Below are positions 1 to 64,000 of a DNA stretch of 64,000 bases, piece by piece (the first letter of the stretch is position 1; every line of letters starts with the position of its first letter). The stretch is from Chloroflexota bacterium (GTDB taxonomy: Bacteria; Chloroflexota; Limnocylindria; P2-11E), in contig VBFY01000061.1 of NCBI GenBank assembly GCA_005889405.1, forward strand, positions 1 to 64,000. The letters are read 5' to 3'. Both the position numbers and the translations under genes were made by a program. The notes under the pieces were generated by a model that did not search any database, had not been told where the DNA came from, and saw only the letters and a program-made list of their open reading frames with translations.

Positions 1-46
1 ATCTTGCGCGTTGGATCCAGCTCTTCTTCGGATCGAGATAACGCGG

Positions 47-52
47 TAGAAT
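47..52 (+). promoter_or_regulatory. -10 box of the initiator tRNA promoter
   Basis: TAGAAT lies 6 bases before the mature 5' end of the initiator tRNA, with a weak TTCTTC at 24-29 (17-base spacer) as a possible -35. At this spacing transcription would begin at or next to the first tRNA nucleotide, leaving little or no 5' leader for RNase P. Confidence 0.55.
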
Positions 53-58
53 GGCTAT

Positions 59-130
<72 letters not shown>

Positions 131-133
131 CAT

Positions 134-157
134 GGACCCCGGAGACCGGGGCCTTTT
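134..157 (+). terminator. intrinsic terminator of the initiator tRNA
   Basis: The hairpin CCCCGG-AGA-CCGGGG, extended by GG/CC around a bulged A, runs directly into CCTTTT. It sits 3 bases after the tRNA and makes it a single-gene transcription unit. Confidence 0.8.
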
Positions 158-226
158 CCTATTTGGCTGGTGCTATTGCAACGACATCGCCTATTCGCTA
201 GATAGGACTCATGTGCGAAGAGTGCG

Positions 227-661
227 ATGCCCTACGCAGATCCTGACGAGCGGCGAGCTTACGGCCGCGAGTGGATGAAGCGCAATCCGGAGAAGGCGCG
301 TGCGGGCATGCAGCGCTGGCGGGCAGCGCACCCGGCGGAGCACCGCGCTCAAGGCCGCGCTCGCTACGCGCGACACACGGATCGGCTCAAAGCCCAGATT
401 GCGGCGTACCACCGCGCACATCCCGACATCGTCAGAGCGAAGCGCGAGAAGCACCGCGCGCTGCGTAAGGGCGCCATAGGTTTCTTCACCGCCGAGGAGT
501 GGCAGCAGCTTGTCATCGAGTACGACCACGCGTGCAACTATTGCGGCGTGATCGGACCACTCGAGCAGGATCATCGTGTTCCCCTTGCTCGAGGCGGTAC
601 GAATTGGATCGAGAACATCTTGCCGGCTTGCCGCCGCTGCAACGCCCGCAAGCCTTGCTGA
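227..661 (+). CDS. HNH endonuclease, 3' end frameshifted
   Basis: A 144-residue HNH nuclease. The first about 85 residues are basic and repetitive (DPDERRAYGREWMKRNPEKA and similar), which suggests DNA binding. The nuclease core follows: CNYC near residue 106, DH in EQDHRVPLARGGTN, and CRRC near residue 135, giving all four zinc cysteines. The frame stops at CNARKPC, but another frame continues to 711 with LLTEDEFRAR, matching the C-terminal tail of the related gene at 1388-1885. One missing G near 652 explains this. It is about 20 residues shorter than its paralog, but the catalytic core is intact. The start is an ATG; another ATG at 211 opens only an 11-codon frame. The target is unknown. 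Such free-standing HNH genes are common in phages and mobile DNA. Confidence 0.75.
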   Translation: MPYADPDERRAYGREWMKRNPEKARAGMQRWRAAHPAEHRAQGRARYARHTDRLKAQIAAYHRAHPDIVRAKREKHRALRKGAIGFFTAEEWQQLVIEYDHACNYCGVIGPLEQDHRVPLARGGTNWIENILPACRRCNARKPC

Positions 662-707
662 CGGAAGACGAGTTCCGTGCGCGCCTTGCCGCCGAGGGCC
701 ACGCGTT

Positions 708-1331
708 CTAGCGCCGTTGCGACTGACGCATCATGTAGTAGAAGAAACCGCCGATCAGGAACACTGGCAGAAGGCTCAAGAGGATCGAGCCGATCACTGA
801 GAACGTGGGGCTCTCCTGCTGGTAGTCGATGGTGATCTGCCGCGATGGGTTCGCGGTGTTGTAGTCGAAGAGCGCCTTCTGGAAGACCTCGTCGCGCTCC
901 GGCAGTGTCGTCTGATGTTTGTCCCCGTTGGCGAGCTCCAATACGGCCCGGTTCGCCCCGCTGAAGATCGTGACCTTCTTCACCTGGCCGGCGTTGACCT
1001 CCTGGATCGCCTGGGTGATCGTCACGGTCTGTATCGCCGGTGTCTGTGAGCGGTACGCGTAGAGCAGGGCGAGCCCCAGCACGACCAGCAGCAGAGTCAG
1101 CACGCCGTTCCGGAAAGCACTTGTCGGACGCGGGACGCCGGTCGCGGCCACCGCGATCTCGCCCGAATCGCGAAACCCCTTACAACGACACGGCGCGCCG
1201 CCGATCTCGCGATAGCAGGGACGATCGACGCCGGCGTCCGTGCGGGCCGCCCGATGCGCGCCGTCGCGGTCGTGCCAGGACCATACGTGACCGCACTCGG
1301 CGCAGATCGCGCGGGCATCGTTCACGGCCAC
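708..1331 (-). CDS. zinc-ribbon-like motif fused to an FtsH N-terminal region (no ATPase or protease)
   Basis: A 207-residue protein in two parts. Residues about 10-52 hold a cysteine/histidine cluster (CAECGHVWSWH, then C..., then CRC) that probably binds a metal. Residues about 72-207 copy the membrane region of FtsH: TM1 ([16 protein letters not shown]), the extracytoplasmic domain, then TM2, ending at MMRQSQRR just where the FtsH ATPase linker would start. It closely resembles the full ftsH at 3378-5342, with blocks such as [18 protein letters not shown] identical. It lies antisense between the two HNH genes. It could join FtsH hexamers or compete for FtsH partners (HflKC-type or SPFH proteins), or it could be a decaying duplicate. 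The open frame and in-frame fusion favour a real gene. Start GTG. Confidence 0.7.
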   Translation of the reverse strand: MAVNDARAICAECGHVWSWHDRDGAHRAARTDAGVDRPCYREIGGAPCRCKGFRDSGEIAVAATGVPRPTSAFRNGVLTLLLVVLGLALLYAYRSQTPAIQTVTITQAIQEVNAGQVKKVTIFSGANRAVLELANGDKHQTTLPERDEVFQKALFDYNTANPSRQITIDYQQESPTFSVIGSILLSLLPVFLIGGFFYYMMRQSQRR

Positions 1332-1375
1332 AAGATTACGTGCCCGGTCCTATTGCACCGGCGTGGGCTGTTTGC

Positions 1376-1381
1376 TAGATA
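1376..1381 (+). promoter_or_regulatory. -10 box of a leaderless HNH gene
   Basis: TAGATA lies 6 bases before the GTG at 1388. The surrounding decamer GCTAGATAGG (1374-1383) is repeated exactly at 197-206, in front of the other HNH gene. This suggests both genes moved or duplicated together with their promoter. Confidence 0.5.
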
Positions 1382-1387
1382 GGTCGC

Positions 1388-1885
1388 GTGGCGTACAAGG
1401 ATCCGGAACGGCAGCGTGCGTACGCACGCGAGTGGATGAAGCGCAATCCCGAGAAAGCGCGCGAGGCGGTACGTCGGTGGAGCAAGACGCACCCTGAACA
1501 GCGGCGCGCGGCGAAGCGACTCTATTACGCACGCCACCGCGAACAGCACACGCTAACCATGGCCGCATATCACAAGGCCCATCCGGAGGTTCTTCGAGCT
1601 AAGAGCAGCGCATATCGCGCGCGTGCTCGCGCAGCCGACGGGCGCTTCACGAGTGCTGAGTGGCGCGCCCTGGTCGACATTTATGACGGCAGGTGCGCGT
1701 ACCGCGGCGAGGCGGGACCTCTCCAGGTGGACCATCGAATCCCGCTGTCACGAGGAGGCACGAACGCGATCGACAACGTGCTCCCGGCGTGTCGGACGTG
1801 CAACACGCAGAAGGGCCAGATGACCGAGACCGAGTTTCGAGCGCGCCTCGATGCGGAGCGTCGCGCAGCTACGCCGATAGAATGA
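1388..1885 (+). CDS. HNH endonuclease paralog with one zinc cysteine lost
   Basis: A 165-residue HNH protein clearly related to the gene at 227: the same N-terminal repeats (WMKRNPEKA), the same spacing, and the catalytic stretch VDHRIPLSRGGTN. Its C-terminal tail is complete (TETEFRARLDAERR). The first zinc knuckle reads CAYRG instead of CxxC, so one of four structural cysteines is an arginine (codon cgc). CRTC near residue 137 is intact. Loss of one ligand could weaken folding of the beta-beta-alpha-metal unit. The gene ends on top of the promoter of the following tRNA. Start GTG; no ribosome binding site is seen and it is probably leaderless. Confidence 0.75.
   Translation: MAYKDPERQRAYAREWMKRNPEKAREAVRRWSKTHPEQRRAAKRLYYARHREQHTLTMAAYHKAHPEVLRAKSSAYRARARAADGRFTSAEWRALVDIYDGRCAYRGEAGPLQVDHRIPLSRGGTNAIDNVLPACRTCNTQKGQMTETEFRARLDAERRAATPIE
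1878..1883 (+). promoter_or_regulatory. -10 box of the CAU tRNA promoter
   Basis: TAGAAT, the same hexamer as before the initiator tRNA, lies 19 bases before the tRNA at 1903 and inside the last codons of the HNH gene. It predicts a 5' leader of about 12 bases. Confidence 0.5.
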
Positions 1886-1902
1886 TCATCGCGGGCGCAC
1901 GC

Positions 1903-1980
1903 GGCTGGGTAGCTCAGTTGGCCTAGAGCAGTCGACTCATAACCGACCGGTCGGCGGTTCGAATCCGCCCCCAGCCACCA
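1903..1980 (+). tRNA. tRNA with CAU anticodon, probably tRNA-Ile2 (or elongator Met)
   Basis: Acceptor GGCTGGG (1903-1909) pairs with CCCAGCC (1970-1976), followed by A and an encoded CCA. The anticodon loop is CTCATAA. The anticodon and variable region (CTCATAACCGACCGGTCG) looks more like bacillar tRNA-Ile2 than elongator tRNA-Met. The next base after CCA is the first base of tilS, whose enzyme modifies exactly tRNA-Ile2(CAU). Both facts point to Ile2, but the acceptor stem lacks the C4-G69/C5-G68 pairs used by E. coli TilS, so elongator Met remains possible. An A:C mismatch closes the anticodon stem. Confidence 0.9.
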
Positions 1981-3387
1981 GTGGCAATGGTTCTCCCGTC
2001 CACGATTCTCAGCTCCGTCCGTTCCTACGCGCGCGCCAACAAGATCCTCCGTCCCGGTCCGCTCGTCCTCGCGGTCTCCGGCGGCACCGACTCGACCGCG
2101 CTCGCGCTCCTCCTCGCGGAGCTGCGCGACGACGTCGGCCTCGTGCTTCACGTCGCGCACTTCGATCACCGCGCGCGTCCGCGCGCGGCCGCTGCGGACG
2201 CGGCGTTCGTCGCGGAGCTCGCCAACCATATCGGCGCCACGCTGCGTGTGGGTCGCGCGGACGCGCCGCCGAAGAACGAGGACGATGCGCGCAACGCCCG
2301 CTACGCGTTCCTGCGACGTGTCGCGCGCGACCTCGGCGCGACGGCGATCGCCACGGGCCACACGCGGGACGATCAGGCCGAGACCGTCCTGCTCCACCTC
2401 GCACGCGGAAGTGGACTCGCGGGACTTGCGGCCATGCGACCCGAACGCGACGGCATCGTCCGTCCGCTTCTCACGCTGGGTCGCAGCGACACGTCCGCCG
2501 TTTGCGCCGCGGCAAGGATCACCCCGCGCGACGACCCGACGAATCGCTCCCTGCGATTTGCCCGGAATCGCATCCGGCACCGCGTCCTGCCGGAGCTCGC
2601 GAAGCTCAATCCGGATATCACGAGCGCGATCGCGCGGCTGGCCGAGGCCGCGGCGGCGGTCGCGGACATCTCCTCGGATCACGCGGCCGTCACGCTCGGG
2701 GCCGCGGTGAGTCAAGACGCCGTCGTTCTGGACCGCCTGCCGCCCCGCGGGGAGGCCCGCGCCGCCGCGCTCGCCCTCTGGTGGCAGCAGCGCACGGGTC
2801 AGGGGCTCGCGGCACGCCAGCGAGCCGCGCTCACGCAGCTTGCGGCGTCGACCGATGGCTCGCGATCCCTCGACCTGCCCGGCGGGCGAGCGCTTCGCGA
2901 ATACAAGACGCTACGGATCGCCCCGCGGGAAGAGGGGTCGGTTGCGGCGGGTAAGAAGACGCTAAGAAACGGGCCGATCACGCTCGAACGCGGGACGACC
3001 GCGGACTGGCATGGATGGCGCTTCGCGTTTGTTGTGGGTTTGGACGGCGGTTCGCAGGTCGCACTCTTAGGCGCAGAGCGAGTGATCATTCGCGGACGCC
3101 GACCGGGAGACCGAATCAACGGCCCGCGAGGTGCAAAGGTCCAGGACGTGTTCACCGACGCGAAGGTCCCCGCGGGCGAGCGCGACGGGTGGCCGCTGGT
3201 CACCGTTGCCGCAAAGGTCGTTTGGATCCCTGGGATCACGCCACCCCCGCGCACCGGGCGATCGGCCCTCCGAGCGCTCCGAATGGGGGAGGACTCTCAA
3301 GGAATGACCCTTGGTAACCGCCAGCAGGTAGCATCGTTAAGAGAAGAGCGCCCACGGGGCACAGAGAGAGGCCGGCCACGAACCTAG
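1981..3387 (+). CDS. tilS: tRNA(Ile)-lysidine synthase
   Basis: Attaches lysine to C34 of tRNA-Ile2(CAU) with ATP, so that the tRNA reads AUA and is charged with isoleucine. The 468-residue protein has the PP-loop ATP site SGGTDS (33-38), the conserved GHTRDDQAET (126-135), and a C-terminal tRNA-binding domain near residues 370-405 (GDRIN, VQDVFTDAKVP). The length is normal for the long form. The GTG start follows directly on the CCA of the CAU tRNA; an ATG two codons later is an alternative. The 3' end overlaps the probable true start of ftsH; tilS-ftsH is a widespread gene pair. Confidence 0.95.
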   Translation: MAMVLPSTILSSVRSYARANKILRPGPLVLAVSGGTDSTALALLLAELRDDVGLVLHVAHFDHRARPRAAAADAAFVAELANHIGATLRVGRADAPPKNEDDARNARYAFLRRVARDLGATAIATGHTRDDQAETVLLHLARGSGLAGLAAMRPERDGIVRPLLTLGRSDTSAVCAAARITPRDDPTNRSLRFARNRIRHRVLPELAKLNPDITSAIARLAEAAAAVADISSDHAAVTLGAAVSQDAVVLDRLPPRGEARAAALALWWQQRTGQGLAARQRAALTQLAASTDGSRSLDLPGGRALREYKTLRIAPREEGSVAAGKKTLRNGPITLERGTTADWHGWRFAFVVGLDGGSQVALLGAERVIIRGRRPGDRINGPRGAKVQDVFTDAKVPAGERDGWPLVTVAAKVVWIPGITPPPRTGRSALRALRMGEDSQGMTLGNRQQVASLREERPRGTERGRPRT

Positions 3388-5342
3388 ACAACCGCATCTT
3401 CAAGAACGGCATCCTGACCCTGCTTCTGGTCGTCATGGGGCTGGCGCTGCTTTACGCATACCGCTCGCAGACGCCCTCCGTGCAGACGATCGAGATCACC
3501 AAGGCGATCCAGGAGATCCAGTCGGGTCAGGTCAAGAAGGTCACCATCATCACCGGTTCGAACAGGGCCACGATCGAGCTGATCGCGACGGGTGACAAGC
3601 AGCAGACCAACCTGCCGGACAAGGACGAGGTCTTCCAGAAAGCGCTCTTCGACTACAACACCGCCAACCCGTCGCGGCAGATCACGATCGACTATCAGCA
3701 GGAGAGCGCCACGTTCTCGGTGATCGGCTCGATCTTCCTGAGCCTGTTGCCAGTGGTGCTGATCGGCGGCTTCTTCTTCTACATGATGCGGCAGGCCCAG
3801 GGCACGAATAACCAGGCCCTTTCCTTCGGAAAGAGCCGCGCCCGCATGTTCATCGGCAACAAGCCGACGGTCACTTTCGAGGACGTCGCCGGCGTCGAGG
3901 AGGCGAAGCAGGAGCTCACGGAGGTGGTCGAGTTCCTCAAGTACCCGGAGAAGTTCTCGAGCCTCGGCGCGCGCATCCCGCGCGGCGTGCTACTCGTCGG
4001 ACCGCCCGGCACCGGCAAGACGATGCTCGCGCGCGCCGTCGCCGGCGAAGCGGGCGTGCCGTTCTTCTCGATCTCCGGCTCTGAGTTCGTCGAGATGTTC
4101 GTCGGCGTGGGCGCGTCGCGCGTGCGCGACCTGTTCGATCAGGCGAAGCGCAACGCCCCGTGCATCGTGTTCATCGACGAGATCGACGCGGTCGGTCGCC
4201 AACGCGGCGCCGGCCTCGGCGGGTCACACGACGAGCGCGAGCAGACCCTGAACCAGATCCTGGTGGAGATGGATGGCTTCGACACCGGCACGAACGTCAT
4301 CGTGGTCGCCGCAACGAACCGTCCAGACGTTCTCGACCCGGCCCTCCTCCGGCCCGGCCGCTTCGACCGGCAGGTCGTGCTCGACCGCCCCGACATCAAG
4401 GGCCGTCGCGCGATCCTCGACGTGCATGTTCGCGGCAAGCCGCTCGACAAGAACGTGGAGCTGCTCCGCGTCGCGCAGATCTCGCCCGGCTTTTCCGGCG
4501 CGGACCTCGCCAACGTCGTCAACGAGGCGGCGATCCTCGCCGCGCGCCGCAACAAGAAGACGATCGGTCAGATCGACTTCGAAGAGGCGCTCGAGAAGGT
4601 CGCCCTTGGTCCCGAGCGCCGTTCGCGCGTCATCACCGAGAAGGAGAAGTGGATCGTGGCCTACCACGAGGCCGGCCACGCACTCTGCTTCAAGCTACTC
4701 AAGCACACCAACCCGGTGCACAAGATCTCGATCGTCGCTCGCGGCATGGCCATGGGCGTGACGTGGTCGCTCCCCCAGGAGGACCGCTACATGCGGACCA
4801 AGCGCGAGTTCGAGGACGACATCGCCGCGGCGCTCGGGGGCTGGGTCGCCGAGCAGCTGCACCTGGGCGGCGACGCCACGACCGGTGCGAGCAATGACAT
4901 CGAGAAGGCGTCCCAGATGGCGCGGCAGATGGTCACGAAGTTCGGCATGAGCGAGAAGCTCGGCCCGCTCCAGTACGGCCGGAGCGACGAGCTCATCTTC
5001 CTCGGTCGTCAGATCCAGGAAGAGCGCAACTATTCGGAAGAGATCGCCAAGGTCATCGACGCCGAAGTCCACGACATCGTCGAGCGCGCGCGTCAGCGTG
5101 CGTACGAGGTGCTCACGCAGAACCGAGACAAGCTCGACCTCGTCGTGCAGAAGCTCATCGCGCAGGAGTCGCTCGAGGCCGCCGAGTTCGACGCCCTCTT
5201 CGACGAGCCAGGTGAGGGCACGCCCATCGCGGCGGTGACCGGTGGTCCCGACATCGCACCGCCTGGAGCACCCGCAGGCGAGCCAGAGCGCGAGAAGGCT
5301 AAGAAGGCCAAGGGTCCAGCGACCGCACCGACGCCGGCTTAG
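3378..5342 (+). CDS. ftsH: ATP-dependent zinc metalloprotease FtsH
   Basis: Membrane-anchored AAA protease that unfolds and degrades membrane and short-lived cytosolic proteins. Counting from the ATG at 3435: Walker A GPPGTGKT (189-196), Walker B and IVFIDEIDA (244-252), arginine-finger region (RPGRFDRQV), zinc site HEAGH (411-415) and the third ligand near D488. The first ATG/GTG/TTG in frame (3435) falls inside TM1 and would leave only about nine hydrophobic residues. The frame is open upstream to 3318 and encodes [18 protein letters not shown], the usual FtsH start region. An AGAGAGAGG lies 7 bases before ACG at 3378, which I take as the likely start (perhaps ATG in reality). The C-terminal tail is rich in Pro, Ala and Lys. 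Confidence 0.95.
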
Positions 5343-5416
5343 CCCACTCGTAACGTTCAGGCAACAAGCTCGGGTCACAGGCGTGCGGCACGCTGCTTGC
5401 TTAGCCATGTGGCGCA

Positions 5417-5563
5417 GTGAGTGCCTTGATCGCCAACACACGGGAACGCATCACACGTAGCGAGCGTCTGCGCGTTACCGCGCTCGCATGCTTCAGCGGC
5501 ATTCTCGGAGTGGTGTTCATCGCGCTGCTCATCGCGGACGAGGCGCACGCCGCGGGGTTCTAA
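5417..5563 (+). CDS. small single-pass membrane protein, unknown
   Basis: A 48-codon frame from GTG to TAA in the gap between ftsH and the next gene. It has a charged N-terminus (NTRERITRSERLR), one predicted membrane helix (FSGILGVVFIALLIA) and a short acidic tail. No clear ribosome binding site is present, and I do not recognise the family. The helix and charge pattern support it. The rest of the ftsH-thpR gap (5343-5416) holds only a small GCGTGCGGCACGC hairpin. Confidence 0.35.
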   Translation: MSALIANTRERITRSERLRVTALACFSGILGVVFIALLIADEAHAAGF

Positions 5564-5572
5564 CCTTCGCGG

Positions 5573-6142
5573 ATACGGCTCTTCGTCGCGCTCCCACTTC
5601 CCACCGAGATCGCCGAGGCGGCGTTCCGCTGCGCCCCTGACCTCCCCGCGCTTCGCCGTGTGAAGCCGGAGCTGATGCACGTGACGCTGGCGTTCATCGG
5701 GCGAATGCCGGACGAGGGGCTTGCGGGCGTGTCCGGCGCGGTCGAGGCCGCGGCCGCCGGTGTGAACGCCTTCGATATCGAGCTCGATCATTCGGGCCGC
5801 TTTCCGCCCACCGGCCGGCCGCGCGTGGTGTGGCTAGGGATCGGCGCCGGCGCGCCGAGCGTGCTGACGCTGGGCGAGCGTGTGCGGTCCGAGCTCGCGC
5901 GGCGCGAGATCGCCTTCGATGCCAAGCCCCTCCGAGCGCACGTCACCCTCGGGCGCGTCCGGGAGGACGTCACGCTGGTGGACGCGCGCGCGATCGCGGC
6001 CGGCGTCGAAGCGATGCGCGTCCCGCATCTCCGCTTCCGCGCGGATGCTGTGGTCGTCTTCGAAAGCGTCCTGTCGCCGCGCGGCCCGCGCTACACGGCG
6101 CGCGCGAGTCCCCCGCTGCGGGTCGGAGGCGCGTCCGCCTAG
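5573..6142 (+). CDS. thpR: RNA 2',3'-cyclic phosphodiesterase (2'-5' RNA ligase family)
   Basis: 2H phosphoesterase family; opens 2',3'-cyclic phosphate ends of RNA and in vitro joins tRNA halves. Both HxT motifs are present: HVTLAF (about residue 36 of the long form) and HVTLGR (about residue 123). The first standard start is GTG 5660, but that removes the opening beta strand. The frame upstream reads RLFVALPLPTEIAEA, which is how family members begin right after their Met. The codon in the Met position is ATA (5573). From there the protein has 189 residues, the usual family length. So either ATA is the start or one base differs from ATG. Confidence 0.85.
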   Translation: MRLFVALPLPTEIAEAAFRCAPDLPALRRVKPELMHVTLAFIGRMPDEGLAGVSGAVEAAAAGVNAFDIELDHSGRFPPTGRPRVVWLGIGAGAPSVLTLGERVRSELARREIAFDAKPLRAHVTLGRVREDVTLVDARAIAAGVEAMRVPHLRFRADAVVVFESVLSPRGPRYTARASPPLRVGGASA

Positions 6143-6210
6143 CTTTCGTCGCCACGCGTGCTGGGATGTAGCCAGGCTGCACGCATTTCATCGTCTTCGC
6201 TGGCCGAGCG

Positions 6211-6239
6211 CCATTTCCGAGGACTAGCCTCGGAAATGG
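6211..6239 (+). repeat. perfect 12-base inverted repeat next to a start codon
   Basis: Arms CCATTTCCGAGG (6211-6222) and CCTCGGAAATGG (6228-6239) around ACTAG, with no mismatch. The right arm ends one base before the ATG of the ATP-grasp gene, and the palindrome contains a -10-like TAGCCT (6225-6230). It fits an operator over the promoter, or an RNA hairpin that hides the start. No T tract follows, so a terminator is less likely. Confidence 0.75.
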
Positions 6240-7208
6240 ATGCGACCGATCGCGATCCTGTACGAGAACGAGGCCTGGATGGCGCCCGTGTTCGCCGCGC
6301 TCGATCGCGTTGGCGCGCCGTACGAGCGCGTCTTCGCGAACGATCTCAGCTTCGACCCCGCCGGGCCCGCGCCGGATTGGTCGCTCGCCGTGAACAAGGT
6401 CTCGCCGTCGTCGTACCTCCGCGGTCACGCGCGGAGCATCGCGGTCGTGCGTGAGCTCCTGCCGCTGCTCGAGGAGCGCGGCGTGGCGGTGGTCAACGGC
6501 AGCCGCGCGTTCGCGCTCGAGACTTCCAAGGCGCGCCAGCTGCTCCTGTTGAGGCAACTCGGCATCCGAGCGCCCGCGGCGCGCGTGGTCACCGACGCGG
6601 CACAGGTGCCAGGCGCCGCCCGCGAGCTGCGCTTCCCGGTGATCGTGAAACCCAACATCGGCGGATCGGGCGCGCACATACGCCGCTTCGATTCTCCCGA
6701 GGCGCTCGCGGCCGACGCGACCGAGCTCGATCTCGGTCCCGATGGGACGGGGTTGGTGCAGGAGTTCCTCGAGAGCGAGGACGGCACGAGCCGCCGAGTG
6801 GAATTCCTGGGTGGCGAATACCTCTACGCGCTCCGAATCGCAAATAGCCCCGGGGGGGACTTCAACCTCTGCCCCGCGGACATCTGCCAGGTGGACGCGA
6901 GCAACGAGTTCGACAACTGCGTCGTCGACGCCTCCGCAAAGAAGCAGCTGCGCATCGACGCGTTCGACGCGCCCCGACAGATCGTGGATGACGTTCTCCG
7001 CATCGCTCGTCTCGGCGGGCTCGATGTCGGCGGCGTCGAATACCTCGTCGCCGCACGCGACGGCCTGCCCTACGTATACGACATCAACGCGCTGTCGAAC
7101 TTCGTCACCGACGCACCCGCGCTGGTCGGCTTCGATCCGCACGCCCGGTTCGCCGAGTGGCTCGTGGAGCGCGCCCGCGCAGGGAAACGCGAGACGGTTC
7201 TCGCATGA
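6240..7208 (+). CDS. ATP-grasp ligase, RimK-like
   Basis: A 322-residue ATP-grasp enzyme; this fold joins a carboxylate to an amine or thiol through an acyl phosphate. The N-terminal pre-ATP-grasp domain (1-90) is followed by the ATP-binding core: FPVIVKPNIGGSGAHIRRF near 134-152, VQEFLESEDG near 175, and the metal-binding end VGGVEYL...YVYDINALSNF near 265-290. This resembles RimK/glutathione-synthetase-type ligases; the substrate cannot be told. The ATG overlaps the edge of a perfect palindrome, which suggests regulation. The stop overlaps the next gene (ATGA), so the two are probably co-translated. Confidence 0.75.
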   Translation: MRPIAILYENEAWMAPVFAALDRVGAPYERVFANDLSFDPAGPAPDWSLAVNKVSPSSYLRGHARSIAVVRELLPLLEERGVAVVNGSRAFALETSKARQLLLLRQLGIRAPAARVVTDAAQVPGAARELRFPVIVKPNIGGSGAHIRRFDSPEALAADATELDLGPDGTGLVQEFLESEDGTSRRVEFLGGEYLYALRIANSPGGDFNLCPADICQVDASNEFDNCVVDASAKKQLRIDAFDAPRQIVDDVLRIARLGGLDVGGVEYLVAARDGLPYVYDINALSNFVTDAPALVGFDPHARFAEWLVERARAGKRETVLA

Positions 7209-7912
7209 GCTCGGCGTTCGCACGCACCGCCGATCCATGGACGGACACCGCGGTCATCGACGCGCGCGCACCGCGCACGAACCAGGCGATCGTCGGGACT
7301 CTTTCGCTCCTCGCATTCGTCACGGGCTGGTGGCCGATCCTCGGTCTTCTCGCCGCTCAGCTCGCGATCGGCCTGCGCTTCGGACGGCGGTGGTGTCTGC
7401 CCTGCCTCCTCTACTTCGACGTGATCCAGCCTCGCTTCGGCGAGGGTCCGATCGAGGACAGCCGTCCGCCGCGCTTCGCGAACTTGGTCGGCGTGGTGTT
7501 CCTCGGGAGCGCGACGCTCGCGCACGCATTGGGGTTCCCCGTTGTCGGCTGGGGCCTCGGCCTGCTCGTCGCCGCGCTCGCGTTGCTCGCGGCGACGACC
7601 GGTCTGTGCGTGGGATGCGAGATCTACCGGCTCGGGGCGCGCATCCGCGGGATCCGTCCGGGGAGGATCGAGCGCGTCGATCTGGCGGAGCTCGGCGCAG
7701 CCGGGCGCGTCGGTGAGGTGGTCGTGCAGTTCACCCATCCGCTCTGCACCGATTGCCACACGCTCGAGCGCGAGCTTGTCGCCGCCGGACGCGACGTTTT
7801 CACGGTCGACGTGTCTCGGCGACCTGAGCTGGCCCGCAAGTACGGCGTAGCGCTCGTCCCGACCGCGGTGGCGGTCGGACCCGAGGGCATCGTCACCGCG
7901 CGTCTCGCCTGA
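7205..7912 (+). CDS. DUF4395 membrane protein fused to a thioredoxin-like domain
   Basis: A 235-residue fusion. Residues about 25-155 match DUF4395: membrane segments near 35-55, 100-120 and 120-145, with paired cysteines facing the membrane (RRWCLPC and GLCVGCEIY). Residues about 165-235 form a thioredoxin-like unit with CTDC, a cis-proline-like ALVPTAV and a beta strand AVGPEG. Four cysteine pairs or near-pairs suggest thiol-disulfide exchange across or at the membrane. The substrate is unknown. The ATG overlaps the stop of the ATP-grasp gene by four bases. Confidence 0.7.
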   Translation: MSSAFARTADPWTDTAVIDARAPRTNQAIVGTLSLLAFVTGWWPILGLLAAQLAIGLRFGRRWCLPCLLYFDVIQPRFGEGPIEDSRPPRFANLVGVVFLGSATLAHALGFPVVGWGLGLLVAALALLAATTGLCVGCEIYRLGARIRGIRPGRIERVDLAELGAAGRVGEVVVQFTHPLCTDCHTLERELVAAGRDVFTVDVSRRPELARKYGVALVPTAVAVGPEGIVTARLA

Positions 7913-7923
7913 TACTGGCGCTG

Positions 7924-8400
7924 GTGGACGACGGCCCGCACGCGAGGCTGCGGCGACGCAAGCGTCGCATCGATGAGCATTTGCGCGAGCTCGCCGAGAT
8001 GGGAGAGCTTTCGAAGCTGCCCGGCGAAGGCGCGCCGCTCGTCGACGACGACCCGACCGCCGGCGACCGGTGGGCCGCCCGGCACATCGCGAAGAATGCG
8101 AACGTCGCGCCGGAGTTCGTCGAGCTGCGCCGCGAGATCGCCGATCGCCGCAACAGCCTGGTTCGCCGACTGCGCGCGCATCGGGAGTGGCTCGAGGACC
8201 GGGCGGCGCTACTCCGCGACCTCCCTGCCGAGCGGATCCTCGACGCGGCCCGTGCCACGACCGACTTCGACGGCCGCGTGGGGTCCGAGCTGCGGAGCGC
8301 TATCGGCGAGATCAACGCGCTCGTCGCGCGTCACAACCTGCGGGTGCCGATCGCTCTGCAGATCGTTCCGCTTGCCCTCGAAGACCTGCGCGGTGACTGA
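7924..8400 (+). CDS. DUF1992 (DnaJC28-type) domain protein
   Basis: A 158-residue soluble protein. The signature LPGEGAPLVDDD near residue 36, then ARHIAKNANVAPEFVELRREI near 57-77, matches the DUF1992 domain seen in DNAJC28-like proteins. The rest is helical and charged, with possible coiled coil near 75-125. No J domain is present. The role in bacteria is not known. Start GTG, 12 bases after the preceding gene. Confidence 0.75.
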   Translation: MDDGPHARLRRRKRRIDEHLRELAEMGELSKLPGEGAPLVDDDPTAGDRWAARHIAKNANVAPEFVELRREIADRRNSLVRRLRAHREWLEDRAALLRDLPAERILDAARATTDFDGRVGSELRSAIGEINALVARHNLRVPIALQIVPLALEDLRGD

Positions 8401-8420
8401 CTGACCGGGTCGCGCACGCC

Positions 8421-9608
8421 ATGAGAATGCGTGTCGGTAAGGTCCCGGTGCTTGCCGCGATTGCCGCGTTCGTGGTCGTCTTCGGCACGATCGCGGCGGC
8501 GTCGAACAACTGGTACGAGTTTTCCGACTTCTTCTGTCTCTACCATGGCGCGCGCTCGCTCGTGCTCGGACACGACCCGTACGACGCGAGCTGGTGGCTG
8601 CAGGCGACGGGTGGCCTGCGCCCCACGCCTAGCGGCGGCCTCGCGCGTACGTCGTGCTATGGGGGTCCGGGTTATCCGCTTTGGACCTTCCTCGCGATGC
8701 TGCCGATCGGGGCATTGCCACTCGAGCCGGCCGCCATCGTGTGGGAGTCGCTGTCGATCGGCGCGGCGCTCGCGGGGGCGTGGTGGGCATGGCGCGCCGT
8801 TCAGGGTCCGGCGCGTTTCGCGCTGCTGTACCTCGCGCTGCTTCTCGCCTCGCAGCCGTTCTGGCTGCTGGTCATCTACGGCCAGATCACGGGCGTGATG
8901 CTCGCCATCGCCGGACTGCTCGCGCTTCTCCTGACACGCGCCCGGGAACGCGCGGCGGGCGTCGCCCTGGCCGCGCTCGCCCTTAAGCCGCAGTGCGTCT
9001 TCCTCACGTTGCCGGCGTTCGCCCTGCGTGGTCTCGTCGAACGGCGCTGGCGTCTGCTCATGGCGGCCGCCCTCGCCGCGGTCGCCATGACGGTCGCTCC
9101 GATGATCTTCGTCCCCGCGTGGCCTCTCGAATGGTGGGTCGAGGTGAGCGCCCGCCGCATGCAGGTCGTCTCGCTTCTGCCAACGGCATGGGGCTTCGCT
9201 GGCGACGTCCTGGCCAACGCATCAATCGGCGCGGTGCTGATCGCGGCGGTCCTCGCCGCCACCTGGATCCTGCTGCGCGGCCGCCGTGTCGACGACGTCG
9301 GTCTCCTGGCGCTCACCCTGCCGCTCTCGCTCTTTGCGACGACGTACGCGTGGACGTATGACCATCTGGTCTTGTTCGTCTCCTACGCGTTCGTGCTCTC
9401 GCGCGCCAGCTCGACCGCCGGTGTTCGCCTACCCCTGGTGCTGGGAACCGTCGCCCTTGCCGGTCCGGTCCCCTGGGTGCTGTACGCGATCGCCCTCACA
9501 CGACTCAACGAATCGTTGTCAGCCTGGATCGCCGCTGCGACGGCCCTGCTCGTCGTCTTCGCGCTGCGTGCGGGCGCGCCGTCGATGACGTCGAGGTCAT
9601 CGGTCTAG
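8421..9608 (+). CDS. GT87-type (DUF2029) membrane glycosyltransferase
   Basis: A 395-residue polytopic membrane protein with about ten hydrophobic segments. A conserved acidic loop after TM1 (YEFSDFFCLYHGARSL, then GHDPYDA) resembles the DUF2029/GT87 family of polyprenyl-phosphate-mannose-dependent transferases. In that family the loop faces the outside and carries the catalytic aspartate; here D41 or D55 are candidates. A later GYPLWTF and LKPQ also fit the family. It likely adds a sugar to an envelope glycan or lipid. It ends in convergence with the zincin gene (4-base overlap). Confidence 0.75.
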   Translation: MRMRVGKVPVLAAIAAFVVVFGTIAAASNNWYEFSDFFCLYHGARSLVLGHDPYDASWWLQATGGLRPTPSGGLARTSCYGGPGYPLWTFLAMLPIGALPLEPAAIVWESLSIGAALAGAWWAWRAVQGPARFALLYLALLLASQPFWLLVIYGQITGVMLAIAGLLALLLTRARERAAGVALAALALKPQCVFLTLPAFALRGLVERRWRLLMAAALAAVAMTVAPMIFVPAWPLEWWVEVSARRMQVVSLLPTAWGFAGDVLANASIGAVLIAAVLAATWILLRGRRVDDVGLLALTLPLSLFATTYAWTYDHLVLFVSYAFVLSRASSTAGVRLPLVLGTVALAGPVPWVLYAIALTRLNESLSAWIAAATALLVVFALRAGAPSMTSRSSV

Positions 9609-10072
9609 GCGGCGCGCTCTCCGCGCGTGCGCAGCGCCGGAGGACGGACCGGCCCGCGCCTCCGGAAGTTGGTGTACGCGTAGCGGTCGCAGGCGATCTC
9701 CGCGGCAGCGCCCCAGCCGTGCGTGAGGTAGAGCCACCAGTGGCAAAACTCGTGGAGATAGAGGAAGCGGATGACGTCGCGACGCGTGCGGAAGAGCACG
9801 CGCGGCGAGCCCCAGGAACCGAGGTCGACCTCCTCCCGGAACGGTCGGAAGGGCTCGGGGACCTGAAGGACGATCTCCGGGTGGTCCCAGTAGGTGAATG
9901 CCTGCAGGTGCGGCCCGGTGCGGTACCGCAGGGGCTTCACCGTGACCGTGTAGCCGGTCGCCGTCGGCAGGCCGCGAAGGGTCTCGCGCACCTTGAGCGG
10001 AGGGTGAGTGGGCAGGGTGGACCGCACCGCCATGGGACCGAGGGGCCGACCAGACGCTCGTAAGTTCTTCAC
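9605..10072 (-). CDS. zincin-fold protein with HEFCH motif, unknown
   Basis: A 155-residue protein with HEFCHWWL at 107-114, the HExxH zinc motif of metallopeptidases. AEIACDRYAY follows about 13 residues later, and E125 or D129 could supply the third ligand. It is short, soluble and lacks a signal peptide, so it may be a minimal protease or a metal-binding relative. The GTG start has TACAGT 6 bases before it (10079-10084 on the opposite strand) and no ribosome binding site, so it is probably leaderless. I cannot name the family. Confidence 0.55.
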   Translation of the reverse strand: MKNLRASGRPLGPMAVRSTLPTHPPLKVRETLRGLPTATGYTVTVKPLRYRTGPHLQAFTYWDHPEIVLQVPEPFRPFREEVDLGSWGSPRVLFRTRRDVIRFLYLHEFCHWWLYLTHGWGAAAEIACDRYAYTNFRRRGPVRPPALRTRGERAA

Positions 10073-10156
10073 TTATCAACTGTACGGACCGGCCCTGCGC
10101 TACCGAGCCTGGGCGCAGAGATGGCCAAAAATCGAGCGTTTCGCTACGATGCGGCG

Positions 10157-10417
10157 AGCGTCGTTCGAGCGGGAACGAGTAGGTCGCGCGGACCGGGAAG
10201 CGAACCGGAGACGGTGAGAACCGGGACGGCGAGCGCGAGGTGAATGGCTCCCGCGAGACGCCGCGGCGAAAGGAAACGATTAGCCGCGGCCGGCGGCCCG
10301 CCGTTATCAACGGGCGCTCCCTGACTGGGGGAGGCAGAGGTCGTCGCAGCGATGCGGCGGCACGATCGGGTGGCACCACGAGCCCTCGTCCCGAGATCGG
10401 GCGAGGGCTATTTGTTT
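10157..10417 (+). ncRNA. T-box riboswitch, tryptophan-specific
   Basis: Leader of the trp operon. The 3' T-box motif GGGTGGCACCACG is at 10368-10380, followed by CGTCCC in the terminator arm. Stem I closes through GCGGCG (about 10151) with CGCCGC, and CGGGA with TCCCG. Its specifier loop has the typical AGTA on the 5' side (10178-10181) and GTGAA on the 3' side, directly followed by the specifier codon TGG (10245-10247), which pairs with tRNA-Trp. Uncharged tRNA-Trp should stabilise the antiterminator and switch on trpE and the genes after it. A -10-like TACGAT (10145-10150) puts the RNA start near 10157. No protein is encoded here. Confidence 0.9.
10381..10417 (+). terminator. T-box controlled intrinsic terminator
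   Basis: AGCCCTCG and CCCG pair with CGGG and CGAGGGCT around AGAT (10381-10409), then ATTTGTTT. The 5' arm overlaps the T-box antiterminator pairing, as expected of the mutually exclusive structures. Confidence 0.88.
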
Positions 10418-10467
10418 CCGCCGGAGGCAGGGGCAGCGCCCCTGTCACCGACCGAAGGGAGCGCAAC

Positions 10468-11861
<1,394 letters not shown>

Positions 11862-11865
<4 letters not shown>

Positions 11866-12437
11866 CGTCGGTCCTGCTCGTCGACAACTACGACAGCTTC
11901 ACGTTCAACCTCGCGCAGGCGCTCGGCGCCCTGGGCGCGAGCGTCGAAGTCGTGCGTGCCGACGACGCGCGCCTCACCGCAGCGCTTGATGCGCGACCGG
12001 ACCGCCTCGTGATCTCGCCCGGCCCGGGGCGTCCCGAGGCCGCCGGGCGCTCGCCGCAGCTGGTGCGCGAGGCACCCGAGCGCGGGATCCCGACGCTCGG
12101 CGTGTGTCTTGGACTGCAGTGCGCGGCGATCGCGTTCGGCGCCCGGGTAGTGCGCGCGCCCGAGGCACGTCACGGCAAGACCTCGTTCGTGCGTCACGAC
12201 GGCAAGGGCATCTTCGCGGGTGTTCCAGACCCGACGGAGGCGACCCGCTACCACTCGCTGATGGTCGACGAGGCCACGCTCCCGGCCGACCTTGCCGTCA
12301 CGGCGCGCAGCGACGACGGCGTCGTCATGGCGCTCCGACATGCACGACTTCCGCTCGAAGCGGTGCAGTTCCACCCAGAATCCGTCCTCACGAGGGACGG
12401 GATGCGCATGTTGGAGAATTTCCTTGGACGCGCGTGA
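11862..12437 (+). CDS. trpG: anthranilate synthase glutamine amidotransferase
   Basis: Class I glutamine amidotransferase that releases ammonia for TrpE. 191 residues with the catalytic triad visible: C82 in GVCLGLQ, H171 and E173 in FHPES. The oxyanion region ISPGPGRPE is at 51-59. Start ATG overlapping the trpE stop. It may also serve 4-amino-4-deoxychorismate synthesis, as in some bacteria, but no pabB is near. It overlaps trpD by 14 bases. Confidence 0.96.
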
Positions 12438-13461
12438 GGCGCTCGGGATCATCGCGTCCGGCAAGACGCTGTCTCGCGCGGAGGCCGAAGCAGCGATGGG
12501 CTCCGTCATGGCCGGTGAGGCGACTGCCGCGCAGCTCGGTGCGCTTCTCGCGGCGCTGCACGTCCGCGGCGAGACGGCCGACGAGATCGCGGGGTTCGCG
12601 AGCGCGATGCGCGCGAATGCCCTGCGTGTCGTCGTTGACGACGGCGCGATCGATGTCGTCGGTACCGGAGGCGATCGCTCGAACAGCATCAACATCTCGA
12701 CCATCAGCGCGCTTGTCGTCGCGGGCGCGGGCGGTCACGTCGCGAAGCACGGCAACCGCGCGGCGTCGAGCCAGTGCGGCAGCGCCGACGTGCTCGAGGC
12801 GCTCGGAGTGAGGATCGATCTCGGACCCGACGGTGTCGCGCAGTGCGTCCGCGAGGTCGGCGTGGGCTTCATGTTCGCACCGCGCTTCCACCCTGCGATG
12901 CGGCACGCCGGGCCGGTGCGCCGCGAGATCGGCATCCGTACCGTCTTCAACGTCCTCGGTCCCCTGGCGAATCCAGCCGGTGTGCGGCGCTATCTGCTGG
13001 GAGTGCCGAGCGTCGCGCTCGGTGCGACCATCGCGGCAGCGCTCGTTGAGCTTGGCGCGGAGCGGGCGTTGGTCGTCCACGGCACCGATGGACTGGACGA
13101 GATCAGCCCATCCGCCGACACGCGGACCTGGGAGGTCTCGAGCGGTTCCGTGCGCGAGGGCCACCTCGCGCCGGAGGACCTGGGACTCCGTCGCGCAGAG
13201 CGGATCGAGATCACCGGCGGCGATCCCGCGACGAACGCGACCGCAGCACGCGCGGTGCTGGACGGTACCCACGGAGGCGCACGGACCGCGGTCCTGATGA
13301 ACGCCGCCGCGGCCCTGTGGGTCGCCGGTCTGGCGGGAAGTGTCAAGGAGGGCGTCGCGATCGTCACACGCGCGATCGACGGGGGAGCGGCGCGCGATGC
13401 GCTCGCTCGGTTCGCTGCGACGAGCCAGCGGATCGGCGCCGCGGAGGGCGCGAGGGCATGA
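12424..13461 (+). CDS. trpD: anthranilate phosphoribosyltransferase
   Basis: Joins anthranilate and PRPP to phosphoribosyl-anthranilate. 345 residues with the PRPP loop GTGGD (80-84), SNSINIST, and the conserved KHGNRAASS (108-116). The chosen start is TTG 12424, with GGAG 7 bases upstream inside trpG. It gives the usual family N-terminus (short helix, then LSRAEAEAAM). The stop overlaps the trpC ATG. Confidence 0.96.
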   Translation: MDAREALGIIASGKTLSRAEAEAAMGSVMAGEATAAQLGALLAALHVRGETADEIAGFASAMRANALRVVVDDGAIDVVGTGGDRSNSINISTISALVVAGAGGHVAKHGNRAASSQCGSADVLEALGVRIDLGPDGVAQCVREVGVGFMFAPRFHPAMRHAGPVRREIGIRTVFNVLGPLANPAGVRRYLLGVPSVALGATIAAALVELGAERALVVHGTDGLDEISPSADTRTWEVSSGSVREGHLAPEDLGLRRAERIEITGGDPATNATAARAVLDGTHGGARTAVLMNAAAALWVAGLAGSVKEGVAIVTRAIDGGAARDALARFAATSQRIGAAEGARA

Positions 13462-14381
13462 CCGATTTCCTCGAACAGGTCATCGCCGAGCGCCGCGCTG
13501 ACGCCGCGCGGGCCGAGCGTGCCACGCCAGATGTCGACCTCGCGCGGGACGCGAGGGACAACGTATGGACGAAGGCGACGAAGGAAGGCAGGTCGGGCGA
13601 GCTGCTGCGGTCGTGGCACGCGGGCCTGGCACCGATGGTTCAGATCCGTCACGGCGACGCCTTCACCTCGGTGCTGCGGCAGCGTCGCGCCGATGGCCAC
13701 ATCGCGGTCATCGCAGAGGTGAAGCGCCTGTCGCCAGCGCTTGGTGTGATCGCCGCAAACATCGATCCGGCCGCGCAGGCGCGAACCTACGCGGCTGCTG
13801 GGGCAAGCGCGATCTCGGTGCTGACCGAACCGCGTCACTGGGGCGGATCGATGGCCGACCTTGCCGCGGTCCGCGACGCGCTCCCCGCGATGGCGATCCT
13901 GTGCAAGGACGTGATCGTCCACAAGCGGCAGATCGTCGAGGCCCGCGCTGCGGGCGCGGACGCGGTGTTGCTCATCGCCGAAGCGCTCTCAGACGAGGAG
14001 CTGCGAACGCTGATCGCGCACGCGCACACGCTGAACATGGGCGTGCTGCTGGAGGCACATGAGCCGATCGCGTTCGGGCGCGCTGCCGCGCTGCGCACGG
14101 GCGTCATCGGCGTCAACGCGCGGAACCTGCGACGACCGTCCGAGATCGACATTGGGCGTGCGCGCCAGCTGCACGGTTTCGCGGAGCCGTGGCAGATCCT
14201 CGTCGCCGAGTCCGGCATCGCCACGGTCGACGAGGCGCGGCTCCTGCCTGCACGGGTCGATGCCGTGCTGATCGGTACCGCTCTCATGCGGGCTGATGAT
14301 CCGAAGCCGCTGATCGCCGCGATCGCGGCGATCCGGAGGAGCCCGGCGCCGCGGCCGGTCGGATCGGCGGCGCCCCGGTGA
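13458..14381 (+). CDS. trpC: indole-3-glycerol phosphate synthase
   Basis: Closes the indole ring from CdRP, releasing CO2. A 307-residue TIM barrel with [10 protein letters not shown] (the catalytic lysine strand), ILCKDVIV, and VGINARNLRR-like [14 protein letters not shown] 13458 overlaps the trpD stop. The protein is a normal-length stand-alone TrpC with no TrpF domain; the preceding step (phosphoribosyl-anthranilate isomerase) is missing from this operon. Confidence 0.96.
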
Positions 14382-15556
14382 GCGCTCCGGGTCGCTATGG
14401 CCAGTTCGGCGGTCAGTTCCTGCCTGAAACGTTGATGCCGGCCGTCGCGGAGCTCGAGGCTGCCTTCGAAGCGGCGCGCGCTGATGAGGCCTTCCAACAG
14501 GAGCTCGACCGCCTCCTGCATGAGTGGGTCGGGCGTCCGACGCCGCTCACCGACTCGTCGCGACTCGCGAGGCTCGTGGGCCTTCGGCGAGTGATGCTCA
14601 AACGAGAGGACCTGACGCACACCGGTGCGCACAAGATCAACAGCGCGATCGGCCAGGCGCTGCTGGCGCGGCGGATGGGGAAGCAGCGCATCGTCGCCGA
14701 GACCGGCGCCGGCCAGCACGGGGTCGCGAGCGCTGCCGCGTGCGCGCTGCTGGGTCTCGAATGCGTCGTGTACATGGGGACCGAGGACATGCGCCGGCAG
14801 GAACCGAACGTCTTTCGCATGCGTCTCCTCGGCGCGGAGGTGCGCGCCGTCGAAGCGGGCAGTCGCACGCTCAAGGATGCCGTGAACGAGGCGATCCGCG
14901 ACTGGGTGACCAACGTCCGCACGACGTATTACCTGCTCGGCTCCGCGATCGGACCGCATCCCTACCCGGCGATGGTGCGCGAGTTCCAGTCGATCATCGG
15001 ACGCGAGTCGCGCGCGCAGTGGCTCGAGCGCGTGGGAACACTCCCGAGCGTCGTCGTCGCCTGCGTCGGCGGCGGGTCGAATGCGATCGGCATGTTCAGC
15101 GCGTTCCTCGAGGACCCAGGGGTGCGGCTGCGTGGCGTGGAGGCGGGCGGGCTCGGCGTCGAGAGCGGCAAGCACGCGGCGTCCATCGTCGGCGGCCGCA
15201 TCGGCGTGCTCCACGGCACGCGCAGCTACGTGCTGCAGGACGAGCACGGCCAGATCCGCGAGACGCACTCGGTGTCCGCCGGCCTCGACTATCCAGGCGT
15301 CGGGCCCGAGCATGCGTTCCTGCACGAGACCGGTCGCGTCGAGTACGTGTCGCGCACCGATGCGGAGGCGCTCGAAGCGTTCGGCGTCCTGTCGCGGACC
15401 GAGGGCATCATCCCCGCGCTCGAGCCGGCGCATGCGATCGCCGACCTCGCGCACATCCGTCTGCGGTATGGCGCGGACACCGACGTGCTCGTCTGCCTCT
15501 CCGGTCGCGGTGACAAGGATCTCGAAACCGTGATGCGCGCCCGGGAGGCGATGTGA
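14378..15556 (+). CDS. trpB: tryptophan synthase beta chain
   Basis: PLP enzyme that condenses indole with serine. 392 residues; PLP lysine K86 in [10 protein letters not shown], the phosphate loop [10 protein letters not shown] near 230, and the tunnel/active-site strand [10 protein letters not shown]. It is the classic TrpB1 type that pairs with TrpA. GTG start overlapping trpC by four bases; overlaps trpA likewise, as expected of tightly coupled subunits. Confidence 0.97.
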
Positions 15557-16368
15557 GCGTCGCGGTGAGCGGGGCACTCCGCCTCGAGCGCGCGTTCGCA
15601 CGCGCGCGCACGGAGCGGCGCCTCGCCGTCGCGGTGTACCTCACGGTCGGCTATCCCGATCGCGCGTCGACCGGCTCGCTGCTTCGCGCTGCGCTCGACG
15701 GTGGCGCGGACGTGCTCGAGCTCGGCGTGCCGTTCAGCGATCCGCTCGCCGACGGCACCACGGTCCAGCGCGCCAGCGAAGCAGCACTGCGGAACGGCGT
15801 GACGCTGGCCGACTGTCTTTCCGAAGCCGCGGCCGTCGTGCGCGATCGCGACGCGCCGGTGCTCTTCATGGGCTACACCAATCCGTTCATGCGGTACGGC
15901 TTCGAGCGATTCGCCACCGACGGCGCGCACGCGGGTACGGCCGGCGTGATCGTTCCCGACATGCCGGCGGAGGAGAGCAGCGAGCTTGAGTCCGCGCTGG
16001 GGCCAGCGGGTCTCCTGCGTATCGACCTCTACGCGCCGACGACGCCGGACGAGCGCCTGGCGAAGTTGCTGCCGAACGCCCACGGCTTCGTGTACTGCGT
16101 GTCGCTCACCGGTGTGACCGGCGCGCGCCGCGCGCTCGCGTCCGACGTGGCCGAGTTCGTCGGGCGCGTCCGCCGCCACACCGCCCTCCCGATCGTCGTC
16201 GGCTTCGGCATCAGCTCACCCGAGCACGTGGCCGCGCTCCGTGGCACCGCGGACGGCGTCGCCGTCGGCAGCGCGGCGATCGATGTCGTGACGAGCGCGC
16301 GGCCCGAGCGGCGCGCGGCCGAGCTGCGCGAGTTCGTCGCCTCACTCGCCGTGGCGGGACGACCCTGA
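15553..16368 (+). CDS. trpA: tryptophan synthase alpha chain
   Basis: Splits indole-3-glycerol phosphate and channels indole to TrpB. A 271-residue TIM barrel with the catalytic pair E56 (LELGVP) and D67 (FSDPLADG). Phosphate-binding loops are seen in GVTGARR and [13 protein letters not shown] start, four-base overlap with trpB; its last base is the first base of aroH. Confidence 0.97.
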
Positions 16369-16766
16369 TGGCGGTGCGCGGCGTGCGCGGCGCGACGACC
16401 GTCCGCGCGAACGACGCGAAGGCGATCTTCGAGGCGACGGCGGAGCTGCTGCGCATCCTCACCGAGCTCAACGGTCTGCGACCGGACGACATCGGCTACG
16501 TGTGGTTCACGGTGACGTCCGATCTCGATGCGGCCTTTCCCGCGGATGCCGCCCGCGCGGGGCTCGGCTGGACGGACGTGCCGCTCATCTGCGGCCGCGA
16601 GATCCCCGTACCCGGTTCGCTCGGCATGTGCGTGCGCGTGCTCATCGCGTGGAACACGCCGAAGTCGCAGAAGGAGATCCGGCACGCGTTCCTCCGCGGC
16701 GCGAAGGCGCTGCGACCGGCGTGGGCGGTCGAGCTTCCGAACGACGGCCGCAAGGGCGAGCGCTGA
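16368..16766 (+). CDS. aroH: chorismate mutase, AroH type
   Basis: Converts chorismate to prephenate, the branch to phenylalanine and tyrosine. 132 residues, the trimeric Bacillus-type fold rather than AroQ. VRGATTV near the N-terminus (active-site arginine), the middle strand DVPLICGRE with the conserved cysteine, and RVLIAWNT with the second arginine are visible. It sits between trpA and aroF, linking the tryptophan branch with the tyrosine/phenylalanine branch. Confidence 0.93.
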
Positions 16767-17800
16767 TGCTCGTCGTCATGAAGCGCGGCGCGTCACAGCG
16801 CGAGATCGACGCGGTCGTCGCGCGGATCGAGGAGTTCGGCATCACGCCGATCCCGCTGCCCGGCGCCGAGCGCATGGCGATCGGGACGTTCGGGTCGACG
16901 TCACGAGCCGCGGCCGAGGCGGTGGAGTCGCTGCCGGGCGTCGCGGAGGTCGTTCCGGTCAGCCGGCCGTTCAAGCTCGCCTCGCGGGAGGTGATCCCGG
17001 AAGACACGGTCGTGCGCATCGGGCCGGTGCCCGTCGGCGCGGGCGCGCCGCTCGCGATCATGGCCGGCCCGTGCTCGGTCGAGTCGCGCGAGCAGACCCT
17101 CGCGACGGCGCGGGCAGTGCGCGCGGCCGGCGCGACGATCCTGCGCGGCGGCGCGTTCAAGCCGCGCTCTTCCCCGTACAACTTCCGCGGTCTCGGCGCG
17201 GCGGGGCTCGACATCCTCGAGGAAGCGCGTGCGGAGACCGGACTCGCGGTCGTGACCGAGGTGCTCACTCCGGGGGACGTCGACGCGGTGGCACGCGTCG
17301 CCGACTGCCTGCAGATCGGCGCGCGCAACATGCAGAACTTCTCGCTGCTCGACGCGGTCGGCGATCAGCCAAAGCCGGTGCTGCTGAAACGCGGCATGTC
17401 CGCGACGGTCGAGGAATTCCTCCTCTCAGCGGAGTACGTGCTCGCGCGCGGCAACCGTAACGTGATCCTCTGCGAGCGCGGGATCCGCACGTTCGAGAAG
17501 TACACCCGCAACACCTTCGATGTGAACGCGATCCCGCTCCTCAAACGCCTGACGCACCTCCCCGTCGTCGGCGACCCGTCGCACGGCACGGGGAAGTGGT
17601 ACCTCGTCGCGCCCGTGGCGCTCGCTGCGGTCGCCGCCGGCGCCGATGGTCTGATCATCGAAGTGCACCCGAGCCCCGACCACGCGCTGTCCGACGGCTT
17701 CCAATCGCTGACCTTCGAGAACTTCGCCGGGCTCGTGGGCCGCGCGAGCGCGGTGGCGCGCGCGGTCGGGCGCGCTGTCCCCGACGCGGCGCCGGCTTGA
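16766..17800 (+). CDS. aroF: DAHP synthase (type I-beta, with regulatory N-domain)
   Basis: First step of the shikimate pathway: phosphoenolpyruvate plus erythrose 4-phosphate to DAHP. 344 residues. Residues 1-66 form the ferredoxin-like domain ([15 protein letters not shown]) known from Thermotoga DAHPS, where it mediates feedback inhibition by tyrosine. The barrel has the metal-binding cysteine ([10 protein letters not shown]), [32 protein letters not shown] and DPSHGTG. ATG 16766 shares TGATG with the aroH stop. Being inside the T-box-led operon, entry into the whole pathway may respond to tRNA-Trp charging. Confidence 0.95.
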
Positions 17801-18615
17801 AGGTCTCTATCGCGGGCCTCGGTCTCATCGGTGGCTCGCTGGCGCTCGCGCTGAAGACGCGCCACCGCGTGAGCGGCTTCGACATCGATGCGAGCACGCG
17901 CGAGGCGGCGCTCGCTGCCGGGGTCGACATCGTCGGAGCCCTGGAGGCGCTCCTGCCGGCCGACGCCGTGATCGTCGCGACGCCGATGGCGGCGATCGTG
18001 CCGACGCTCGCGTCGCTCGCGCAGCGCTCCGGCGCCGCCGTCCTGCTCGATGTCGCGTCGGTGCGCGCGCCGGTGGAGGCCTTCGCCAAGTCGGCGCCGA
18101 ACGGCTGCCGGATCGTCGGTCTCCATCCCATGGCGGGTCGCAGCGGCAGCGGATTCGCGGCGGCGTCCGCGAAGATGCTCGAGCTGCGCCCGTTCCTCGT
18201 GGTGCCGACGGTGCGCTCCGACACCGCCTCGATGGCGCTCGCCGGCGCGCTCGCGCGCGACGCCGGCGGCGAGGTCACGGTGTGCTCGGCGGCACAACAC
18301 GACCGCATCGTCGCGGTCCTCTCGGCGCTTCCACTGGCGTTCGCGTCTGCGTTGGCCCTCGCTGGCGCCGAGACGGTCGACGGCAACCTCGCTGCTCTCA
18401 GCGGTCCCGGCTTCGGCGACAGCACGCGGCTCGCCCTGACCTCACCGGATCTTGGGAGCGCGATGCTGCTCGCCAACGCGCGGAACGTACGCGGCGCGCT
18501 CGAGCGGGCTCGCATGATCCTCGACGAGGTCGACCGCGCGATCGCGGCCGGAGATTTCGCGGCGCTTAGTGCGATCCTCGAACGTGCCGCGCAGGCGCGG
18601 CGTCGCCTGAGCTAG
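17797..18615 (+). CDS. tyrA: prephenate (or arogenate) dehydrogenase
   Basis: NAD(P)-dependent oxidative decarboxylation of prephenate in tyrosine synthesis. 272 residues with a Rossmann motif [10 protein letters not shown] (7-16), FDID at the end of beta 2, [12 protein letters not shown] (family motif containing the catalytic His) and a helical dimerisation domain. Start TTG 17797 overlapping the aroF stop. No ACT domain. Its stop overlaps the aroA stop on the other strand by four bases. Confidence 0.93.
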
Positions 18616-19886
18616 CGGGAGAGCTGCTTCAGCATCTCGTAGAAGTCGGGAAAGGTCTTCGCCACCGCGGACCAGCCCTTGATCGCGACACCCGGGATGC
18701 CGAGGCCGAGCACCGAGAAGGCCATCGCGATCCGATGATCGCCCGCCGCGTCGACGACCCCGTCGTGCAGCGGCCTGGGCTCGATGCGGATCGCGTCGCG
18801 GTATGCCTGCGCCCATCCGCCGAGCGCGGTGATGCCCGCCGCGACCGCCGCGACGCGGTCGCTCTCTTGCGCGCGCGTGTGCGCGATGCCGGTGAGCTCG
18901 GTCGGCGTGTCCGCTTGCGTTGCGATCACCGCGAGGGTGGGGAAGGTGTCGGAGCAGTCCATCACGTTCGCGACGATCCCATGTAGCGCTCCCTCGCGCC
19001 GCACCGTGACGCTGTCGCCGTGGCGCGCGACGCTGCAGCCCATGTCCTCGATGAGCTCGAAGAAGCGGGCATCGCCCTGACCGCCGGGCTCGACGCGAGC
19101 CCGCGCGTTCGTGATCGTGACCCAACCGCCGAGGATCGCGGCCGCCGCCGCGGGATACGTCGCCGCGGTGACGTCGCCGGGGATCTCGAGCGAGCGGCCC
19201 TTCAGCTTCTGCGGACCGATCACGACTTCGCGGCCCGAAGGACGCTCCACGCGGACGCCGCGCGACTGCAGCGCCGCCACGGTGAGATCCACGAACGGCG
19301 CCGATACGAGCGGACCCGCGATGCGCAGATGAAGTCCGTCGCGCATACGCGCCGCGACGAGCAGGAGCGCCGACGCGAACTGACTCGACTCGTGCCCGGG
19401 CACATCGACCTCGCCGCCGACGAGCGGACCGCGGACCGTGAGCGGCAGCGCTTCAGCATCGACGATCGCGCCGAGCTTCCGCAGCGCCGTGACGAGCGTC
19501 GCCATCGGGCGCGAGCGCATACGCGGCGCTCCATCGATGTGGACCTCGCGGGCTCCCAGGGCGGCGACGGCTGTGCCGAATCGCGCGACGGTGCCCGCCT
19601 CCTGTGCGTCGACGATCGCGTCCTTCGCCGGTTGCGCATCGCCGGCGCCGGCGACGGCGATCGTCGCACCGTCCCAGCGGACGACGTAACCCATGTCCGC
19701 GAGGGCCGTCGCCATCGCGCGCACGTCGGCTCCGGGATCGAGCGGGCCGAGCTCGAGGCGCGAGCGTCCGTGCGCGATCGCCGAGAGGACAAGCTCGCGG
19801 TTCGCGATGCTCTTCGACGCGGGCACGCGGACGCGTTTGTCGACGAGGGTATGGCGTACTGGAGCGATCGGGTGGATGTCCTGCAC
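18612..19886 (-). CDS. aroA: EPSP synthase (3-phosphoshikimate 1-carboxyvinyltransferase)
   Basis: Joins phosphoenolpyruvate to shikimate 3-phosphate, the sixth shikimate step. 424 residues; SKSIANRELVLSAIA near the N-terminus carries the phosphate-binding lysine and arginine, GTVARF matches the GT-RF motif, ESDRVAAVA near 340 and DHRIAMAF near 383. GTG start. It is transcribed towards the trp/aro operon, so its expression must be separate from the T-box control. Only 14 bases separate its start from the divergent gene at 19901. Confidence 0.96.
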   Translation of the reverse strand: MQDIHPIAPVRHTLVDKRVRVPASKSIANRELVLSAIAHGRSRLELGPLDPGADVRAMATALADMGYVVRWDGATIAVAGAGDAQPAKDAIVDAQEAGTVARFGTAVAALGAREVHIDGAPRMRSRPMATLVTALRKLGAIVDAEALPLTVRGPLVGGEVDVPGHESSQFASALLLVAARMRDGLHLRIAGPLVSAPFVDLTVAALQSRGVRVERPSGREVVIGPQKLKGRSLEIPGDVTAATYPAAAAAILGGWVTITNARARVEPGGQGDARFFELIEDMGCSVARHGDSVTVRREGALHGIVANVMDCSDTFPTLAVIATQADTPTELTGIAHTRAQESDRVAAVAAGITALGGWAQAYRDAIRIEPRPLHDGVVDAAGDHRIAMAFSVLGLGIPGVAIKGWSAVAKTFPDFYEMLKQLSR

Positions 19887-19900
19887 GGGGTGCGAGGATT

Positions 19901-21046
19901 ATGTGCGCAAGCGTGTACACCCCGGCGGAGCGTCTCGGTCAAGCGGTCGTCGTGATGGTCGCTCTGGTCTTCGCCATCACGGTCGGCGGTTTCATCCTGC
20001 GCGGCGGTCCGGGAGACAGCCTCCTCGGCCCGTCTCCGACGCCGGCCGCGTCGCCGACGACCAAGCCGCCCGACGTGAAATTCACGCAGGACACCTGCTG
20101 CACGCAGACGGCGCGGTCGATGCGCGCGACCTGGGAGTCGAGCGAGAAGGTCGTGAAGGCGGCGTTCCAGCTCTCGCCCGATCCCGGGTTCCCGTGCGCG
20201 ACCTCGCTCGATCCCTCCGGCGCCAAAGGCGTGCTGAGCTGCCAGGGGCTGCTCCGCGGCGCGACCGATTACACCGCGACGCTGTCGCTCACCGTCGGCC
20301 GCGACACCTTCCGCTACGACCAGAAGTTCAAAACGATGGGCGACCGCCTCACCGATGTGAAATGGTTCACGGAGTTCGAGAATCCCACCGGCGATCCGCT
20401 CGCATGCGCGGCGGCGAGCATCCGCATCGTTCAGAATTACACCGCGAAACAGGATCCGCTGACCGCGGAGCAGATCCTCACGACCGGCAAGCCGTACAAC
20501 AAGAGCCGCGATCCCGGCCTCGATCCCGTTGCGATCGCGACGATGCAAAAGCGGCTCGATCCGAACAGCAACTACCACTACTACCGCTTCGGCACGCGCG
20601 AGGAAGCGACGAAGTCCGCGGTCTACTGGCTGGTGCGCAGCGGCAAGCCCGTGCACGTCATCTCGCTCGCGGGACAGCACGACCCGCTGCTCGTCGGATT
20701 CACCGGCGCGTTCGGCACGTTCTACGACGACCAGGCCAACAAGATCGACCAGGTGATCGTGGAAGATCCGCAGCGCGGAGACATGCGCCCGGAGACCGCG
20801 AACCGCCGCCCGGACAAGTACCGCACACCCGGCTTCCAGACCGGCCAGCCGATCGGTCTCGACGAGTGGTATGGCGACGAGTGGTGGCTGCGATTCGTTT
20901 ATGCGGGTGTGGTCTCCGGCGTCAACATCGACCGCAACGACGGCGCGTATCCCACACCGCATTGGGGCGGTCAGTTCGTGCTCCTCGTCGACGACGCCGA
21001 TTCCGAGTGGCCCTCCGACCGCGAGGGTCGCGCGAAGTGGCACTAG
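19901..21046 (+). CDS. membrane-anchored C39-like cysteine peptidase-fold protein
   Basis: 381 residues. One membrane helix (14-34) is followed by a Pro/Thr-rich linker (45-58) and a large extracytoplasmic part. The pattern DPLACAAASIRIVQNY (C169), then GKPVHVISLAGQHDPLLVGF (H260), then VIVEDPQRG (D289) matches the Cys-His-Asp order and spacing of peptidase family C39/papain-fold domains. This assignment is inference; an enzyme or an inactive relative are both possible. No secretion partner or substrate peptide is seen nearby. The ATG is chosen because the helix follows at once. Confidence 0.6.
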   Translation: MCASVYTPAERLGQAVVVMVALVFAITVGGFILRGGPGDSLLGPSPTPAASPTTKPPDVKFTQDTCCTQTARSMRATWESSEKVVKAAFQLSPDPGFPCATSLDPSGAKGVLSCQGLLRGATDYTATLSLTVGRDTFRYDQKFKTMGDRLTDVKWFTEFENPTGDPLACAAASIRIVQNYTAKQDPLTAEQILTTGKPYNKSRDPGLDPVAIATMQKRLDPNSNYHYYRFGTREEATKSAVYWLVRSGKPVHVISLAGQHDPLLVGFTGAFGTFYDDQANKIDQVIVEDPQRGDMRPETANRRPDKYRTPGFQTGQPIGLDEWYGDEWWLRFVYAGVVSGVNIDRNDGAYPTPHWGGQFVLLVDDADSEWPSDREGRAKWH

Positions 21047-21109
21047 CTCGCTCCTGCTGAGCCCGCGCGTCTCGGCCCGTCCTCTTCGACGGCGGGACCG
21101 GTCGGAACC

Positions 21110-21115
21110 TATCCT
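21110..21115 (+). promoter_or_regulatory. -10 box of a leaderless gene
   Basis: TATCCT with an 8-base gap to the GTG at 21124 and no ribosome binding site between. The same CTATCCT string recurs at 32155-32161 (nfeD, 6-base gap) and 40224-40230 (flp pilin, with a longer leader). Confidence 0.5.
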
Positions 21116-21123
21116 GTCTCTCC

Positions 21124-22575
21124 GTGGCGACGACTCGCACACATCCATCTCTTCTCGCCGGTGACCTCAGCTCGATCCAGTCGGAGATCGAGAAACGGCA
21201 CGACGAGAGCATCCAGCGGCTCCAGCACTGGGTGAGGAACCCGTCCATCGCCGCGGAGGACCGCGGGATGGACGAGGGCTGCGACCTGATGATGCGTATG
21301 GCCCGCGAGGCGGGATTCCAAACGGCGACGCGCATCGACACCGACGGCCATCCCGGCGTGTTCGCGACGCTGGACGCCGGCGCGCCGCGCACATTCGGCC
21401 TCTACTTCATGTACGACGTGAAGCACGCGGACCCGGCCGAGTGGTCTTCGCCGCCCTTCGATGCGGCGATCGTCGACAAGCCGGGCTTCGGCAAAGCATT
21501 GGTGGGTCGCGGCGCGGTGAACCAGAAAGGACCTGAGGCCGCGTTCCTTGCTGCGCTGCACGCGATCCGCGGCGCGGGCCAGAAGATGCCGATCAACATC
21601 GTTCTCGTCGCGGAGGGCGAGGAGGAGATCGGCTCACCGCATTTCCGCCAGGTCGTGAATCATCCCGACGTGGCTTCCGCGCTCAGGAAAACGGTCGGCG
21701 TCGTCATGCCGGGCGCGGGGCAGGATCCTGACGGCAACGTGAGCGTGCTGCTTGGCGCGAAAGGGGTCGTCGAGGTCGAGCTGATCGCGAGCGGCGAGGC
21801 GTGGGGCCGCGGTCCGGGGATCGACGTGCACTCGTCGAACCGCGCGCGGCTCGATAGTCCTGCCTTCCACCTGGTGCAGGCCCTCGCGACGCTGGTCAAC
21901 GCCGACGGCGATCCGGCGATCGAGGGATTCGGCCGCGAAGCAAGTCCGGCGACCCCAGAGCAGAAGAAGATGCTCGACACGGCGGCGGAGCGTCTCAGCG
22001 AAGACAGCGCGAAGAGGCTTCTCGGCGCGAAGCGCTGGGCACATGACAAATCGTGGCGCGACTCCCTCGAGCAGTTCCTTTTCACGCCGACCGTGAACAT
22101 CGAAGGGCTGGTGGCGGGTTACACCGGGCCAGGCGGCAAGACCATCCTCCCGCACCGCGCCGTCGCGAAGCTCGACCTGCGTCTCGTGCCGGACATGACG
22201 TACGACGGCGCGCTCGAGCGGCTCGGGGCCCATCTCGCGAAGCGCGGCTTCGGCGATGTCGTGGTCAAGCCGAGCGGCGGGTATGACCCAACGGATACCG
22301 CGCTCGACGCACCCCTGATCCAGGCGCAGATCGCGGTCCTGCGCCGTGCGGGTATCGAGCCAGCGATCATGCCGCGCATCGCCGGAAGCTACCCCGGCTG
22401 CGTCTTCACCGGCGAGCCGCTGCGTCTCGCCGCCGGGCACTTCGGCCTCGGTCACGGGAGCGGCGCGCACGCGCCGGATGAGTACTTCGTTATCGAGCCG
22501 TCGAATCCGACCGTCGCCGACTGGGACGGCGCGGTCGCCTCACACGCCGCGTATCTCTTCGCGCTCGCGAACTAG
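21124..22575 (+). CDS. M20-family metallohydrolase with altered metal ligands
   Basis: 483 residues with the M20 dipeptidase layout: catalytic domain, lid domain about 210-330, catalytic domain again. The general-base motif EGEEEIGSP is intact near 166. The first metal-ligand motif, usually GHxDV, reads FMYDVKH, so the first histidine is Met. The bridging Asp motif, usually GRGAxDxKG, reads GRGAVNQKG with Asn. C-terminal GLGHGSGAHAPDEY retains histidines. It may bind one metal, use the nearby His of DVKH, or act on an unusual substrate. GTG start, probably leaderless. Confidence 0.75.
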   Translation: MATTRTHPSLLAGDLSSIQSEIEKRHDESIQRLQHWVRNPSIAAEDRGMDEGCDLMMRMAREAGFQTATRIDTDGHPGVFATLDAGAPRTFGLYFMYDVKHADPAEWSSPPFDAAIVDKPGFGKALVGRGAVNQKGPEAAFLAALHAIRGAGQKMPINIVLVAEGEEEIGSPHFRQVVNHPDVASALRKTVGVVMPGAGQDPDGNVSVLLGAKGVVEVELIASGEAWGRGPGIDVHSSNRARLDSPAFHLVQALATLVNADGDPAIEGFGREASPATPEQKKMLDTAAERLSEDSAKRLLGAKRWAHDKSWRDSLEQFLFTPTVNIEGLVAGYTGPGGKTILPHRAVAKLDLRLVPDMTYDGALERLGAHLAKRGFGDVVVKPSGGYDPTDTALDAPLIQAQIAVLRRAGIEPAIMPRIAGSYPGCVFTGEPLRLAAGHFGLGHGSGAHAPDEYFVIEPSNPTVADWDGAVASHAAYLFALAN

Positions 22576-22673
22576 CGGCACCGCGAGCGGGGGCAGTCTG
22601 AAGCGATTGTTCCCGTTTTGATGGATTCTGAAACTTGCAAAGACACCAAGGCCGGTATGCTGGCTGCGATCTC

Positions 22674-23066
22674 ATGGCCGAGCCGCTGCACCGCTTCAAG
22701 TCGGAGCTCTTCAAGACCCTGGGCCACCCGCTGCGTATCCACATCCTCGAGCTCTTGCGTGGGGGCGAAGTCAGCGTCCGTGCGCTCCTGCGCGAGCTCG
22801 ACGTCGAGCCCTCGACCGCGTCGCAGCAGCTTGGTGTACTCCGTACCGGCGGCATCGTCGAGAGCCGCCGCGCGGACGGCACCGTGTACTACCGGCTCCG
22901 CGATCCCCTCGTCGCGGAGCTGCTCGACGTAGGTCGTCGCGTGTTCGGCAAGCAGGTGCTCGACCTTCAGCATGTGCTCGCTGCGCAGAAACGCGCGGAG
23001 GGTCAGGGCCGCACACGCCCGGCGCGCCGGCTGAATCGCGGCAGGCGCGCCGCGGTAAAGCGCTGA
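22674..23066 (+). CDS. ArsR-family winged-helix regulator
   Basis: 130 residues. Helix-turn-helix LRELDVEPSTASQQLGVLR near 45-63, preceded by FKTLGHPLRIHILELL and followed by the wing VESRRADGTVYYRLRD, as in ArsR/SmtB. The alpha-3 metal site (ELCVC-type cysteines) is absent, so it does not look like an arsenic or metal sensor. A basic C-terminal tail follows. It lies 16 bases before the Hyf-like operon and may control it. The ATG at 22674 is preferred over 22635 because the family fold starts there. Confidence 0.85.
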   Translation: MAEPLHRFKSELFKTLGHPLRIHILELLRGGEVSVRALLRELDVEPSTASQQLGVLRTGGIVESRRADGTVYYRLRDPLVAELLDVGRRVFGKQVLDLQHVLAAQKRAEGQGRTRPARRLNRGRRAAVKR

Positions 23067-23082
23067 CGGTCACACAGCCGGG

Positions 23083-24894
23083 GTGAGCGTCGAGGGCCCA
23101 CTTCCGGGTCTGATGCTCACCTGGCAGATCGATGGCATGAGCCTGTTCTTCGCCTTGGTCGTCCTGTCGATCAGCTCCGTCACGACTGTGTACGCGATCG
23201 GGTACGGACGACACCACCACGGCTTTCCCGGCAGCGGGCTCCTCTACGCGCTCTTCATCCTCGCGATGCTCGCGGTCATCCTGGCGGGCGACGCGTTCAC
23301 GTTCCTGCTCGCATGGGAGACGATGTCCCTCACCTCGTTCGGCCTCGTCCTCACAGACCATCGTCGCGCGACCGTGCGTCAGGCCGCATGGGCGTACCTC
23401 GTGATGACTCACACCGCGACGGCATTCATCGTCGCCGCGTTCCTGCTGTTCGCGCGCACGAGCGGATCGCTCGTCTTCGCTGACTGGACGGCGCACGCGC
23501 CGGCCCTCGACCCTTTCGTCGCGTCGATCATCTTCGTGCTGGGTCTGGTCGGCTTTGGGACCAAGGCAGGGATGATCCCGCTGCACGTCTGGCTTCCACG
23601 CGCGCACCCGGTCGCGCCTTCGCACGTTTCCGCACTGATGTCCGGGGTGATGATCAAGCTCGGCATCTACGGGATCGTGCGCTTGTCTTTCGATTGGCTC
23701 GCACCGGGACCGGCATGGTGGGGCGCGCTCATCCTCGCGCTGGGCGCGACGTCCGCGGTCCTCGGTGTGCTCTATGCGCTCATGGAGCATGACCTCAAAC
23801 GTCTCCTCGCCTACCACAGCGTGGAGAACATCGGCATCATCCTTTTGGGGATCGGCGTCGCGCTCGTCGGACGTTCCCTCGATCTCCCCGGGGTCATCGC
23901 CGTCGGACTCGCCGCCGCGCTCTTCCACGTGGCCAACCACGCGACGTTCAAGGCACTCCTGTTCATGGGCGCCGGCGCGATCGACGCCGCTGTCGGCACT
24001 CGCGACCTCGAACGGTACGGCGGCCTGCTCCGCCGCATGCCGATCACTGGAGCGTGTTTCCTTGTCGGCAGCGCCGCGATCTCCGCTCTGCCGCCACTGA
24101 ATGGCTTCGCGAGCGAGTGGCTCACCTTCCAATCGCTTCTCACGCTCGGGCGCGTCGCGAGCGAGCCGCAGACCGCTTTACTTCCACTGTTCGCTGGCGG
24201 GGCGCTCGCGCTCACCGGAGCCCTCGCGGTCGCATGTTTCGTGAAGGCGTTCGGCATCAGTTTCCTCGCACTCCCGCGCAGTCAGCACGCCGCCGCCGCG
24301 CGCGAAGCGGGCGCGCTCGAGGTCGTCGCGATGGGAACACTCGCAGCCGCTTGTGTCGCGCTCGGCCTTGGCGCTGTGCCCGTGGTGTCATTCATCGGCC
24401 AGATCGTTCCGTCGGCAGGCGCGCCGCTCGCGGGCCCCGCGCTCGGTATCACCGGCGTAGGCAGCGGGCAGCTGGTCGTTCCAGGCGTCGCGGTGGCGCT
24501 GGTCGCGCTCGGAGCGCTGGCGGTGTCCCTGCCGAGACTTTTCGGCCGAGTGCGCTCGCGTGTGGCTGAGACATGGGCGTGTGGCATCACGCTTCAGCCG
24601 CTCCACGAGTACACGGCGACCGCGTTCGCCAAACCTATCCGGCTGATGTTCCGTGACATCGTCAGGCCCGTGCGGGATGTCGGGATCGTGCATCGGGTGG
24701 GCACACGCTTTGTCGCCAGCGTGGATTACCGATCTCACATCGCGCCGGTGTTCGAGCGCTACGTGTACGTCGCCATCAAGGATCGGCTCGTCGCGATCGC
24801 GCACGTCGTGCGCCGCGCACAGAACGGCTCGCTGCAGACGTACCTCGCATACGTGTTCGCGGCGGTGCTCACCGCGTTGCTGCTCGCGCGATGA
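23083..24894 (+). CDS. hyfB: Hyf/Hyc-type antiporter-like membrane subunit
   Basis: Proton- or sodium-pumping subunit related to complex I NuoL/NuoM and E. coli HyfB/HycC. 603 residues, about 14 membrane helices. Antiporter-family hallmarks are the glutamate in LLAWETMSL (about residue 78), FGTKAGMIPLHVWLPRAHP (about 160-178) with the lysine, and LMEHDLKRLLAYHSVENIG. It begins at PGLMLTWQIDGMSLFF and so lacks the first one or two helices of HyfB. A stop codon at 23056 in this frame excludes a longer form. First gene of the complex; overlaps hyfC by four bases. Confidence 0.88.
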   Translation: MSVEGPLPGLMLTWQIDGMSLFFALVVLSISSVTTVYAIGYGRHHHGFPGSGLLYALFILAMLAVILAGDAFTFLLAWETMSLTSFGLVLTDHRRATVRQAAWAYLVMTHTATAFIVAAFLLFARTSGSLVFADWTAHAPALDPFVASIIFVLGLVGFGTKAGMIPLHVWLPRAHPVAPSHVSALMSGVMIKLGIYGIVRLSFDWLAPGPAWWGALILALGATSAVLGVLYALMEHDLKRLLAYHSVENIGIILLGIGVALVGRSLDLPGVIAVGLAAALFHVANHATFKALLFMGAGAIDAAVGTRDLERYGGLLRRMPITGACFLVGSAAISALPPLNGFASEWLTFQSLLTLGRVASEPQTALLPLFAGGALALTGALAVACFVKAFGISFLALPRSQHAAAAREAGALEVVAMGTLAAACVALGLGAVPVVSFIGQIVPSAGAPLAGPALGITGVGSGQLVVPGVAVALVALGALAVSLPRLFGRVRSRVAETWACGITLQPLHEYTATAFAKPIRLMFRDIVRPVRDVGIVHRVGTRFVASVDYRSHIAPVFERYVYVAIKDRLVAIAHVVRRAQNGSLQTYLAYVFAAVLTALLLAR

Positions 24895-25838
24895 ACGAGG
24901 TGCTTGCATCCGTCGGGGTCTCGTTCGCGCAGCTGGGCTTGCTCGTCGCGCTCGCGCCAGGGCTGAGCGGCCTGATCAAGCGGATGAAGGCAGTCCTACA
25001 GGGTCGGAAGGGACCGCCACTGCTGCAGTCGTACTTCGATCTGGTGAAGCTGCTTCGCAAGGACGCTGTCGTCTCCGAGCATGCGACTGTCATCTTTCGC
25101 TGGGCGCCGGCGGTCTACGCCGGATGCTTCGCGACCGCGGCGCTCCTCGTACCGGTGCTGTGGTGGAGGGCGCCCCTCGCGGGTTGGGGCGACGCGATCG
25201 CCCTCGTCGGCCTGTTCGCTCTCGCGCGGTTCGCACTCGCCCTCGCTGGCCTCGATACCGGCAGCGCGTTCGGTGGCATGGGGTCGAGCCGCGAGGTCGC
25301 CGTAGCAGCGCTCGCGGAGCCGGCGTTACTTCTCGCGCTGTTCGCGGTCGCGCGGCGGAGCGGCGGCACCGATCTGAGCAGCGCCAGCGGCTTCTTTGTC
25401 GCTCAGGGCGTCGCCGCGGTGGCGCCGAGCCAGCTGCTCGCACTGGCGGCGATGGTCATCGTGGTCATCGCCGAGACCGGCCGGGTCCCAGCGGACAACC
25501 CGGACACGCATCTCGAGCTCACGATGATCCATGAGGGGATGCTTCTCGAGTACTCAGGTCGTCCGCTCGGGATCCTCCTCTGGGCGAGCCTCCTCAAACA
25601 GATCGTTCTCTTCTCGCTCGTGGCCGCGCTCTTCTTCCCATTTGGCATCGCCGCGGCGCCCTCCGAGATCCCCGCGGCCCTAGGCGGATTCGCGCTGAAG
25701 CTGATCGTTCTCGCGCTCTTGATGTCGCTGGTCGAGTCGAGCAGCGCGAAGCTGCGCATCCTTCGCGTACCCGAGCTCCTCGGCGCGGCGTGCGCGCTCG
25801 CGATGCTTGCTCTCGTGGCCGAGGTCGTAGTCCGATGA
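24891..25838 (+). CDS. hyfC: Hyf/Hyc-type NuoH-like membrane subunit
   Basis: 315 residues, about eight helices, homologous to NuoH/HycD, which links the peripheral arm to the membrane arm. The cytosolic loop KAVLQGRKGPPLLQSYFDLVKLL contains the conserved Q-GRxGP motif (residues about 37-45); later ETGRVPADNPDTHLELTMIHE is the acidic loop near the quinone/charge channel in complex I. ATG overlapping the hyfB stop. No quinone is expected in a hydrogenase of this type. Confidence 0.9.
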   Translation: MNEVLASVGVSFAQLGLLVALAPGLSGLIKRMKAVLQGRKGPPLLQSYFDLVKLLRKDAVVSEHATVIFRWAPAVYAGCFATAALLVPVLWWRAPLAGWGDAIALVGLFALARFALALAGLDTGSAFGGMGSSREVAVAALAEPALLLALFAVARRSGGTDLSSASGFFVAQGVAAVAPSQLLALAAMVIVVIAETGRVPADNPDTHLELTMIHEGMLLEYSGRPLGILLWASLLKQIVLFSLVAALFFPFGIAAAPSEIPAALGGFALKLIVLALLMSLVESSSAKLRILRVPELLGAACALAMLALVAEVVVR

Positions 25839-26488
25839 TCGGCGCCGCGGCGGTGGTCGACGGCTTGGCTCTGGCCCTGCTGGCGGTCGCTCTCTTCAGC
25901 GTCACGATTCGCGGCCTCGTGAGTGGCGTCTGGCTCCTCGTTGTCCAATCGCTGTTGCTCGCGTTGGTCGCCGCGACGATCGGCGTCTCCTCGGGTGCGG
26001 CGCACATGTGGGCGGCCGCGATCCTCACCCTCGCGGTGCGCGCCTTCGCCGTGCCGGCCGTGTTGTTCCGCGTGCTCACGGCCGTCGCACTGAAGCGGGA
26101 AACCCGGCCGCTGCTCTCGAGCCGCGACGCCCTCATCGTCGGTGTCGGGCTGGCGCTGACCGCGTATCTCGCCGCCGGCCGCCTGGAGCTAACGGGTGCC
26201 TTCCCGGCGCGACAAGCCTTGCCCGTCTCCCTCGCGCTCATCTTCATAGGGCTGCTGCTGATGGCGACCCGGCGAAAAGCGATCTCGCAGCTGATCGGGC
26301 TGATCACGATCGAGAACGGGATCTTTCTCGCCGGTCTCATCGCGACGCTAGGTCTCCCGCTATTCGTGGAGATCGGGATCTTCTTCGATCTACTCGTGGC
26401 TGTGGGAGTCACCGCGGTGTTGACGCTGCGCATCAACGAGCAGTTCGACACGATGAATACCGACGAGCTCCGACGGCTTCGCGGATGA
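25835..26488 (+). CDS. hyfE: HyfE-type membrane subunit (NuoK-like)
   Basis: 217 residues and about seven helices, related to HyfE; its last part corresponds to NuoK. QLIGLITIENGIFLAGL (about 150-166) carries the glutamate conserved in NuoK/MrpC proteins. ATG 25835 overlaps hyfC, and its stop overlaps hyfF, both by four bases. HyfE is found in Hyf-like but not Hyc complexes, so this supports the Hyf assignment. Confidence 0.85.
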   Translation: MIGAAAVVDGLALALLAVALFSVTIRGLVSGVWLLVVQSLLLALVAATIGVSSGAAHMWAAAILTLAVRAFAVPAVLFRVLTAVALKRETRPLLSSRDALIVGVGLALTAYLAAGRLELTGAFPARQALPVSLALIFIGLLLMATRRKAISQLIGLITIENGIFLAGLIATLGLPLFVEIGIFFDLLVAVGVTAVLTLRINEQFDTMNTDELRRLRG

Positions 26489-27954
26489 GTCTCGCTCCGC
26501 TGCTCGTCGCGGCGCCGCTCGTTGCCGCCTTGCTGTGCGCTGCCGTCGCGAGGCGCGCGGCGGCGATCAGCGCGCTCGCGGCCACGATCACGCTCGTCGT
26601 CGGTGCGGTCGTCGCGTTCTCGTCCTTCGGGGCTCCGGCAGAGCACGCTTTGGCCGGGCTCATGTACGTCGACGCTCTGTCCGGGCTCATCGTGCTCATC
26701 GTCGCGCTGGTGGCAGCGATAGCGGCGCTGTACGCGGTCCCATACGTGCGGAATGCCGTCGGCGCGCATGAGATCGCGCCGACCGAGGTGCGATGGTTCT
26801 ACGTCTGGATCCAGCTCTCCATCGCCGCGATGTTCGCCGTGCCGCTGATGAACAACCTCGGCCTCATGTGGGTCGCGATCGAGACGACGACGCTCACGAC
26901 CGCGCTCCTCGTGGCGTTCTTCAGGCGTGGGCATTCGCTCGAGGCGGCTTGGAAATACCTGATGCTTGGGGCGGTCGGCCTCGGCTTCGCGCTGTTCGGC
27001 ATATTGCTCACGTACTACGCGGCCAGTCACGCGCTGGGCGAGGCTGCTGCCGCCCTGGATTGGGCCGAGCTGCGCGCGAATGCCGCCGCGCTCGATCCCG
27101 CTCTGATGCGCGTCGCGTTCGCCCTCGTGCTCATCGGCTTCGGGACGAAGGCGGGGCTCGCGCCGATGCACACGTGGCTACCCGATGCGCATGGAGAGGC
27201 TCCGACACCGGTGAGCGTTCTCTTGTCCGGCGCACTCCTCAACTGCGCGCTGTACGGCGTGCTGCGGTTCCACCTCCTCGCCGCCGGCACGCTCGGCCCG
27301 AGCTTCTCCTCAGACCTGCTCCTCGGCCTGGGCGCGATATCGATCGCGGTGGCGGTTCCGTTCGTGCTCGTCCAGCACGACCTCAAGCGTCTCTTGGCGT
27401 ATTCATCGGTCGAGCACATGGGCATCGTCGCGCTCGCTGTCGGGATCGGTGGGCCGCTTGGGCTGTTCGCCGCGGCGTTCCACATGTTCAATCACTCGCT
27501 CGCGAAGACGACGCTCTTCGTCGCCGCGGGCGCGCTCGGCCAGCGCTACGGAACGCTGCGTCTGGCCCGGATGCGTGGCGCGTTCGAGGTCGCGCCGTTA
27601 CCAGCGCTCGGGCTTGTCGTCGGCACCATCGCGATCACCGGTGCTCCGCCGTTCGCGCCGTTCGCGAGCGAGTTCGGCATCGCGCAGGCGGGGTTCGCCG
27701 GCCGTCCGGCCGCCCTCGCGGCGGCGGTCGTGTTGATCGCCGGGAGCGTCCTGGTCTTCGGCGGCATGCTCTTCCATGTTCTGAACGTCGCACTCCGAAC
27801 GGCGCCCCGGCATCTCCACGTCGCATCGTTCCCGTTCGCCGCCGCGTTCGTCTGTGTGCCACTCGTTGCTCTTCTGGTGATGGGTATATGGCTGCCGCCG
27901 CAGCTCCGCGAGGCGTTCAGTGCCGTGGCGGCCGTGCTGCGGGTGGCGCCGTGA
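26485..27954 (+). CDS. hyfF: Hyf-type second antiporter-like subunit
   Basis: 489 residues and about 14 helices, a second NuoL/M/N-like pump subunit. MWVAIETTTLTTALLV (about residue 130) has the essential glutamate, AWKYLMLGAVGLGFALFG and FGTKAGLAPMHTWLPDAH (about 220-237) the lysine and channel residues, VQHDLKRLLAYSSVEHMG the central lysine helix. Together with hyfB this gives two ion channels, typical of HyfBCDEF-type complexes. No hyfD is present. Confidence 0.9.
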   Translation: MSLAPLLVAAPLVAALLCAAVARRAAAISALAATITLVVGAVVAFSSFGAPAEHALAGLMYVDALSGLIVLIVALVAAIAALYAVPYVRNAVGAHEIAPTEVRWFYVWIQLSIAAMFAVPLMNNLGLMWVAIETTTLTTALLVAFFRRGHSLEAAWKYLMLGAVGLGFALFGILLTYYAASHALGEAAAALDWAELRANAAALDPALMRVAFALVLIGFGTKAGLAPMHTWLPDAHGEAPTPVSVLLSGALLNCALYGVLRFHLLAAGTLGPSFSSDLLLGLGAISIAVAVPFVLVQHDLKRLLAYSSVEHMGIVALAVGIGGPLGLFAAAFHMFNHSLAKTTLFVAAGALGQRYGTLRLARMRGAFEVAPLPALGLVVGTIAITGAPPFAPFASEFGIAQAGFAGRPAALAAAVVLIAGSVLVFGGMLFHVLNVALRTAPRHLHVASFPFAAAFVCVPLVALLVMGIWLPPQLREAFSAVAAVLRVAP

Positions 27955-29462
27955 TCGAGACACAGAGCGTTGCGGCCGATGCGCTACCCGACACGTGCGC
28001 GGCGCTCGTCCAGGAGCGGCGGGCGCGGCTCGTCGTTATGACGGGCACCGACGAACGCGAGCGCGGCCGAGGCTTCGGTCTGTATTACGTGTTCGCCCTC
28101 CCGTCCGGCGCGCTGGTCTCGATCGAGGCACAGATCGATCCGGCACGTCCAGAGTTCCCGTCGGTCACACGCGTCGTGCCCGCCGCGCACTGGTACGAGC
28201 GCGAGGTGAAGGACCTCCTCGGCATCGAGCCGCGCGGTCACCCCGACCCACGTCGACTGGTGCTGCACGACGATTGGCCACACGGTCTGCATCCGCTACG
28301 AAAGGACTTCGACGGACGTCGAACCGTCGCGCGCGATCCCCATCCGCACGGGCCGATCACGGGCGTGCGTGGCGACGGTGTGATCGAGGTGCCCGTCGGC
28401 CCGATCCACGCCGGCATCATCGAGCCCGGACATTTCCGTTTTGGTGGCGTCGGTGAGCTCGTGTTCCAGCTCGAAGCTCGCCTCTTCTACACCCACCGCG
28501 GCATCGAGAAGGCGGCCGAGGGCGCAAGCGTCGAGCGCGTGCTGTTCCTCGCGGAGCGAATCTGCGGTGCCTGCTCGCTGTCGAACGCGGTCGCGTACTC
28601 ACAGGCGATCGAAGCCATTGCCGACCGCCATCCCGGACGCCGGACGCGGCTCATTCGTAGTGTCCTGCTGGAGCTCGAGCGCCTCTACAACCACGTGGGC
28701 GACATCGCCAATCTCTGTGCCGGGGCGGCGCTGCAGCTTGCCGTCTATCAGGGCGGCGTCCTCAAAGAGCGGCTGCAGGAGCTGAACGCCGAGGTCGCCG
28801 GTCACCGCTATCTCTTCGGCGTGGCGTGTCCCGGGGGCGTGCGACGAGATCTCGACGCCGCCGCGCAGGAATGCATCCGGCGCGAGACAGGCGCCATCGA
28901 AAGCGAATTCCGGAGCTACGTCGATGCTCTGCTCCAGACGGAGTCGTTCATGGAACGGCTCGTCGGCACCGGCGTACTCGAGCACGACCTTGCGGACGAA
29001 CTGGGTGCCGTTGGCGTCGCGGCGCGCGCGAGCGGGGTCGCACGGGACGTCCGGGCAAGCCAGCCGTACGCGGGCCTCCGGCCGGGCATGGTCACCCCGG
29101 TGTTGCGCACGGAGGGTGACGTCCGCGCCAGGATGCTCGTTCGCGTTGATGAGGCCTTCGCGTCGTTCGGACTCGTGAATGATCTGCTGCGCGAGCTTGC
29201 GGAGGTCGCTCCGACGGAGCTCGTCACGCCCATCGGACCGCTGCCTCCCGACCGATGGGCGCTCGGCATGGTCGAGTCGCCACGCGGCGAGAACGTGCAC
29301 CACGTCATGACCGGAGCGGCGGGGGAGATCACCCGCTATCGCGTTCGCTCGGCGTCCTACAACTGGGCGCTGGTGCCGTTCGCGGTCGCGGGCAACCTCC
29401 TCCCCGACTTCCCGCTCATCAACAAGAGCTTCGAGCTCTGCTACGCGTGTTTGGATCGGTGA
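27951..29462 (+). CDS. hyfG: [NiFe] group 4 hydrogenase large subunit, NuoC-NuoD fusion
   Basis: 503 residues. The N-terminal about 125 residues are NuoC/30-kDa-like (WYEREVKDLLGI, HPLRKDF); the rest is NuoD/large-subunit-like (VGPIHAGIIEPGHFRF, LFYTHRGIEKA). All four cysteines for the NiFe site are present: RICGAC near 203-208 and CYAC at the C-terminus (ELCYACLDR). The family histidine after the first motif is Asn (CSLSN). The protein ends on the arginine after which HycE is normally cut, so no maturation protease should be needed. All cysteines intact argues for a true hydrogenase rather than a cofactor-less Ehr complex. GTG start. Confidence 0.9.
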   Translation: MIETQSVAADALPDTCAALVQERRARLVVMTGTDERERGRGFGLYYVFALPSGALVSIEAQIDPARPEFPSVTRVVPAAHWYEREVKDLLGIEPRGHPDPRRLVLHDDWPHGLHPLRKDFDGRRTVARDPHPHGPITGVRGDGVIEVPVGPIHAGIIEPGHFRFGGVGELVFQLEARLFYTHRGIEKAAEGASVERVLFLAERICGACSLSNAVAYSQAIEAIADRHPGRRTRLIRSVLLELERLYNHVGDIANLCAGAALQLAVYQGGVLKERLQELNAEVAGHRYLFGVACPGGVRRDLDAAAQECIRRETGAIESEFRSYVDALLQTESFMERLVGTGVLEHDLADELGAVGVAARASGVARDVRASQPYAGLRPGMVTPVLRTEGDVRARMLVRVDEAFASFGLVNDLLRELAEVAPTELVTPIGPLPPDRWALGMVESPRGENVHHVMTGAAGEITRYRVRSASYNWALVPFAVAGNLLPDFPLINKSFELCYACLDR

Positions 29463-29469
29463 GCCACTG

Positions 29470-30231
29470 ATGCTGTCGCTCATCCGTCGCCGAATGCGTC
29501 TTGCCACGGCCACCTCGCGATGGCCAACTGTTCCGGCGCCATCGTTGGGTCGAGCTCAGCCGGTGTTCGACCGCACGCGCTGCGATCTGAACGGCGCCTG
29601 CGCGCAGGTGTGTCCGGTCGGAGCGATCGCCGTCGCCGCGAGCTTCGCGCTCGACCGCGCCAGATGCATCTCCTGCAGTCGCTGCATCGAGGTCTGCCCG
29701 ACCGGTGCGCTCGCGCAGGGCCTCGCCTTCGCGGTGCCCGAGCGGACGAGGCGTGCGCTCGTCGAGCCGCCGCCGGCCCCGCTCGCCGCGAAGGGCCAGG
29801 AGCTCGCGACCCGCGCCCGCCGCGTCCTCGGCCGCTCGTTGCACGTGCGGCATCTCGACGCCGGCTCGTGCAATGGCTGTGACTGGGAGATCAACGCGAC
29901 CACGAACGCCGTGCACGACATCCAGCGTTTCGGCGTCGACTTCGTCGCATCGCCGCGGCACGCCGATGTGCTCCTCGTGACGGGGACGGTAACGCACAAC
30001 CTCGAGATCGCCGCGCGCAGGACGTACGACGCGATGTCAGAACCGCGCCTGGTCGTGGCGGTGGGCGCGTGCGCAAGTAGCGGCTCGCCGTATCCGAGCG
30101 GGTATGCGTCAGGCGAGGGTGCGGCGAGCATCCTGCCCATCGATGTTTTCGTGCCCGGATGTCCGCCGCGCCCCGAGGCGATCATCGAAGGCCTGCTGCT
30201 CGCCGTGGGACGGATCGTCCGCGTCCGCTGA
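29470..30231 (+). CDS. hyfI: fused ferredoxin (HyfH-like) and NuoB-like (HyfI) small subunit
   Basis: 253 residues. Residues about 32-80 are a two-cluster ferredoxin: the first motif reads CDLNGACAQVCP, lacking the second cysteine (Asn instead); the second, CISCSRCIEVCP, is complete. Residues about 115-253 are NuoB/HyfI-like with the proximal-cluster cysteines SCNGCDWE, VGACASSG and PGCPPRPE. The fusion replaces separate hyfH and hyfI. The N-terminal cluster is probably [3Fe-4S] or has a non-cysteine ligand, suggesting a ferredoxin or unknown soluble partner. No formate or CO dehydrogenase gene, nor hyp maturation genes, are in the window. Confidence 0.87.
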   Translation: MLSLIRRRMRLATATSRWPTVPAPSLGRAQPVFDRTRCDLNGACAQVCPVGAIAVAASFALDRARCISCSRCIEVCPTGALAQGLAFAVPERTRRALVEPPPAPLAAKGQELATRARRVLGRSLHVRHLDAGSCNGCDWEINATTNAVHDIQRFGVDFVASPRHADVLLVTGTVTHNLEIAARRTYDAMSEPRLVVAVGACASSGSPYPSGYASGEGAASILPIDVFVPGCPPRPEAIIEGLLLAVGRIVRVR

Positions 30232-30245
30232 CGTGCGTTAGCGTC

Positions 30246-31037
30246 GTGCGCGTGGCTGTACGGCCGAGCGTCGGCCCACCGCTCCTGCTCTTCCACGGCT
30301 GGAATGGGTCGAGTCACAACTTCGGCGCGTGGCTCCCCGTGCTCGAGCCCCACTTCAGCGTGCTCGCGCCCGATCTGCCCGGCTGCGCCGGCGTCGCGAC
30401 GCTGTCCGTGACGCACACCGCGCGCGCCTACGCGGACTGGGCGCTCCGTGCCATGGACGCACGCGGGCTCGACGGGGTGGTCGCAGGGGGACTCTGCTCG
30501 GGGACGGCGATCGCCCTCGCGCTCGCCGGCATCGCCCCAAGCCGCGTGCGCGGCCTCCTGCTCCACACGCCGTTCTTGCGCCCAGGTCTCATCCGCCCGG
30601 CCATCCGCGCGCAGCTCGCCCTGCTCTCGTCACCGCTGGGCGTCCTCTTCGCGCCGCTTCGCCGGAGCACGACGCTCTCGATGCTCCATCGCCGGCTCTT
30701 CGCCGAAGCGGCCGATGTCGATGCGGAGCATCTCGCACACGATCAGGCCGACCTGCTTCGCGCGGACCCCGCCGCCGCGCGCGATCTCGCGCGCGACCTC
30801 TTCACGGTCGACCGCACCGCGGTGCTTCGCGCCTGGACCAAACCGCTCGCCGTCGTGCTCGCCGACGGCGACGCCTTCATCGATGCCCCCGGCACCGCGG
30901 CGGCTGTGAGCCTCGCCGCACCGCAGGCGATGATCGCTCGCTTTCCGGGCGGTCACGGCTGGACGCCCGCCTACCGCGAACACCAGAACGAGGCGCTGGC
31001 CGGACTCGCCGCTCGGCTCACCGCGGCATTGGTCTGA
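30246..31037 (+). CDS. alpha/beta hydrolase with cysteine at the nucleophile elbow
   Basis: About 263 residues with the alpha/beta hydrolase plan: oxyanion strand LLLFHGWNGSS, nucleophile elbow GGLCSGTA, acid in VVLADGDAFID, histidine in GGHGW. The elbow, usually GxSxG, is GLCSG, so the nucleophile is Cys, as in dienelactone hydrolases; the next residue is Ser. Substrate unknown. GTG 30246 or 30252 are the possible starts. It follows the Hyf operon by 14 bases and may be co-transcribed, but nothing in it suggests hydrogenase work. Confidence 0.75.
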   Translation: MRVAVRPSVGPPLLLFHGWNGSSHNFGAWLPVLEPHFSVLAPDLPGCAGVATLSVTHTARAYADWALRAMDARGLDGVVAGGLCSGTAIALALAGIAPSRVRGLLLHTPFLRPGLIRPAIRAQLALLSSPLGVLFAPLRRSTTLSMLHRRLFAEAADVDAEHLAHDQADLLRADPAAARDLARDLFTVDRTAVLRAWTKPLAVVLADGDAFIDAPGTAAAVSLAAPQAMIARFPGGHGWTPAYREHQNEALAGLAARLTAALV

Positions 31038-31089
31038 ACACATGACCACCGCGTATCGTTTGCGGCCATCTCGATCTGGGGAGGGATCC

Positions 31090-31794
31090 GTGCCGCTCCA
31101 CCGGTCCGCCGCCATCGTCCTCGCCATCCTGTTCGTCGGGTGCACGCCGCCGCCCGCCGTGGCGACTCCGACACCCACCGTGCCAACGCCTCAGCCAACG
31201 ATCGCCGCGACTCCCGTGCCAGCCACGGCGAATCCCGCGGTGACCGTCCCGACGATCCCGGCGACCGTCGCGGTGGAGATCCCGGTGAAGGGGGCCGCGC
31301 TTCTGGTCCTCGACATCACGACCGCGGTGTGCACGCCGCGGCCGCCGTGCGTCACGTCGCTGCCGAAGATCGCGGCGCTGATCAAGAAGGCGCGGGACGC
31401 AAAGGTTCCCGTCATCTACAGCGAAACGACCGCCGCGGGCGCCTCGATCCTGCCGGAGGTGGCGCCGCAGGCCGGCGAGCCAAGCATCAAGGCCTCATCG
31501 GACAAGTTCTTCAACACCAACCTGGACCAGCTCCTGAAGGACCGGGGCGTCGAGAACGCCGTCGTCGTCGGATCCGCCTCGAACGGTGCCGTCCTGTACA
31601 CGACCTTCGGCCTCAATCTGCGTGGCTACACCGCTGTGGTCGCGGTCGACGGCATCTCGGCGAACGTCGATTGGCCCACCAACTTCGTGCAGTGGCAGCT
31701 GCTCAACGAGCCAGGCTTCACGAATGCCGACAACAAGCCCCTCGACAAGCAGCATGTGACGCTCAGCACGACCGACAAGATCGCCTTCAAGTAG
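31090..31794 (+). CDS. isochorismatase-like lipoprotein lacking the catalytic cysteine
   Basis: 234 residues. A 17-residue signal peptide ends in a lipobox (LFVGC), followed by a Pro/Thr-rich tether (about 20-60) and an isochorismatase-like fold: LLVLDITTAVC (first Asp), PVIYSETTAAGA, SSDKFFNTNLDQLLKDRGV (Lys). The strand that should carry the nucleophile reads VVVGSASNGAVLYTT, with Ala where family members have Cys. So it looks like an exported binding or structural relative rather than a hydrolase. The GTG start has GGGGAGGG 4 bases before it, one of the strongest ribosome sites in the window. Confidence 0.75.
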   Translation: MPLHRSAAIVLAILFVGCTPPPAVATPTPTVPTPQPTIAATPVPATANPAVTVPTIPATVAVEIPVKGAALLVLDITTAVCTPRPPCVTSLPKIAALIKKARDAKVPVIYSETTAAGASILPEVAPQAGEPSIKASSDKFFNTNLDQLLKDRGVENAVVVGSASNGAVLYTTFGLNLRGYTAVVAVDGISANVDWPTNFVQWQLLNEPGFTNADNKPLDKQHVTLSTTDKIAFK

Positions 31795-32144
31795 ACGCGA
31801 TCGAGCGCACCCTCCGGGACGCGGAGGAGATCATCCTGGTGACGCGCGGCCGGAAGACCGGCCGCCTGCACGAGGCGACCACCTGGTTCGCGTACGAGGA
31901 CGGGGCGGTGTGGCTGCGCACCGACCGCACCACCGACTGGCATCGCAATCTCGGAGACGATCCGCGCTGCCGGATCCGCCTTGGCACGATCGAGCTCGCC
32001 GCCACCAGCGAGCCGATCGCCGACGCCGCCGCCGCGCTCCGACACGTGGTCGATCTCTTCCGCGCCAAATACGGCGCGGAGTGGGTCTCCGACTGGTACG
32101 TCGAGCGGGGCCGAACGCCGGTCCGGCTGCGACTGGAGCGCTGA
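31791..32144 (+). CDS. DUF385-type deazaflavin/F420-dependent oxidoreductase-like protein
   Basis: About 117 residues of split beta-barrel: EEIILVTRGRKTGRLHEATTW (reduced to its core ILVTRGRKTG), YEDGAVWLRTDR, DWHRNLGDDPRCRIRLG, then helix FRAKYGAEW. This matches DUF385/nitroreductase-family proteins that bind F420 or heme-like cofactors. No ATG, GTG or TTG is available at the family start; GTA 31791 or ATC 31800 lie there. The next GTG (31839) would cut into the first strand. The preceding gene stops at 31794. Confidence 0.6.
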   Translation, partial: VDAIERTLRDAEEIILVTRGRKTGRLHEATTWFAYEDGAVWLRTDRTTDWHRNLGDDPRCRIRLGTIELAATSEPIADAAAALRHVVDLFRAKYGAEWVSDWYVERGRTPVRLRLER

Positions 32145-32155
32145 CAGCGCGGGTC

Positions 32156-32161
32156 TATCCT
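32156..32161 (+). promoter_or_regulatory. -10 box of leaderless nfeD
   Basis: TATCCT ends 6 bases before the ATG at 32168, so a transcript starting 7 bases downstream would begin at the start codon itself. No ribosome binding site is present. Confidence 0.55.
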
Positions 32162-32167
32162 CGATCT

Positions 32168-33502
32168 ATGCGCATCGCGCTGCGCCTCGCATCGGTCATC
32201 GCGATGGCGCTGGGCGTGTCCGGCTTCGCCTTCGCGGCGGACGACGCTCACACGGTGCTCGTCGGCCACATCGAAGGCGTTATCAACCCCATCACGGCTC
32301 GCTACGTCGACCGTCTGCTCGACGAGGGGGAGCAGCGGAAGGTCGCCGCGGTCGTCTTCGTCATCGACACGCCCGGCGGTCTTATCGATTCGACCTACAA
32401 GATCACCGGCCGGATGCTCAACGCCGCGGTTCCGATCATCACCTATGTCGCGCCGTCGGGAGCGCACGCGGCGTCGGCCGGCACCTTCATCACGCTCGCC
32501 GGGCACGTCGCGGCGATGGCGCCGTCGACGAACATCGGCGCGGCGCACCCGGTGGACTCGTCCGGCGGCGACATCCAGGGCGACCTCCGCCTCAAGGCGG
32601 AGAACGATGCCGTGGCGCAGATCACCAATATCGCCCGCGCGCGCGGACACAACGCCCAGTGGGCGGAGGACGCGGTCCGCAAGAGCGTGAGCATCGGCGT
32701 GGACGAAGCCGTGAGCCTCAAGGTGGTCGACCTCATGGCGACCGACGTGCGCAGCCTCGTCGATCAGGTCGACGGCCGTCGAGTCACGACATCGGCGGGC
32801 GCGGTGGCGCTCGCTACGAAAGGCGCCTCGCTCGAGGAAAAGGGGCCGAACCCCTTCGAGGCGCTCCTCCACCTCATCGTCGATCCGCAGATCGCGGTGC
32901 TCCTATTCACGGTCGGCACCTACGGGATCATCTTCGAGCTCAGCAATCCGAGCCTCATCTTCCCCGGCATCATCGGAGTGATCGCCATCGTTCTCGCGCT
33001 GTTCGCTTTTGGTACCCTCGATGCGAACGCAGCGGGGATCGCTCTCCTTATTTTCTCGGTCGTGCTCTTCGTCGCCGAGATCAAGATCGCGAGCCACTTC
33101 CTGCTCACCGCGGGCGGTCTCGTCTCGCTCGTCGTGGGGACGATCATCCTGTTCCCACCGCTGCGACCGACGTTCCCGGGACTCCGCGCTGACGTCGATC
33201 CTGTCGTGATCGCCACCGTCGCGCTGGTGTCGGGCGTGTTCTTCTTCTTTGTCGCGCGGTTCGCGCTCTCGACGCGCAAGCTCGCGTGGGCGGGCGGCTC
33301 GCCGGTCCTCGTGGGTGCGACGGGCGTCGCGAAGAGCGACATCGGACCGAATGGAATCGCCTATGTCGCGGGCGAGGAATGGTCCGCGCGCAGTGAGAGC
33401 GGCGCGATCCCGAAGGGGAGCGAAGTCCGTGTGAAACGCAAGGAAGGTCTGAGCCTTATCGTCGAGCCGAACGATTCGTCACCGGGGAGGGGAGCGTCCT
33501 GA
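32168..33502 (+). CDS. NfeD-type membrane serine protease (ClpP-class)
   Basis: 444 residues. Signal peptide (1-23, ending AFA), then a ClpP/SppA-like serine protease domain with the Ser-Lys dyad S103 (HAASAGTF) and K172 (EDAVRKSVS), and the substrate loop DTPGGLIDST. Four membrane helices follow (about 230-345) and a C-terminal OB-fold domain (about 375-435). NfeD proteases act with SPFH/stomatin proteins in membrane quality control; in the Pyrococcus pair the protease cleaves stomatin. Here the SPFH gene starts on the last base of this gene, which supports a complex. Confidence 0.9.
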   Translation: MRIALRLASVIAMALGVSGFAFAADDAHTVLVGHIEGVINPITARYVDRLLDEGEQRKVAAVVFVIDTPGGLIDSTYKITGRMLNAAVPIITYVAPSGAHAASAGTFITLAGHVAAMAPSTNIGAAHPVDSSGGDIQGDLRLKAENDAVAQITNIARARGHNAQWAEDAVRKSVSIGVDEAVSLKVVDLMATDVRSLVDQVDGRRVTTSAGAVALATKGASLEEKGPNPFEALLHLIVDPQIAVLLFTVGTYGIIFELSNPSLIFPGIIGVIAIVLALFAFGTLDANAAGIALLIFSVVLFVAEIKIASHFLLTAGGLVSLVVGTIILFPPLRPTFPGLRADVDPVVIATVALVSGVFFFFVARFALSTRKLAWAGGSPVLVGATGVAKSDIGPNGIAYVAGEEWSARSESGAIPKGSEVRVKRKEGLSLIVEPNDSSPGRGAS

Positions 33503-34398
33503 TGGATATCGGTCTTGCCATCGCGATCTTCGCGGCAGTCATCGTGATCCTCATCCTGCGCACGATCATCCACATCGTGCCTCAGTACCAGCGCCTCGTG
33601 GTCCTGGCGCTCGGGAGATATCAGAAGATGGCCGGACCTGGCTTGGTGCTCCTGCTCCCGCCGCCGATCCAGGTCGGCATCAACGTCGACCTGCGTGAGT
33701 TCGTAGTCGAGATCCCGCAACAGACCTGCATCACCAAGGACAACGCGCCCATCTCGATCGACTTCCTGATCTACCAGAAGGTGATGGAGGAGCAGGCCGC
33801 CGACTCCGTCCTGAAGATCCAGAACTTCCGGACCGCCGTCACGGGCATCGCGACCACGACACTCCGCGCCGTGATCGGCGACATCCTCCTCGATGACGTG
33901 CTCGCCAAGCGCGAGCAGATCAACGAGGTGCTGCGGACGAAGCTCGACGAGGTGACCCAACGGTGGGGCGTGAAGGTCACCACGGTCGAGATCCGCGAGC
34001 TCACCCCACCGCGCGACGTCCAAGAGGCGATGAACCGCCAGCTCACCGCCGAGCGCACCCGGCGCGCGTCGGTCACCGAAGCCGAGGGCAAGCGCGCCTC
34101 CGCGATCCTCGTGGCCGAGGGCGACAAGCAGTCGAACATCCTCCAGGCCGAGGGACAGAGGCAATCGCAGATCCTGCGCGCCGAGGGCTTCGCCCTCGCG
34201 CTCGACAAGATCAACGAGATGGCGAATCACGCCGACCCGCGGACGATCACGCTGCAGTACCTCGAGGCGCTCAAGGTGCTCGGCGCGTCGCCGTCGACGA
34301 AGTTCATCATCCCGACCGAGTTCGCGGCCCTCGCCGCGCCGCTCGCGGCGTTCGCGCGCGGCGGCGGCGAAGACGGCGAGAAGAAGGCGCCGCGCTAG
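33502..34398 (+). CDS. SPFH/stomatin-like protein (slipin)
   Basis: 298 residues: one N-terminal membrane helix (1-20), SPFH domain (RTIIHIVPQYQRLVVLALGR onward, residues 21-190), then a long Ala/Glu/Gln-rich coiled coil (about 185-255) and a C-terminal Gly-rich end. The core motifs DLREFVVEIPQQ and ELTPPRDVQEAMNRQLTAER are typical of stomatins. It forms membrane rings or scaffolds and is the expected partner of the NfeD protease upstream. No further gene follows until the small reverse-strand gene at 34698. Confidence 0.92.
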   Translation: MDIGLAIAIFAAVIVILILRTIIHIVPQYQRLVVLALGRYQKMAGPGLVLLLPPPIQVGINVDLREFVVEIPQQTCITKDNAPISIDFLIYQKVMEEQAADSVLKIQNFRTAVTGIATTTLRAVIGDILLDDVLAKREQINEVLRTKLDEVTQRWGVKVTTVEIRELTPPRDVQEAMNRQLTAERTRRASVTEAEGKRASAILVAEGDKQSNILQAEGQRQSQILRAEGFALALDKINEMANHADPRTITLQYLEALKVLGASPSTKFIIPTEFAALAAPLAAFARGGGEDGEKKAPR

Positions 34399-34426
34399 GC
34401 ACCCACGCGGTTCGGCGCCTCGCCTC

Positions 34427-34445
34427 GGTCACCGAAACGGTGACC
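34427..34445. terminator. perfect hairpin between converging genes
   Basis: GGTCACCG-AAA-CGGTGACC, extensible on both sides by weaker pairs (34423-34449). It lies between the 3' ends of the SPFH gene and the small reverse-strand gene. No T-run is next to it, so a two-way terminator is plausible but not proven. The rest of 34399-34491 shows nothing else. Confidence 0.5.
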
Positions 34446-34491
34446 GGGGCTCAGCGCCTCGGCGGAGGGTCGCCCGAATCCGCGGCCGGCT

Positions 34492-34698
34492 TCATCTCTT
34501 GAGAAAGACTGAGCGAGGCGATCCATGTCGAGCAGCCGTGCCCTGGGTGCTGTCCGTCGCCTTCACGGCCATCGGGCGGGCCAGACGGTGGGGCGCGAGA
34601 GGTGAATACACGCGCGGCGGCATCCGCCAGGCGGACGCCGCCGGCGCGTGGCGTGTTGGAAGGGCAGCTCGAACAGCGAATGCATTCATCACAGCCAT
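34492..34698 (-). CDS. small basic protein under LexA-type control, unknown
   Basis: 68 residues, rich in Ala, Pro and Arg, with no membrane helix or known motif (begins MAVMNAFAVRAALPTRHAP). Evidence that it is real: ATG with AGGGGAG (34712-34706) exactly 7 bases upstream, and a promoter with TTGACA (34765-34760), 16-base spacer and TAATAT (34743-34738), overlapped by two GAAC-N4-GTTC boxes. SOS-induced small proteins in Gram-positive bacteria are often cell-division inhibitors (YneA, DivS, SosA), but no resemblance is visible, so that role is only a guess. A second reverse frame covers the same DNA but has no ribosome site. Confidence 0.55.
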   Translation of the reverse strand: MAVMNAFAVRAALPTRHAPAASAWRMPPRVYSPLAPHRLARPMAVKATDSTQGTAARHGSPRSVFLKR

Positions 34699-34722
34699 TT
34701 GTGTGCTCCCCTAAGGCAGTAT

Positions 34723-34736
34723 CGAACGTGCGTTCG
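34723..34736. promoter_or_regulatory. LexA box 1
   Basis: CGAACGTGCGTTCG fits the Gram-positive LexA consensus CGAACRNRYGTTYG at every position. It lies immediately downstream of the -10 of the leftward promoter, over the expected start site near 34731. Confidence 0.82.
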
Positions 34737-34737
34737 C

Positions 34738-34765
34738 ATATTAGAACGCCTGTTCTGGCTGTCAA
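34738..34765 (-). promoter_or_regulatory. leftward promoter between LexA boxes
   Basis: On the reverse strand: TTGACA (34765-34760), 16 bases, TAATAT (34743-34738). It is the best sigma-70-type promoter seen in the window. LexA box 2 fills the spacer and box 1 follows the -10, so a bound repressor would block it. Confidence 0.78.
34744..34755. promoter_or_regulatory. LexA box 2
   Basis: GAACGCCTGTTC (flanked AGAAC...GTTCT) fits the GAAC-N4-GTTC core. Its centre is 20 bases from the centre of box 1, about two DNA turns, so two dimers could bind the same face. It also overlaps the likely -35 region of the rightward ligase-like gene. Confidence 0.75.
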
Positions 34766-34788
34766 GAGGGTGGGATACTCGACCAAAG

Positions 34789-35382
34789 TTGAAGACCATT
34801 TTGGGCGTCGATCTGGCGCCTCAGCGACCCCGCTTCGCCCGCGAACGCGCGGAGGTAGCGAACCACATCCTCGAGCCGGATTGGGTGGGAACGCGGGCTC
34901 TGGCGCGCATCGGACACGGTGGACCTCACTTCGTCGGCTACGCCGGCGAGGTGGACGGCCCGCGGGAGCTGTACGACGCGATCGCGGCCGAAGCGCAATG
35001 CACGACCGCGATCATCGACGGGGTCCTCGTCTCCGACTGGCGTGATGAGTCGGAGCTCGAGCTCGATCCTGATGGCAATGCGTTCGTGCGGAAAGCGAGC
35101 GCGAGGCAGATCTTCGCAGCATTCGATCTGCTCGAGGTCGACGGCGAGTCGCTGCTCGAGATCCCGCTGCTCGAACGCAAGCGACACCTCGAGGGCCTCT
35201 TGGTCCCGAGCGTCAATGTCCGCCTCACACCGTTCGTCACCCGGGGCCTGCGCTCGTGGCGCGAGACGCTCGTCGCGCAGGGCTTCCATCGCGTCGTGCT
35301 AAAGAACTGGAACAGCGCCTACGCTCCAGGTCGCACCACGGACGACTGGCTCGTCGTGGAAAAGATCAGCGGTGCGAGATAA
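34789..35382 (+). CDS. ATP-dependent DNA-ligase-like protein lacking the catalytic lysine
   Basis: 197 residues from TTG 34789, the only usable start downstream of the LexA region; a -10-like GATACT (34774-34779) precedes it. The layout matches the nucleotidyltransferase domain of LigD-type ligases: motif I position LEPDWVGTR (family E-K-DG-R), motif III FAAFDLLEVDG, LLERKRHLEGLL, and motif IV/V HRVVLKNWNSAYAPGR then DDWLVVEK. In motif I the nucleophilic Lys is Asp and the following Asp is Val, so it cannot form the AMP adduct in the usual way. No OB domain. Likely an end-binding or regulatory relative. gdhA follows after 14 bases. Confidence 0.6.
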   Translation: MKTILGVDLAPQRPRFARERAEVANHILEPDWVGTRALARIGHGGPHFVGYAGEVDGPRELYDAIAAEAQCTTAIIDGVLVSDWRDESELELDPDGNAFVRKASARQIFAAFDLLEVDGESLLEIPLLERKRHLEGLLVPSVNVRLTPFVTRGLRSWRETLVAQGFHRVVLKNWNSAYAPGRTTDDWLVVEKISGAR

Positions 35383-35396
35383 CCGAGGAGGATGTC

Positions 35397-36671
35397 GTGG
35401 CCACAAAGTCAGTCGTCATCGATCACACCCAGCGCGATCCCTGGTCGGTCGCGCTCGAGCAGTTCGGGATCGCGGCGGACAAGCTTCACCTCGACCCGAA
35501 CATGCGCGCCATCCTCGCGGAGTGCCAGCGTGAGCTGACGGTGCACTTCCCAGTCCGAATGGCCGATGGCGTCGTGAAGGTCTTCAGCGGCTATCGGGTG
35601 CAGCACAACACCACACGCGGACCGGGCAAGGGCGGCATCCGGTACCACCCCTCCGTCTCGCTCGGCGAGGTCAAGGCGCTTGCGATGTGGATGACGTGGA
35701 AGTGCGCGGTCGTCGGCATCCCGTACGGCGGCGCCAAGGGTGGCGTCGTCTGCGACCCGAAGACCATGAGCCAGCAGCAGCTCGAAACGCTCACGCGGCG
35801 GTACACGACCGAGATCGAGCTCCTCATCGGCCCGGATCGCGACATTCCCGCGCCCGACGTGAACACCAACGCCCAGACCATGGCCTGGATCATGGACACG
35901 TACTCGATGCACCACGGCTACACCGCGCTTGCCGTCGTCACCGGCAAGCCGCTGTCGATCGGCGGCAGCGAAGGGCGCAACGAGGCGACCGCGCGCGGCG
36001 CCGTGTACACGATCATCGAGGCGTCGAAGCACCTCGGCATCGATCTCGAGGGAACGCGCGTGGTGGTGCAGGGCTACGGCAACGCCGGCTCGTTCTCGGC
36101 GAAGCTCATGGCGGAGCTCGGCGCGCGCGTGGTGGGCGTCTCGGACACGAGCGGCGGCATCTACAGCGCACGGGGCATCGATCCGATGAAGGTGGACGCG
36201 TACAAGCGCGAGACCGGCTCGGTGACCGGGTTCCCGGGGACCGAGAAGGTCTCCAACGCCGAGCTGCTCGAGCTCGACTGCGACATCCTCATCCCGGCCG
36301 CCATCGAGAACCAGATCGGCGAGCACAACGCGCCCCGCATCAAGGCGAAGATCGTCGCCGAGGCCGCGAACGGTCCGACGAGCCCCGAAGCCGACCGCAT
36401 CCTCTTCGACCGCGGCGTCTTCCTCATCCCGGACATCCTGTGCAACGCGGGCGGAGTGACCGTGTCCTACTTCGAGTGGGTGCAGGACCTGCAGAACCTG
36501 TTCTGGCGCGAGGCCACGATCAACGCGCGGCTGAAGGAAGTCATGGTGAAGTCGTTCAACGACGTCCTCGAAATGCAGAAGAAGAACAAAGTCGACATGC
36601 GGACCGCCGCGTACATGGTGGCCGTCGCGCGTGTCGCCGAGGCCACGCTCACCCGCGGCATATACCCGTAA
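35397..36671 (+). CDS. gdhA: glutamate dehydrogenase
   Basis: Interconverts glutamate with 2-oxoglutarate and ammonia using NAD(P). 424 residues, hexameric type: GPGKGGIRYHPSV, the substrate site KCAVVGIPYGGAKGGV with catalytic lysine, PAPDVNTNAQTMAW, and the Rossmann motif VVQGYGNAGS. Cofactor preference cannot be told reliably. GTG start with GAGGAGG just upstream. It lies downstream of the ligase-like gene and might be reached by transcripts starting at the LexA region. Confidence 0.96.
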   Translation: MATKSVVIDHTQRDPWSVALEQFGIAADKLHLDPNMRAILAECQRELTVHFPVRMADGVVKVFSGYRVQHNTTRGPGKGGIRYHPSVSLGEVKALAMWMTWKCAVVGIPYGGAKGGVVCDPKTMSQQQLETLTRRYTTEIELLIGPDRDIPAPDVNTNAQTMAWIMDTYSMHHGYTALAVVTGKPLSIGGSEGRNEATARGAVYTIIEASKHLGIDLEGTRVVVQGYGNAGSFSAKLMAELGARVVGVSDTSGGIYSARGIDPMKVDAYKRETGSVTGFPGTEKVSNAELLELDCDILIPAAIENQIGEHNAPRIKAKIVAEAANGPTSPEADRILFDRGVFLIPDILCNAGGVTVSYFEWVQDLQNLFWREATINARLKEVMVKSFNDVLEMQKKNKVDMRTAAYMVAVARVAEATLTRGIYP

Positions 36672-36709
36672 GTCCTCCGCGGCTGGGCCGCGGCTAGATC
36701 GGCGGAGCT

Positions 36710-39418
36710 CTGGAGCTCGTCGCGCTCGACGTCGAGACCACCGGGTTCGACCCGGAGTCAGACCGCGTCATCGAGATCGGCGCGGTACGGGTGCGTCTCG
36801 AGGAGGACGGCTCGGCGACGCTGGGTGAGCGCTTCAGCACGTTCGTCGATCCCGGCGTCGGCGTCGGTCCGGCGATCACGCGTCTCACCGGGATCCGCGA
36901 CGGCGACCTCGCCGGCGCACCCGCGCTGGAGTCGGTCGCGGGCCGCATCGCCTCGCTCGTCGCGGGAGCGCCGATCGCAGGGCACAACATCGGCTTCGAC
37001 CTCGCGTTCCTCGAGCGCGCCGCGCTCGGTCCGTTCGAGCGGCTCGACACGGCCGAGCTTGCGTCGATCCTGATTCCATCCGCGCCGACGTACGCGCTGC
37101 AGTCGCTCGCCGCCGACGCGGGCATCCATCCCGAGTCGGCGCACCGTGCGCTCGATGACGCGCTTACGTGCGCCGCGGTGCTGGGGGACCTCGGGCGTCG
37201 CGCGCGCGAGCTGCCGGTCGCGGTCCTCGAGGAGATTCAGGCATACGCTCCGCTCCTCGGGTCCGCGTACGCCGCGTTCTTCGCCGGCGCGCTCCGCAGC
37301 GCCGCGCGCGGCGCGTGGGAGCCGACGCGTCTCGCGACGCCGCCGCGAGCCCTCGGCTCCGCGACGCTGGGCGCCGGCGTCACGGTCGAGGCGGTGTTCT
37401 CGGCGGACGGCCCGCTCGCGCGCGGCCTCGCGGGCTACGAGGACCGCCCGCAGCAGCGCGCGCTGGCGAGCGCGATCGAAGGCGCGTTCCGCGACGGCGG
37501 CGCGCTGATCGCCGAGGCCGGTACCGGAGTGGGGAAGTCGCTTGCGTATCTCGTACCCGCGATCGGGCGCGCCCTCGACGGAGAACGCGTGATCGTGAGC
37601 ACACACACCCTGCCGCTGCAGGACCAGCTCGTGCGCAAAGATCTGCCCGCTCTGCAGACCGCGCTCGACTCGACCGTCGAGGTGGCCGTACTGAAGGGCC
37701 GATCGAACTACCTCTGTCCGCGTCGCTGGCAGTCGTTCCGCGGTCTCGTCGCGACTCGCGACGAAGCACGGCTCCTGCTCAAGACGCTGGTCTGGCGCAC
37801 CACCACGAGCACCGGTGACCGCGCCGAGCTGAACCTCCTGGGAACGGAGAGCGATCTGTGGGGCCGCGTGTCAGCCGACGACGAGACCTGCGACGCGCGC
37901 CGCTGTGCACGGGTCGCGGGAGGCTGCTATCTCCAGCGGGCGCGCGAGGCGGCCGCGCGCGCCGGCATCGTCGTTACCAATCACGCGCTCCTGCTGCAGG
38001 ACGCGCGCATGCGCGGTGCGCTGTTACCGGAGACGGACCACCTCGTCGTCGACGAGGCGCATCGCCTGGAGGACGTGGCGACCGACGCTTTCGGCCTCGC
38101 GCTCGAGGACCGCGCCTTCCGCCGCGCGCTCGATCGCGTCGCGCACTCGTCCACGGTCACATCGGCCCTCCGCGATGATCGCGCGCTCGTCGCCGAAGAG
38201 GTGCGCCGAGAGATCGCATCGGCGCACGAGCGGGGCGGTGAGGTCTTCGCGGCGCTGGCCGCGGTGCTCGAGCCGCTGGGTCCGACCGAGGACAAGCTGC
38301 GCGTCACGCCCGGCGTGCGCGCGAGCGACGAGCAATGGCTCCCGGTGGAGCTCGCGTCGGACCGTCTGGAGGACGCCCTCGCGGGCATCGCCGTCGCGGC
38401 GGAGCGGCTCAGATCGATGACGAGGGATGAGGACGAAGAGGCGGACTTGAAATCCGCGCTCGGGGAACTCGGCGGTGTGCAGTCCGCTCTCTCTCGTGGC
38501 GTGCGCAAGCCCCGCGGCGGCGACATCGTGTGGATCGAGCGTGCTTCGAGCGGCGCGGTCTCGCTTCAGATCGCGCCGTCCTATTTGGGTGATGCCCTCC
38601 GGCAAGGTCTCGTAGCGCCGCGTCGCTCGGCCGTGTTCACCTCAGCGACGCTCGCTGTCGCTGGCTCGTTCGCGTTCGCGCTCGAGCGCTTCGGACTGAC
38701 GGACATCGGCGACGCCCGCGCGTTCGGCTCGCCCTTTCGCTACGACGAGCAGGCGATCCTCGTCGTGCCCGATGATGGCGCGCTCCCGTCGGAACCGCCC
38801 TTCGCGGAGGAAACGGCGCAGACGATCACCGAGATCGGCAGGGCGCTCGACGGTCGCACGCTCGTTCTCTTCACCGCGCACGGCTCGATGCGCGACGTCG
38901 CGGCGCGCCTCGGTCCGCTCGAGGAAACCGGCATCGCCGTGCTCACGCAGGGGATCGACGGCTCCAGGCGCGCGCTCCTCGAACGCTTCGCCGCGGGCCG
39001 CGCCGTGCTCCTCGGGACGCAGTCGTTCTGGGAGGGAGTCGACCTCCCGGGCGATCTGCTGCGCTGCGTCGTCATCGCGCGTCTGCCCTTCGCCGTCCCC
39101 GACGATCCGCTCGTCCAGGGTCGCGCCGAGCGCTACGAGGATCCGTTCGCGGAGTTCCAGGTCCCGCAGGCGGCGCTCCGGCTGCGCCAGGGCTTCGGTC
39201 GACTCATTCGGACGCGGACCGATCGTGGCGCGGTCGTTCTGCTCGATCGGCGCGCGATCATGCGCGAGTACGGCGCACGCATGCTCGCGTCTCTTCCCGA
39301 TGCCCGCCTTCACCGCGTTCCGCGGGACGACGTCGCCGCGACGGTGGCGGTGTTCTGTAATCGGGCAGCTTCGCTGCCCTCATCTGCTGGCGTGTGGGCT
39401 CCGCCCACGCCGCAGTAA
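36710..39418 (+). CDS. dinG: DnaQ-type exonuclease fused to DinG-family helicase
   Basis: About 902 residues. Residues 1-165 form a DEDDh exonuclease (ALDVETTGFD motif I; PIAGHNIGFDLAFL; HRALDDALTCA with the fifth-motif His and Asp). A superfamily-2 DinG/XPD-like helicase follows: Walker A AEAGTGVGKS, four cysteines for an Fe-S cluster (CPRRW, CDARRCARVAGGC), DEAH box VVDEAHRLEDVA, and motif VI RQGFGRLIRTRTDRG. Motif I of the exonuclease lies upstream of the first standard start (GTG 36791), so translation must begin at CTG 36710 or ATC 36698; a stop at 36695 bounds the frame. The last codons (39362-39405) are two short hairpins. Confidence 0.9.
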   Translation: MELVALDVETTGFDPESDRVIEIGAVRVRLEEDGSATLGERFSTFVDPGVGVGPAITRLTGIRDGDLAGAPALESVAGRIASLVAGAPIAGHNIGFDLAFLERAALGPFERLDTAELASILIPSAPTYALQSLAADAGIHPESAHRALDDALTCAAVLGDLGRRARELPVAVLEEIQAYAPLLGSAYAAFFAGALRSAARGAWEPTRLATPPRALGSATLGAGVTVEAVFSADGPLARGLAGYEDRPQQRALASAIEGAFRDGGALIAEAGTGVGKSLAYLVPAIGRALDGERVIVSTHTLPLQDQLVRKDLPALQTALDSTVEVAVLKGRSNYLCPRRWQSFRGLVATRDEARLLLKTLVWRTTTSTGDRAELNLLGTESDLWGRVSADDETCDARRCARVAGGCYLQRAREAAARAGIVVTNHALLLQDARMRGALLPETDHLVVDEAHRLEDVATDAFGLALEDRAFRRALDRVAHSSTVTSALRDDRALVAEEVRREIASAHERGGEVFAALAAVLEPLGPTEDKLRVTPGVRASDEQWLPVELASDRLEDALAGIAVAAERLRSMTRDEDEEADLKSALGELGGVQSALSRGVRKPRGGDIVWIERASSGAVSLQIAPSYLGDALRQGLVAPRRSAVFTSATLAVAGSFAFALERFGLTDIGDARAFGSPFRYDEQAILVVPDDGALPSEPPFAEETAQTITEIGRALDGRTLVLFTAHGSMRDVAARLGPLEETGIAVLTQGIDGSRRALLERFAAGRAVLLGTQSFWEGVDLPGDLLRCVVIARLPFAVPDDPLVQGRAERYEDPFAEFQVPQAALRLRQGFGRLIRTRTDRGAVVLLDRRAIMREYGARMLASLPDARLHRVPRDDVAATVAVFCNRAASLPSSAGVWAPPTPQ

Positions 39419-39421
39419 GAG

Positions 39422-39793
39422 CTAGCGCGGCTGGAACAGCTCGACCACGTTCCCCGATGGATCCTCCACGAGGATCTGCTGACCGCCAGGACCTCTGACG
39501 ATGTCGTTGCGGAACGTGACCCCGGCCGCGCGTAGCCTGGCGACCTCGCTCGCGATGTCGTCGACGATCAGTTGAAGCCGATTCCATCCGCCGGCGGTCG
39601 GTCGGCGTCCGTCCGGCATTGGTCGTCCGGCCGAGCTCGTCGCGCCGCTCAGTAGGAGTCGCAGGTCGCCGCGCGTGACGTCGGCGAAGGCGGGCGCCGC
39701 GTTCGAGTTAAGCGTGAAGCCGAGGCGTGTCGTGTAGATGGCGACCGCGGCATCGACGTCATCGATCATATAGCGGACGTTGACGGTGGTCAT
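39422..39793 (-). CDS. VOC (glyoxalase/bleomycin-resistance) fold protein
   Basis: 123 residues, one vicinal-oxygen-chelate module with paired beta-alpha-beta-beta-beta units: VNVRYMIDDVDAAVAIYTTR, then LQLIVDDIASEVARLRAAGV and VEDPSGNVVELFQPR. The C-terminal glutamate of VVELFQ fits the metal-ligand position. Family members include dioxygenases, isomerases and binding proteins; the substrate cannot be told. It ends 3 bases from dinG and diverges from the small gene at 39817. Confidence 0.85.
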   Translation of the reverse strand: MTTVNVRYMIDDVDAAVAIYTTRLGFTLNSNAAPAFADVTRGDLRLLLSGATSSAGRPMPDGRRPTAGGWNRLQLIVDDIASEVARLRAAGVTFRNDIVRGPGGQQILVEDPSGNVVELFQPR

Positions 39794-39816
39794 CGCGGAC
39801 TCACCATAATCGGGGC

Positions 39817-40131
39817 GTGGACGAGCGCGCCTCGCAGCTCGTATCCCTGTGGCTGAGCGGACTCTCTGTGAACGCTCGCCGGACGCTGTACTCGCTGCTC
39901 GACGAGCTCTGCGGCGGACTCGACGTCTCGCGCCACAACCCTTTCGGCTTCCTACGGTTACGGGCGGAGTTCGAGACGAGTGGCGAGCTTTTCGGCTGCA
40001 CGCTCCCGGACCTGCGCGACGCTATCGCCGCGTCGCTGGGAGGCGACGTGCCGGCGCCTGAGCGCGCGCCCAGCCCGCTCGAATCGCTACGTGCGGAGGT
40101 CTCCTCCCGGGGACACCCCGACTTCCGCTAG
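39817..40131 (+). CDS. small soluble protein, unknown
   Basis: 104 residues, mainly helical (SLWLSGLSVNARRTLYSLLDEL, as its first 20-residue helix pair), with two cysteines and no recognised motif. The GTG has CATAAT 6 bases upstream (39805-39810), a leaderless arrangement; the same AT-rich hexamer read on the other strand may serve the divergent VOC gene. The function is not known. Confidence 0.6.
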   Translation: MDERASQLVSLWLSGLSVNARRTLYSLLDELCGGLDVSRHNPFGFLRLRAEFETSGELFGCTLPDLRDAIAASLGGDVPAPERAPSPLESLRAEVSSRGHPDFR

Positions 40132-40224
40132 GTGGAAGCCTAGTACCGCAGTACGGGGTCGCTCGGGCGTATCAGTGACCGGGTCATACACGTTGTTGGT
40201 CCTTCTCCAGGGGTCGCGTCAACC

Positions 40225-40230
40225 TATCCT
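40225..40230 (+). promoter_or_regulatory. -10 box of the Flp pilin gene
   Basis: TATCCT in the 154-base gap before the pilin gene. It predicts a start near 40237 and a leader of about 49 bases ending in a strong ribosome binding site. The gap 40132-40224 contains TAGTACCGCAGTAC, a small inverted repeat, and nothing else. Confidence 0.45.
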
Positions 40231-40285
40231 TTCCCGAGTGGGTGGGCTGTTCGCTCGCTCAGCACGCAAGGAAAGGAGGTTCCCA

Positions 40286-40438
40286 ATGATCGCTTTCTTC
40301 CGTGACGAAGAGGGTCAGGGCCTCGTTGAATATGCACTCATCATCGCCGTCATCGCTATTGCCGTCATCGTCGCCATGATCTTCCTTCGTGGCCAGCTCC
40401 AGAACATCTTCAGCAACATCGGCAACAACCTGACCTAA
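40286..40438 (+). CDS. Flp/Fap-type pilin
   Basis: 50 residues. Short leader FFRDEEGQG, then the class IVb prepilin cut site G|LVEYAL followed by a hydrophobic helix ([20 protein letters not shown]) and a polar C-terminus. The prepilin peptidase cuts after the Gly, and the glutamate at +3 to +5 is typical of Flp pilins used for tight adherence. The ribosome site AAGGAGGT is perfect and a strong terminator follows, both signs of high expression. No tad assembly genes are in the window. ATG 40286. Confidence 0.92.
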
Positions 40439-40460
40439 GCGTCTGCGATATCGCAGCGAG

Positions 40461-40492
40461 CGAGCGGCCCGGGCAACCGGGCCGCTCGTTTT
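40461..40492 (+). terminator. intrinsic terminator after the pilin gene
   Basis: CGAGCGGCCCGG-GCAA-CCGGGCCGCTCG, a 12-base-pair perfect stem, followed by TTTTC. The reverse complement ends the converging gene on the other strand. Confidence 0.88.
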
Positions 40493-40881
40493 CATGCCGA
40501 GCGGGGCAGGTGACGCCGTCCCACGACGCGGTCGCAGCCGTCGAGGAGGGCCCGCCAGGCCTCGGTCGATACGTCCGAACGCGCGATGAGCCGCTGGCCG
40601 GGCCGCACGACCTCGTCGCCCAGCGCGCGGAAGTCGGCTCGACCGGGATCGTGCAGGTCGAGGTACTCGCCGCGGCGGGTCAGGCGTGCGCCATCAGGCA
40701 CGAGTGGCATCTGGCGCAGCAGTTCGGCGGCGAGATCCTGCAGAACGCGGTGGTCGTGGCGTACTTCCAGCGCCGTGCGCCGGTCGCGCGGCGGCCGCTC
40801 CGCGTGCTCGTCGACCGCCATCAGAACCTCCCATCGGTGCGACGTGCCGCGCGGGACCGGTCTCTCGTCGTACTTCGCCAC
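40492..40881 (-). CDS. small soluble protein, unknown
   Basis: 129 residues from GTG 40881, rich in charged residues, with a well-formed pattern ([20 protein letters not shown], then [11 protein letters not shown] and [14 protein letters not shown]). It reads like a conserved protein rather than an accidental frame, but I do not recognise the family. A second start, ATG 40821, would give about 109 residues. It is divergent from rpsB and converges on the pilin gene. Confidence 0.55.
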
Positions 40882-41052
40882 GTCGCTCGCATGCGGCACC
40901 GGGCGTGCCAATTCGCGTACACTGGTATCGGATCGGACGTTTCGTCCGGTATCACGCACGCCTTCCCGATCGCTGCGGCCCTCGCCTTCCGCGCTTGGCG
41001 CGCCGGCGACCCCAGGCGAGTTGACGGAGGCGGAGGAAAAAGGGAGGCCCAA
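40882..41052 (+). promoter_or_regulatory. rpsB promoter and leader
   Basis: TACACT (40918-40923) is a good -10; the -35 is weak. The resulting leader of about 120 bases has a small hairpin CGGACG-TTT-CGTCCG (40934-40948) and ends in GAGGAAAAAGGGAGG (41033-41047), a strong ribosome site. Leaders before rpsB often bind S2 for autoregulation; that is possible here but not shown. Confidence 0.45.
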
Positions 41053-41940
41053 ATGGCCGTTGTCACCATGAAGCAGCTGCTCGAGTCCGGGGTCCACTTC
41101 GGGCATCAGGCGCGCCGCTGGAACCCGAAGATGAAGCGCTTCATCTTCATGGAGCGGAACGGGATTCACATCATCGACCTCCAGCAGACGCTCACGCGCG
41201 TCGAGGAGGCATACGTATTCGTTCGCGACCTCGCCGCCGACGGAGGACAGGTCCTCTTCGTCGGGACCAAGAAGCAGGCTCAGGAATCCATCGCCGAGGA
41301 GGCCAAGCGCGCCGGGATGCACTTCGTCAATCAGCGCTGGCTCGGCGGCTTCCTCACCAACTTCGTCACGATCCAGAAGCGCATCAATCGGCTCAACGAG
41401 CTCCATGAGCGCAAGGAACGCGGCGACTTTGCGACCATGCCGAAGAAGGACGCGCTGCGCCTTGACGACGAGCTTCTGCACCTCGACCGTTACTTCTCGG
41501 GTGTGCGCGAGCTGAAGCGTCACCCTTCAGCGCTGTTCGTCGTCGATCCGCATCGCGAGCACATCGCCGTCGAGGAAGCTCGGCGCCTCGAGATCCCGGT
41601 CGTGGCGATGGTCGACACGAACTGCGACCCCGATCTCATCGACGTGATCATCCCGGCGAACGACGACGCGATCCGCGCGGTCAAGCTCATCTGCCAGAAG
41701 ATGGCCGACGCGATCATCGAAGGTCGCGCGATGTTCGATGCGAGCCGCAAGGAAGCGAGCCCCGAGGACATGGGCTACGCGCCTTCGACGACCGTCGCCG
41801 AGCTCGAGGGCATCGGTGTGCCGCGCGCCAAGCGCACGCCGCGCGTATACGAGCCAGAGCCCGAAGAGGATGAGGAGGACGTCACCGCGGACGTCGAACC
41901 AGAAGTTATCGCCGACATCAAGACCAGCGAGGAGAGCTAA
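41053..41940 (+). CDS. rpsB: 30S ribosomal protein S2
   Basis: 295 residues; core S2 signature [20 protein letters not shown] near the N-terminus, [24 protein letters not shown], and [20 protein letters not shown] near 180. An acidic C-terminal tail of about 60 residues ([16 protein letters not shown]) extends beyond the usual length and is probably disordered. ATG 41053 fits the strong ribosome site; any reading further upstream runs through the leader. Confidence 0.97.
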
Positions 41941-41943
41941 CTG

Positions 41944-42411
41944 ATGATGACAAAGATCGATCCGAAAGAGGTCCAGCGTCTGCGCAGCGAGAGCGGCGCC
42001 GGCGTCATGGACTGCAAACGCGCGCTCGAAGAGACGGGCGGCGACTACGCGAAGGCGCTCGCGCTCATCAAGGAGCGGGGCATCCAATCGGTGGCCAAGA
42101 AGTCGGAGCGCGAGGCCAAGGAGGGCCTGGTGGCGTCGTACATCCATTCCGGCGGACGCATCGGCGCCCTGGTGGAGCTCGCGAGCGAGACCGACTTCGT
42201 CTCGCGTGGCGACGAATTCCAGAGGCTCGCGCAGGAGATCGCGATGCAGGTCGCGGCGATGAATCCGGCGAGCGTCGAGGAGCTCCTGGGTCAGCCGTAC
42301 ATCCGAGACGCGTCGAAGACGATCAAGGACCTCGTCACGACGGTGGCCGCCTCGACCAAAGAGAACGTGCACGTGCGACGCTTCCAGCGGTTCGCCCTGG
42401 GCGAGTCCTGA
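41944..42411 (+). CDS. tsf: elongation factor Ts, short form
   Basis: Nucleotide exchange factor for EF-Tu. 155 residues: N-terminal UBA-like helices ([20 protein letters not shown]) and the core with TDFV (83-86), which inserts at the EF-Tu magnesium site. It is much shorter than the about 280-residue E. coli protein and lacks the second core repeat and coiled coil; short dimerising forms are known in Thermus and relatives. ATG 41944, three bases after rpsB. Confidence 0.93.
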
Positions 42412-42461
42412 CCTCCGCCTCCGGCTTTCTGGAGCGGCCTTCGCCGCTCCATCGGTAGACT
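42409..42461 (+). repeat. intergenic hairpin-promoter repeat, copy A
   Basis: Starts at the tsf stop: TGACCTCCGCCT, CGGCTTTCTGGAGC, then hairpin GGAGCGGC-CTTC-GCCGCTCC, ATCGGTAGACT. The same arrangement occurs at 53686-53743 before proS. TAGACT (42456-42461) lies 8 bases before the pyrH ATG and can act as its -10. Confidence 0.7.
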
Positions 42462-42469
42462 CCTCTTCG

Positions 42470-43195
42470 ATGAAAGCGGGCGCGGCCAAATACCGCCGGG
42501 TGCTGCTCAAGCTTTCCGGCGAGGCTCTTCTCGGCGACCGCAAGTTCGGCATCTCGCCGCAGTACGTGAAGTACCTCGCCGAGGAGATCCGTAAAGTGCA
42601 GGAGCTTCCCGCCGAGGTGGCGATCGTCATCGGCGGCGGAAACTTCATGCGCGGCGCAGCCGTGGCCGAGCACGGCATCGACCGCGCGACGGCCGATTAC
42701 ATGGGCATGCTGGCCATGGTGATCAACGCACTGGCGCTGCAGTCCGCGCTCGAGCAGCTCGATGTGCAGACGCGCGTCCAGTCGGCGATCACGATCCAGG
42801 ACGTCGCCGAGCCGTACATCCGGCGCAAAGCGATCCGGCACCTCGAGAAGGGGCGCGTGGTCATCTTCGCTGCGGGCACCGGAAATCCGTACTTCACCAG
42901 CGACACGGCGGCGACGCTCCGCGCGGCAGAGATCGGCGCTGACGTCATCCTCATGGGCAAGAACCAGGTCGACGGTGTGTACGATGCCGATCCGCGGACC
43001 ACGAAAGACGCGAAGAAGATCGACCAACTGACGCACCGCGACCTGCTCGACAAGCGCCTCGGCGTGATGGACGCGACCGCGGCGGCGCTGGCAGAGGACC
43101 GCGACATCCCGATCATCATCTTCGACATCTCGCAGAAGAATGCGATGCTGCGTGCCGCGAAGGGGGAGCCCGTCGGCACGCTGGTCCATAGCTGA
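42470..43195 (+). CDS. pyrH: UMP kinase
   Basis: Phosphorylates UMP to UDP; hexameric bacterial type of the amino acid kinase fold. 241 residues with [10 protein letters not shown] near the N-terminus (phosphate-binding lysine), [10 protein letters not shown] near 48, [15 protein letters not shown] and the aspartate-rich [21 protein letters not shown] 42470 follows a -10-like TAGACT by 8 bases without a ribosome site, so pyrH may be leaderless. It shares one base with frr. Confidence 0.96.
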
Positions 43196-43755
43196 TGGCG
43201 CTGGAGGAGCTCCTCGCGCAGACCGAGACGCGGTTCAAGAAGGCGATCGACGCGCTCAAGCACGACGTGGCGACCGTGCGGACCGGCCGCGCGGCGCCGT
43301 CACTCGTCGAGCAGCTCGAGGTCGAAGCCTATGGCGTTCCAACGCCGCTGATCCAGCTCGCGCAGATCAACGCACCCGAGCCGCGGCAGATCCTGATCCA
43401 GCCGTACGACCGCGGCCTCATCAAGGCGATCGAGAAGGCGATCCAGTCGTCGGATCTCGGCCTCGCACCGAACACCGACGGTGCTGTCATCCGCCTCAAC
43501 ATCCCCGCGCTGAATGAGGAACGCCGCCGCGACCTCGTGAAGGTGCTCCATAAGAAGGTCGAGGACGGTCGGGTCGAGATCCGCACGCTGCGCCGGCACA
43601 CGCACGAAGAGATGCGCGCGAAGGAGAAGAGCGCGGGCGTCTCGGCCGACGACGTGAAGCGCCTCGAGGCGCAGCTGCAGAAGCTCACCGACCGCTACAT
43701 CCTCATGGCTGACGAGATCGGCTCAGCCAAAGAGAAAGAGATCCTCGCCGTCTGA
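43195..43755 (+). CDS. frr: ribosome recycling factor
   Basis: Splits post-termination ribosomes with EF-G. 186 residues: TVRTGRAAPSLVEQLEVEAYG near residue 25 (quoted core GRAAPSLVEQLEVEAYG), long helices forming the three-helix bundle, and DVKRLEAQLQKLTDRYI near the C-terminus. The length is normal. ATG overlapping the pyrH stop by one base. Confidence 0.96.
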   Translation: MALEELLAQTETRFKKAIDALKHDVATVRTGRAAPSLVEQLEVEAYGVPTPLIQLAQINAPEPRQILIQPYDRGLIKAIEKAIQSSDLGLAPNTDGAVIRLNIPALNEERRRDLVKVLHKKVEDGRVEIRTLRRHTHEEMRAKEKSAGVSADDVKRLEAQLQKLTDRYILMADEIGSAKEKEILAV

Positions 43756-43762
43756 TCAATCT

Positions 43763-43825
43763 CTGGGCTGCGCCCAGGAGAAGCGCTCAAGGCTGGTGGT
43801 GTTCGCTCGGCCCAGCAAAGCTGGG
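43763..43825. repeat. two short hairpins between frr and uppS
   Basis: CTGGGC-TGC-GCCCAG (43763-43777) and CCCAGC-AAA-GCTGGG (43811-43825). The GGGC...GCCC cores can also pair with each other. They resemble the small hairpins at 39362-39405 and in the two repeats at 42409 and 53686. No T-run, so termination is uncertain. Confidence 0.5.
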
Positions 43826-43852
43826 TCTCGCGCACGACATGATTACCGCCGA

Positions 43853-44539
43853 ATGAGCGCCATCCCGCGGCACATTGCCATCGTGATGGACGGCAACCGC
43901 CGCTGGGCGCGGCAGCGCCGCCTTCCGGCCATCGCTGGTCACCGCGCCGGCGTCGAGACGATCCGCAAGACGCTGCGCGCCGCGCGCGAGCGTGGCGTCG
44001 AGTACCTGACGCTGTACTCGTTCTCCACCGAAAACTGGTCGCGCGATCCGGAAGAGGTGACGGGGCTCATGGGCCTCCTCGAGGAGACGATCCGCCGCGA
44101 GACCGACTCACTGGTGCGTGACGACGTGCGTCTCGAGGTCATCGGCCGCCTGCACGAGCTGTCGCCAGGGCTGCAGCGCTCGATCGCCGGCGCGGTCGAA
44201 GCGACCGCGAGGTGCGCGCGCGGCGTGATGACGCTCGCGTTCAATTACGGCGGACGCGCCGAGATCGTCGACGCCGTGCGGCGCATCGTCGGCGATGGCC
44301 TCGCTCCGGATGCCGTAGACGAGGCCGCCATCGCGTCGCGCCTCTACGCGCCGGACCATCCCGATCCGGACCTCCTGATCCGCACCGGCGGGGAGCTGCG
44401 GGTATCGAACTTCTTGCTCTGGGAGGTCGCCTACGCCGAGATGTGGGCGACGCCGGTGCTGTGGCCCGACTTCTCCATCAGTGATCTCGACGACGCGCTC
44501 GGCTCGTACGCGAAACGTGAACGCCGTTTCGGGCGCTAG
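43853..44539 (+). CDS. uppS: undecaprenyl diphosphate synthase
   Basis: cis-Prenyltransferase that makes the C55 carrier lipid for cell-wall synthesis. 228 residues; the catalytic Asp and P-loop region IVMDGNRRWA (10-19), GHRAGVE, YSFSTENWSR, and the C-terminal RTGGELRVSNFLLW with the isopentenyl-phosphate-binding arginine. ATG 43853 fits the family start. cdsA follows at once; the order is the usual frr-uppS-cdsA-dxr-rseP. Confidence 0.96.
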   Translation: MSAIPRHIAIVMDGNRRWARQRRLPAIAGHRAGVETIRKTLRAARERGVEYLTLYSFSTENWSRDPEEVTGLMGLLEETIRRETDSLVRDDVRLEVIGRLHELSPGLQRSIAGAVEATARCARGVMTLAFNYGGRAEIVDAVRRIVGDGLAPDAVDEAAIASRLYAPDHPDPDLLIRTGGELRVSNFLLWEVAYAEMWATPVLWPDFSISDLDDALGSYAKRERRFGR

Positions 44540-44549
44540 CGTTCCCGCG

Positions 44550-45410
44550 ATGGACATGCGCGACCTCGAGCGCCGCACCGGTACCGCGCTTGTCTACGGC
44601 GTCGTCGTGCTTGCGGCGCTGTTCGCGCCGTGGCCGACGTTCGCGGTCCTCGTTGCGATCCTCGCCGTGCTCGGGTATCTGGAGCTGCGCGCGCTCTTCC
44701 GTTACCGGTCGTACCAACCATGGCTGGTCGGCCTCGTGTTCGTCGTGTTGTTCATCGTCGCGCACATGTACGGTGCCGCCTCGCCGAGCGAGCTGATGCT
44801 GCTGAGCCTCGCGCTCGTTGCCGCGTTCGGCGCGGTGGCGATCGCCGTTTTCCTCGAACAAGCGTTGCGCGGCCGTCCGCTGCCAGCGGTCCTCGGCGCG
44901 GTGATCACGCTCGGCGGAGCGCTCTACCTCGGGTACTTCTTCGGCTACCTCATCGAGCTATGGCTCGCGAACGACGCGGGCACACGCGGCTGGCTCGGGA
45001 CGCTGCCGGTGTGGCTCCTGCTGGCGCTCGTGCCCACGTGGTCGGCCGACGTCGCCGCATACGTGGTCGGCGCGCGGATCGGCCGCCGCAGGATAGCGCC
45101 GCGGATCAGCCCGGGGAAGACATGGGAAGGCACGCTCGCGGGTTTCGGCGCCGCCGCGGTCGTCGTGCTGCTCATCGCGACATCCGCAGGCATCAAAACG
45201 GGACCGACACTGCTGCTCGCTTTGCTCGTCGGGCCGGTCGGCTTCGCGAGCGATCTGCTGGAATCAGCGATCAAACGCGCCGCGGGCGCCAAGGACTCGG
45301 GGACGATGCTCCCTGGCCACGGTGGCGTGCTCGACCGCATCGACAGCCTCATCTTGGTCGCGCCCGCGGTCGCGTTCGTCCTGTGGCTCGCGCGGGGCGC
45401 CTTCAGCTGA
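44550..45410 (+). CDS. cdsA: phosphatidate cytidylyltransferase
   Basis: Makes CDP-diacylglycerol from phosphatidate and CTP. 286 residues with about eight membrane helices; the C-terminal family signature KRAAGAKDSGTMLPGHGGVL then DRIDS carries the catalytic aspartates, preceded by SPGKTWEG. ATG 44550 lies 10 bases after uppS. Confidence 0.93.
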   Translation: MDMRDLERRTGTALVYGVVVLAALFAPWPTFAVLVAILAVLGYLELRALFRYRSYQPWLVGLVFVVLFIVAHMYGAASPSELMLLSLALVAAFGAVAIAVFLEQALRGRPLPAVLGAVITLGGALYLGYFFGYLIELWLANDAGTRGWLGTLPVWLLLALVPTWSADVAAYVVGARIGRRRIAPRISPGKTWEGTLAGFGAAAVVVLLIATSAGIKTGPTLLLALLVGPVGFASDLLESAIKRAAGAKDSGTMLPGHGGVLDRIDSLILVAPAVAFVLWLARGAFS

Positions 45411-45440
45411 TCCCGACGCGGCGGGTGGGATGATGGTCAG

Positions 45441-46556
45441 GTGGTGACACGCCTCGCGATCCTGGGCGCGACCGGCTCGATCGGCGTTCAGGCGCTCGAT
45501 GTCGTCCGGTCCAACCGCGACCGCCTGCGTGTGACCGCGCTTGCGTCGGCGCGCAACGCCTCCGCGCTCGAGGCGCTCGCGACCGAGACCGGCCCCGTCA
45601 CGACGGTGCTGCAAGAGCGCGACGGCGACGACGCGCTGTGCGATCTCGCGACGCGCGACGACGTGGACCTGGTGCTCGTCGCGACGCCCGGGATCGCCGG
45701 ACTCGCGCCGACGCTCGCGGCTCTGCGCGCCGGTAAGCGCGTGGCGCTGGCGAACAAGGAGGTGCTCGTCACCGGCGGACACCTTGTCGCGCCGCTCGCC
45801 GGCGGGGCGGGGGAGCGCCTGCGCCCCGTGGACAGCGAGCACTGCGCGCTGTGGCAGTGCCTGATCGGCGAGCGCATGGAGAACGTATCGCGCGTCGCGG
45901 TGACCGCGTCCGGCGGGCCGTTCCGCGAGCGCGCACTTGGGGAGCTCGCGTCCGTCACGCCGGAAGAGGCGCTGCGCCACCCGACGTGGAAGATGGGCCC
46001 GAAGGTGACGATCGACTCAGCCACGCTCGCGAACAAGGGGTACGAGGTCATCGAGACGCACTGGCTCTACGGCATCCCATACGAGCGCATCGACATCGTC
46101 GTGCATCCCGAAAGTGTCATCCACGCGCTGGTCGAGTTCACCGATGGCAGCGTGAAGGCGCAGCTCGCAGAGCCCGACATGCGCCTGCCGATCCAGTACG
46201 CGCTGCTCTGGCAACGCGCACCGTCGCCCGCCGCGCGGCTCGATTGGTCGCGGGTGCGCGCTCTGCGTTTCGAGGGCGCGCCGGACGAGCGTCGATATCC
46301 GTGCCTCGCCGCGGTGCTCGACATCGCGCGCTCCGGCGATCTCGCGGCGATGATCGGCCTCTCGGCGGCGGACGAGGTGGCCGTCGCGCGCTTCCTGCGC
46401 GGCGAGATCCGCTTTGATGAGATCGCGTCGTATCTGCGGCGCGGCGCGGCGCTCGGCTCCGCGCAGCGCGCACCCGCGTCACCGGATCTCGGCGAGACCC
46501 TCGGCGTCGACCGCGCGGTACGGACGGCTCTCGCAGCCGCGCCGGCTCTCGCCTAG
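45441..46556 (+). CDS. dxr: 1-deoxy-D-xylulose 5-phosphate reductoisomerase
   Basis: Converts DXP to MEP with NADPH, the committed step of the non-mevalonate isoprenoid pathway. 371 residues: NADPH site ILGATGSIGVQAL (7-19), ALANKEVLVTGG, active-site DSEHCALWQCL, ASGGPF, and WKMGPKVTIDSATLANKG. GTG start. With ispG at 51745 and uppS at 43853 the region joins isoprenoid supply to carrier-lipid synthesis. Confidence 0.96.
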   Translation: MVTRLAILGATGSIGVQALDVVRSNRDRLRVTALASARNASALEALATETGPVTTVLQERDGDDALCDLATRDDVDLVLVATPGIAGLAPTLAALRAGKRVALANKEVLVTGGHLVAPLAGGAGERLRPVDSEHCALWQCLIGERMENVSRVAVTASGGPFRERALGELASVTPEEALRHPTWKMGPKVTIDSATLANKGYEVIETHWLYGIPYERIDIVVHPESVIHALVEFTDGSVKAQLAEPDMRLPIQYALLWQRAPSPAARLDWSRVRALRFEGAPDERRYPCLAAVLDIARSGDLAAMIGLSAADEVAVARFLRGEIRFDEIASYLRRGAALGSAQRAPASPDLGETLGVDRAVRTALAAAPALA

Positions 46557-46562
46557 ACCGAG

Positions 46563-47642
46563 GTGGACTTCCTCCCGACGCTGATCCTGTTCCTGCTGAC
46601 CTTCACTGTGATCATCGCCGTGCACGAGTTCGGTCACTACTGGACCGCGCGGCTCCTCGGAATGAAGGTCCTCGAATTCGCGTTCGGCTTCCCGCCGCGC
46701 CTCGCCGCGATCCGCCACGCCGGCATCGACTACAGCATCAACGCGATCCCGTTCGGCGGATTCGTCCGCATCCTCGGGCAGGACGACTTCACGATCCATC
46801 AGGCGGGCGAGGGTGACCCGGGCTCGTTCACCTCGAAGCCGTGGTGGGCGCAGGCGATCGTGCTCGCCGCCGGCGTGACGATGAACATGGTGCTCGCGCT
46901 CGTCGTGCTCACGGTCGCCTTCGCGACGGGGACCACGGCCTCGACGGGCGACGTGCGCGTGCGCTCGGTCGCGGCCAACTCGCCGGCGCAGAACGCCGGC
47001 ATCCAGGTCGGAGACATCGTTCGCAGCATCGACGGCCGGCAGATCACGCGCGCGAACGATCTCGTCAGCTACGTGACGAGCCGGGCCAGGCTCCATCCGG
47101 ATCAGGAGGTCACGCTCGAGATCGAGCGCAACGGACGTCCGCTTCAGCCGATAACGGCGATCCCGCGCGCCGAGCCGCCCGAGGGCGAGGGGCCGCTCGG
47201 GATCGGTCTCGAGGAAGTGCAGGGCGCGAAGACGCTCGCGCTGCCGGACGCCTTCCGAGAAGCCCTCTCTCTCTCGGGTCAGGTCGTCGTGCAGATCGCC
47301 GAGTTGCCCGGCCAGCTCCTCGCGCCCCGGGCCGCGACCGGCGGCCCTACCGTCGGCGGCCCGATCGAGATCTTTCGCATCACCGGGCAGGTCGCGCAGT
47401 CAGGCATCCCGACCTTCCTGAAGCTCGTCGGCGTGCTGTCGGTGAACCTCGCCGTGCTGAACATCGTCCCGTTCCCGGGTCTCGACGGCGGACGCCTCTT
47501 CTTCGTGCTCCTGCGCGGCATCTTCCGCGTGCGTCTCTCGCCGCAGGCGGAGGCCGCCATCCACGCCGTCGGCTTCGTCCTGCTGCTCCTGCTCCTCGTC
47601 GTGGTCAGCATCGCGGACATCCGCCGGGTCGTTGGGGGCTAA
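46563..47642 (+). CDS. rseP: site-2 protease RseP (S2P)
   Basis: Intramembrane zinc protease that cuts anti-sigma factors and leftover signal peptides. 359 residues: HEFGH (21-25) in the first helix, a PDZ domain at about 120-195 (SVAANSPAQNAGIQVGDIV), and NIVPFPGLDGGR near 300 with the third zinc ligand Asp. One PDZ domain, as in most non-proteobacterial forms. GTG start 6 bases after dxr. The stop overlaps the following gene. Confidence 0.94.
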   Translation: MDFLPTLILFLLTFTVIIAVHEFGHYWTARLLGMKVLEFAFGFPPRLAAIRHAGIDYSINAIPFGGFVRILGQDDFTIHQAGEGDPGSFTSKPWWAQAIVLAAGVTMNMVLALVVLTVAFATGTTASTGDVRVRSVAANSPAQNAGIQVGDIVRSIDGRQITRANDLVSYVTSRARLHPDQEVTLEIERNGRPLQPITAIPRAEPPEGEGPLGIGLEEVQGAKTLALPDAFREALSLSGQVVVQIAELPGQLLAPRAATGGPTVGGPIEIFRITGQVAQSGIPTFLKLVGVLSVNLAVLNIVPFPGLDGGRLFFVLLRGIFRVRLSPQAEAAIHAVGFVLLLLLLVVVSIADIRRVVGG

Positions 47643-48372
47643 CGCGGAAGAGGCGACGCGCACGCTCTCCTGGGATGCGTGCCTCAACGCTCGCGATCTC
47701 GGCGGTCTCAGCGCGACGAACGGTCGACGCGTGCGCCATGGCGCGCTCGTCCGCTCCGACCAGCTCTGCCGGCTGAGCGACCGCGGCCGGGCCGACCTCC
47801 TCGCTCACGGTGTGCGGACGGTGATCGATCTGCGCAACCCTGCGGAGGCGGAGAAGGACCCTGATCCGGCGTGGCGCGAGCGGGATGTCGACTACATGCT
47901 CATCCCGCAGCAGGACGAACAGTTCTGGAGCTCGATCGCCGCGGCGCGCACGCGAGCCGAGCGCGACGCGCTCGTGCTCGACCATCGCGCCGAGCACATC
48001 GTCGCGATGGCGCGCGCATTCGCTCACGCCACGCCGGGCGGTGTGCTCATCCACTGTCTCGCCGGAAAAGACCGCACCGGCATCGCCGTCGCTCTGCTGC
48101 TGAGCCTCGTCGGCGTCGACGAGGCGCAGATCGCCGCGGATTACACGCTGTCGGTGGCGGCCCTCGCGGCCGAGCTCGAGGCGGCGCTCGCGGCCGCGCC
48201 GGACGACGAGGCGCGCGCACGCATCGAGCGTGGCTACGACGCGCGCGCCGACACGATGCTCGCGACGCTCGCACATCTTCGCGAGCGACACGGCGGCGCC
48301 GAGGCGTATCTCTCTCGCGCCGGCCTCTCGGGCGCGGACATGCAGCGCATCCGCGAACGGCTTCTCGACTAG
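47632..48372 (+). CDS. protein-tyrosine-phosphatase-like protein
   Basis: 246 residues. The P-loop HCLAGKDRTG has the catalytic Cys (142) and Arg (148) of the CX5R signature; NARDLGGL near 19 and VIDLRNPAE near 64 match the tyrosine/serine phosphatase family (IphP/SIW14-like) that also includes lipid phosphatases. The general-acid loop is less clear. TTG start overlapping rseP by 11 bases. It could act on phosphoproteins, phosphoinositides or inositol polyphosphates. Confidence 0.8.
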   Translation: MGANAEEATRTLSWDACLNARDLGGLSATNGRRVRHGALVRSDQLCRLSDRGRADLLAHGVRTVIDLRNPAEAEKDPDPAWRERDVDYMLIPQQDEQFWSSIAAARTRAERDALVLDHRAEHIVAMARAFAHATPGGVLIHCLAGKDRTGIAVALLLSLVGVDEAQIAADYTLSVAALAAELEAALAAAPDDEARARIERGYDARADTMLATLAHLRERHGGAEAYLSRAGLSGADMQRIRERLLD

Positions 48373-48427
48373 AACTGTCGCGAAGTCCTCATTCGCTCCC
48401 GCGACGCCCGTGTACGCTCTGACGCCC

Positions 48428-49432
48428 ATGGATGCGCCCGTCGTCGACGTGCGCGCGCTACGGAAGGTCTATCGCGTCACCGAACGCGAGACCGGTCTGG
48501 CCGCGACGTTCCGCTCCTTCGTGAGGCGCCGCTACCGCGAGGTGCTCGCGGTGGACGGCATCACCTTCCACATCGATCCGGGCGAGGTCGTCGGCTTCCT
48601 GGGGCCGAACGGCGCGGGGAAGACGACGACGCTCAAGATGCTCTCCGGCCTCCTGCATCCGACCAGCGGCGAGGCCACCGTACTCGGCCACGTGCCGTGG
48701 CGCCGCGAAGGCGACTTCCTTCGCGGGATGACGCTCCTGATGGGCAACCGCTCGCAGCTGGTGTGGGACATCCCTGCGGCCGATTCCTTCCTGGTGTTGA
48801 AGGAGATCTACGCCGTTCCCGCCGCGCAGTACAAGCGCACCCTCGATGAGCTGACCGAGCTGCTCGACCTTGGGCCGCTGCTGCACAAACTGGTGCGCGG
48901 GCTCTCGCTCGGCGAGCGCATGAAGGTGGAGTTCGCCGCCGGTCTCTTGCATTCGCCGGGCGTCGCGTTCCTGGACGAGCCGACGCTCGGCCTCGATATC
49001 TCGATGCAGGGCCGCATCCGCCGCTTCGTCGCCGAGTACAACCAGCGCAGCGGCGCCACGATCCTGCTGACGAGCCACTATATGGACGACGTCGTGGCCC
49101 TCTGCCGCCGAGTGATCGTGATCCACCACGGCGTGCTCCTCTACGACGGCGCGCTGGCGGACCTCGCGGAGCGCATGGCGCCGTACAAGCGCATCAGCGT
49201 GACCCTGCGGGGCAGTGTCGGCGACCTCTCGACCTTCGGCGAGGTCGTCTCGAGCAACGAGAACCTCGCGACGATCCACGTGCCGCGCGCGCAGGCGGCG
49301 GAGCGCACAGCGCGGCTGGTGCGCGAGCTCGGCGATCAGCTCGCGGATATCAGCGTCGAGGATCCGCCGATCGAAGAGGTCATCGACAAGGTCTTCGCGT
49401 CCGAGCGCCCGCTCGCGGAGACGACGGCATGA
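48428..49432 (+). CDS. ABC-2 type exporter ATPase
   Basis: 334 residues: Walker A GPNGAGKTTT (59-68), signature LSLGERMKVE near 160, Walker B VAFLDEPTLGLD, switch His in LTSHYMDD. A C-terminal regulatory domain of about 90 residues follows. The N-terminal extension (VTERETGLAATFRSFVRRRY) is typical of ATPases working with DUF990-like permeases. It forms an exporter with the two permeases that overlap in order; the substrate is unknown. ATG 48428. Confidence 0.9.
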   Translation: MDAPVVDVRALRKVYRVTERETGLAATFRSFVRRRYREVLAVDGITFHIDPGEVVGFLGPNGAGKTTTLKMLSGLLHPTSGEATVLGHVPWRREGDFLRGMTLLMGNRSQLVWDIPAADSFLVLKEIYAVPAAQYKRTLDELTELLDLGPLLHKLVRGLSLGERMKVEFAAGLLHSPGVAFLDEPTLGLDISMQGRIRRFVAEYNQRSGATILLTSHYMDDVVALCRRVIVIHHGVLLYDGALADLAERMAPYKRISVTLRGSVGDLSTFGEVVSSNENLATIHVPRAQAAERTARLVRELGDQLADISVEDPPIEEVIDKVFASERPLAETTA

Positions 49433-50223
49433 TCCGGATCTATCGCCAGCTGCTTGTCGCGCAGATCCAGGCCGCCGCGCAGTACCGCATCCAGGCCCTG
49501 CTGTGGATGCTCTTCTCGATCATCCGCCCGGTGATCTTCCTGGCCGCGTGGACCGCCGTGTCCACCGCGCAGGGCGGCAGCGTCGGCGGCTACACCACGA
49601 GCGACTTCGCCGCGTACTACATCGCGCTCACGATCGTCGGACACCTCACGACGGCGTGGAACTCCTTCGAGTTCGAGTTCGAGGTCCGGCAGGGCCGGCT
49701 CTCGCCGAAGCTGCTGCGGCCGCTGCACCCGCTGCATTACTCGGTGGTCGAGAACCTCATCTGGAAGGTGACCACGTTCCTTCCGCTCATGCTCGTCTGT
49801 CTCGTCATCGCGCTCACGTTCCAGGTGAGGTGGAGCGGTGAGTGGTGGCACCTCGCGTTGTTCGTGCCGAGCATCGTGCTCGCCGCGGCGCTCAGCTTCA
49901 TGATCGGCTGGGTCGTGGCGACGGCGACGTTCTGGCTACAGCGGATCAACACCGTGAACACCCTGCTGCAGCGGACGTCGTTCATCTTCGCGGGACAGAT
50001 CGCCCCGCTCTCGCTCATGCCGGCCGCGCTGCAGGTCATCTCGTACTCGCTGCCGTTCGCGTACATCCTCGCCATACCGGCCGAGATCCTGCGCGGCGGC
50101 GTGACGCTCGAACGCGGACTGCTCTACCTCGTCGGTCAGGCGGTTTGGCTGGGTCTCTCGATCGTCGCGTTCCGGTTCGCGTGGCGCGCCGGGCTGCGTG
50201 AGTACAGCGCGGTGGGCGCCTAA
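49429..50223 (+). CDS. ABC-2 type exporter permease 1
   Basis: 264 residues with six membrane helices. It resembles the DUF990-type permeases: a first helix pair after QLLVAQIQAAAQYR, and EFEFEVRQGRLSPKLLRPLHPL as the coupling loop between helices 2 and 3 (core RQGRLSPKLLRP). It pairs with the next permease to make a heterodimer. ATG overlaps the ATPase stop by four bases. Confidence 0.87.
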   Translation: MIRIYRQLLVAQIQAAAQYRIQALLWMLFSIIRPVIFLAAWTAVSTAQGGSVGGYTTSDFAAYYIALTIVGHLTTAWNSFEFEFEVRQGRLSPKLLRPLHPLHYSVVENLIWKVTTFLPLMLVCLVIALTFQVRWSGEWWHLALFVPSIVLAAALSFMIGWVVATATFWLQRINTVNTLLQRTSFIFAGQIAPLSLMPAALQVISYSLPFAYILAIPAEILRGGVTLERGLLYLVGQAVWLGLSIVAFRFAWRAGLREYSAVGA

Positions 50224-51011
50224 TGGTTCGCTACCTGCGCATGTTCCGCGCCTTCGCCGCGACGGAGTTCCAGTTCGAGATGGAATACCGCGGCAACTTC
50301 TATCTCAGCATCTTCGAGATGTTCCTCGTGATCGGAACCAGCATCGGCGCGGTGCTGATCATGTTCGGTCACACCACGACCATGAACGGCTGGACGCTGC
50401 CGGAGATGATCGTGCTGCTCGGCGTCTACTACCTGATCCAGGGCGGCGTGAACCTCGTCTTCTCGCCGTCCTTCGAGCGGCTCATGGAGCACGTTCGCGT
50501 CGGCACGCTCGACTTCCATCTGCTGAAGCCGGTGAACGTGCAGTTCCTCGTGAGCACTCGCCACCTTCGCGTCGTGCGCGCCGCGGACCTGCTGCTGGGG
50601 CTCGTCGTCGTCATCGTCGGACTGCTGCAGGTCGGGGCGCAGATCGGGGTCGCGCAGTCGCTGCTGTTCGCGCTTTCGCTGTTCTTCGGCGTGATGCTCG
50701 TGTACTCGCTGCTCCTCGGACTCGTGACGCTGTCGTTCTGGTTCGTGCGCGTCGAGAACCTGCTGGCCATCTTCTGGGCCTTCACCGAGGCAGGGCGCTT
50801 CCCGGTCGATGTCTATCCGCTGTGGCTGCGCGTATCGCTCAGCACCATCGTTCCGATCGGCATCGCGGTCACGGCACCCGCCAACGCGATCGCCGGACGC
50901 ATGGACGCCGTCGGCGTCGCGCTCCTGGGTGCGGGCACCGTGCTCGCGGTCGGCATCGCCAGCGCGCTGTGGCGCCGCGGTCTTCGGAGCTATACCGGCG
51001 CGAGCGCCTAA
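50223..51011 (+). CDS. ABC-2 type exporter permease 2
   Basis: 262 residues, six helices, the second DUF990-type half: FSPSFERLMEHVRVGTLDFHLLKP shows the same coupling-loop pattern (core HVRVGTLDFHLLKP). It shares one base with permease 1. Its stop overlaps the converging DUF402 gene by four bases. The set is inserted between rseP and ispG. Confidence 0.87.
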   Translation: MVRYLRMFRAFAATEFQFEMEYRGNFYLSIFEMFLVIGTSIGAVLIMFGHTTTMNGWTLPEMIVLLGVYYLIQGGVNLVFSPSFERLMEHVRVGTLDFHLLKPVNVQFLVSTRHLRVVRAADLLLGLVVVIVGLLQVGAQIGVAQSLLFALSLFFGVMLVYSLLLGLVTLSFWFVRVENLLAIFWAFTEAGRFPVDVYPLWLRVSLSTIVPIGIAVTAPANAIAGRMDAVGVALLGAGTVLAVGIASALWRRGLRSYTGASA

Positions 51012-51646
51012 TCCGCGCGAGGTTCGTAGTCAGGCCAGCCACTGGGTAACGTCGGGATCGTCCATGAGGGATCCGGCCGATAGCCGAGCCAGTCATCGTC
51101 AAGCGGGGGATCGCGCCGCCTGAAGCGCTCCAGCGCGCGTTCGCCCTCCTTTCGCAGCTCCGCTTCGCGCTCCGGGCCGACCCAGCCCTGTGCGATCGCC
51201 CAGGCGAGCTCGTCCTCGTCTTTCCAGTGCCACTCGCCGTCGGGCCCGGACCAGCGGTCGAGGAGGTTGTCGCGCGAGTCGAAGCCGATCGCCGTCTCGT
51301 GCCATGGCTCTTCGAGATTGACGTACCACCACGCCAGGCGCGAGGTCGCGTCGTCGCGCGCAAGCCAGAGCGAATGTGCGTCGCCGAACCGGTGGAACAT
51401 GAGGACGTTCGTTGCCGTCCAGATGCGCTCCGCATACGCACCGTCCCATTCGAGGAGCATGCGATCGCGCGGTCCCCCGTAGCGGCCGGTGCGTACCTTC
51501 CATACGGTTCCGGGGCGCATGAAGAGAACGATGCTGTGCTCGTCGTGCCGCACGACGTTCCACGGCAGAGCGGTCTGGACGGACCGTTTCTCGCGGTCGA
51601 CCGATCGCCACACGATCGTCTCACCGGGTCGCGCCTGGCGCGTCAC
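51008..51646 (-). CDS. DUF402 (FomD-like) protein
   Basis: 212 residues; a conserved barrel core WYVNLEEPWHETAIGFDSRD near 115 and WKDEDELAWAIAQG near 148, matching the DUF402/FomD family, which includes nucleotidyl-phosphonate hydrolases and tRNA-related enzymes. The Asp/Glu-rich motifs fit divalent-metal phosphatase activity. A longer form from ATG 51736 would overlap the ispG promoter, so GTG 51646 is chosen. Confidence 0.75.
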   Translation of the reverse strand: MTRQARPGETIVWRSVDREKRSVQTALPWNVVRHDEHSIVLFMRPGTVWKVRTGRYGGPRDRMLLEWDGAYAERIWTATNVLMFHRFGDAHSLWLARDDATSRLAWWYVNLEEPWHETAIGFDSRDNLLDRWSGPDGEWHWKDEDELAWAIAQGWVGPEREAELRKEGERALERFRRRDPPLDDDWLGYRPDPSWTIPTLPSGWPDYEPRAD

Positions 51647-51731
51647 CCACGCAACACTGAGGGACGGAGCGCGGCGTCGCCAGTGCCCGCGATGCCAGCT
51701 CGGATTCTCTTCCGTCTCACATGTGCACACA

Positions 51732-51737
51732 TACACT
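51732..51737 (+). promoter_or_regulatory. -10 box of leaderless ispG
   Basis: TACACT, the same hexamer as before rpsB, lies 7 bases from GTG 51745. It argues against the upstream ATG at 51721, which would precede the promoter element. Confidence 0.5.
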
Positions 51738-51744
51738 TGATGCT

Positions 51745-52947
51745 GTGAGTGCGCAGATGAGCGTCGACCTGAACCTCCCGGAGGACCGGGTCGGTCCGCG
51801 GGCCAGGCGGAAGTCGAAGCGCGTTTGGGTCGGTGGCACAGCGATCGGCGACGGCGCGCCCGTCTCGGTGCAGTCGATGTGCACGACGCTCACGCACGAC
51901 GTCGACGCCACGATCCGCCAGATCGAGCGCCTGCAGGAGGTCGGCTGCGAGATCGCTCGCGTGGCCGTGCCGGACAAGCGTGCCGGCGAGGCGCTGAGGG
52001 AGATCGTGCGGCGCAGCATCCTCCCGATCGTCGCCGACATCCACTTCGACTACCGTCTCGCGCTCATGGCCCTCGACGCGAAGGTCCACAAGCTGCGCCT
52101 GAACCCGGGGAACATCCACAACAAGGATGGCGTCCGCGAGGTGGTGAAGCGCGCGAAGGTGCAGGGCACGCCGATCCGCATCGGCGTGAACCACGGCTCG
52201 ATCGGCGATCGCCAGCCCGGCGACGTCCGCGACGAGCCGCAGCGGATGGTCGACCTTGCCCTCTCCGAGATCAAGATCCTCGAGGACCTCGACTTCGACG
52301 ACATCGTCGTGAGCGTGAAGGCTTTCGACGTGCCGACGATGGTGGCGGCGTACCGCCGTCTCGCGAAGGCCGTGCCGTATCCGCTCCATCTCGGGGTGAC
52401 CGAGGCCGGAACGCTCGTCGCCGGCTCGATCCGCTCGACCGCGGGCATGAGCGTCCTTCTGTACGAGGGCATCGGAGACACGATCCGCGTGTCCCTCTCG
52501 GAGGATCCGGTCATGGAAGTGACGGCCGGCTTCGACATGCTGAAATCTCTCGGCCTGCGCGACCAGGGCCTCACGCTCGTGGCGTGTCCATCGTGCGGCC
52601 GTGCGGACATCGACCTCATCCCACTGGCGAAGGTCGCCGAGGAGCGTCTCCGCGCGATGCCGACGCCGATGAAGGTCGCGGTCATGGGCTGCGAGGTCAA
52701 CGGGCCCGGCGAGGCGAAGGACGCCGACGTCGGGATCGCGGGCGGCGTTGGAAAGGGCGCGCTCTTCAGGAAGGGCAAGGTCGTCGGTGTGTATCCCGAG
52801 GACCAGCTCATGGACGCGCTGCTTGCCGAGATCGACAAGATCCTCATCGAGAACGGCAAAGAGCCGTACTCGCAGAAGGCGCCAAAGCTGACGCACGAAG
52901 GGCAGCTCACCCCGGGGCGCAGTGTCCCAGCCGGACAGCGAACGTAG
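51745..52947 (+). CDS. ispG: HMBPP synthase, flavodoxin/ferredoxin-dependent
   Basis: Iron-sulfur enzyme of the MEP pathway: MEcPP to HMBPP. 400 residues in the two-domain bacterial form: TIM barrel (VSVQSMCTT, VPDKRAGEALREI, IRIGVNHGS) and the C-terminal [4Fe-4S] domain with cysteines in VACPSCGR and GCEVNGPGE. GTG 51745 is chosen from promoter spacing; ATG 51721 and ATG 51757 are alternatives. Reads towards proS, with the pentapeptide gene between. Confidence 0.95.
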   Translation: MSAQMSVDLNLPEDRVGPRARRKSKRVWVGGTAIGDGAPVSVQSMCTTLTHDVDATIRQIERLQEVGCEIARVAVPDKRAGEALREIVRRSILPIVADIHFDYRLALMALDAKVHKLRLNPGNIHNKDGVREVVKRAKVQGTPIRIGVNHGSIGDRQPGDVRDEPQRMVDLALSEIKILEDLDFDDIVVSVKAFDVPTMVAAYRRLAKAVPYPLHLGVTEAGTLVAGSIRSTAGMSVLLYEGIGDTIRVSLSEDPVMEVTAGFDMLKSLGLRDQGLTLVACPSCGRADIDLIPLAKVAEERLRAMPTPMKVAVMGCEVNGPGEAKDADVGIAGGVGKGALFRKGKVVGVYPEDQLMDALLAEIDKILIENGKEPYSQKAPKLTHEGQLTPGRSVPAGQRT

Positions 52948-53671
52948 GCGGCACGACGACGAACGCGTCGTCGCGCTGCATCGCGCAACTCTCACCGCGG
53001 TCGATTTCCGTCGGGCGCGCTTCGACACCTTTTCGCTCGGTGGCTGTCTCTTCGAGCGCTGCGACTTCCGTGGCCTGAGGCTCGACCACAAGCTCTCGCC
53101 GCTCTTCGTCGCGCTGCCGCGCAGCGTGTTCCGCGACTGCTACTTCGACGGCGCCGACATCCGCCACGCGCGGCTCGGCCAATCGCGCTTCGAGCGGTGC
53201 ACCTTCGACGATGCGCGCCTGGATGGCAGCCGCACCGAGGCCGCCGAGTTCGTCGAGTGCCGTTTCGCCGGTGCGATCGATGGTGTGACGTTCCACGGCA
53301 CGCCGTGGGGTCCAGAGCAGAGGCGCCTCGATCCGCCGCGCAAGCGCAACGACTTCAGCGGCAACGACTTCCGCGACGCCGAGCTTTTCGACGCCGTCTT
53401 CCTCACGGGCATCGATATGGACCGTCAGCGCTTTCCTGAGGATGAGCTACACGTGCGCATCGAGGGTTTCCATCGCCGGCTCGCGAAGGCGCGGGCGCAG
53501 ATCAAAGAGCAGTGGTACGAGCGCGAACGCGCGCCGGCGCTCCTCATGCTGACTACGCTTGCGTCCCGCTGGCGCGGCCAGGACATCGTCGTCGCACGCC
53601 GCTGGACGCCGCGCATCAAGGCGCCCGATCGCGTGCAGGCCCGCGTGTGGGAGCTGCTCGAGACCATCTGA
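52922..53671 (+). CDS. pentapeptide-repeat-like protein
   Basis: 249 residues. Residues about 20-165 have repeating five-residue units of A/C-(D/N/E/T)-F-x type (TAVDFRRARFDTFSLGGCLF), with Phe or Leu at the centre of each turn, as in right-handed beta-helix pentapeptide proteins. A basic helical C-terminal region (about 175-249) follows. Some such proteins mimic DNA and protect gyrase, but most are uncharacterised. GTG start within the end of ispG (26-base overlap). Confidence 0.75.
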   Translation: MSQPDSERRRHDDERVVALHRATLTAVDFRRARFDTFSLGGCLFERCDFRGLRLDHKLSPLFVALPRSVFRDCYFDGADIRHARLGQSRFERCTFDDARLDGSRTEAAEFVECRFAGAIDGVTFHGTPWGPEQRRLDPPRKRNDFSGNDFRDAELFDAVFLTGIDMDRQRFPEDELHVRIEGFHRRLAKARAQIKEQWYERERAPALLMLTTLASRWRGQDIVVARRWTPRIKAPDRVQARVWELLETI

Positions 53672-53685
53672 CCGCGCGAGCCGGG

Positions 53686-53743
53686 TGACCTCCGCCTTCG
53701 CCTTCGGCTTTCCGGAGCAGCCACGCTGCTCCATCAGTAGTAT
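53686..53743 (+). repeat. intergenic hairpin-promoter repeat, copy B
   Basis: TGACCTCCGCCTTCGCCTTC, CGGCTTTCCGGAGC, hairpin GGAGCAGC-CAC-GCTGCTCC, ATCAGTAGTAT. It matches copy A at 42409-42461 with small insertions and compensating changes in the stem. TAGTAT (53738-53743) can serve as a -10. Confidence 0.7.
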
Positions 53744-53750
53744 TCGCGCG

Positions 53751-53789
53751 ATGCGTTCGCGAGGGTCCACGTACCGAATCCCGCGCTAG
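53751..53789 (+). other. possible 12-codon leader peptide before proS
   Basis: ATG to TAG, MRSRGSTYRIPR, starting 7 bases after the -10-like TAGTAT, thus potentially leaderless. A hairpin CCGGCG...CGCCGG follows at 53790-53810. It contains one proline codon, too few for classic attenuation, so its role is open. The remaining 53811-53852 holds only a GGAG ribosome site before proS. Confidence 0.25.
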
Positions 53790-53852
53790 CCGGCGTCCCT
53801 GTGGCGCCGGCCTCGTCCCGCGCGGCCAAATACGACCCTCGGAGTTGACCCC

Positions 53853-55553
53853 ATGAGACAGTCGACCCTGTTCGGACGCACGCTCCGCGAGGCGCCCGCT
53901 GATGCACAGACGCGTGGTCACCAGCTGATGCTCCGCGCCGCCATCGCCCGCCCGCTCGCGTCGGGCCTGTACACCTGGCTGCCGCTCGGCTTCCGCGTCG
54001 CGACGAAGATCGAGCAGATCATCCGCGAGGAGATGGACCGCATCGGCTGCCAGGAGATGGAGATGCCCGTCCTGACCCCCAGCGACCTCTGGAAGACGAC
54101 CGGCCGCTGGGAGGCGCTGGAGCCGGTCACGTTCCGCACCAAGGACCACAACGGGCGTGAGTTCATGGTGAGCTACACACACGAAGAGGCCGTTCACGCG
54201 CACGCGTCGGCGGAGATCCTTTCGTATCGTCAGCTGCCGGTCATGGTCTATCACTTCCAATCGAAGGGTCGGGACGAAACGCGTCCGCGCGCGGGACTGC
54301 TGCGCACGCGCGAGTTCGTGATGAAGGACGCGTACTCGTTCGACGCCGATCAGGCCGGGCTCGAGAAGAGCTACAAGGCGCAACACGGCGCGTACGAGCG
54401 CATCTTCAAGCGGATCGGCCTCGACGCGACCAGTGTCGAGTCGGATACGGGCGCGATGGGCGGCGACATCGCGCACGAGTTCCAGGTGCTGACCGACGCG
54501 GGTGACGACCGCATCGCGATCTGCTCGAACTGCGACTACAAAGCGAACCTCGAGAAGGCGACGCGCACGGTGCCGTCAGCCGCACGGACGGAGTCCGATG
54601 CGCCTGCCGAGATCAGCACGCCCGGGGTCATGACGATCGACCAGCTCCAGGCGCGTCTTGGGCGCCCGGCGGACGCATTCCTCAAGACCGTTCTCATCAA
54701 AGGAAAGGACGAGATCGTCGCCGTCGTCCTGCCGGGCGACCGGAACGCGAACGAGGCAAAGCTGCGGAAGCTGCTGGACGTGGCCGAGATCAGGTTCGCG
54801 AACGACGCCGACTTCGGCAGGGTGGGAGGAGTTGCGGGCTTCATCGGTCCGGTCGGGCTGCGCGCGCGCATCCTCGTCGACCGATCGGTCGACGCGCGTC
54901 CGTACGTCGCCGGCGCGAACAAGAAGGATGCGCACCTCGACCGCGTCGTCCTCGGGCGCGACTTCGACGGAGAGCGTGTGGACGTGCACGACGTCAGCGA
55001 GGGCGACATCTGCCCGCGCTGCGGAGTCGGCACGCTCACCATCAAACGTGGCGTCGAGGTCGGGAACATCTTCGCGTACGGCACGTACTACTCCGACAAG
55101 ATGAACACGACCTTCCTCGCCGCGGACGGCACGCGGAGGCCGTTCGTCGGTGGGAGCTACGGCATCGGCATCGGTCGGGCGGTGCAGACCGTGATCGAAA
55201 CGAACCACGACGACAAGGGGATCATCTGGCCGATCGCTGTCGCGCCGTACCAGGTGCACGTCATCGCGCTACCGTCGAATGACGAAGCCGTGCGGACCGC
55301 GGCCGACGCGCTCGTCGGGGATCTGGAGCGTGCCGACGTCGAGGTGCTCTACGACGACCGCGAGGAGACCGCGGGCGTGAAATTCGCCGACGCCGATCTC
55401 GTCGGCATCCCGTTCCGCGCGACGGTGTCGAAACGCACGCTCAAGGAGGACCAGGTCGAGCTGAAGCCGCGCAGCGCGAGCGAGGCCGAATTCATCCCGC
55501 GCAAGATCGCGACCGAGCGGATCGCGGGCGCGGTGCGACGGGCGCTGGCTTGA
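53853..55553 (+). CDS. proS: prolyl-tRNA synthetase
   Basis: Class II synthetase, bacterial (ProS1) form, 566 residues. Motif 2 and 3 regions ([30 protein letters not shown]), the editing (INS) domain at about 225-390 ([19 protein letters not shown]) that removes mischarged alanine, and the C-terminal anticodon-binding domain (about 460-566, [16 protein letters not shown]). ATG with GGAG 9 bases upstream. ruvB overlaps by four bases. Confidence 0.96.
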
Positions 55554-56632
55554 CCGGCGACGGCATGCAGAAGAAGCCGCGCGACGTGACGCCGGCGGTG
55601 CGCGAGGACCGCGAGCGTTCGCTGGAGGCGACGCTGCGGCCGCAGCGTCTCTCGGACGACGAGTACATCAATCAGGACAAGGTCAAAGGCAACCTGCGCA
55701 TCCTCATCGAGGCGGCGAAGGCGCGCGGCGAGCCGCTTGAGCACGTCGCGCTCTACGGCCCACCCGGAGTGGGGAAGACGTCGCTCGCGAACGTCATCGC
55801 CCACGAGCTGGGTGTGCCGATCCGCATCACGAGCGGGCCTGCGATCGAGCGCGCGGGTGACCTGGCCGCGATCCTGACCAACCTCCAGGCCGGCGAGGTC
55901 CTCTTCATCGACGAGGTGCACCGGCTGCCGCGCCTGGTGGAAGAGGTCCTGTATCCCGCGATGGACGTCTATCAGCTCGACATCATCATCGGCAAGGGAC
56001 CCGGAGCGCGCACGCTGCGGCTCCCGCTGCCGCGCTTCACGCTCGTCGGCGCGACGACGCGCATCGGCCGGCTCTCGTCGCCGCTGCGCGACCGCTTTGG
56101 CGCGACGTACAAGCTCGATCTCTTCGAGACGGAGGCGCTCGAGAAGGTCGTACGCCGCTCCGCGCGCATCCTCGGCGTCGAGATCGAGCCCGCGGCCGCG
56201 CACGAGATCGCCCGCCGTTCCCGCGGCACGCCACGCATCGCGAACCGCTGGCTGAAGCGCGTGCGCGACTTCGCCCAGGTCCGCCACGATGGGCGCGTGA
56301 CGCTGGCGGTCGCGCGCGAGGCGCTCGCCGCGCTCGAGGTCGACGACAAGGGCCTCGACGCCGTCGACCGCATGCTCCTGGCGGCGATCGTCGACAAATT
56401 CTCGGGCGGTCCCGTCGGGCTCGAGACGCTCGCGGCGGCACTGAGTGAGGACGCAGAGACGATCGAGGACGTCTACGAGCCGTACCTGATGCAGAAGGGC
56501 TACCTCAAGAGGACGCCGCGGGGCCGGGTCGCGACCGAGCATGCCTACCGTCATCTGGGACGCACGCCACCGACCGGTGCGACGCTCTGGAACGGCGCGC
56601 AGCCGGAGGACAGAGCGGGGACGGAGCCGTGA
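55550..56632 (+). CDS. ruvB: Holliday junction branch migration ATPase RuvB
   Basis: Hexameric AAA+ motor that drives branch migration with RuvA. 360 residues from TTG 55550 (ATG 55565 is also possible). [14 protein letters not shown] near 25, Walker A GPPGVGKT near 68, Walker [12 protein letters not shown], sensor [18 protein letters not shown], and the winged-helix C-terminus ([33 protein letters not shown]). No ruvA or ruvC is near. The stop overlaps the EAL gene by four bases. Confidence 0.96.
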
Positions 56633-57381
56633 CGAGCGACGGTCGTTTCGAGCTCGAGCGCGCGATCACGCAGAACGAGCTCGAGCTTCACTACCAGCCG
56701 ATCTTCGACATCAGTGGTGATGCGCTACGGGGTGTCGAAGCGCTGGTGCGCTGGAAACATCCGCAGAAGGGCCTCGTGTCGCCGCACGCCTTTCTGCCGA
56801 CCGCGGAGCGCGAGGGACTGATGCATGCGCTCACCGCGTGGGTACTGCGCGAAGCGCTGTTGCAGGCGAGCGTCTGGCGGAAGGACGGGCTCACGCTGAA
56901 CATGTCCGTCAACATCGCGGCCAGCGATCTCGGCGACGCGCGGTTCCTGCGCCTTCTCGATCGGACGCTCCACATCACCGCCGGTCGGTCGGCGTTCACC
57001 GCCGAGGTCCGCGCCGACGAGGCTTCTGAAGCCTCGGCCGCCGGTGTGCGCGAGCTCGGCTCGCGCGGCATCCCGATCGCCCTGGACGATGTGACCAGCG
57101 TCGTGCAGCTCGACGGCGCGACGGGCTGGTCGCTCGATACCGTGAAGCTCGGCCGCGACATCATCGGGCGCGCGATGGACGATGCGCGGGCGAATGACGT
57201 TGCCCGCGGTATCGGCCGGTTCGCCGCGGAGCGCGGCATCCGGCTCGTCGCGGTCGGGATCGAGAGCAAGGCCATGCTCGAATTCGCACGATCCATCAGC
57301 TGCGTCGGTGCGCAGGGCTATCTGCTCGCGCGGCCCATGGCGAGCCAGGCGCTCCGGCGCTGGGCACAGCGCGGTCCATGA
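56629..57381 (+). CDS. EAL-domain protein (c-di-GMP phosphodiesterase-like)
   Basis: 250 residues, a single EAL domain without GGDEF or PAS. Most metal and catalytic positions can be traced: GVEALVRW (E), [10 protein letters not shown] (N), FTAEV (E), IALDDVTSV (two Asp), [10 protein letters not shown] (K), VGIES (E), [10 protein letters not shown] (Q). The loop-6 motif DDFGTG is DDVTSV, which weakens dimerisation-linked catalysis in other proteins, so activity is uncertain. GTG start. Confidence 0.85.
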
Positions 57382-58568
57382 GGCGCGGGCTGACGTGCGC
57401 GCTCGCGGCGATCGTCGCGTGCGCTCAGCCTGCGACCGCGCCCACCCCGATCCCGACCTCCACCGCCTCGCAACCGGTGCGAACGACTTCGCCCACGCCC
57501 ACGCCCTCGCCGCGGATCGGTCCCGCCGTCGTGGAAAACGTGCAGCTCATCGCCTCGGGACTCGAGGCGCCGTGGTCGGTGGCGCTCGCGCCCGACGGGC
57601 GGCTCTTCGTCACCGAGCGACCGGGCCGCGTGCGGATCGTGCGCCTGGGTGCGGGCGGCGGACTCGAAGCGAAGCCGTGGGCAACACTTCCGGCGCGAGC
57701 GAATCCCGACGCGGAGCGCGGCCTTCTCGGGCTCGCGCTCGATCCCGACTTCGCGCGGACCGGCTTCGTCTACCTCTACTACTCGTACGCCGCACCGGGT
57801 GGCGCGACGCTCAATCGTCTTGTGCGCATGCACGACACGAACGGGTCGGGAACGGACGAGACCATCCTCCTCGACAACATCCCCGGATCGTCGAATCACG
57901 ACGGCGGCCGGATCGCGTTCGGACCGGACGGCAAGCTCTACGTCGCGACGGGCGACGGTGAGCAGCAGGCGCGGGCGCAGGACCCGAGCTCGCTCGGCGG
58001 GAAGATCCTGCGACTCGAGAAGGACGGGAGCGCGCCCGCCGACAACCCGTTCCGCGGATCGCCGGTGTTCTCGCTTGGACATCGCAACGTGCAAGGTCTC
58101 GCGTTCCAGCCGGACACCGGCGTCCTCTACGAGACCGAGCACGGACCGAGCGGATTCTTTCCGGCCTGCTGTCAGGACGAGGTCAACCGCATCGAGGCCG
58201 GCGCGAACTACGGCTGGCCGATCGTGACCGGCAAGCCGGGCGACCAGCGCTTCCGCGATCCGATCGTATGGAGCGGCAACTTCGACACCTGGGCGCCGTC
58301 CGGCGCCGCCTTCGCGACGCGCCCCGGGCCGCTCCGTGGCTCGTTCCTCTTTGCCACGCTGCGCGGCCAGCACCTGCACCGCATCGTGTTCACCCCCGAC
58401 GGTCGCGGCGTGGCGTTCGAGGAGCGGCTCCTCGTCAACCAGTACGGCAGATTGCGCGACGTCTACGAGATTTCGACCGGCGAATTCCTCGTGCTCACGA
58501 GCAATCGCGATGGACGTGGCCGGCCCGCGGCGGACGACGACCGTGTCCTGCTCGTGACGCTCCGGTGA
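57378..58568 (+). CDS. PQQ-dependent-type sugar dehydrogenase lipoprotein
   Basis: 396 residues. Lipobox near residue 15 (IVAC) after a short signal peptide, a Pro/Thr-rich tether, then a six-bladed beta-propeller of the soluble glucose/aldose sugar dehydrogenase family: LEAPWSVALAPDGRLFVTER, RGLLGLALDPDF, SNHDGGRIAFGPDGKLYVATGD, GHRNVQGLAF, EHGP and NYGWP. The catalytic His (SNHDGGR) and PQQ/Ca sites are in place. No PQQ synthesis genes are seen, so the cofactor may come from elsewhere. ATG overlapping the EAL gene stop. Confidence 0.88.
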   Translation: MRRGLTCALAAIVACAQPATAPTPIPTSTASQPVRTTSPTPTPSPRIGPAVVENVQLIASGLEAPWSVALAPDGRLFVTERPGRVRIVRLGAGGGLEAKPWATLPARANPDAERGLLGLALDPDFARTGFVYLYYSYAAPGGATLNRLVRMHDTNGSGTDETILLDNIPGSSNHDGGRIAFGPDGKLYVATGDGEQQARAQDPSSLGGKILRLEKDGSAPADNPFRGSPVFSLGHRNVQGLAFQPDTGVLYETEHGPSGFFPACCQDEVNRIEAGANYGWPIVTGKPGDQRFRDPIVWSGNFDTWAPSGAAFATRPGPLRGSFLFATLRGQHLHRIVFTPDGRGVAFEERLLVNQYGRLRDVYEISTGEFLVLTSNRDGRGRPAADDDRVLLVTLR

Positions 58569-58576
58569 GTGGCGCC

Positions 58577-58822
58577 ATGAGACAATCGATCAGTAACGTG
58601 GACGCTATCGGGCGTGCCCTCGTCATCGCCGGCGTGGTCATCCTGGTCATCGGGCTCGCGCTCATGTTCGCGGACAAGGTCCCGTTCGTTGGGCGCCTGC
58701 CAGGTGACGTCACGCTCCGCGGCGACGGGTGGACCGTGTACGCGCCTATCGCAACGTCTATCGTCGTCAGCCTCGTGCTGACCGCGGCACTCTCGCTGTT
58801 CGCGTGGCTCGCTCGGCGTTGA
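58577..58822 (+). CDS. DUF2905 small membrane protein
   Basis: 81 residues, two membrane helices (about 12-32 and 57-77) separated by the conserved loop FVGRLPGDVTLRGDGWTVYAP, the signature of DUF2905. The function is unknown; in many genomes it neighbours ruvB, as here (four genes away). ATG 58577; GTG 58565 is an alternative. Confidence 0.85.
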   Translation: MRQSISNVDAIGRALVIAGVVILVIGLALMFADKVPFVGRLPGDVTLRGDGWTVYAPIATSIVVSLVLTAALSLFAWLARR

Positions 58823-58842
58823 GCGCGCCGGAAAGGACCGAC

Positions 58843-59166
58843 ATGTCCGCTGATGGAACTGAGACGAAGGCCGACAAGCCGTCGGCGATCGTCGCCGAGG
58901 CCGAGAAGCAAGAGAAGATCCTCAACGCCCTGCAGGCCGTGCTCGATCCCGAGATCGGGCTGTCGGTCATCGACCTCGACCTGATCCGCGAAGTTGTGTT
59001 CACACCCGACGAGGCCGAGGTGAAGATGGTCCTCACCACGCCGTTCTGTCCCTATGGGCCGATGCTCATCAACCAGATCCAGTCGGTGTCCGAGCAGGCC
59101 GCGGAGATGCCGGTGAAGGTCACCGTGCTTCCCGATCACTGGGAGCCCCCGCCCTGGCTGCGCTAG
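58843..59166 (+). CDS. MIP18/DUF59-family Fe-S assembly protein
   Basis: 107 residues: VLDPEIGLSVIDLDLIREV (DPE-x-G-x-S-ID-L motif), TTPFCPYGPMLINQI with the conserved cysteine, then VTVLPDHWEPPPW. This matches the SufT/PaaD family that helps load iron-sulfur clusters, relevant to IspG, DinG or the hydrogenase here. ATG 58843 with GAAAGGA 6 bases upstream. Confidence 0.85.
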   Translation: MSADGTETKADKPSAIVAEAEKQEKILNALQAVLDPEIGLSVIDLDLIREVVFTPDEAEVKMVLTTPFCPYGPMLINQIQSVSEQAAEMPVKVTVLPDHWEPPPWLR

Positions 59167-59219
59167 CGCCCAAGCCGAAGCCGCGAGGCCACTTCGCCGT
59201 CAAGTTCGCCGCAGGCGCG

Positions 59220-59540
59220 ATGCGCATCGCGGCGCTCCTGTTCGTGCTCGGCGGCGGTCTCGGCGTGTACGGCGCGAGCCAATACCAGGTGCCCGAGGGA
59301 GCGATACCGATCTTCCCCGGCGTCACCATCGCGGTCGGTATCGTCGGTTTCGTCTTCGCTCTCATCTATGCGCTGATCCTGTGGGGATTCGCGGACGGCC
59401 TCGTGCTGCTCGCGGACGTGGATGACGCGCAGCGCGCGACGCAGCGGCAGCTCGCGGACCTCACGCTGGCGCAGCGCACCGCGCGCGGACCCTTTCACGC
59501 CGAGGTGGTCGCGGGCTCCAAGCCACCCGAGGGCGGCTAG
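59220..59540 (+). CDS. small two-helix membrane protein, unknown
   Basis: 106 residues, two membrane helices (about 3-20 and 30-58), then a soluble helix (DDAQRATQRQLADLTLAQR) that may form a coiled coil, and a polar tail. The frame is open upstream for about 18 more codons (APKPKPRGHFAVKFAAGA), but without a standard start. I do not recognise the family. It converges with the cobalamin adenosyltransferase gene (4-base overlap). Confidence 0.6.
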   Translation: MRIAALLFVLGGGLGVYGASQYQVPEGAIPIFPGVTIAVGIVGFVFALIYALILWGFADGLVLLADVDDAQRATQRQLADLTLAQRTARGPFHAEVVAGSKPPEGG

Positions 59541-60133
59541 GGCACTTTCCTCGATGGGCGGGACCGGCCTTCGGCCGCGCGGGCGAGCACGAAAAGCAGA
59601 TCCGACAGGCGGTTGAGCCAGGGGAGCAGCGTCTCGCCCGAGACCGCGCCGGCGTCGACGCAAACGACCACGCTGCGCTCGGCTCGCCGCGCGACCGTGC
59701 GCGCGTAGTCGACGGCCGCGGCGATCGGATTCTCGCCCGGTATCACGAAGCGGCCCTCGATCGGGGTCCGCGCTTTCAACCACTCGAGCGCGCTCTCGAG
59801 CTTCGCGACCGCAGCCGCGTCCAGGCGTGTCGTGAGGCGCGCGAGGTCCTTGCTCGGAGTCGCCACCTCGGACATCGCGACGTACAGGCCCTGCTGCAGC
59901 TCCAGCAGCTGACGTCCCAGTGCCGACTTCGGGGCCATCGCGCGCGCCACCCCGATCGCGCTCTGCGCCTCGTCGAGGTCGCCGAGAGCGACGACGCGCG
60001 GATCGGTCTTGCGGACGCGGCCCTTCCCGAACAGCGACGTCTCGCCGCCGTCGCCGGTGCGGGTCGTGACGCGCGCCGAGCGGGTAGAATCCCGCGCCGA
60101 CGCGCCTTTGCGGGCTGGCACGCGCGAGAGCAT
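59537..60133 (-). CDS. cob(I)alamin adenosyltransferase, PduO type
   Basis: Transfers adenosyl from ATP to cob(I)alamin to make coenzyme B12. 198 residues: TRTGDGGETSLFGKGRVRKT (ATP loop), ALGDLDEAQSAIGVARA, VVDYARTVARRAERSVV-like DYARTVARRAERS with the essential arginines, and LPWLNRLSDLLFVLAR. A short basic N-terminal extension precedes the ATP loop; the start could be a little later. No other cobalamin genes nearby. Confidence 0.93.
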   Translation of the reverse strand: MLSRVPARKGASARDSTRSARVTTRTGDGGETSLFGKGRVRKTDPRVVALGDLDEAQSAIGVARAMAPKSALGRQLLELQQGLYVAMSEVATPSKDLARLTTRLDAAAVAKLESALEWLKARTPIEGRFVIPGENPIAAAVDYARTVARRAERSVVVCVDAGAVSGETLLPWLNRLSDLLFVLARAAEGRSRPSRKVP

Positions 60134-60197
60134 ACGAGCGACAAACGCTATGCTCGTCTCTGTTCGGAATGCTTCCATCCGGACGGGAGGGACGAGA

Positions 60198-60353
60198 ATG
60201 CCGACTGGTCGAGGCGAGGCCAAAGACAAGAACGCGAAGAAGAAATCCAAAGAGCAGCTCGAAAGAGAGCTGAAGAAGAAGACCGTCGCCGCGCCGGTCC
60301 AGCCGATGACGATCGAGCTCGTGCCGCCCAAGCGCAAGGCGAAGGACTGGTAG
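60198..60353 (+). CDS. small lysine-rich protein, unknown
   Basis: 51 residues, very basic: [20 protein letters not shown] near the N-terminus, then a Pro-rich end ([15 protein letters not shown]). Strong support for a real gene: GGGAGGG 8 bases before the ATG, a -10-like TATGCT at 60149-60154 and an own terminator after it. A DNA- or RNA-binding role is possible because of the charge, but this is only inferred. Confidence 0.65.
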
Positions 60354-60374
60354 CAATCCCAGCGGGCATTCCAG

Positions 60375-60410
60375 ACGGCGCCGGTGTGCAGCAAGCCGGC
60401 GCCGTTTTTC
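60375..60410 (+). terminator. intrinsic terminator before recA
   Basis: ACGGCGCCGG pairs perfectly with CCGGCGCCGT around an 11-base loop, followed by TTTTTC. It ends the small gene at 60198-60353, so recA needs its own promoter in the 34 bases after it. Confidence 0.9.
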
Positions 60411-60444
60411 GTTTCGGAAGCTAAGGTGTGAGGACGAAATAGAG

Positions 60445-61470
60445 ATGGCAGTGACAGAGAAGACGAGGGCGATCGACCAGGCGATCCTGCAGATCGAGAA
60501 GCAGTTCGGTAAGGGCTCGATCATGAAGCTCGGCGCCAACCCCGGAGAGAAGATCGACGCCATTCCGAGCGGTTCGATCGCGCTCGACCTCGCGCTTGGC
60601 GTCGGCGGGTACCCGCGGGGCCGGGTGGTCGAGATCTACGGCCCGGAGGCGTCCGGCAAGACCACGCTGACGCTGCACGCAGTCGCGGCGGTGCAGCGCG
60701 CCGGCGGGACGGCGGCCTTCATCGACGCCGAGCATGCGCTCGACTCGCAGTGGGCGCGGATCTGCGGCGTGAACATCGACGAGCTGCTGATCTCGCAGCC
60801 CGACAACGGCGAGCAGGCGCTGGAGATCACCGACACCCTGGTGCGCTCCGGAGCGGTCGATCTCGTGGTGATCGACTCCGTCGCGGCACTCGTCCCGCGC
60901 GCGGAGATCGAGGGCGAGATGGGTGAGGCGCACATGGGCATGCAGGCGCGCCTCATGAGCCAGGCGCTGCGTAAGCTCACCGGCTCGATCTCGAAGACCA
61001 AGACGACGGTCATGTTCATCAACCAGCTGCGCGAGAAGGTCGGAGTCGTTTTCGGCAACCCCGAAACCACTTCTGGCGGCAAGGCGCTGAAGTTCTACGC
61101 GTCGATCAGGCTCGACATCCGGCCGATCGAGCCCATCAAGAACGGCACCGACATCATCGGCCGCCGCGTTCGCGTGAAGGTCGTGAAGAACAAGGTGTCG
61201 CCGCCGTTCCGCATCGCCGAGCTCGAGATCCTCGCGGCCGAGGGCATCTCGCGCGAGGGTGGCCTCATCGACATGGGCGTGACGACCGGCGTGCTCGATA
61301 AGTCCGGCGCCTGGATCAACTACGGCAAGCAGCGCATCGGTCAGGGTCGCGAGGCGGCGAAGCAGTTCCTGCGCGAGCACGCCGACGTCGCGAACGAGGT
61401 CGAGCAGAAGGTGCGCGAGCGGTCCGGCGCGGCGGCTCTTGTCGCAAGCCCGGATGGCGAAGAGGGTTAG
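60445..61470 (+). CDS. recA: recombinase RecA
   Basis: Strand exchange protein and SOS co-protease. 341 residues: Walker [10 protein letters not shown] (68-76), Walker [13 protein letters not shown], loop L2 and the ATP-sensing [21 protein letters not shown]-terminal domain [23 protein letters not shown] with GAGG about 12 bases upstream. No GAAC-N4-GTTC LexA box is seen between the preceding terminator and the gene. Confidence 0.97.
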
Positions 61471-61942
61471 GCCGGCCGCCACACCCGCCGGCGACGCCTA
61501 CGACGCCGCCGTGCATTACCTGGCCGGGCGACCGCACACCGTCGCGGAGATCCATCGCCATTTGCGGTCGAAGAAGTTCGATGCCGACACCATCGACCAT
61601 GCGATCGACCGGCTGCGCGCGCAGCGCTACGTCGATGACGAGGCGTTCGCGCGCTGGTGGGTCGCGCAGCGCGAGCGCTTCAAGCCGCGTGGCGATCGCG
61701 CGCTTCGGACCGAGCTCGCGCAGAAGGGCGTCGCGCGCGACGTCGTCGACGTCGTGCTCGGTGAGCGCGCACCCGATGCCGATGTCGAACAGGCACGACG
61801 CGCCCTCTCGCGACCGTTGACGCGCTGGGCGGACATGCCGGACGCGGAACGCAAGCGAAAGATCCACGCCTACCTTGCGGCGCGCGGATTCGACTACGAC
61901 ACGATCGACGAGGTGACGCGGCGCGAGGTCACGGACGAGTAG
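61454..61942 (+). CDS. recX: regulatory protein RecX
   Basis: Inhibits RecA filament growth. 162 residues from ATG 61454: three tandem helical repeats of the RecX type ([36 protein letters not shown]; a third ending [15 protein letters not shown]). The start overlaps the recA end by 17 bases, the normal recA-recX arrangement. Confidence 0.93.
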
Positions 61943-62423
61943 CGACAGGACGGGGCATTGACCTCCGACGACCTTGCAGACGCGCGGCCGCGTGCGCCAA
62001 CGCCCAGGCGGCGAGCGCGGCGAACAACATGACAGGTGGGTCGGGCTGGGCGTCCGCGATGTAGGTTCCGGCCCCCGGGGCGCAGACCGGACCGCTCGGC
62101 TCGACGATGCACGGTGCGGCCCCGGTGGTTCCACCGATCAGATAGCCACGACTGGCTGTGTACGCGACGACGGCCACGGCGACGACGAGTCCCGAGACCA
62201 CGGCACGCGCCAGGGCGGCAAGACTCCGTTCGAGTGCCAGCGCGGGCGCGAATGCGAGAAGGCCGAGAAAGACGAAGCCAACCCCGAGCACCGCGGTTCC
62301 CGAGAAAGCCTGCCCGTCGCGCGGGAGTCCGCTCGTTCTTTCCGACCAGATGAGCGCGAGGGCCACATGGGCGACGCCGACCGCGACGAAATAGAGGGGT
62401 ACAGCAAGCGCGCCCTGACGCAC
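61929..62423 (-). CDS. small membrane protein, unknown
   Basis: 164 residues with four membrane helices (about 8-25, 40-62, 65-90, 130-150) and an extracytoplasmic loop (about 93-128) containing two cysteines. Its C-terminal tail is basic. The family is not recognised. It converges with recX (14-base overlap) and lies just downstream of the pterin dehydratase gene in the same direction. Confidence 0.6.
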   Translation of the reverse strand: MRQGALAVPLYFVAVGVAHVALALIWSERTSGLPRDGQAFSGTAVLGVGFVFLGLLAFAPALALERSLAALARAVVSGLVVAVAVVAYTASRGYLIGGTTGAAPCIVEPSGPVCAPGAGTYIADAQPDPPVMLFAALAAWALAHAAARLQGRRRSMPRPVATRP

Positions 62424-62433
62424 GCCGCGCAGC

Positions 62434-62748
62434 CTACGCCTTGGCGGCTAGGAGCTGATCGATTCGCCGAGCGAGGTCGACGTCCGCGTCGGAGATCCCA
62501 CCGGTCGCGTGTGTCGTGAGCACGATGCGGACGCTGCGGTAGCGCTCGATGTGGATGTCGGGATGGTGGTTCGCAGCGTTCGCCGCCTCGGCAACGCGAT
62601 TCGCGAAGGCCATCGCCCCCTTGAATCCCTTCAGCGTGAAGGCTCGGGTGATCGTGTTGCCGTCGCGCCGCCACTCGCCAGCAGCGAGCAATCGTGCGAG
62701 CGCGGCTTCGTCGAGCCGCGTCTCATTCTCAGGCAGCGCCATCGCCAC
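62434..62748 (-). CDS. pterin-4a-carbinolamine dehydratase
   Basis: Recycles oxidised tetrahydrobiopterin-type cofactor; PCD/DCoH family. 104 residues with the active-site signature NHHPDIHIERYRSV (two histidines), and FKGAMAFANRVAEAAN. No aromatic amino acid hydroxylase is in the window, so it could serve another pterin or molybdopterin-type role. ATG 62748 lies within the end of the MFS gene; ATG 62742 is an alternative. Confidence 0.9.
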   Translation of the reverse strand: MAMALPENETRLDEAALARLLAAGEWRRDGNTITRAFTLKGFKGAMAFANRVAEAANAANHHPDIHIERYRSVRIVLTTHATGGISDADVDLARRIDQLLAAKA

Positions 62749-63985
62749 CGAGAGCTCCGAGCGCCGTTGTCTCCGCTCGGGCTCGTCGCGCGAGTAAACG
62801 ACCGAAGCCGATCCCGAACGCGAGCCCGCCGCACAAGTACATGAGTGAGCCGATCACAAGCGGCAGCACGAAGACGCCCGCGCCGAGCAGGGCGCCCGAA
62901 ACGAGCGGACCGAGTCCGTTGGTGAGGCCCCACACCGCGAAACCAGAGCCCACCGCCGTCGCGCGCTCCTCCGGAACGGTCGCGGTCATGAGCAGCGCCT
63001 GTTGGAACGGCCACGAGAGATTCGTGAAGAAGCTTCGCAGCACGAACAGCGCCGCCGCGATCGTGAACACCGGTGCGACGACGATCAGCGCGAGACAGAT
63101 CCCGCTGGCTGTGAGCGCGAGCAGCACCGTGCGCGGTCCGCCGAGGCGGCGCTCGAGGAACGGAACGACAGCGACCGTGCCGAGCGAGAGGATCTGGGCC
63201 GCCGCGTACCACGGACCGAGATCGGCCTCGTTGACGCCGAAGCGCAGGCCGAACCAGAGCGGCAGGAGCTGCACCGCGATGCCGAGACCAAATCCAAGGA
63301 AGCCGATACCGAGCGCGTACGTCGCCATCGCCGGCCGAGATCGGCGCGGCAGCCAGCCAGCCGCCACGCGCGCCGCGCGAACGGTGACGTCCTCTCGCAG
63401 CGGTGCCAGCAGCGCCGCCGCGGCGACGGTGATCATGGCCATCGCGAGGTAGGGAAGTCGGTAACTCTCGAGATCGCGCACACCGAAGCTCGTCCGCAGC
63501 AGTGTCGGCACAGCCGCTGCGAGCGAGCCGACGGCCAGAGCGAGGCTCCAGAGCGCCTGACTCGCCGCGAATACGCGCGTTCGCTGCGCCTCGCTCGCCT
63601 TCTCCGCCAGGAGCGCGTCGAAGCTCGACACGGTGAGCGCGCCGGCTGCACCGTTCGCGAGGCCGACTCCACCGAGGACGCTCGCCGCGATGAGCCACAC
63701 GGGATCGGTCGTGAGCGCAAACACGAGGTAACTGGGGACCGGGATCAGCGTGCCTGCGATGAGGAAGCGCCGACGGCCCCACCGATCGGCGAACACGCCG
63801 GAGAACGCGACGATGAACGAGGTCACGAGGCCAGAGACGGTGTAAAGGAGCCCGATGAAGGCTGGCTGTATGCCGGCTCGGTCGAGGTAGAGCGGCAGCA
63901 CGACGAGCAGGTAGCCCATCGGCACCGTCGACACGAACGAGCTTGCCAGCAGCAAACGCGTGCCGGGCGGCAGATAGTCGCGCAT
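62729..63985 (-). CDS. major facilitator superfamily transporter
   Basis: 418 residues, 12 predicted helices, with the MFS loop motif GVFADRWGRRRFL between helices 2 and 3 (residues about 65-77) and a related ERRLGG at the middle. The sequence is typical of drug or solute exporters, but the substrate cannot be predicted. ATG 63985 is 15 bases from the window edge, with the complete frame inside. Confidence 0.88.
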   Translation of the reverse strand: MRDYLPPGTRLLLASSFVSTVPMGYLLVVLPLYLDRAGIQPAFIGLLYTVSGLVTSFIVAFSGVFADRWGRRRFLIAGTLIPVPSYLVFALTTDPVWLIAASVLGGVGLANGAAGALTVSSFDALLAEKASEAQRTRVFAASQALWSLALAVGSLAAAVPTLLRTSFGVRDLESYRLPYLAMAMITVAAAALLAPLREDVTVRAARVAAGWLPRRSRPAMATYALGIGFLGFGLGIAVQLLPLWFGLRFGVNEADLGPWYAAAQILSLGTVAVVPFLERRLGGPRTVLLALTASGICLALIVVAPVFTIAAALFVLRSFFTNLSWPFQQALLMTATVPEERATAVGSGFAVWGLTNGLGPLVSGALLGAGVFVLPLVIGSLMYLCGGLAFGIGFGRLLARRARAETTALGALGGDGAA

Positions 63986-64000
63986 CGGTTGCAGGCTAGC

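Follow-up and report, generated by a model that had tools for sequence, protein, structure and literature searches.

The window is the whole stretch of DNA that was analysed, 64,000 nucleotides of a contig from a Chloroflexota bacterium (VBFY01000061.1, assembly GCA_005889405.1). Close to its beginning lies a small gene, here called the fusion, that joins a Cys/His-rich head to the membrane part of FtsH, and a full-length ftsH follows on the opposite strand (Table 1). The gene between the two is presumably tilS, a name taken from its sequence and place. Two copies of an HNH endonuclease-like frame occur in the window, one on either side of the fusion and each near a tRNA-Met gene; single copies between tRNA-Met genes were seen in several relatives. 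The HNH copies may have played a part in the mobilisation or conversion of the fusion locus.

Table 1. Positions in the window of the fusion, its parts and its neighbours
Feature	Position	Strand	Remarks
tRNA-Met	59..131	+	
HNH endonuclease-like ORF, upstream copy flanking the fusion	227..661	+	
Fusion, whole ORF: Cys/His-rich head plus FtsH TM1, extracytoplasmic domain and TM2	708..1331	-	207 aa; GTG start; stop at 708-710
TM2 and short basic tail, residues 175-207	711..809	-	end of the protein; FtsH continues into the ATPase here
Extracytoplasmic domain, residues 96-174	810..1046	-	FtsH N-domain fold (predicted)
TM1, residues 71-95	1047..1121	-	modelled helix, homologous to FtsH TM1
Head, residues 1-62	1146..1331	-	C10, C13, H15, H20, C39, C48 and C50 invariant in 10/10 homologues; putative metal binding
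HNH endonuclease-like ORF, second copy flanking the fusion	1388..1885	+	
tRNA-Met	1903..1980	+	
tilS-like gene (presumed) between fusion and ftsH	1981..3387	+	
Full-length ftsH, parent and probable partner of the fusion	3378..5342	+	probable ACG start at 3378; overlaps the end of tilS

Genomes are numbered from G000, the window genome; the family set comprised 28 genomes, in which g1 is the genus of the window and g5 a second genus with the fusion. In G000, G002, G013, G022 and G023 the fusion is antisense and adjoins an HNH gene and the tRNA-Met-tilS-ftsH block, at about 2 kb from ftsH. In five g5 genomes (G016, G018, G024, G026 and G027) it has moved and lies between genes for an RlpA-like (DPBB) protein and an aldo/keto reductase, in the same direction; these neighbours are 84-95% identical among the five.

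The window genome has one full ftsH. A further, partial Peptidase_M41 match was seen in a 618-aa frame on another contig (G000:C114:60034-60360). The window ftsH has no ATG, GTG or TTG before TM1. When the starts were read (window 3378-3435, L016-L029 and L052-L071), the codon at the expected place was CTG in 17, ACG in six, including the window, and ATG in one of the 24 family genomes read, G005 being left out. ACG is also found at this place in G028 of a sister family. In G022 and G023 the first codon of the ftsH frame is a CTG that directly follows a stop, and the frame begins within the last part of tilS. The pattern of codons suggests a conserved non-AUG start of ftsH that is coupled to tilS, with upstream starts possible in some genomes.

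Architecture of the fusion protein

The earlier note had claimed that a Cys/His motif is joined in frame to TM1, the extracytoplasmic domain and TM2 of FtsH, with no ATPase. This was confirmed. The frame is intact and uninterrupted over its 207 residues, a linker connects the head to TM1, and Pfam FtsH_ext matches residues 77-157 (E 6e-8, 33.3 bits, cut-off 25.5), the domain lying between two predicted transmembrane helices. The Pfam scan of the protein found neither an AAA ATPase nor a Peptidase_M41 domain, and the frame stops right after TM2. The fusion stands above chance expectation because full-length homologues exist in nine further species (48-63% identity) and because the GC content by codon position is 0.63/0.47/0.85. 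It is a conserved gene and not debris.

From residue 71 onward the prediction is confident (mean pLDDT per block 72-96) and shows an N-domain flanked by two long helices. The modelled N-domain superimposes on the hexameric N-domain of E. coli FtsH, 4v0b, with a Z of 10.6 and an rmsd of 1.5 over 63 of 63 residues, so that the membrane block is, as modelled, an FtsH N-domain fold. The juxtamembrane motif LYAYRSQ of FtsH is also kept. The block shares 79% protein identity and, over 391 bases, 81% DNA identity with the neighbouring ftsH (dN 0.15, dS 0.55 in the window genome), and an extracytoplasmic block nearly identical to that of FtsH, as had been claimed, was thus an overstatement. One study reports that an E. 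coli FtsH fragment of the membrane and periplasmic parts that has lost the cytosolic domain forms C6-symmetric particles and is still hexameric (PMC13097134), so that the membrane block is able to hold together without the ATPase.

The head has 24 columns that are invariant in an alignment of ten homologues, the seven Cys and His residues of Table 1 among them. It probably binds zinc, to judge from the Cys/His pattern. Modelled alone it had a pLDDT of 57, and it was poorly modelled within the whole protein also. Pfam gave no significant match for the head, and no family matched it above a curated cut-off: NCBIfam RGCVC scored 15.5 bits with the head of the window copy, for a cut-off of 35. The best E values of the ten members were 1.8e-4 for phrog_2078 and 0.036 for phrog_1311, PHROG having no curated cut-off, and 0.0027 for RGCVC. 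The likeness to these small Cys-rich families of unknown function is a weak similarity of the head. The possibility was considered that the head exists elsewhere as a separate gene. Eleven of 201 relatives gave weak matches (E 0.001-0.009), and the 12 places concerned were examined in frame; the frames lack the motif, and the matches were set aside as chance. In searches of the 201 relatives, 400 genomes of the phylum and genome_contigs, the head was found only within the fusion.

Distribution and selection

The full fusion was found in 10 of the 28 family genomes, namely two of five in g1, eight of 11 in g5 and none of 12 in the rest of the family; absences are uncertain in incomplete genomes, and in G004 the contig starts inside tilS. 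The fusion is missing from G001 and G020, which are 97% and 90% complete. The carriers are uncultured bacteria from soil. A search with the whole protein matched 73 of 101 genomes, mostly through FtsH itself, and a search of 201 genomes with the head gave strong matches (E about 5e-21 or less) in the same 10 genomes. Four of 400 genomes of the phylum matched, all within the family of the window. In genome_contigs, eight of 39 pattern stretches were confirmed, all of them Chloroflexi MAGs that are apparently repeats of family genomes already counted. Viral (IMG/VR), phage and plasmid collections held no relative of the fusion, and a gene borne by a phage, virus or plasmid was therefore rejected. 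A defence system was likewise rejected, PADLOC giving no match for the fusion. Outside the family, no true case of a separate FtsH_ext gene was found among the matches listed to an E of about 1.6e-5 in 177 genomes of the class, frames of less than 300 aa near contig starts in G149 and G130 being left out; of 20 short FtsH_ext frames in the class, 17 reach a contig end and three are broken by a frameshift or a gap of N.

All ten fusions have a start codon, ATG or GTG, at about the same position, and a few basic residues follow TM2 in each of the nine unbroken copies. The remaining copy (G022, L059 8252-8946) is frame-shifted near TM2, either by decay or by a sequencing error. For the head, dN/dS was 0.03-0.42 in 44 of 45 pairs, the last pair being saturated; the values are rough, many of the synonymous distances being high. 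The synonymous distance of the head between the two genera is at least 0.85.

These results bear on two proposals, that the fusion is under selection or that it arose recently. Selection was borne out by the conservation of the fusion in relatives, a dN/dS below 1 and shared start and stop positions. A recent origin was not supported, given homologues in two genera, the synonymous distance of the head and a similarity to ftsH that looks like homogenisation. Absence or disruption in close relatives, together with neutral substitution, had been named in the note as the refuting pattern. Nine of the ten copies are intact and the substitutions are not neutral, yet the distribution is patchy and some close relatives are without the fusion.

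The patchy presence (10 of 28 genomes) and the broken G022 copy are what a neutral partial duplicate, maintained by gene conversion, could leave behind. The head lies beyond the reach of ftsH conversion, however, and is under purifying selection with its 24 invariant positions. With a GC3 of 0.85 and all but one of the copies intact, neutrality is highly improbable.

Probable homogenisation by the neighbouring ftsH

A tree of the membrane block was computed from ten fusions and 14 FtsH sequences (F_ and H_ denote the fusion and the FtsH of a given genome). A single clade of fusions was rejected with protein (cost 66.8 log units, p-AU 7.8e-5) and with DNA (cost 53 units, p-AU 0.0025). The membrane blocks of the fusions cluster with ftsH sequences from the same lineage. 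In the protein tree the g1 fusions fall inside g1 ftsH, F_G022 and F_G023 stand beside H_G022, H_G023 and H_G020, F_G013 stands with H_G013, and the five moved copies are united in a clade (99/96). The tree of the head splits g1 from g5 (86/95). The data are compatible with a single clade of g5 fusions (p 0.098 for protein, 0.155 for DNA), so that the trees need no more than one replacement, or else a fusion that arose independently a second time; a single clade of g1 fusions is compatible also (p 0.31). In the g1 DNA tree F_G000 groups with F_G002 and not with its own ftsH, with weak support (72/86), and a grouping of F_G000 with H_G000 is compatible (p 0.22). A local conversion tract is suggested by a two-codon insert, which only F_G000 and H_G000 have in common.

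The identity of each fusion to its own FtsH was compared with the mean of its identities to other FtsH. The excess was 16.0, 13.4, 15.5, 12.2 and 8.6 points in the five copies near ftsH, and -0.7, 5.1, 7.2 and 5.0 points in four far copies, G024 being left out as no ftsH was found there; this contrast, over nine genomes, includes the kinship of the genomes. Six residues are private to a fusion and its own FtsH over the nine genomes, three of them in the genome of the window, which is more than with shuffled partners (p 0.007). Gene conversion from the ftsH next to the gene, which we infer as the cause, is the best explanation of the shared locus and the replaced membrane blocks; independent fusions at the same place are possible and less simple. 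The local similarity of the block to ftsH looks like homogenisation by ftsH.

Proposed function

The 5' part of ftsH, encoding TM1, the extracytoplasmic domain and TM2, may have been duplicated, as an inverted copy, to a site upstream of tilS-ftsH at a distance of about 2 kb. The copied block would have gained the small head, which probably binds zinc, in a common ancestor of two or more genera within a single Chloroflexota family. The topology of FtsH is established; from this topology and the basic tail after TM2, the head and the tail of the fusion would both be cytoplasmic. Most likely the membrane block assembles together with its counterpart in FtsH, or docks on it. This would place the head at the membrane face of the ATPase ring, where it would act either as an adaptor, which brings substrates, or as a brake, in which a subunit without an ATPase takes a place in the ring. 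Recurrent gene conversion by the neighbouring ftsH would keep the assembly domain matched to the FtsH of the host, and the head would evolve separately.

We give an even chance to the fusion being a partner of FtsH without catalytic activity, one that joins the FtsH assembly and exposes a metal-binding head in the cytosol, as adaptor or brake. The earlier note's proposal of a regulator that enters FtsH hexamers is still the foremost idea, with indirect backing from the lasting match of the membrane block to the FtsH of the host and from the hexameric E. coli fragment (PMC13097134). The architecture, the fold match, the conservation, the selection and the grouping with the ftsH of the same lineage are observed; the binding to FtsH, the metal, the cytosolic side and the direction of the effect are inferred. 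Several points count against a partner. Similar neighbours can undergo gene conversion with no functional need to match, and the fusion is dispensable, being absent from G001, G020 and each of the 12 family genomes that belong to other genera. The low confidence of the head model, the possible single clade of g5 fusions and the place of F_G000 in the g1 DNA tree count against it as well.

The moved copies raise the question of whether the FtsH block is a mere anchor for a Cys/His sensor or scaffold that works apart from FtsH. Five g5 genomes keep the fusion away from ftsH, between the RlpA-like and aldo/keto reductase genes, and in these the head is the best-kept part, with a dN of 0.03-0.07 as against 0.15-0.25 in the membrane block. 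A simple anchor, however, needs neither a full N-domain, nor LYAYRSQ, nor a match to its own FtsH, and we consider such a sensor or scaffold unlikely.

The fold matches of the N-domain include the HflKC-bound N-domain of FtsH (7wi3, 9cz2). The fusion could compete for partners of FtsH, its N-domain binding SPFH proteins (HflK, HflC or prohibitin-like) and setting the extent to which FtsH is caged. Band_7/SPFH genes occur in 27 of the 28 family genomes, with five matches in G000. But they are present with or without the fusion, and Band_7 is broad, matching 14 of 14 control genomes as well, and is no pointer to an HflKC function; competition of this kind is decidedly unlikely. One of the five genes of G000 lies in the window (33574-34092) and is a possible partner of FtsH. 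No partner of the YccA/Bax1-I kind was found in G000.

SpoVM is a small modulator of FtsH; it and phage lambda CIII are short peptides with no relationship to FtsH. The fusion, as a membrane protein that ends in a few basic residues, could plausibly be a client of FtsH, and it might be a small inhibitor or decoy substrate in the manner of these peptides; CIII is described as both inhibitor and substrate of FtsH (PMC1838920). Unlike CIII and SpoVM, the fusion derives from FtsH itself and has a conserved head, and a role of this sort is improbable.

Two further genomes have a different tail on the same block. In G008 (L061 7827-8384, minus strand) and G003 (L062 8186-8716, plus strand), FtsH_ext is followed by a C-terminal SHOCT domain (E 1.2e-8 and 4.1e-8). 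The two proteins are 48% identical to each other, lack the Cys/His head and are encoded at unrelated places in their genomes. The form with the head and the form with the SHOCT tail never occur in the same genome, which could be chance, as 12 of the 16 genomes of the two genera carry one or the other.

Tentatively, FtsH may be a two-component machine in these Chloroflexota. A subunit with neither ATPase nor protease would join or cap the membrane ring, a metal-dependent cytosolic head would select or block substrates, recurrent conversion would keep the assembly domain matched, and the SHOCT form would be a parallel invention. This wider proposal is possible, and somewhat unlikely.

The question behind the finding is how the choice of substrates is controlled in membrane proteases such as FtsH. 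The FtsH regulators that we can name are, to our knowledge, unrelated to FtsH. A natural FtsH assembly domain with a separate head would be a ready-made test of whether the ring of membrane and N-domains recruits non-catalytic subunits, and the protein would be a tool for steering or blocking FtsH. The copies beside ftsH and the moved copies, set against each other, form a natural experiment on bacterial gene conversion.

Comparison with known systems

FtsH is an AAA+ zinc metalloprotease composed of FtsH_ext, AAA and Peptidase_M41. The fusion shares TM1, the N-domain and TM2 with it, with a fold as in 4v0b, but ends after TM2 without the ATPase and the protease and has a new Cys/His head before TM1. 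The SHOCT-tailed proteins are likewise separate FtsH membrane domains from the same two genera; they differ in the SHOCT domain after TM2, the missing head and the other genome locations.

Chloroplast FtsHi and mixed FtsH or m-AAA hexamers are similar in that relatives of FtsH with altered or absent activity occur in one complex. FtsHi and the m-AAA paralogues retain the AAA module, whereas the fusion is entirely without it. Microproteins are paralogues that have kept only an oligomerisation domain and influence the parent protein, and the fusion resembles them in having an assembly domain with no catalytic domain; it differs in concerning a bacterial membrane protease, in its added head and in its apparent homogenisation by gene conversion. 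Lambda CIII and SpoVM are small, membrane-linked modulators of FtsH, a role that for the fusion is proposed only; they are not derived from FtsH and have no Cys/His head.

FtsH_ext is also reported, together with AAA domains, in the defence protein IetA (PMC10924106). No description of a separate FtsH membrane domain with a Cys/His head was found in the literature searched. The parts of the fusion are of known kinds; their combination and their matched evolution with ftsH look new.

What the first reader, a model, noticed from the sequence alone, without database searches (positions are those of the whole stretch)
34789..35382. DNA-ligase-like protein without catalytic lysine, beside SOS boxes
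Motifs III, IV and V of ATP-dependent ligases can be followed, but motif I reads EPDWVGTR where E-K-DG-R is expected. Nucleophile Lys is Asp and the next Asp is Val. A pseudo-ligase placed divergently from a LexA-controlled gene suggests a DNA-end-binding or regulatory factor in damage response.
Basis: partly seen in the sequence, partly recalled or inferred. Interest (0 to 1): 0.72.

Follow-up and report, generated by a model that had tools for sequence, protein, structure and literature searches.

The report
Catalytically dead DNA-ligase-like protein family
A whole class of uncultured soil and water bacteria (Chloroflexota, probably Limnocylindria) keeps a shrunken DNA-ligase-like protein that has lost every residue needed to join DNA but keeps those that would hold an adenine nucleoside, so it probably works as a non-enzymatic binding or sensing protein rather than as a ligase.

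Summary
The 197-aa ORF at 34789-35382 (+) is a DNA-ligase adenylation domain (Pfam 34 bits; AlphaFold pLDDT 90; best PDB fold matches are ATP-dependent DNA ligases) with Asp for the nucleophilic Lys.

It is not a local mutation. Orthologs occur in 128 of 177 genomes of the bacterial class, form one clade (support 100/99), evolve under purifying selection (dN/dS 0.09-0.25), and none has a motif-I Lys (0 of 64). What remains near-invariant is the adenosine half of the pocket: motif I Glu and Arg, IIIa aromatic, motif IV Lys.

The SOS link is narrower than claimed. Two genuine LexA operators sit in a conserved leftward promoter of a divergent, unannotated small gene (34492-34698, minus). That arrangement exists only in the window's own order; elsewhere no LexA box was found at the pseudo-ligase. 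It does not depend on Ku, and it is acidic, which weakens the DNA-end-binding idea.

Best reading: an ancient, class-specific pseudo-ligase, probably a non-catalytic adenine-nucleoside/nucleotide-binding regulatory protein. The ligand is untested.

The parts
34789..35382 (+). pseudo-ligase gene, 197 aa, single degenerate ATP-dependent DNA ligase adenylation (nucleotidyltransferase) domain, no OB domain; TTG start
34873..34896 (+). motif I remnant EPDWVGTR (residues 29-36): nucleophile Lys replaced by Asp31, metal-site Asp by Val33; Glu29, Trp32, Gly34, Arg36 kept
35017..35025 (+). motif III remnant DGV (canonical DGE), residues 77-79; Glu lost
35113..35127 (+). motif IIIa FAAFD, residues 109-113; base-stacking aromatic Phe109 and Asp113 kept
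35287..35304 (+). motif IV remnant HRVVLK, residues 167-172 (canonical EGxxxK): metal Glu lost, adenine-N1 Lys172 kept
35347..35364 (+). motif V remnant WLVVEK, residues 187-192 (canonical WhKhK): both catalytic-column Lys lost
34724..34735 (.). LexA operator 1 GAACGTGCGTTC
   Evidence: same operator motif upstream of lexA, uvrB, dnaB, RecA-like/Y-polymerase-like and MrfA/Hrq1-like genes in this genome
34744..34755 (.). LexA operator 2 GAACGCCTGTTC, lying in the spacer of the leftward promoter and over the -35 region of the possible rightward promoter
34738..34765 (-). leftward sigma-70-type promoter TTGACA-16-TAATAT; the TTGAC part is kept in the order's loci printed
34492..34698 (-). divergent small SOS gene, 68 aa, core WRxPPRVYSPxxxRRxxRPMAVP, Shine-Dalgarno AGGGGAG; no Pfam or NCBIfam match; conserved only in the window's order
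34774..34779 (+). possible rightward -10 element GATACT ahead of the pseudo-ligase start (inference)
   Evidence: read by eye in about two thirds of loci
35397..36671 (+). glutamate dehydrogenase gene, next to the pseudo-ligase in all 21 neighbourhoods of the order examined
36791..39418 (+). DinG-type exonuclease/helicase, downstream, conserved but sometimes 1-3 kb away
33502..34398 (+). SPFH/Band 7 protein, upstream neighbour (NfeD gene before it)

Best explanation
The ORF encodes an ancient, class-specific pseudoenzyme: a free-standing ligase adenylation domain that lacks the residues for adenylylation, for the catalytic metals and for the triphosphate, and has no OB domain, but keeps the pocket half that recognises adenine and ribose. 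It most likely binds an adenine nucleoside or nucleotide (for example AMP, ADP-ribose, NAD or an adenylylated 5' end) without chemistry, and acts as a sensor, regulator or partner protein. Shown: the loss of catalytic residues, retention of the nucleoside-contact residues, fold (predicted), single origin and purifying selection. Inferred: that the pocket still binds a ligand, and that ligand binding is the function. In the window's order the gene shares a regulatory region with a LexA-controlled divergent small gene, so it may also be SOS-induced there; this is inferred from operator position only.
For: 64 orthologs against 16 active ligase domains: kept Glu29 63/64, Arg36 63/64, aromatic 109 63/64, Lys172 64/64, Asp77, Asp113 and Tyr178 64/64; lost or rare Lys31 0/64, Asp33 1/64, Arg501-equivalent 2/64, motif III Glu 0/64, motif IV Glu 4/64, Arg629-equivalent 10/64, motif V Lys 6/64 and 0/64. 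The kept set matches the published adenine N6, N1, stacking and ribose contacts, the lost set the nucleophile, metal and phosphate contacts (PMC6698739; PMC8656161). Fold: (pLDDT 90, pTM 0.85), (LigD ligase domain E 1e-21). One clade 100/99. dN/dS 0.09-0.25. 128 of 177 class genomes.
Against: Some kept residues (Gly34, Asp77, Asp113, Tyr178, Trp187) are also structural, and the four nucleoside-contact residues could be kept for folding alone. Equivalence of residues to LigD and Pmar-Lig positions rests on sequence alignment, not on a superposed co-crystal. Motif III Glu, a ribose contact, is among the lost residues, so the nucleoside half is not wholly intact. Without metal and triphosphate contacts, affinity may be low. 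No binding data exist.
Confidence: 0.5

Rival explanations
1. Non-catalytic reader of nicks or 5'-adenylylated DNA ends (abortive ligation products) acting in repair, co-induced with the SOS response in the window's order.
Against: Acidic protein, net charge -5 to -6 against about +1 on average for active domains, though some active domains are also acidic; no OB domain to clamp DNA; no operators in f3/f5, where neighbours are sugar metabolism and glycosyltransferase genes; no dependence on Ku.
Confidence: 0.2
2. Regulatory partner of an active ligase (a prozyme): it pairs with one of the genome's five Lys-bearing ligases and activates or inhibits it.
For: Dead paralogs that regulate active relatives are known in other families (PMC5201418); five other ligase-domain genes in the genome, all with motif I Lys; strongly conserved motif PLLERKR and N-terminal PQ.
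Against: Not linked to any ligase or Ku gene in either genomic context; present in 24 of 27 Ku-less genomes of the class outside f4.
Confidence: 0.15
3. Protein-binding or structural domain that no longer binds any nucleotide; the conserved pocket residues serve folding.
For: Near-complete loss of phosphate and metal ligands; Pro30 and Trp32, not known as cofactor contacts, are equally invariant.
Against: Lys172 and Glu29 are polar pocket residues whose known job is to read adenine N1 and N6; invariance in 63-64 of 64 is hard to explain by folding alone.
Confidence: 0.13
4. Ligase or adenylyltransferase activity with a relocated nucleophile.
For: Some pseudoenzymes may have migrated catalytic residues (review PMC10211241, abstract).
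Against: The only invariant Lys is the motif IV one, and metal and phosphate residues are lost too.
Confidence: 0.02

Closest known systems
Ligase domain of bacterial LigD (e.g. Mycobacterium tuberculosis Rv0938, PDB 1vs0, 6nhx)
   Same: Same adenylation-domain fold and motif scaffold; best profile match in the PDB (E 1e-21); ExxWxGxR, FDLLxxDG, K...SxYxPG pattern retained
   Different: No nucleophile Lys, no metal or phosphate ligands, no OB domain, no polymerase or phosphoesterase domains, acidic
Free-standing ATP-dependent ligases (LigC type; C17 gene near Ku in this genome)
   Same: Separate ligase gene; nearest paralogs by pairwise score, about 28-33% identity
   Different: Those keep ExKWDG and the DGE and EGxxxK residues
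Catalytically dead regulatory paralogs in general (e.g. Trypanosoma AdoMetDC prozyme)
   Same: Conserved paralog with catalytic residues lost
   Different: No partner known here; a DNA ligase example was not found in the literature searched

Membership tests
ATP-dependent DNA ligase (as enzyme) | nucleotidyltransferase (adenylation) fold | tested here: met
ATP-dependent DNA ligase (as enzyme) | motif I KxDGxR with nucleophilic Lys | tested here: not met
   0 of 64 orthologs have Lys
ATP-dependent DNA ligase (as enzyme) | motif III and IV Glu (ribose and metal) | tested here: not met
   0/64 and 4/64
ATP-dependent DNA ligase (as enzyme) | motif V Lys residues | tested here: not met
   6/64 and 0/64
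ATP-dependent DNA ligase (as enzyme) | C-terminal OB domain with motif VI | tested here: not met
   ORF ends after motif V; only the adenylation-domain Pfam model matches
ATP-dependent DNA ligase (as enzyme) | nick sealing or self-adenylylation | not testable with these tools
   needs assay
LigD / NHEJ | linkage to or co-occurrence with Ku | tested here: not met
   24 of 27 Ku-less genomes outside f4 carry it, 104 of 131 Ku genomes do; genes not adjacent
LexA/SOS regulon (divergent small gene and, possibly, the pseudo-ligase) | LexA operator matching that of lexA in the same genome, in the promoter region | tested here: met
   for the pseudo-ligase only in the window's order (f1, f2)
LexA/SOS regulon (divergent small gene and, possibly, the pseudo-ligase) | induction by DNA damage | not testable with these tools
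   needs expression data

The most novel reading that the evidence does not exclude
A first DNA-ligase-derived nucleotide sensor: a class-wide bacterial protein in which the ligase active site has been split, the chemistry half erased and the adenosine-reading half preserved, so that it reports an adenine-containing signal (free nucleotide or 5'-adenylylated DNA), in one order wired next to an SOS-controlled small gene.
Probability: 0.35. Interest if true: 0.8.

Novelty: new variant of a known kind. Interest (0 to 1): 0.62.

Why it matters
Dead paralogs are known for many enzyme families; none of the papers found here describes one for DNA ligases. This family is well sampled, single-origin, under selection and splits the ligase pocket cleanly into kept and lost contacts, which makes a direct binding test simple. 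It also warns that ligase-domain hits in these genomes (such as Pfam PF01068) include likely non-enzymes.

Tried and rejected
1. Local mutation or decay: rejected. 2. Relocated nucleophile: no invariant Lys other than Lys172. 3. NHEJ partner: no co-occurrence with Ku, no gene linkage. 4. SOS boxes belonging only to the pseudo-ligase: first adopted, then dropped when the conserved leftward promoter and small ORF came up. 5. The 111-aa minus ORF 34451-34786 from the ORF list is in another frame than the conserved small ORF and has no support. 6. Relatives outside the class: in the genome-contig scan, the 12 out-of-class matches read in full all bear the Lys; a phylum search gave, outside the class, only weaker matches in long, mostly LigD-sized, frames, whose motif I was not read; phage matches were two weak hits, one annotated as a ligase. 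7. Literature on dead DNA ligases: none found.

Full report
What is there. The reading frame at 34789-35382 (+) gives 197 residues. Pfam's ATP-dependent DNA ligase adenylation domain matches above its cut-off (34 bits) and NCBIfam's NHEJ ligase model at 53 bits, below its own cut-off. No OB-fold domain follows; the next gene, glutamate dehydrogenase, starts 14 bases after the stop. AlphaFold gives a confident model (pLDDT 90, pTM 0.85) whose 50 best PDB matches are DNA ligases or complexes that contain one; a profile of the family best matches the mycobacterial LigD ligase domain (E 1e-21).

Is the missing lysine real and old? Yes. Orthologs (49-93% identity) with the same gene order were found in genomes of the same family, and one at 56% in a second family of the order. 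More distant members, about 200-245 aa, occur across the class: 128 of 177 genomes by the gap in scores (best E below about 1e-36; next come LigD-sized frames), namely 25/28 in f1, 1/1 in f2, 86/107 in f3, 0/19 in the small-genome family f4 and 16/22 in f5 (counted by hand from the table). In the phylum sample, what matched outside the class scored weaker and lay in long, mostly LigD-sized, frames whose motif I was not read. From the scan of 84,980 species, the 12 out-of-class relatives read in full are Lys-bearing ligases. The 38 pseudo-ligases in the tree are one clade (100/99). dN/dS is 0.09-0.25. The class is probably Limnocylindria: MAG names of the loci and the sister family with 0.8-1.2 Mb genomes fit its description (PMC13212565); this is inference.

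What was lost and what was kept. On 64 pseudo-ligases and 16 active ligase domains: nucleophile Lys 0/64, motif I Asp 1/64, motif III Glu 0/64, motif IV Glu 4/64, motif V Lys 6/64 and 0/64, phosphate Arg (LigD 501 and 629 equivalents) 2/64 and 10/64. Kept: motif I Glu 63/64, motif I Arg 63/64, motif IIIa aromatic 63/64, motif IV Lys 64/64. In active ligases the motif I acid contacts adenine N6, the motif IV Lys adenine N1, the IIIa aromatic stacks on the base and the motif I Arg contacts the ribose, while the lost residues serve chemistry, metal and phosphates, and in the case of motif III Glu also the ribose (PMC6698739; PMC8656161). Residue equivalence is by sequence alignment.

SOS context. 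GAACN4GTTC is the LexA operator here: it lies 26 bp (start to start) before the lexA start codon and near the starts of uvrB, dnaB, a RecA-like/Y-polymerase-like pair and an MrfA/Hrq1-type helicase in the same genome, and one lies before the LexA match in nearly all of the 14 other class genomes whose lexA loci were read, f1, f2, f3 and f5. The window's two copies lie in a leftward promoter TTGACA-16-TAATAT; a TTGAC at the same place is kept in the order's loci printed. It precedes a 68-aa minus-strand ORF (34492-34698) with the core WRxPPRVYSPxxxRRxxRPMAVP, seen in 24 of 25 loci, detected by profile in 26 genomes, all of the window's order, with third codon positions diverging more than first and second (0.52 against 0.32 and 0.30) and no Pfam or NCBIfam match. 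Operator 2 also covers the -35 region of a possible rightward promoter (GATACT at 34774-34779, seen by eye in about two thirds of loci), so co-regulation of the pseudo-ligase is plausible but unproven. In f3 and f5 the gene lies among what read as HNH endonuclease, CCA-adding enzyme, epimerase and glycosyltransferase genes (names from reading the translations, not from a family search), and no exact operator lies within 400 bp upstream in the 39 f3/f5 loci examined; in 15 of them searched further, one has one 482 bp away.

Against DNA-end binding. Mean net charge is about -4.7 to -6.1 in f1, f3 and f5 against about +0.7 in active domains, although single active domains are also acidic. Ku presence does not predict it: 24 of 27 Ku-less genomes outside f4 and 104 of 131 Ku genomes carry it (counted by hand from the tables, MAG incompleteness applies).

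Verdict. A genuine, ancient pseudo-ligase family; function most likely non-catalytic recognition of an adenine nucleoside or nucleotide; SOS proximity specific to one order.

Noticed in passing
window 34492-34698 (-): Unannotated small protein gene, Arg/Pro-rich, under a LexA-operator promoter, conserved beside the pseudo-ligase in the window's order only; function unknown and worth its own study.
   Followed up: partly
G000:C74 (L056) 7251-9477 (-), operator at 10115-10128: Split NHEJ cluster: LigD phosphoesterase, Lys-bearing ligase and LigD polymerase as separate genes, with a LexA-type palindrome upstream and a radical SAM gene on the other side.
   Followed up: partly
G000:C48 (L054) 314-2061 (-): RecA-like gene followed by a Y-family-polymerase-like gene (ImuA/ImuB-like) with a LexA operator just upstream.
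   Followed up: no
window 34789 and orthologs L011-L013, L016-L018: The pseudo-ligase start appears to be TTG in one genus and CTG at the same codon in another, close behind a GATACT element; perhaps a leaderless transcript with a weak start.
   Followed up: no
window 35397-36671 (+): Glutamate dehydrogenase gene directly follows the pseudo-ligase in every locus of the order examined; why is unexplained.
   Followed up: no
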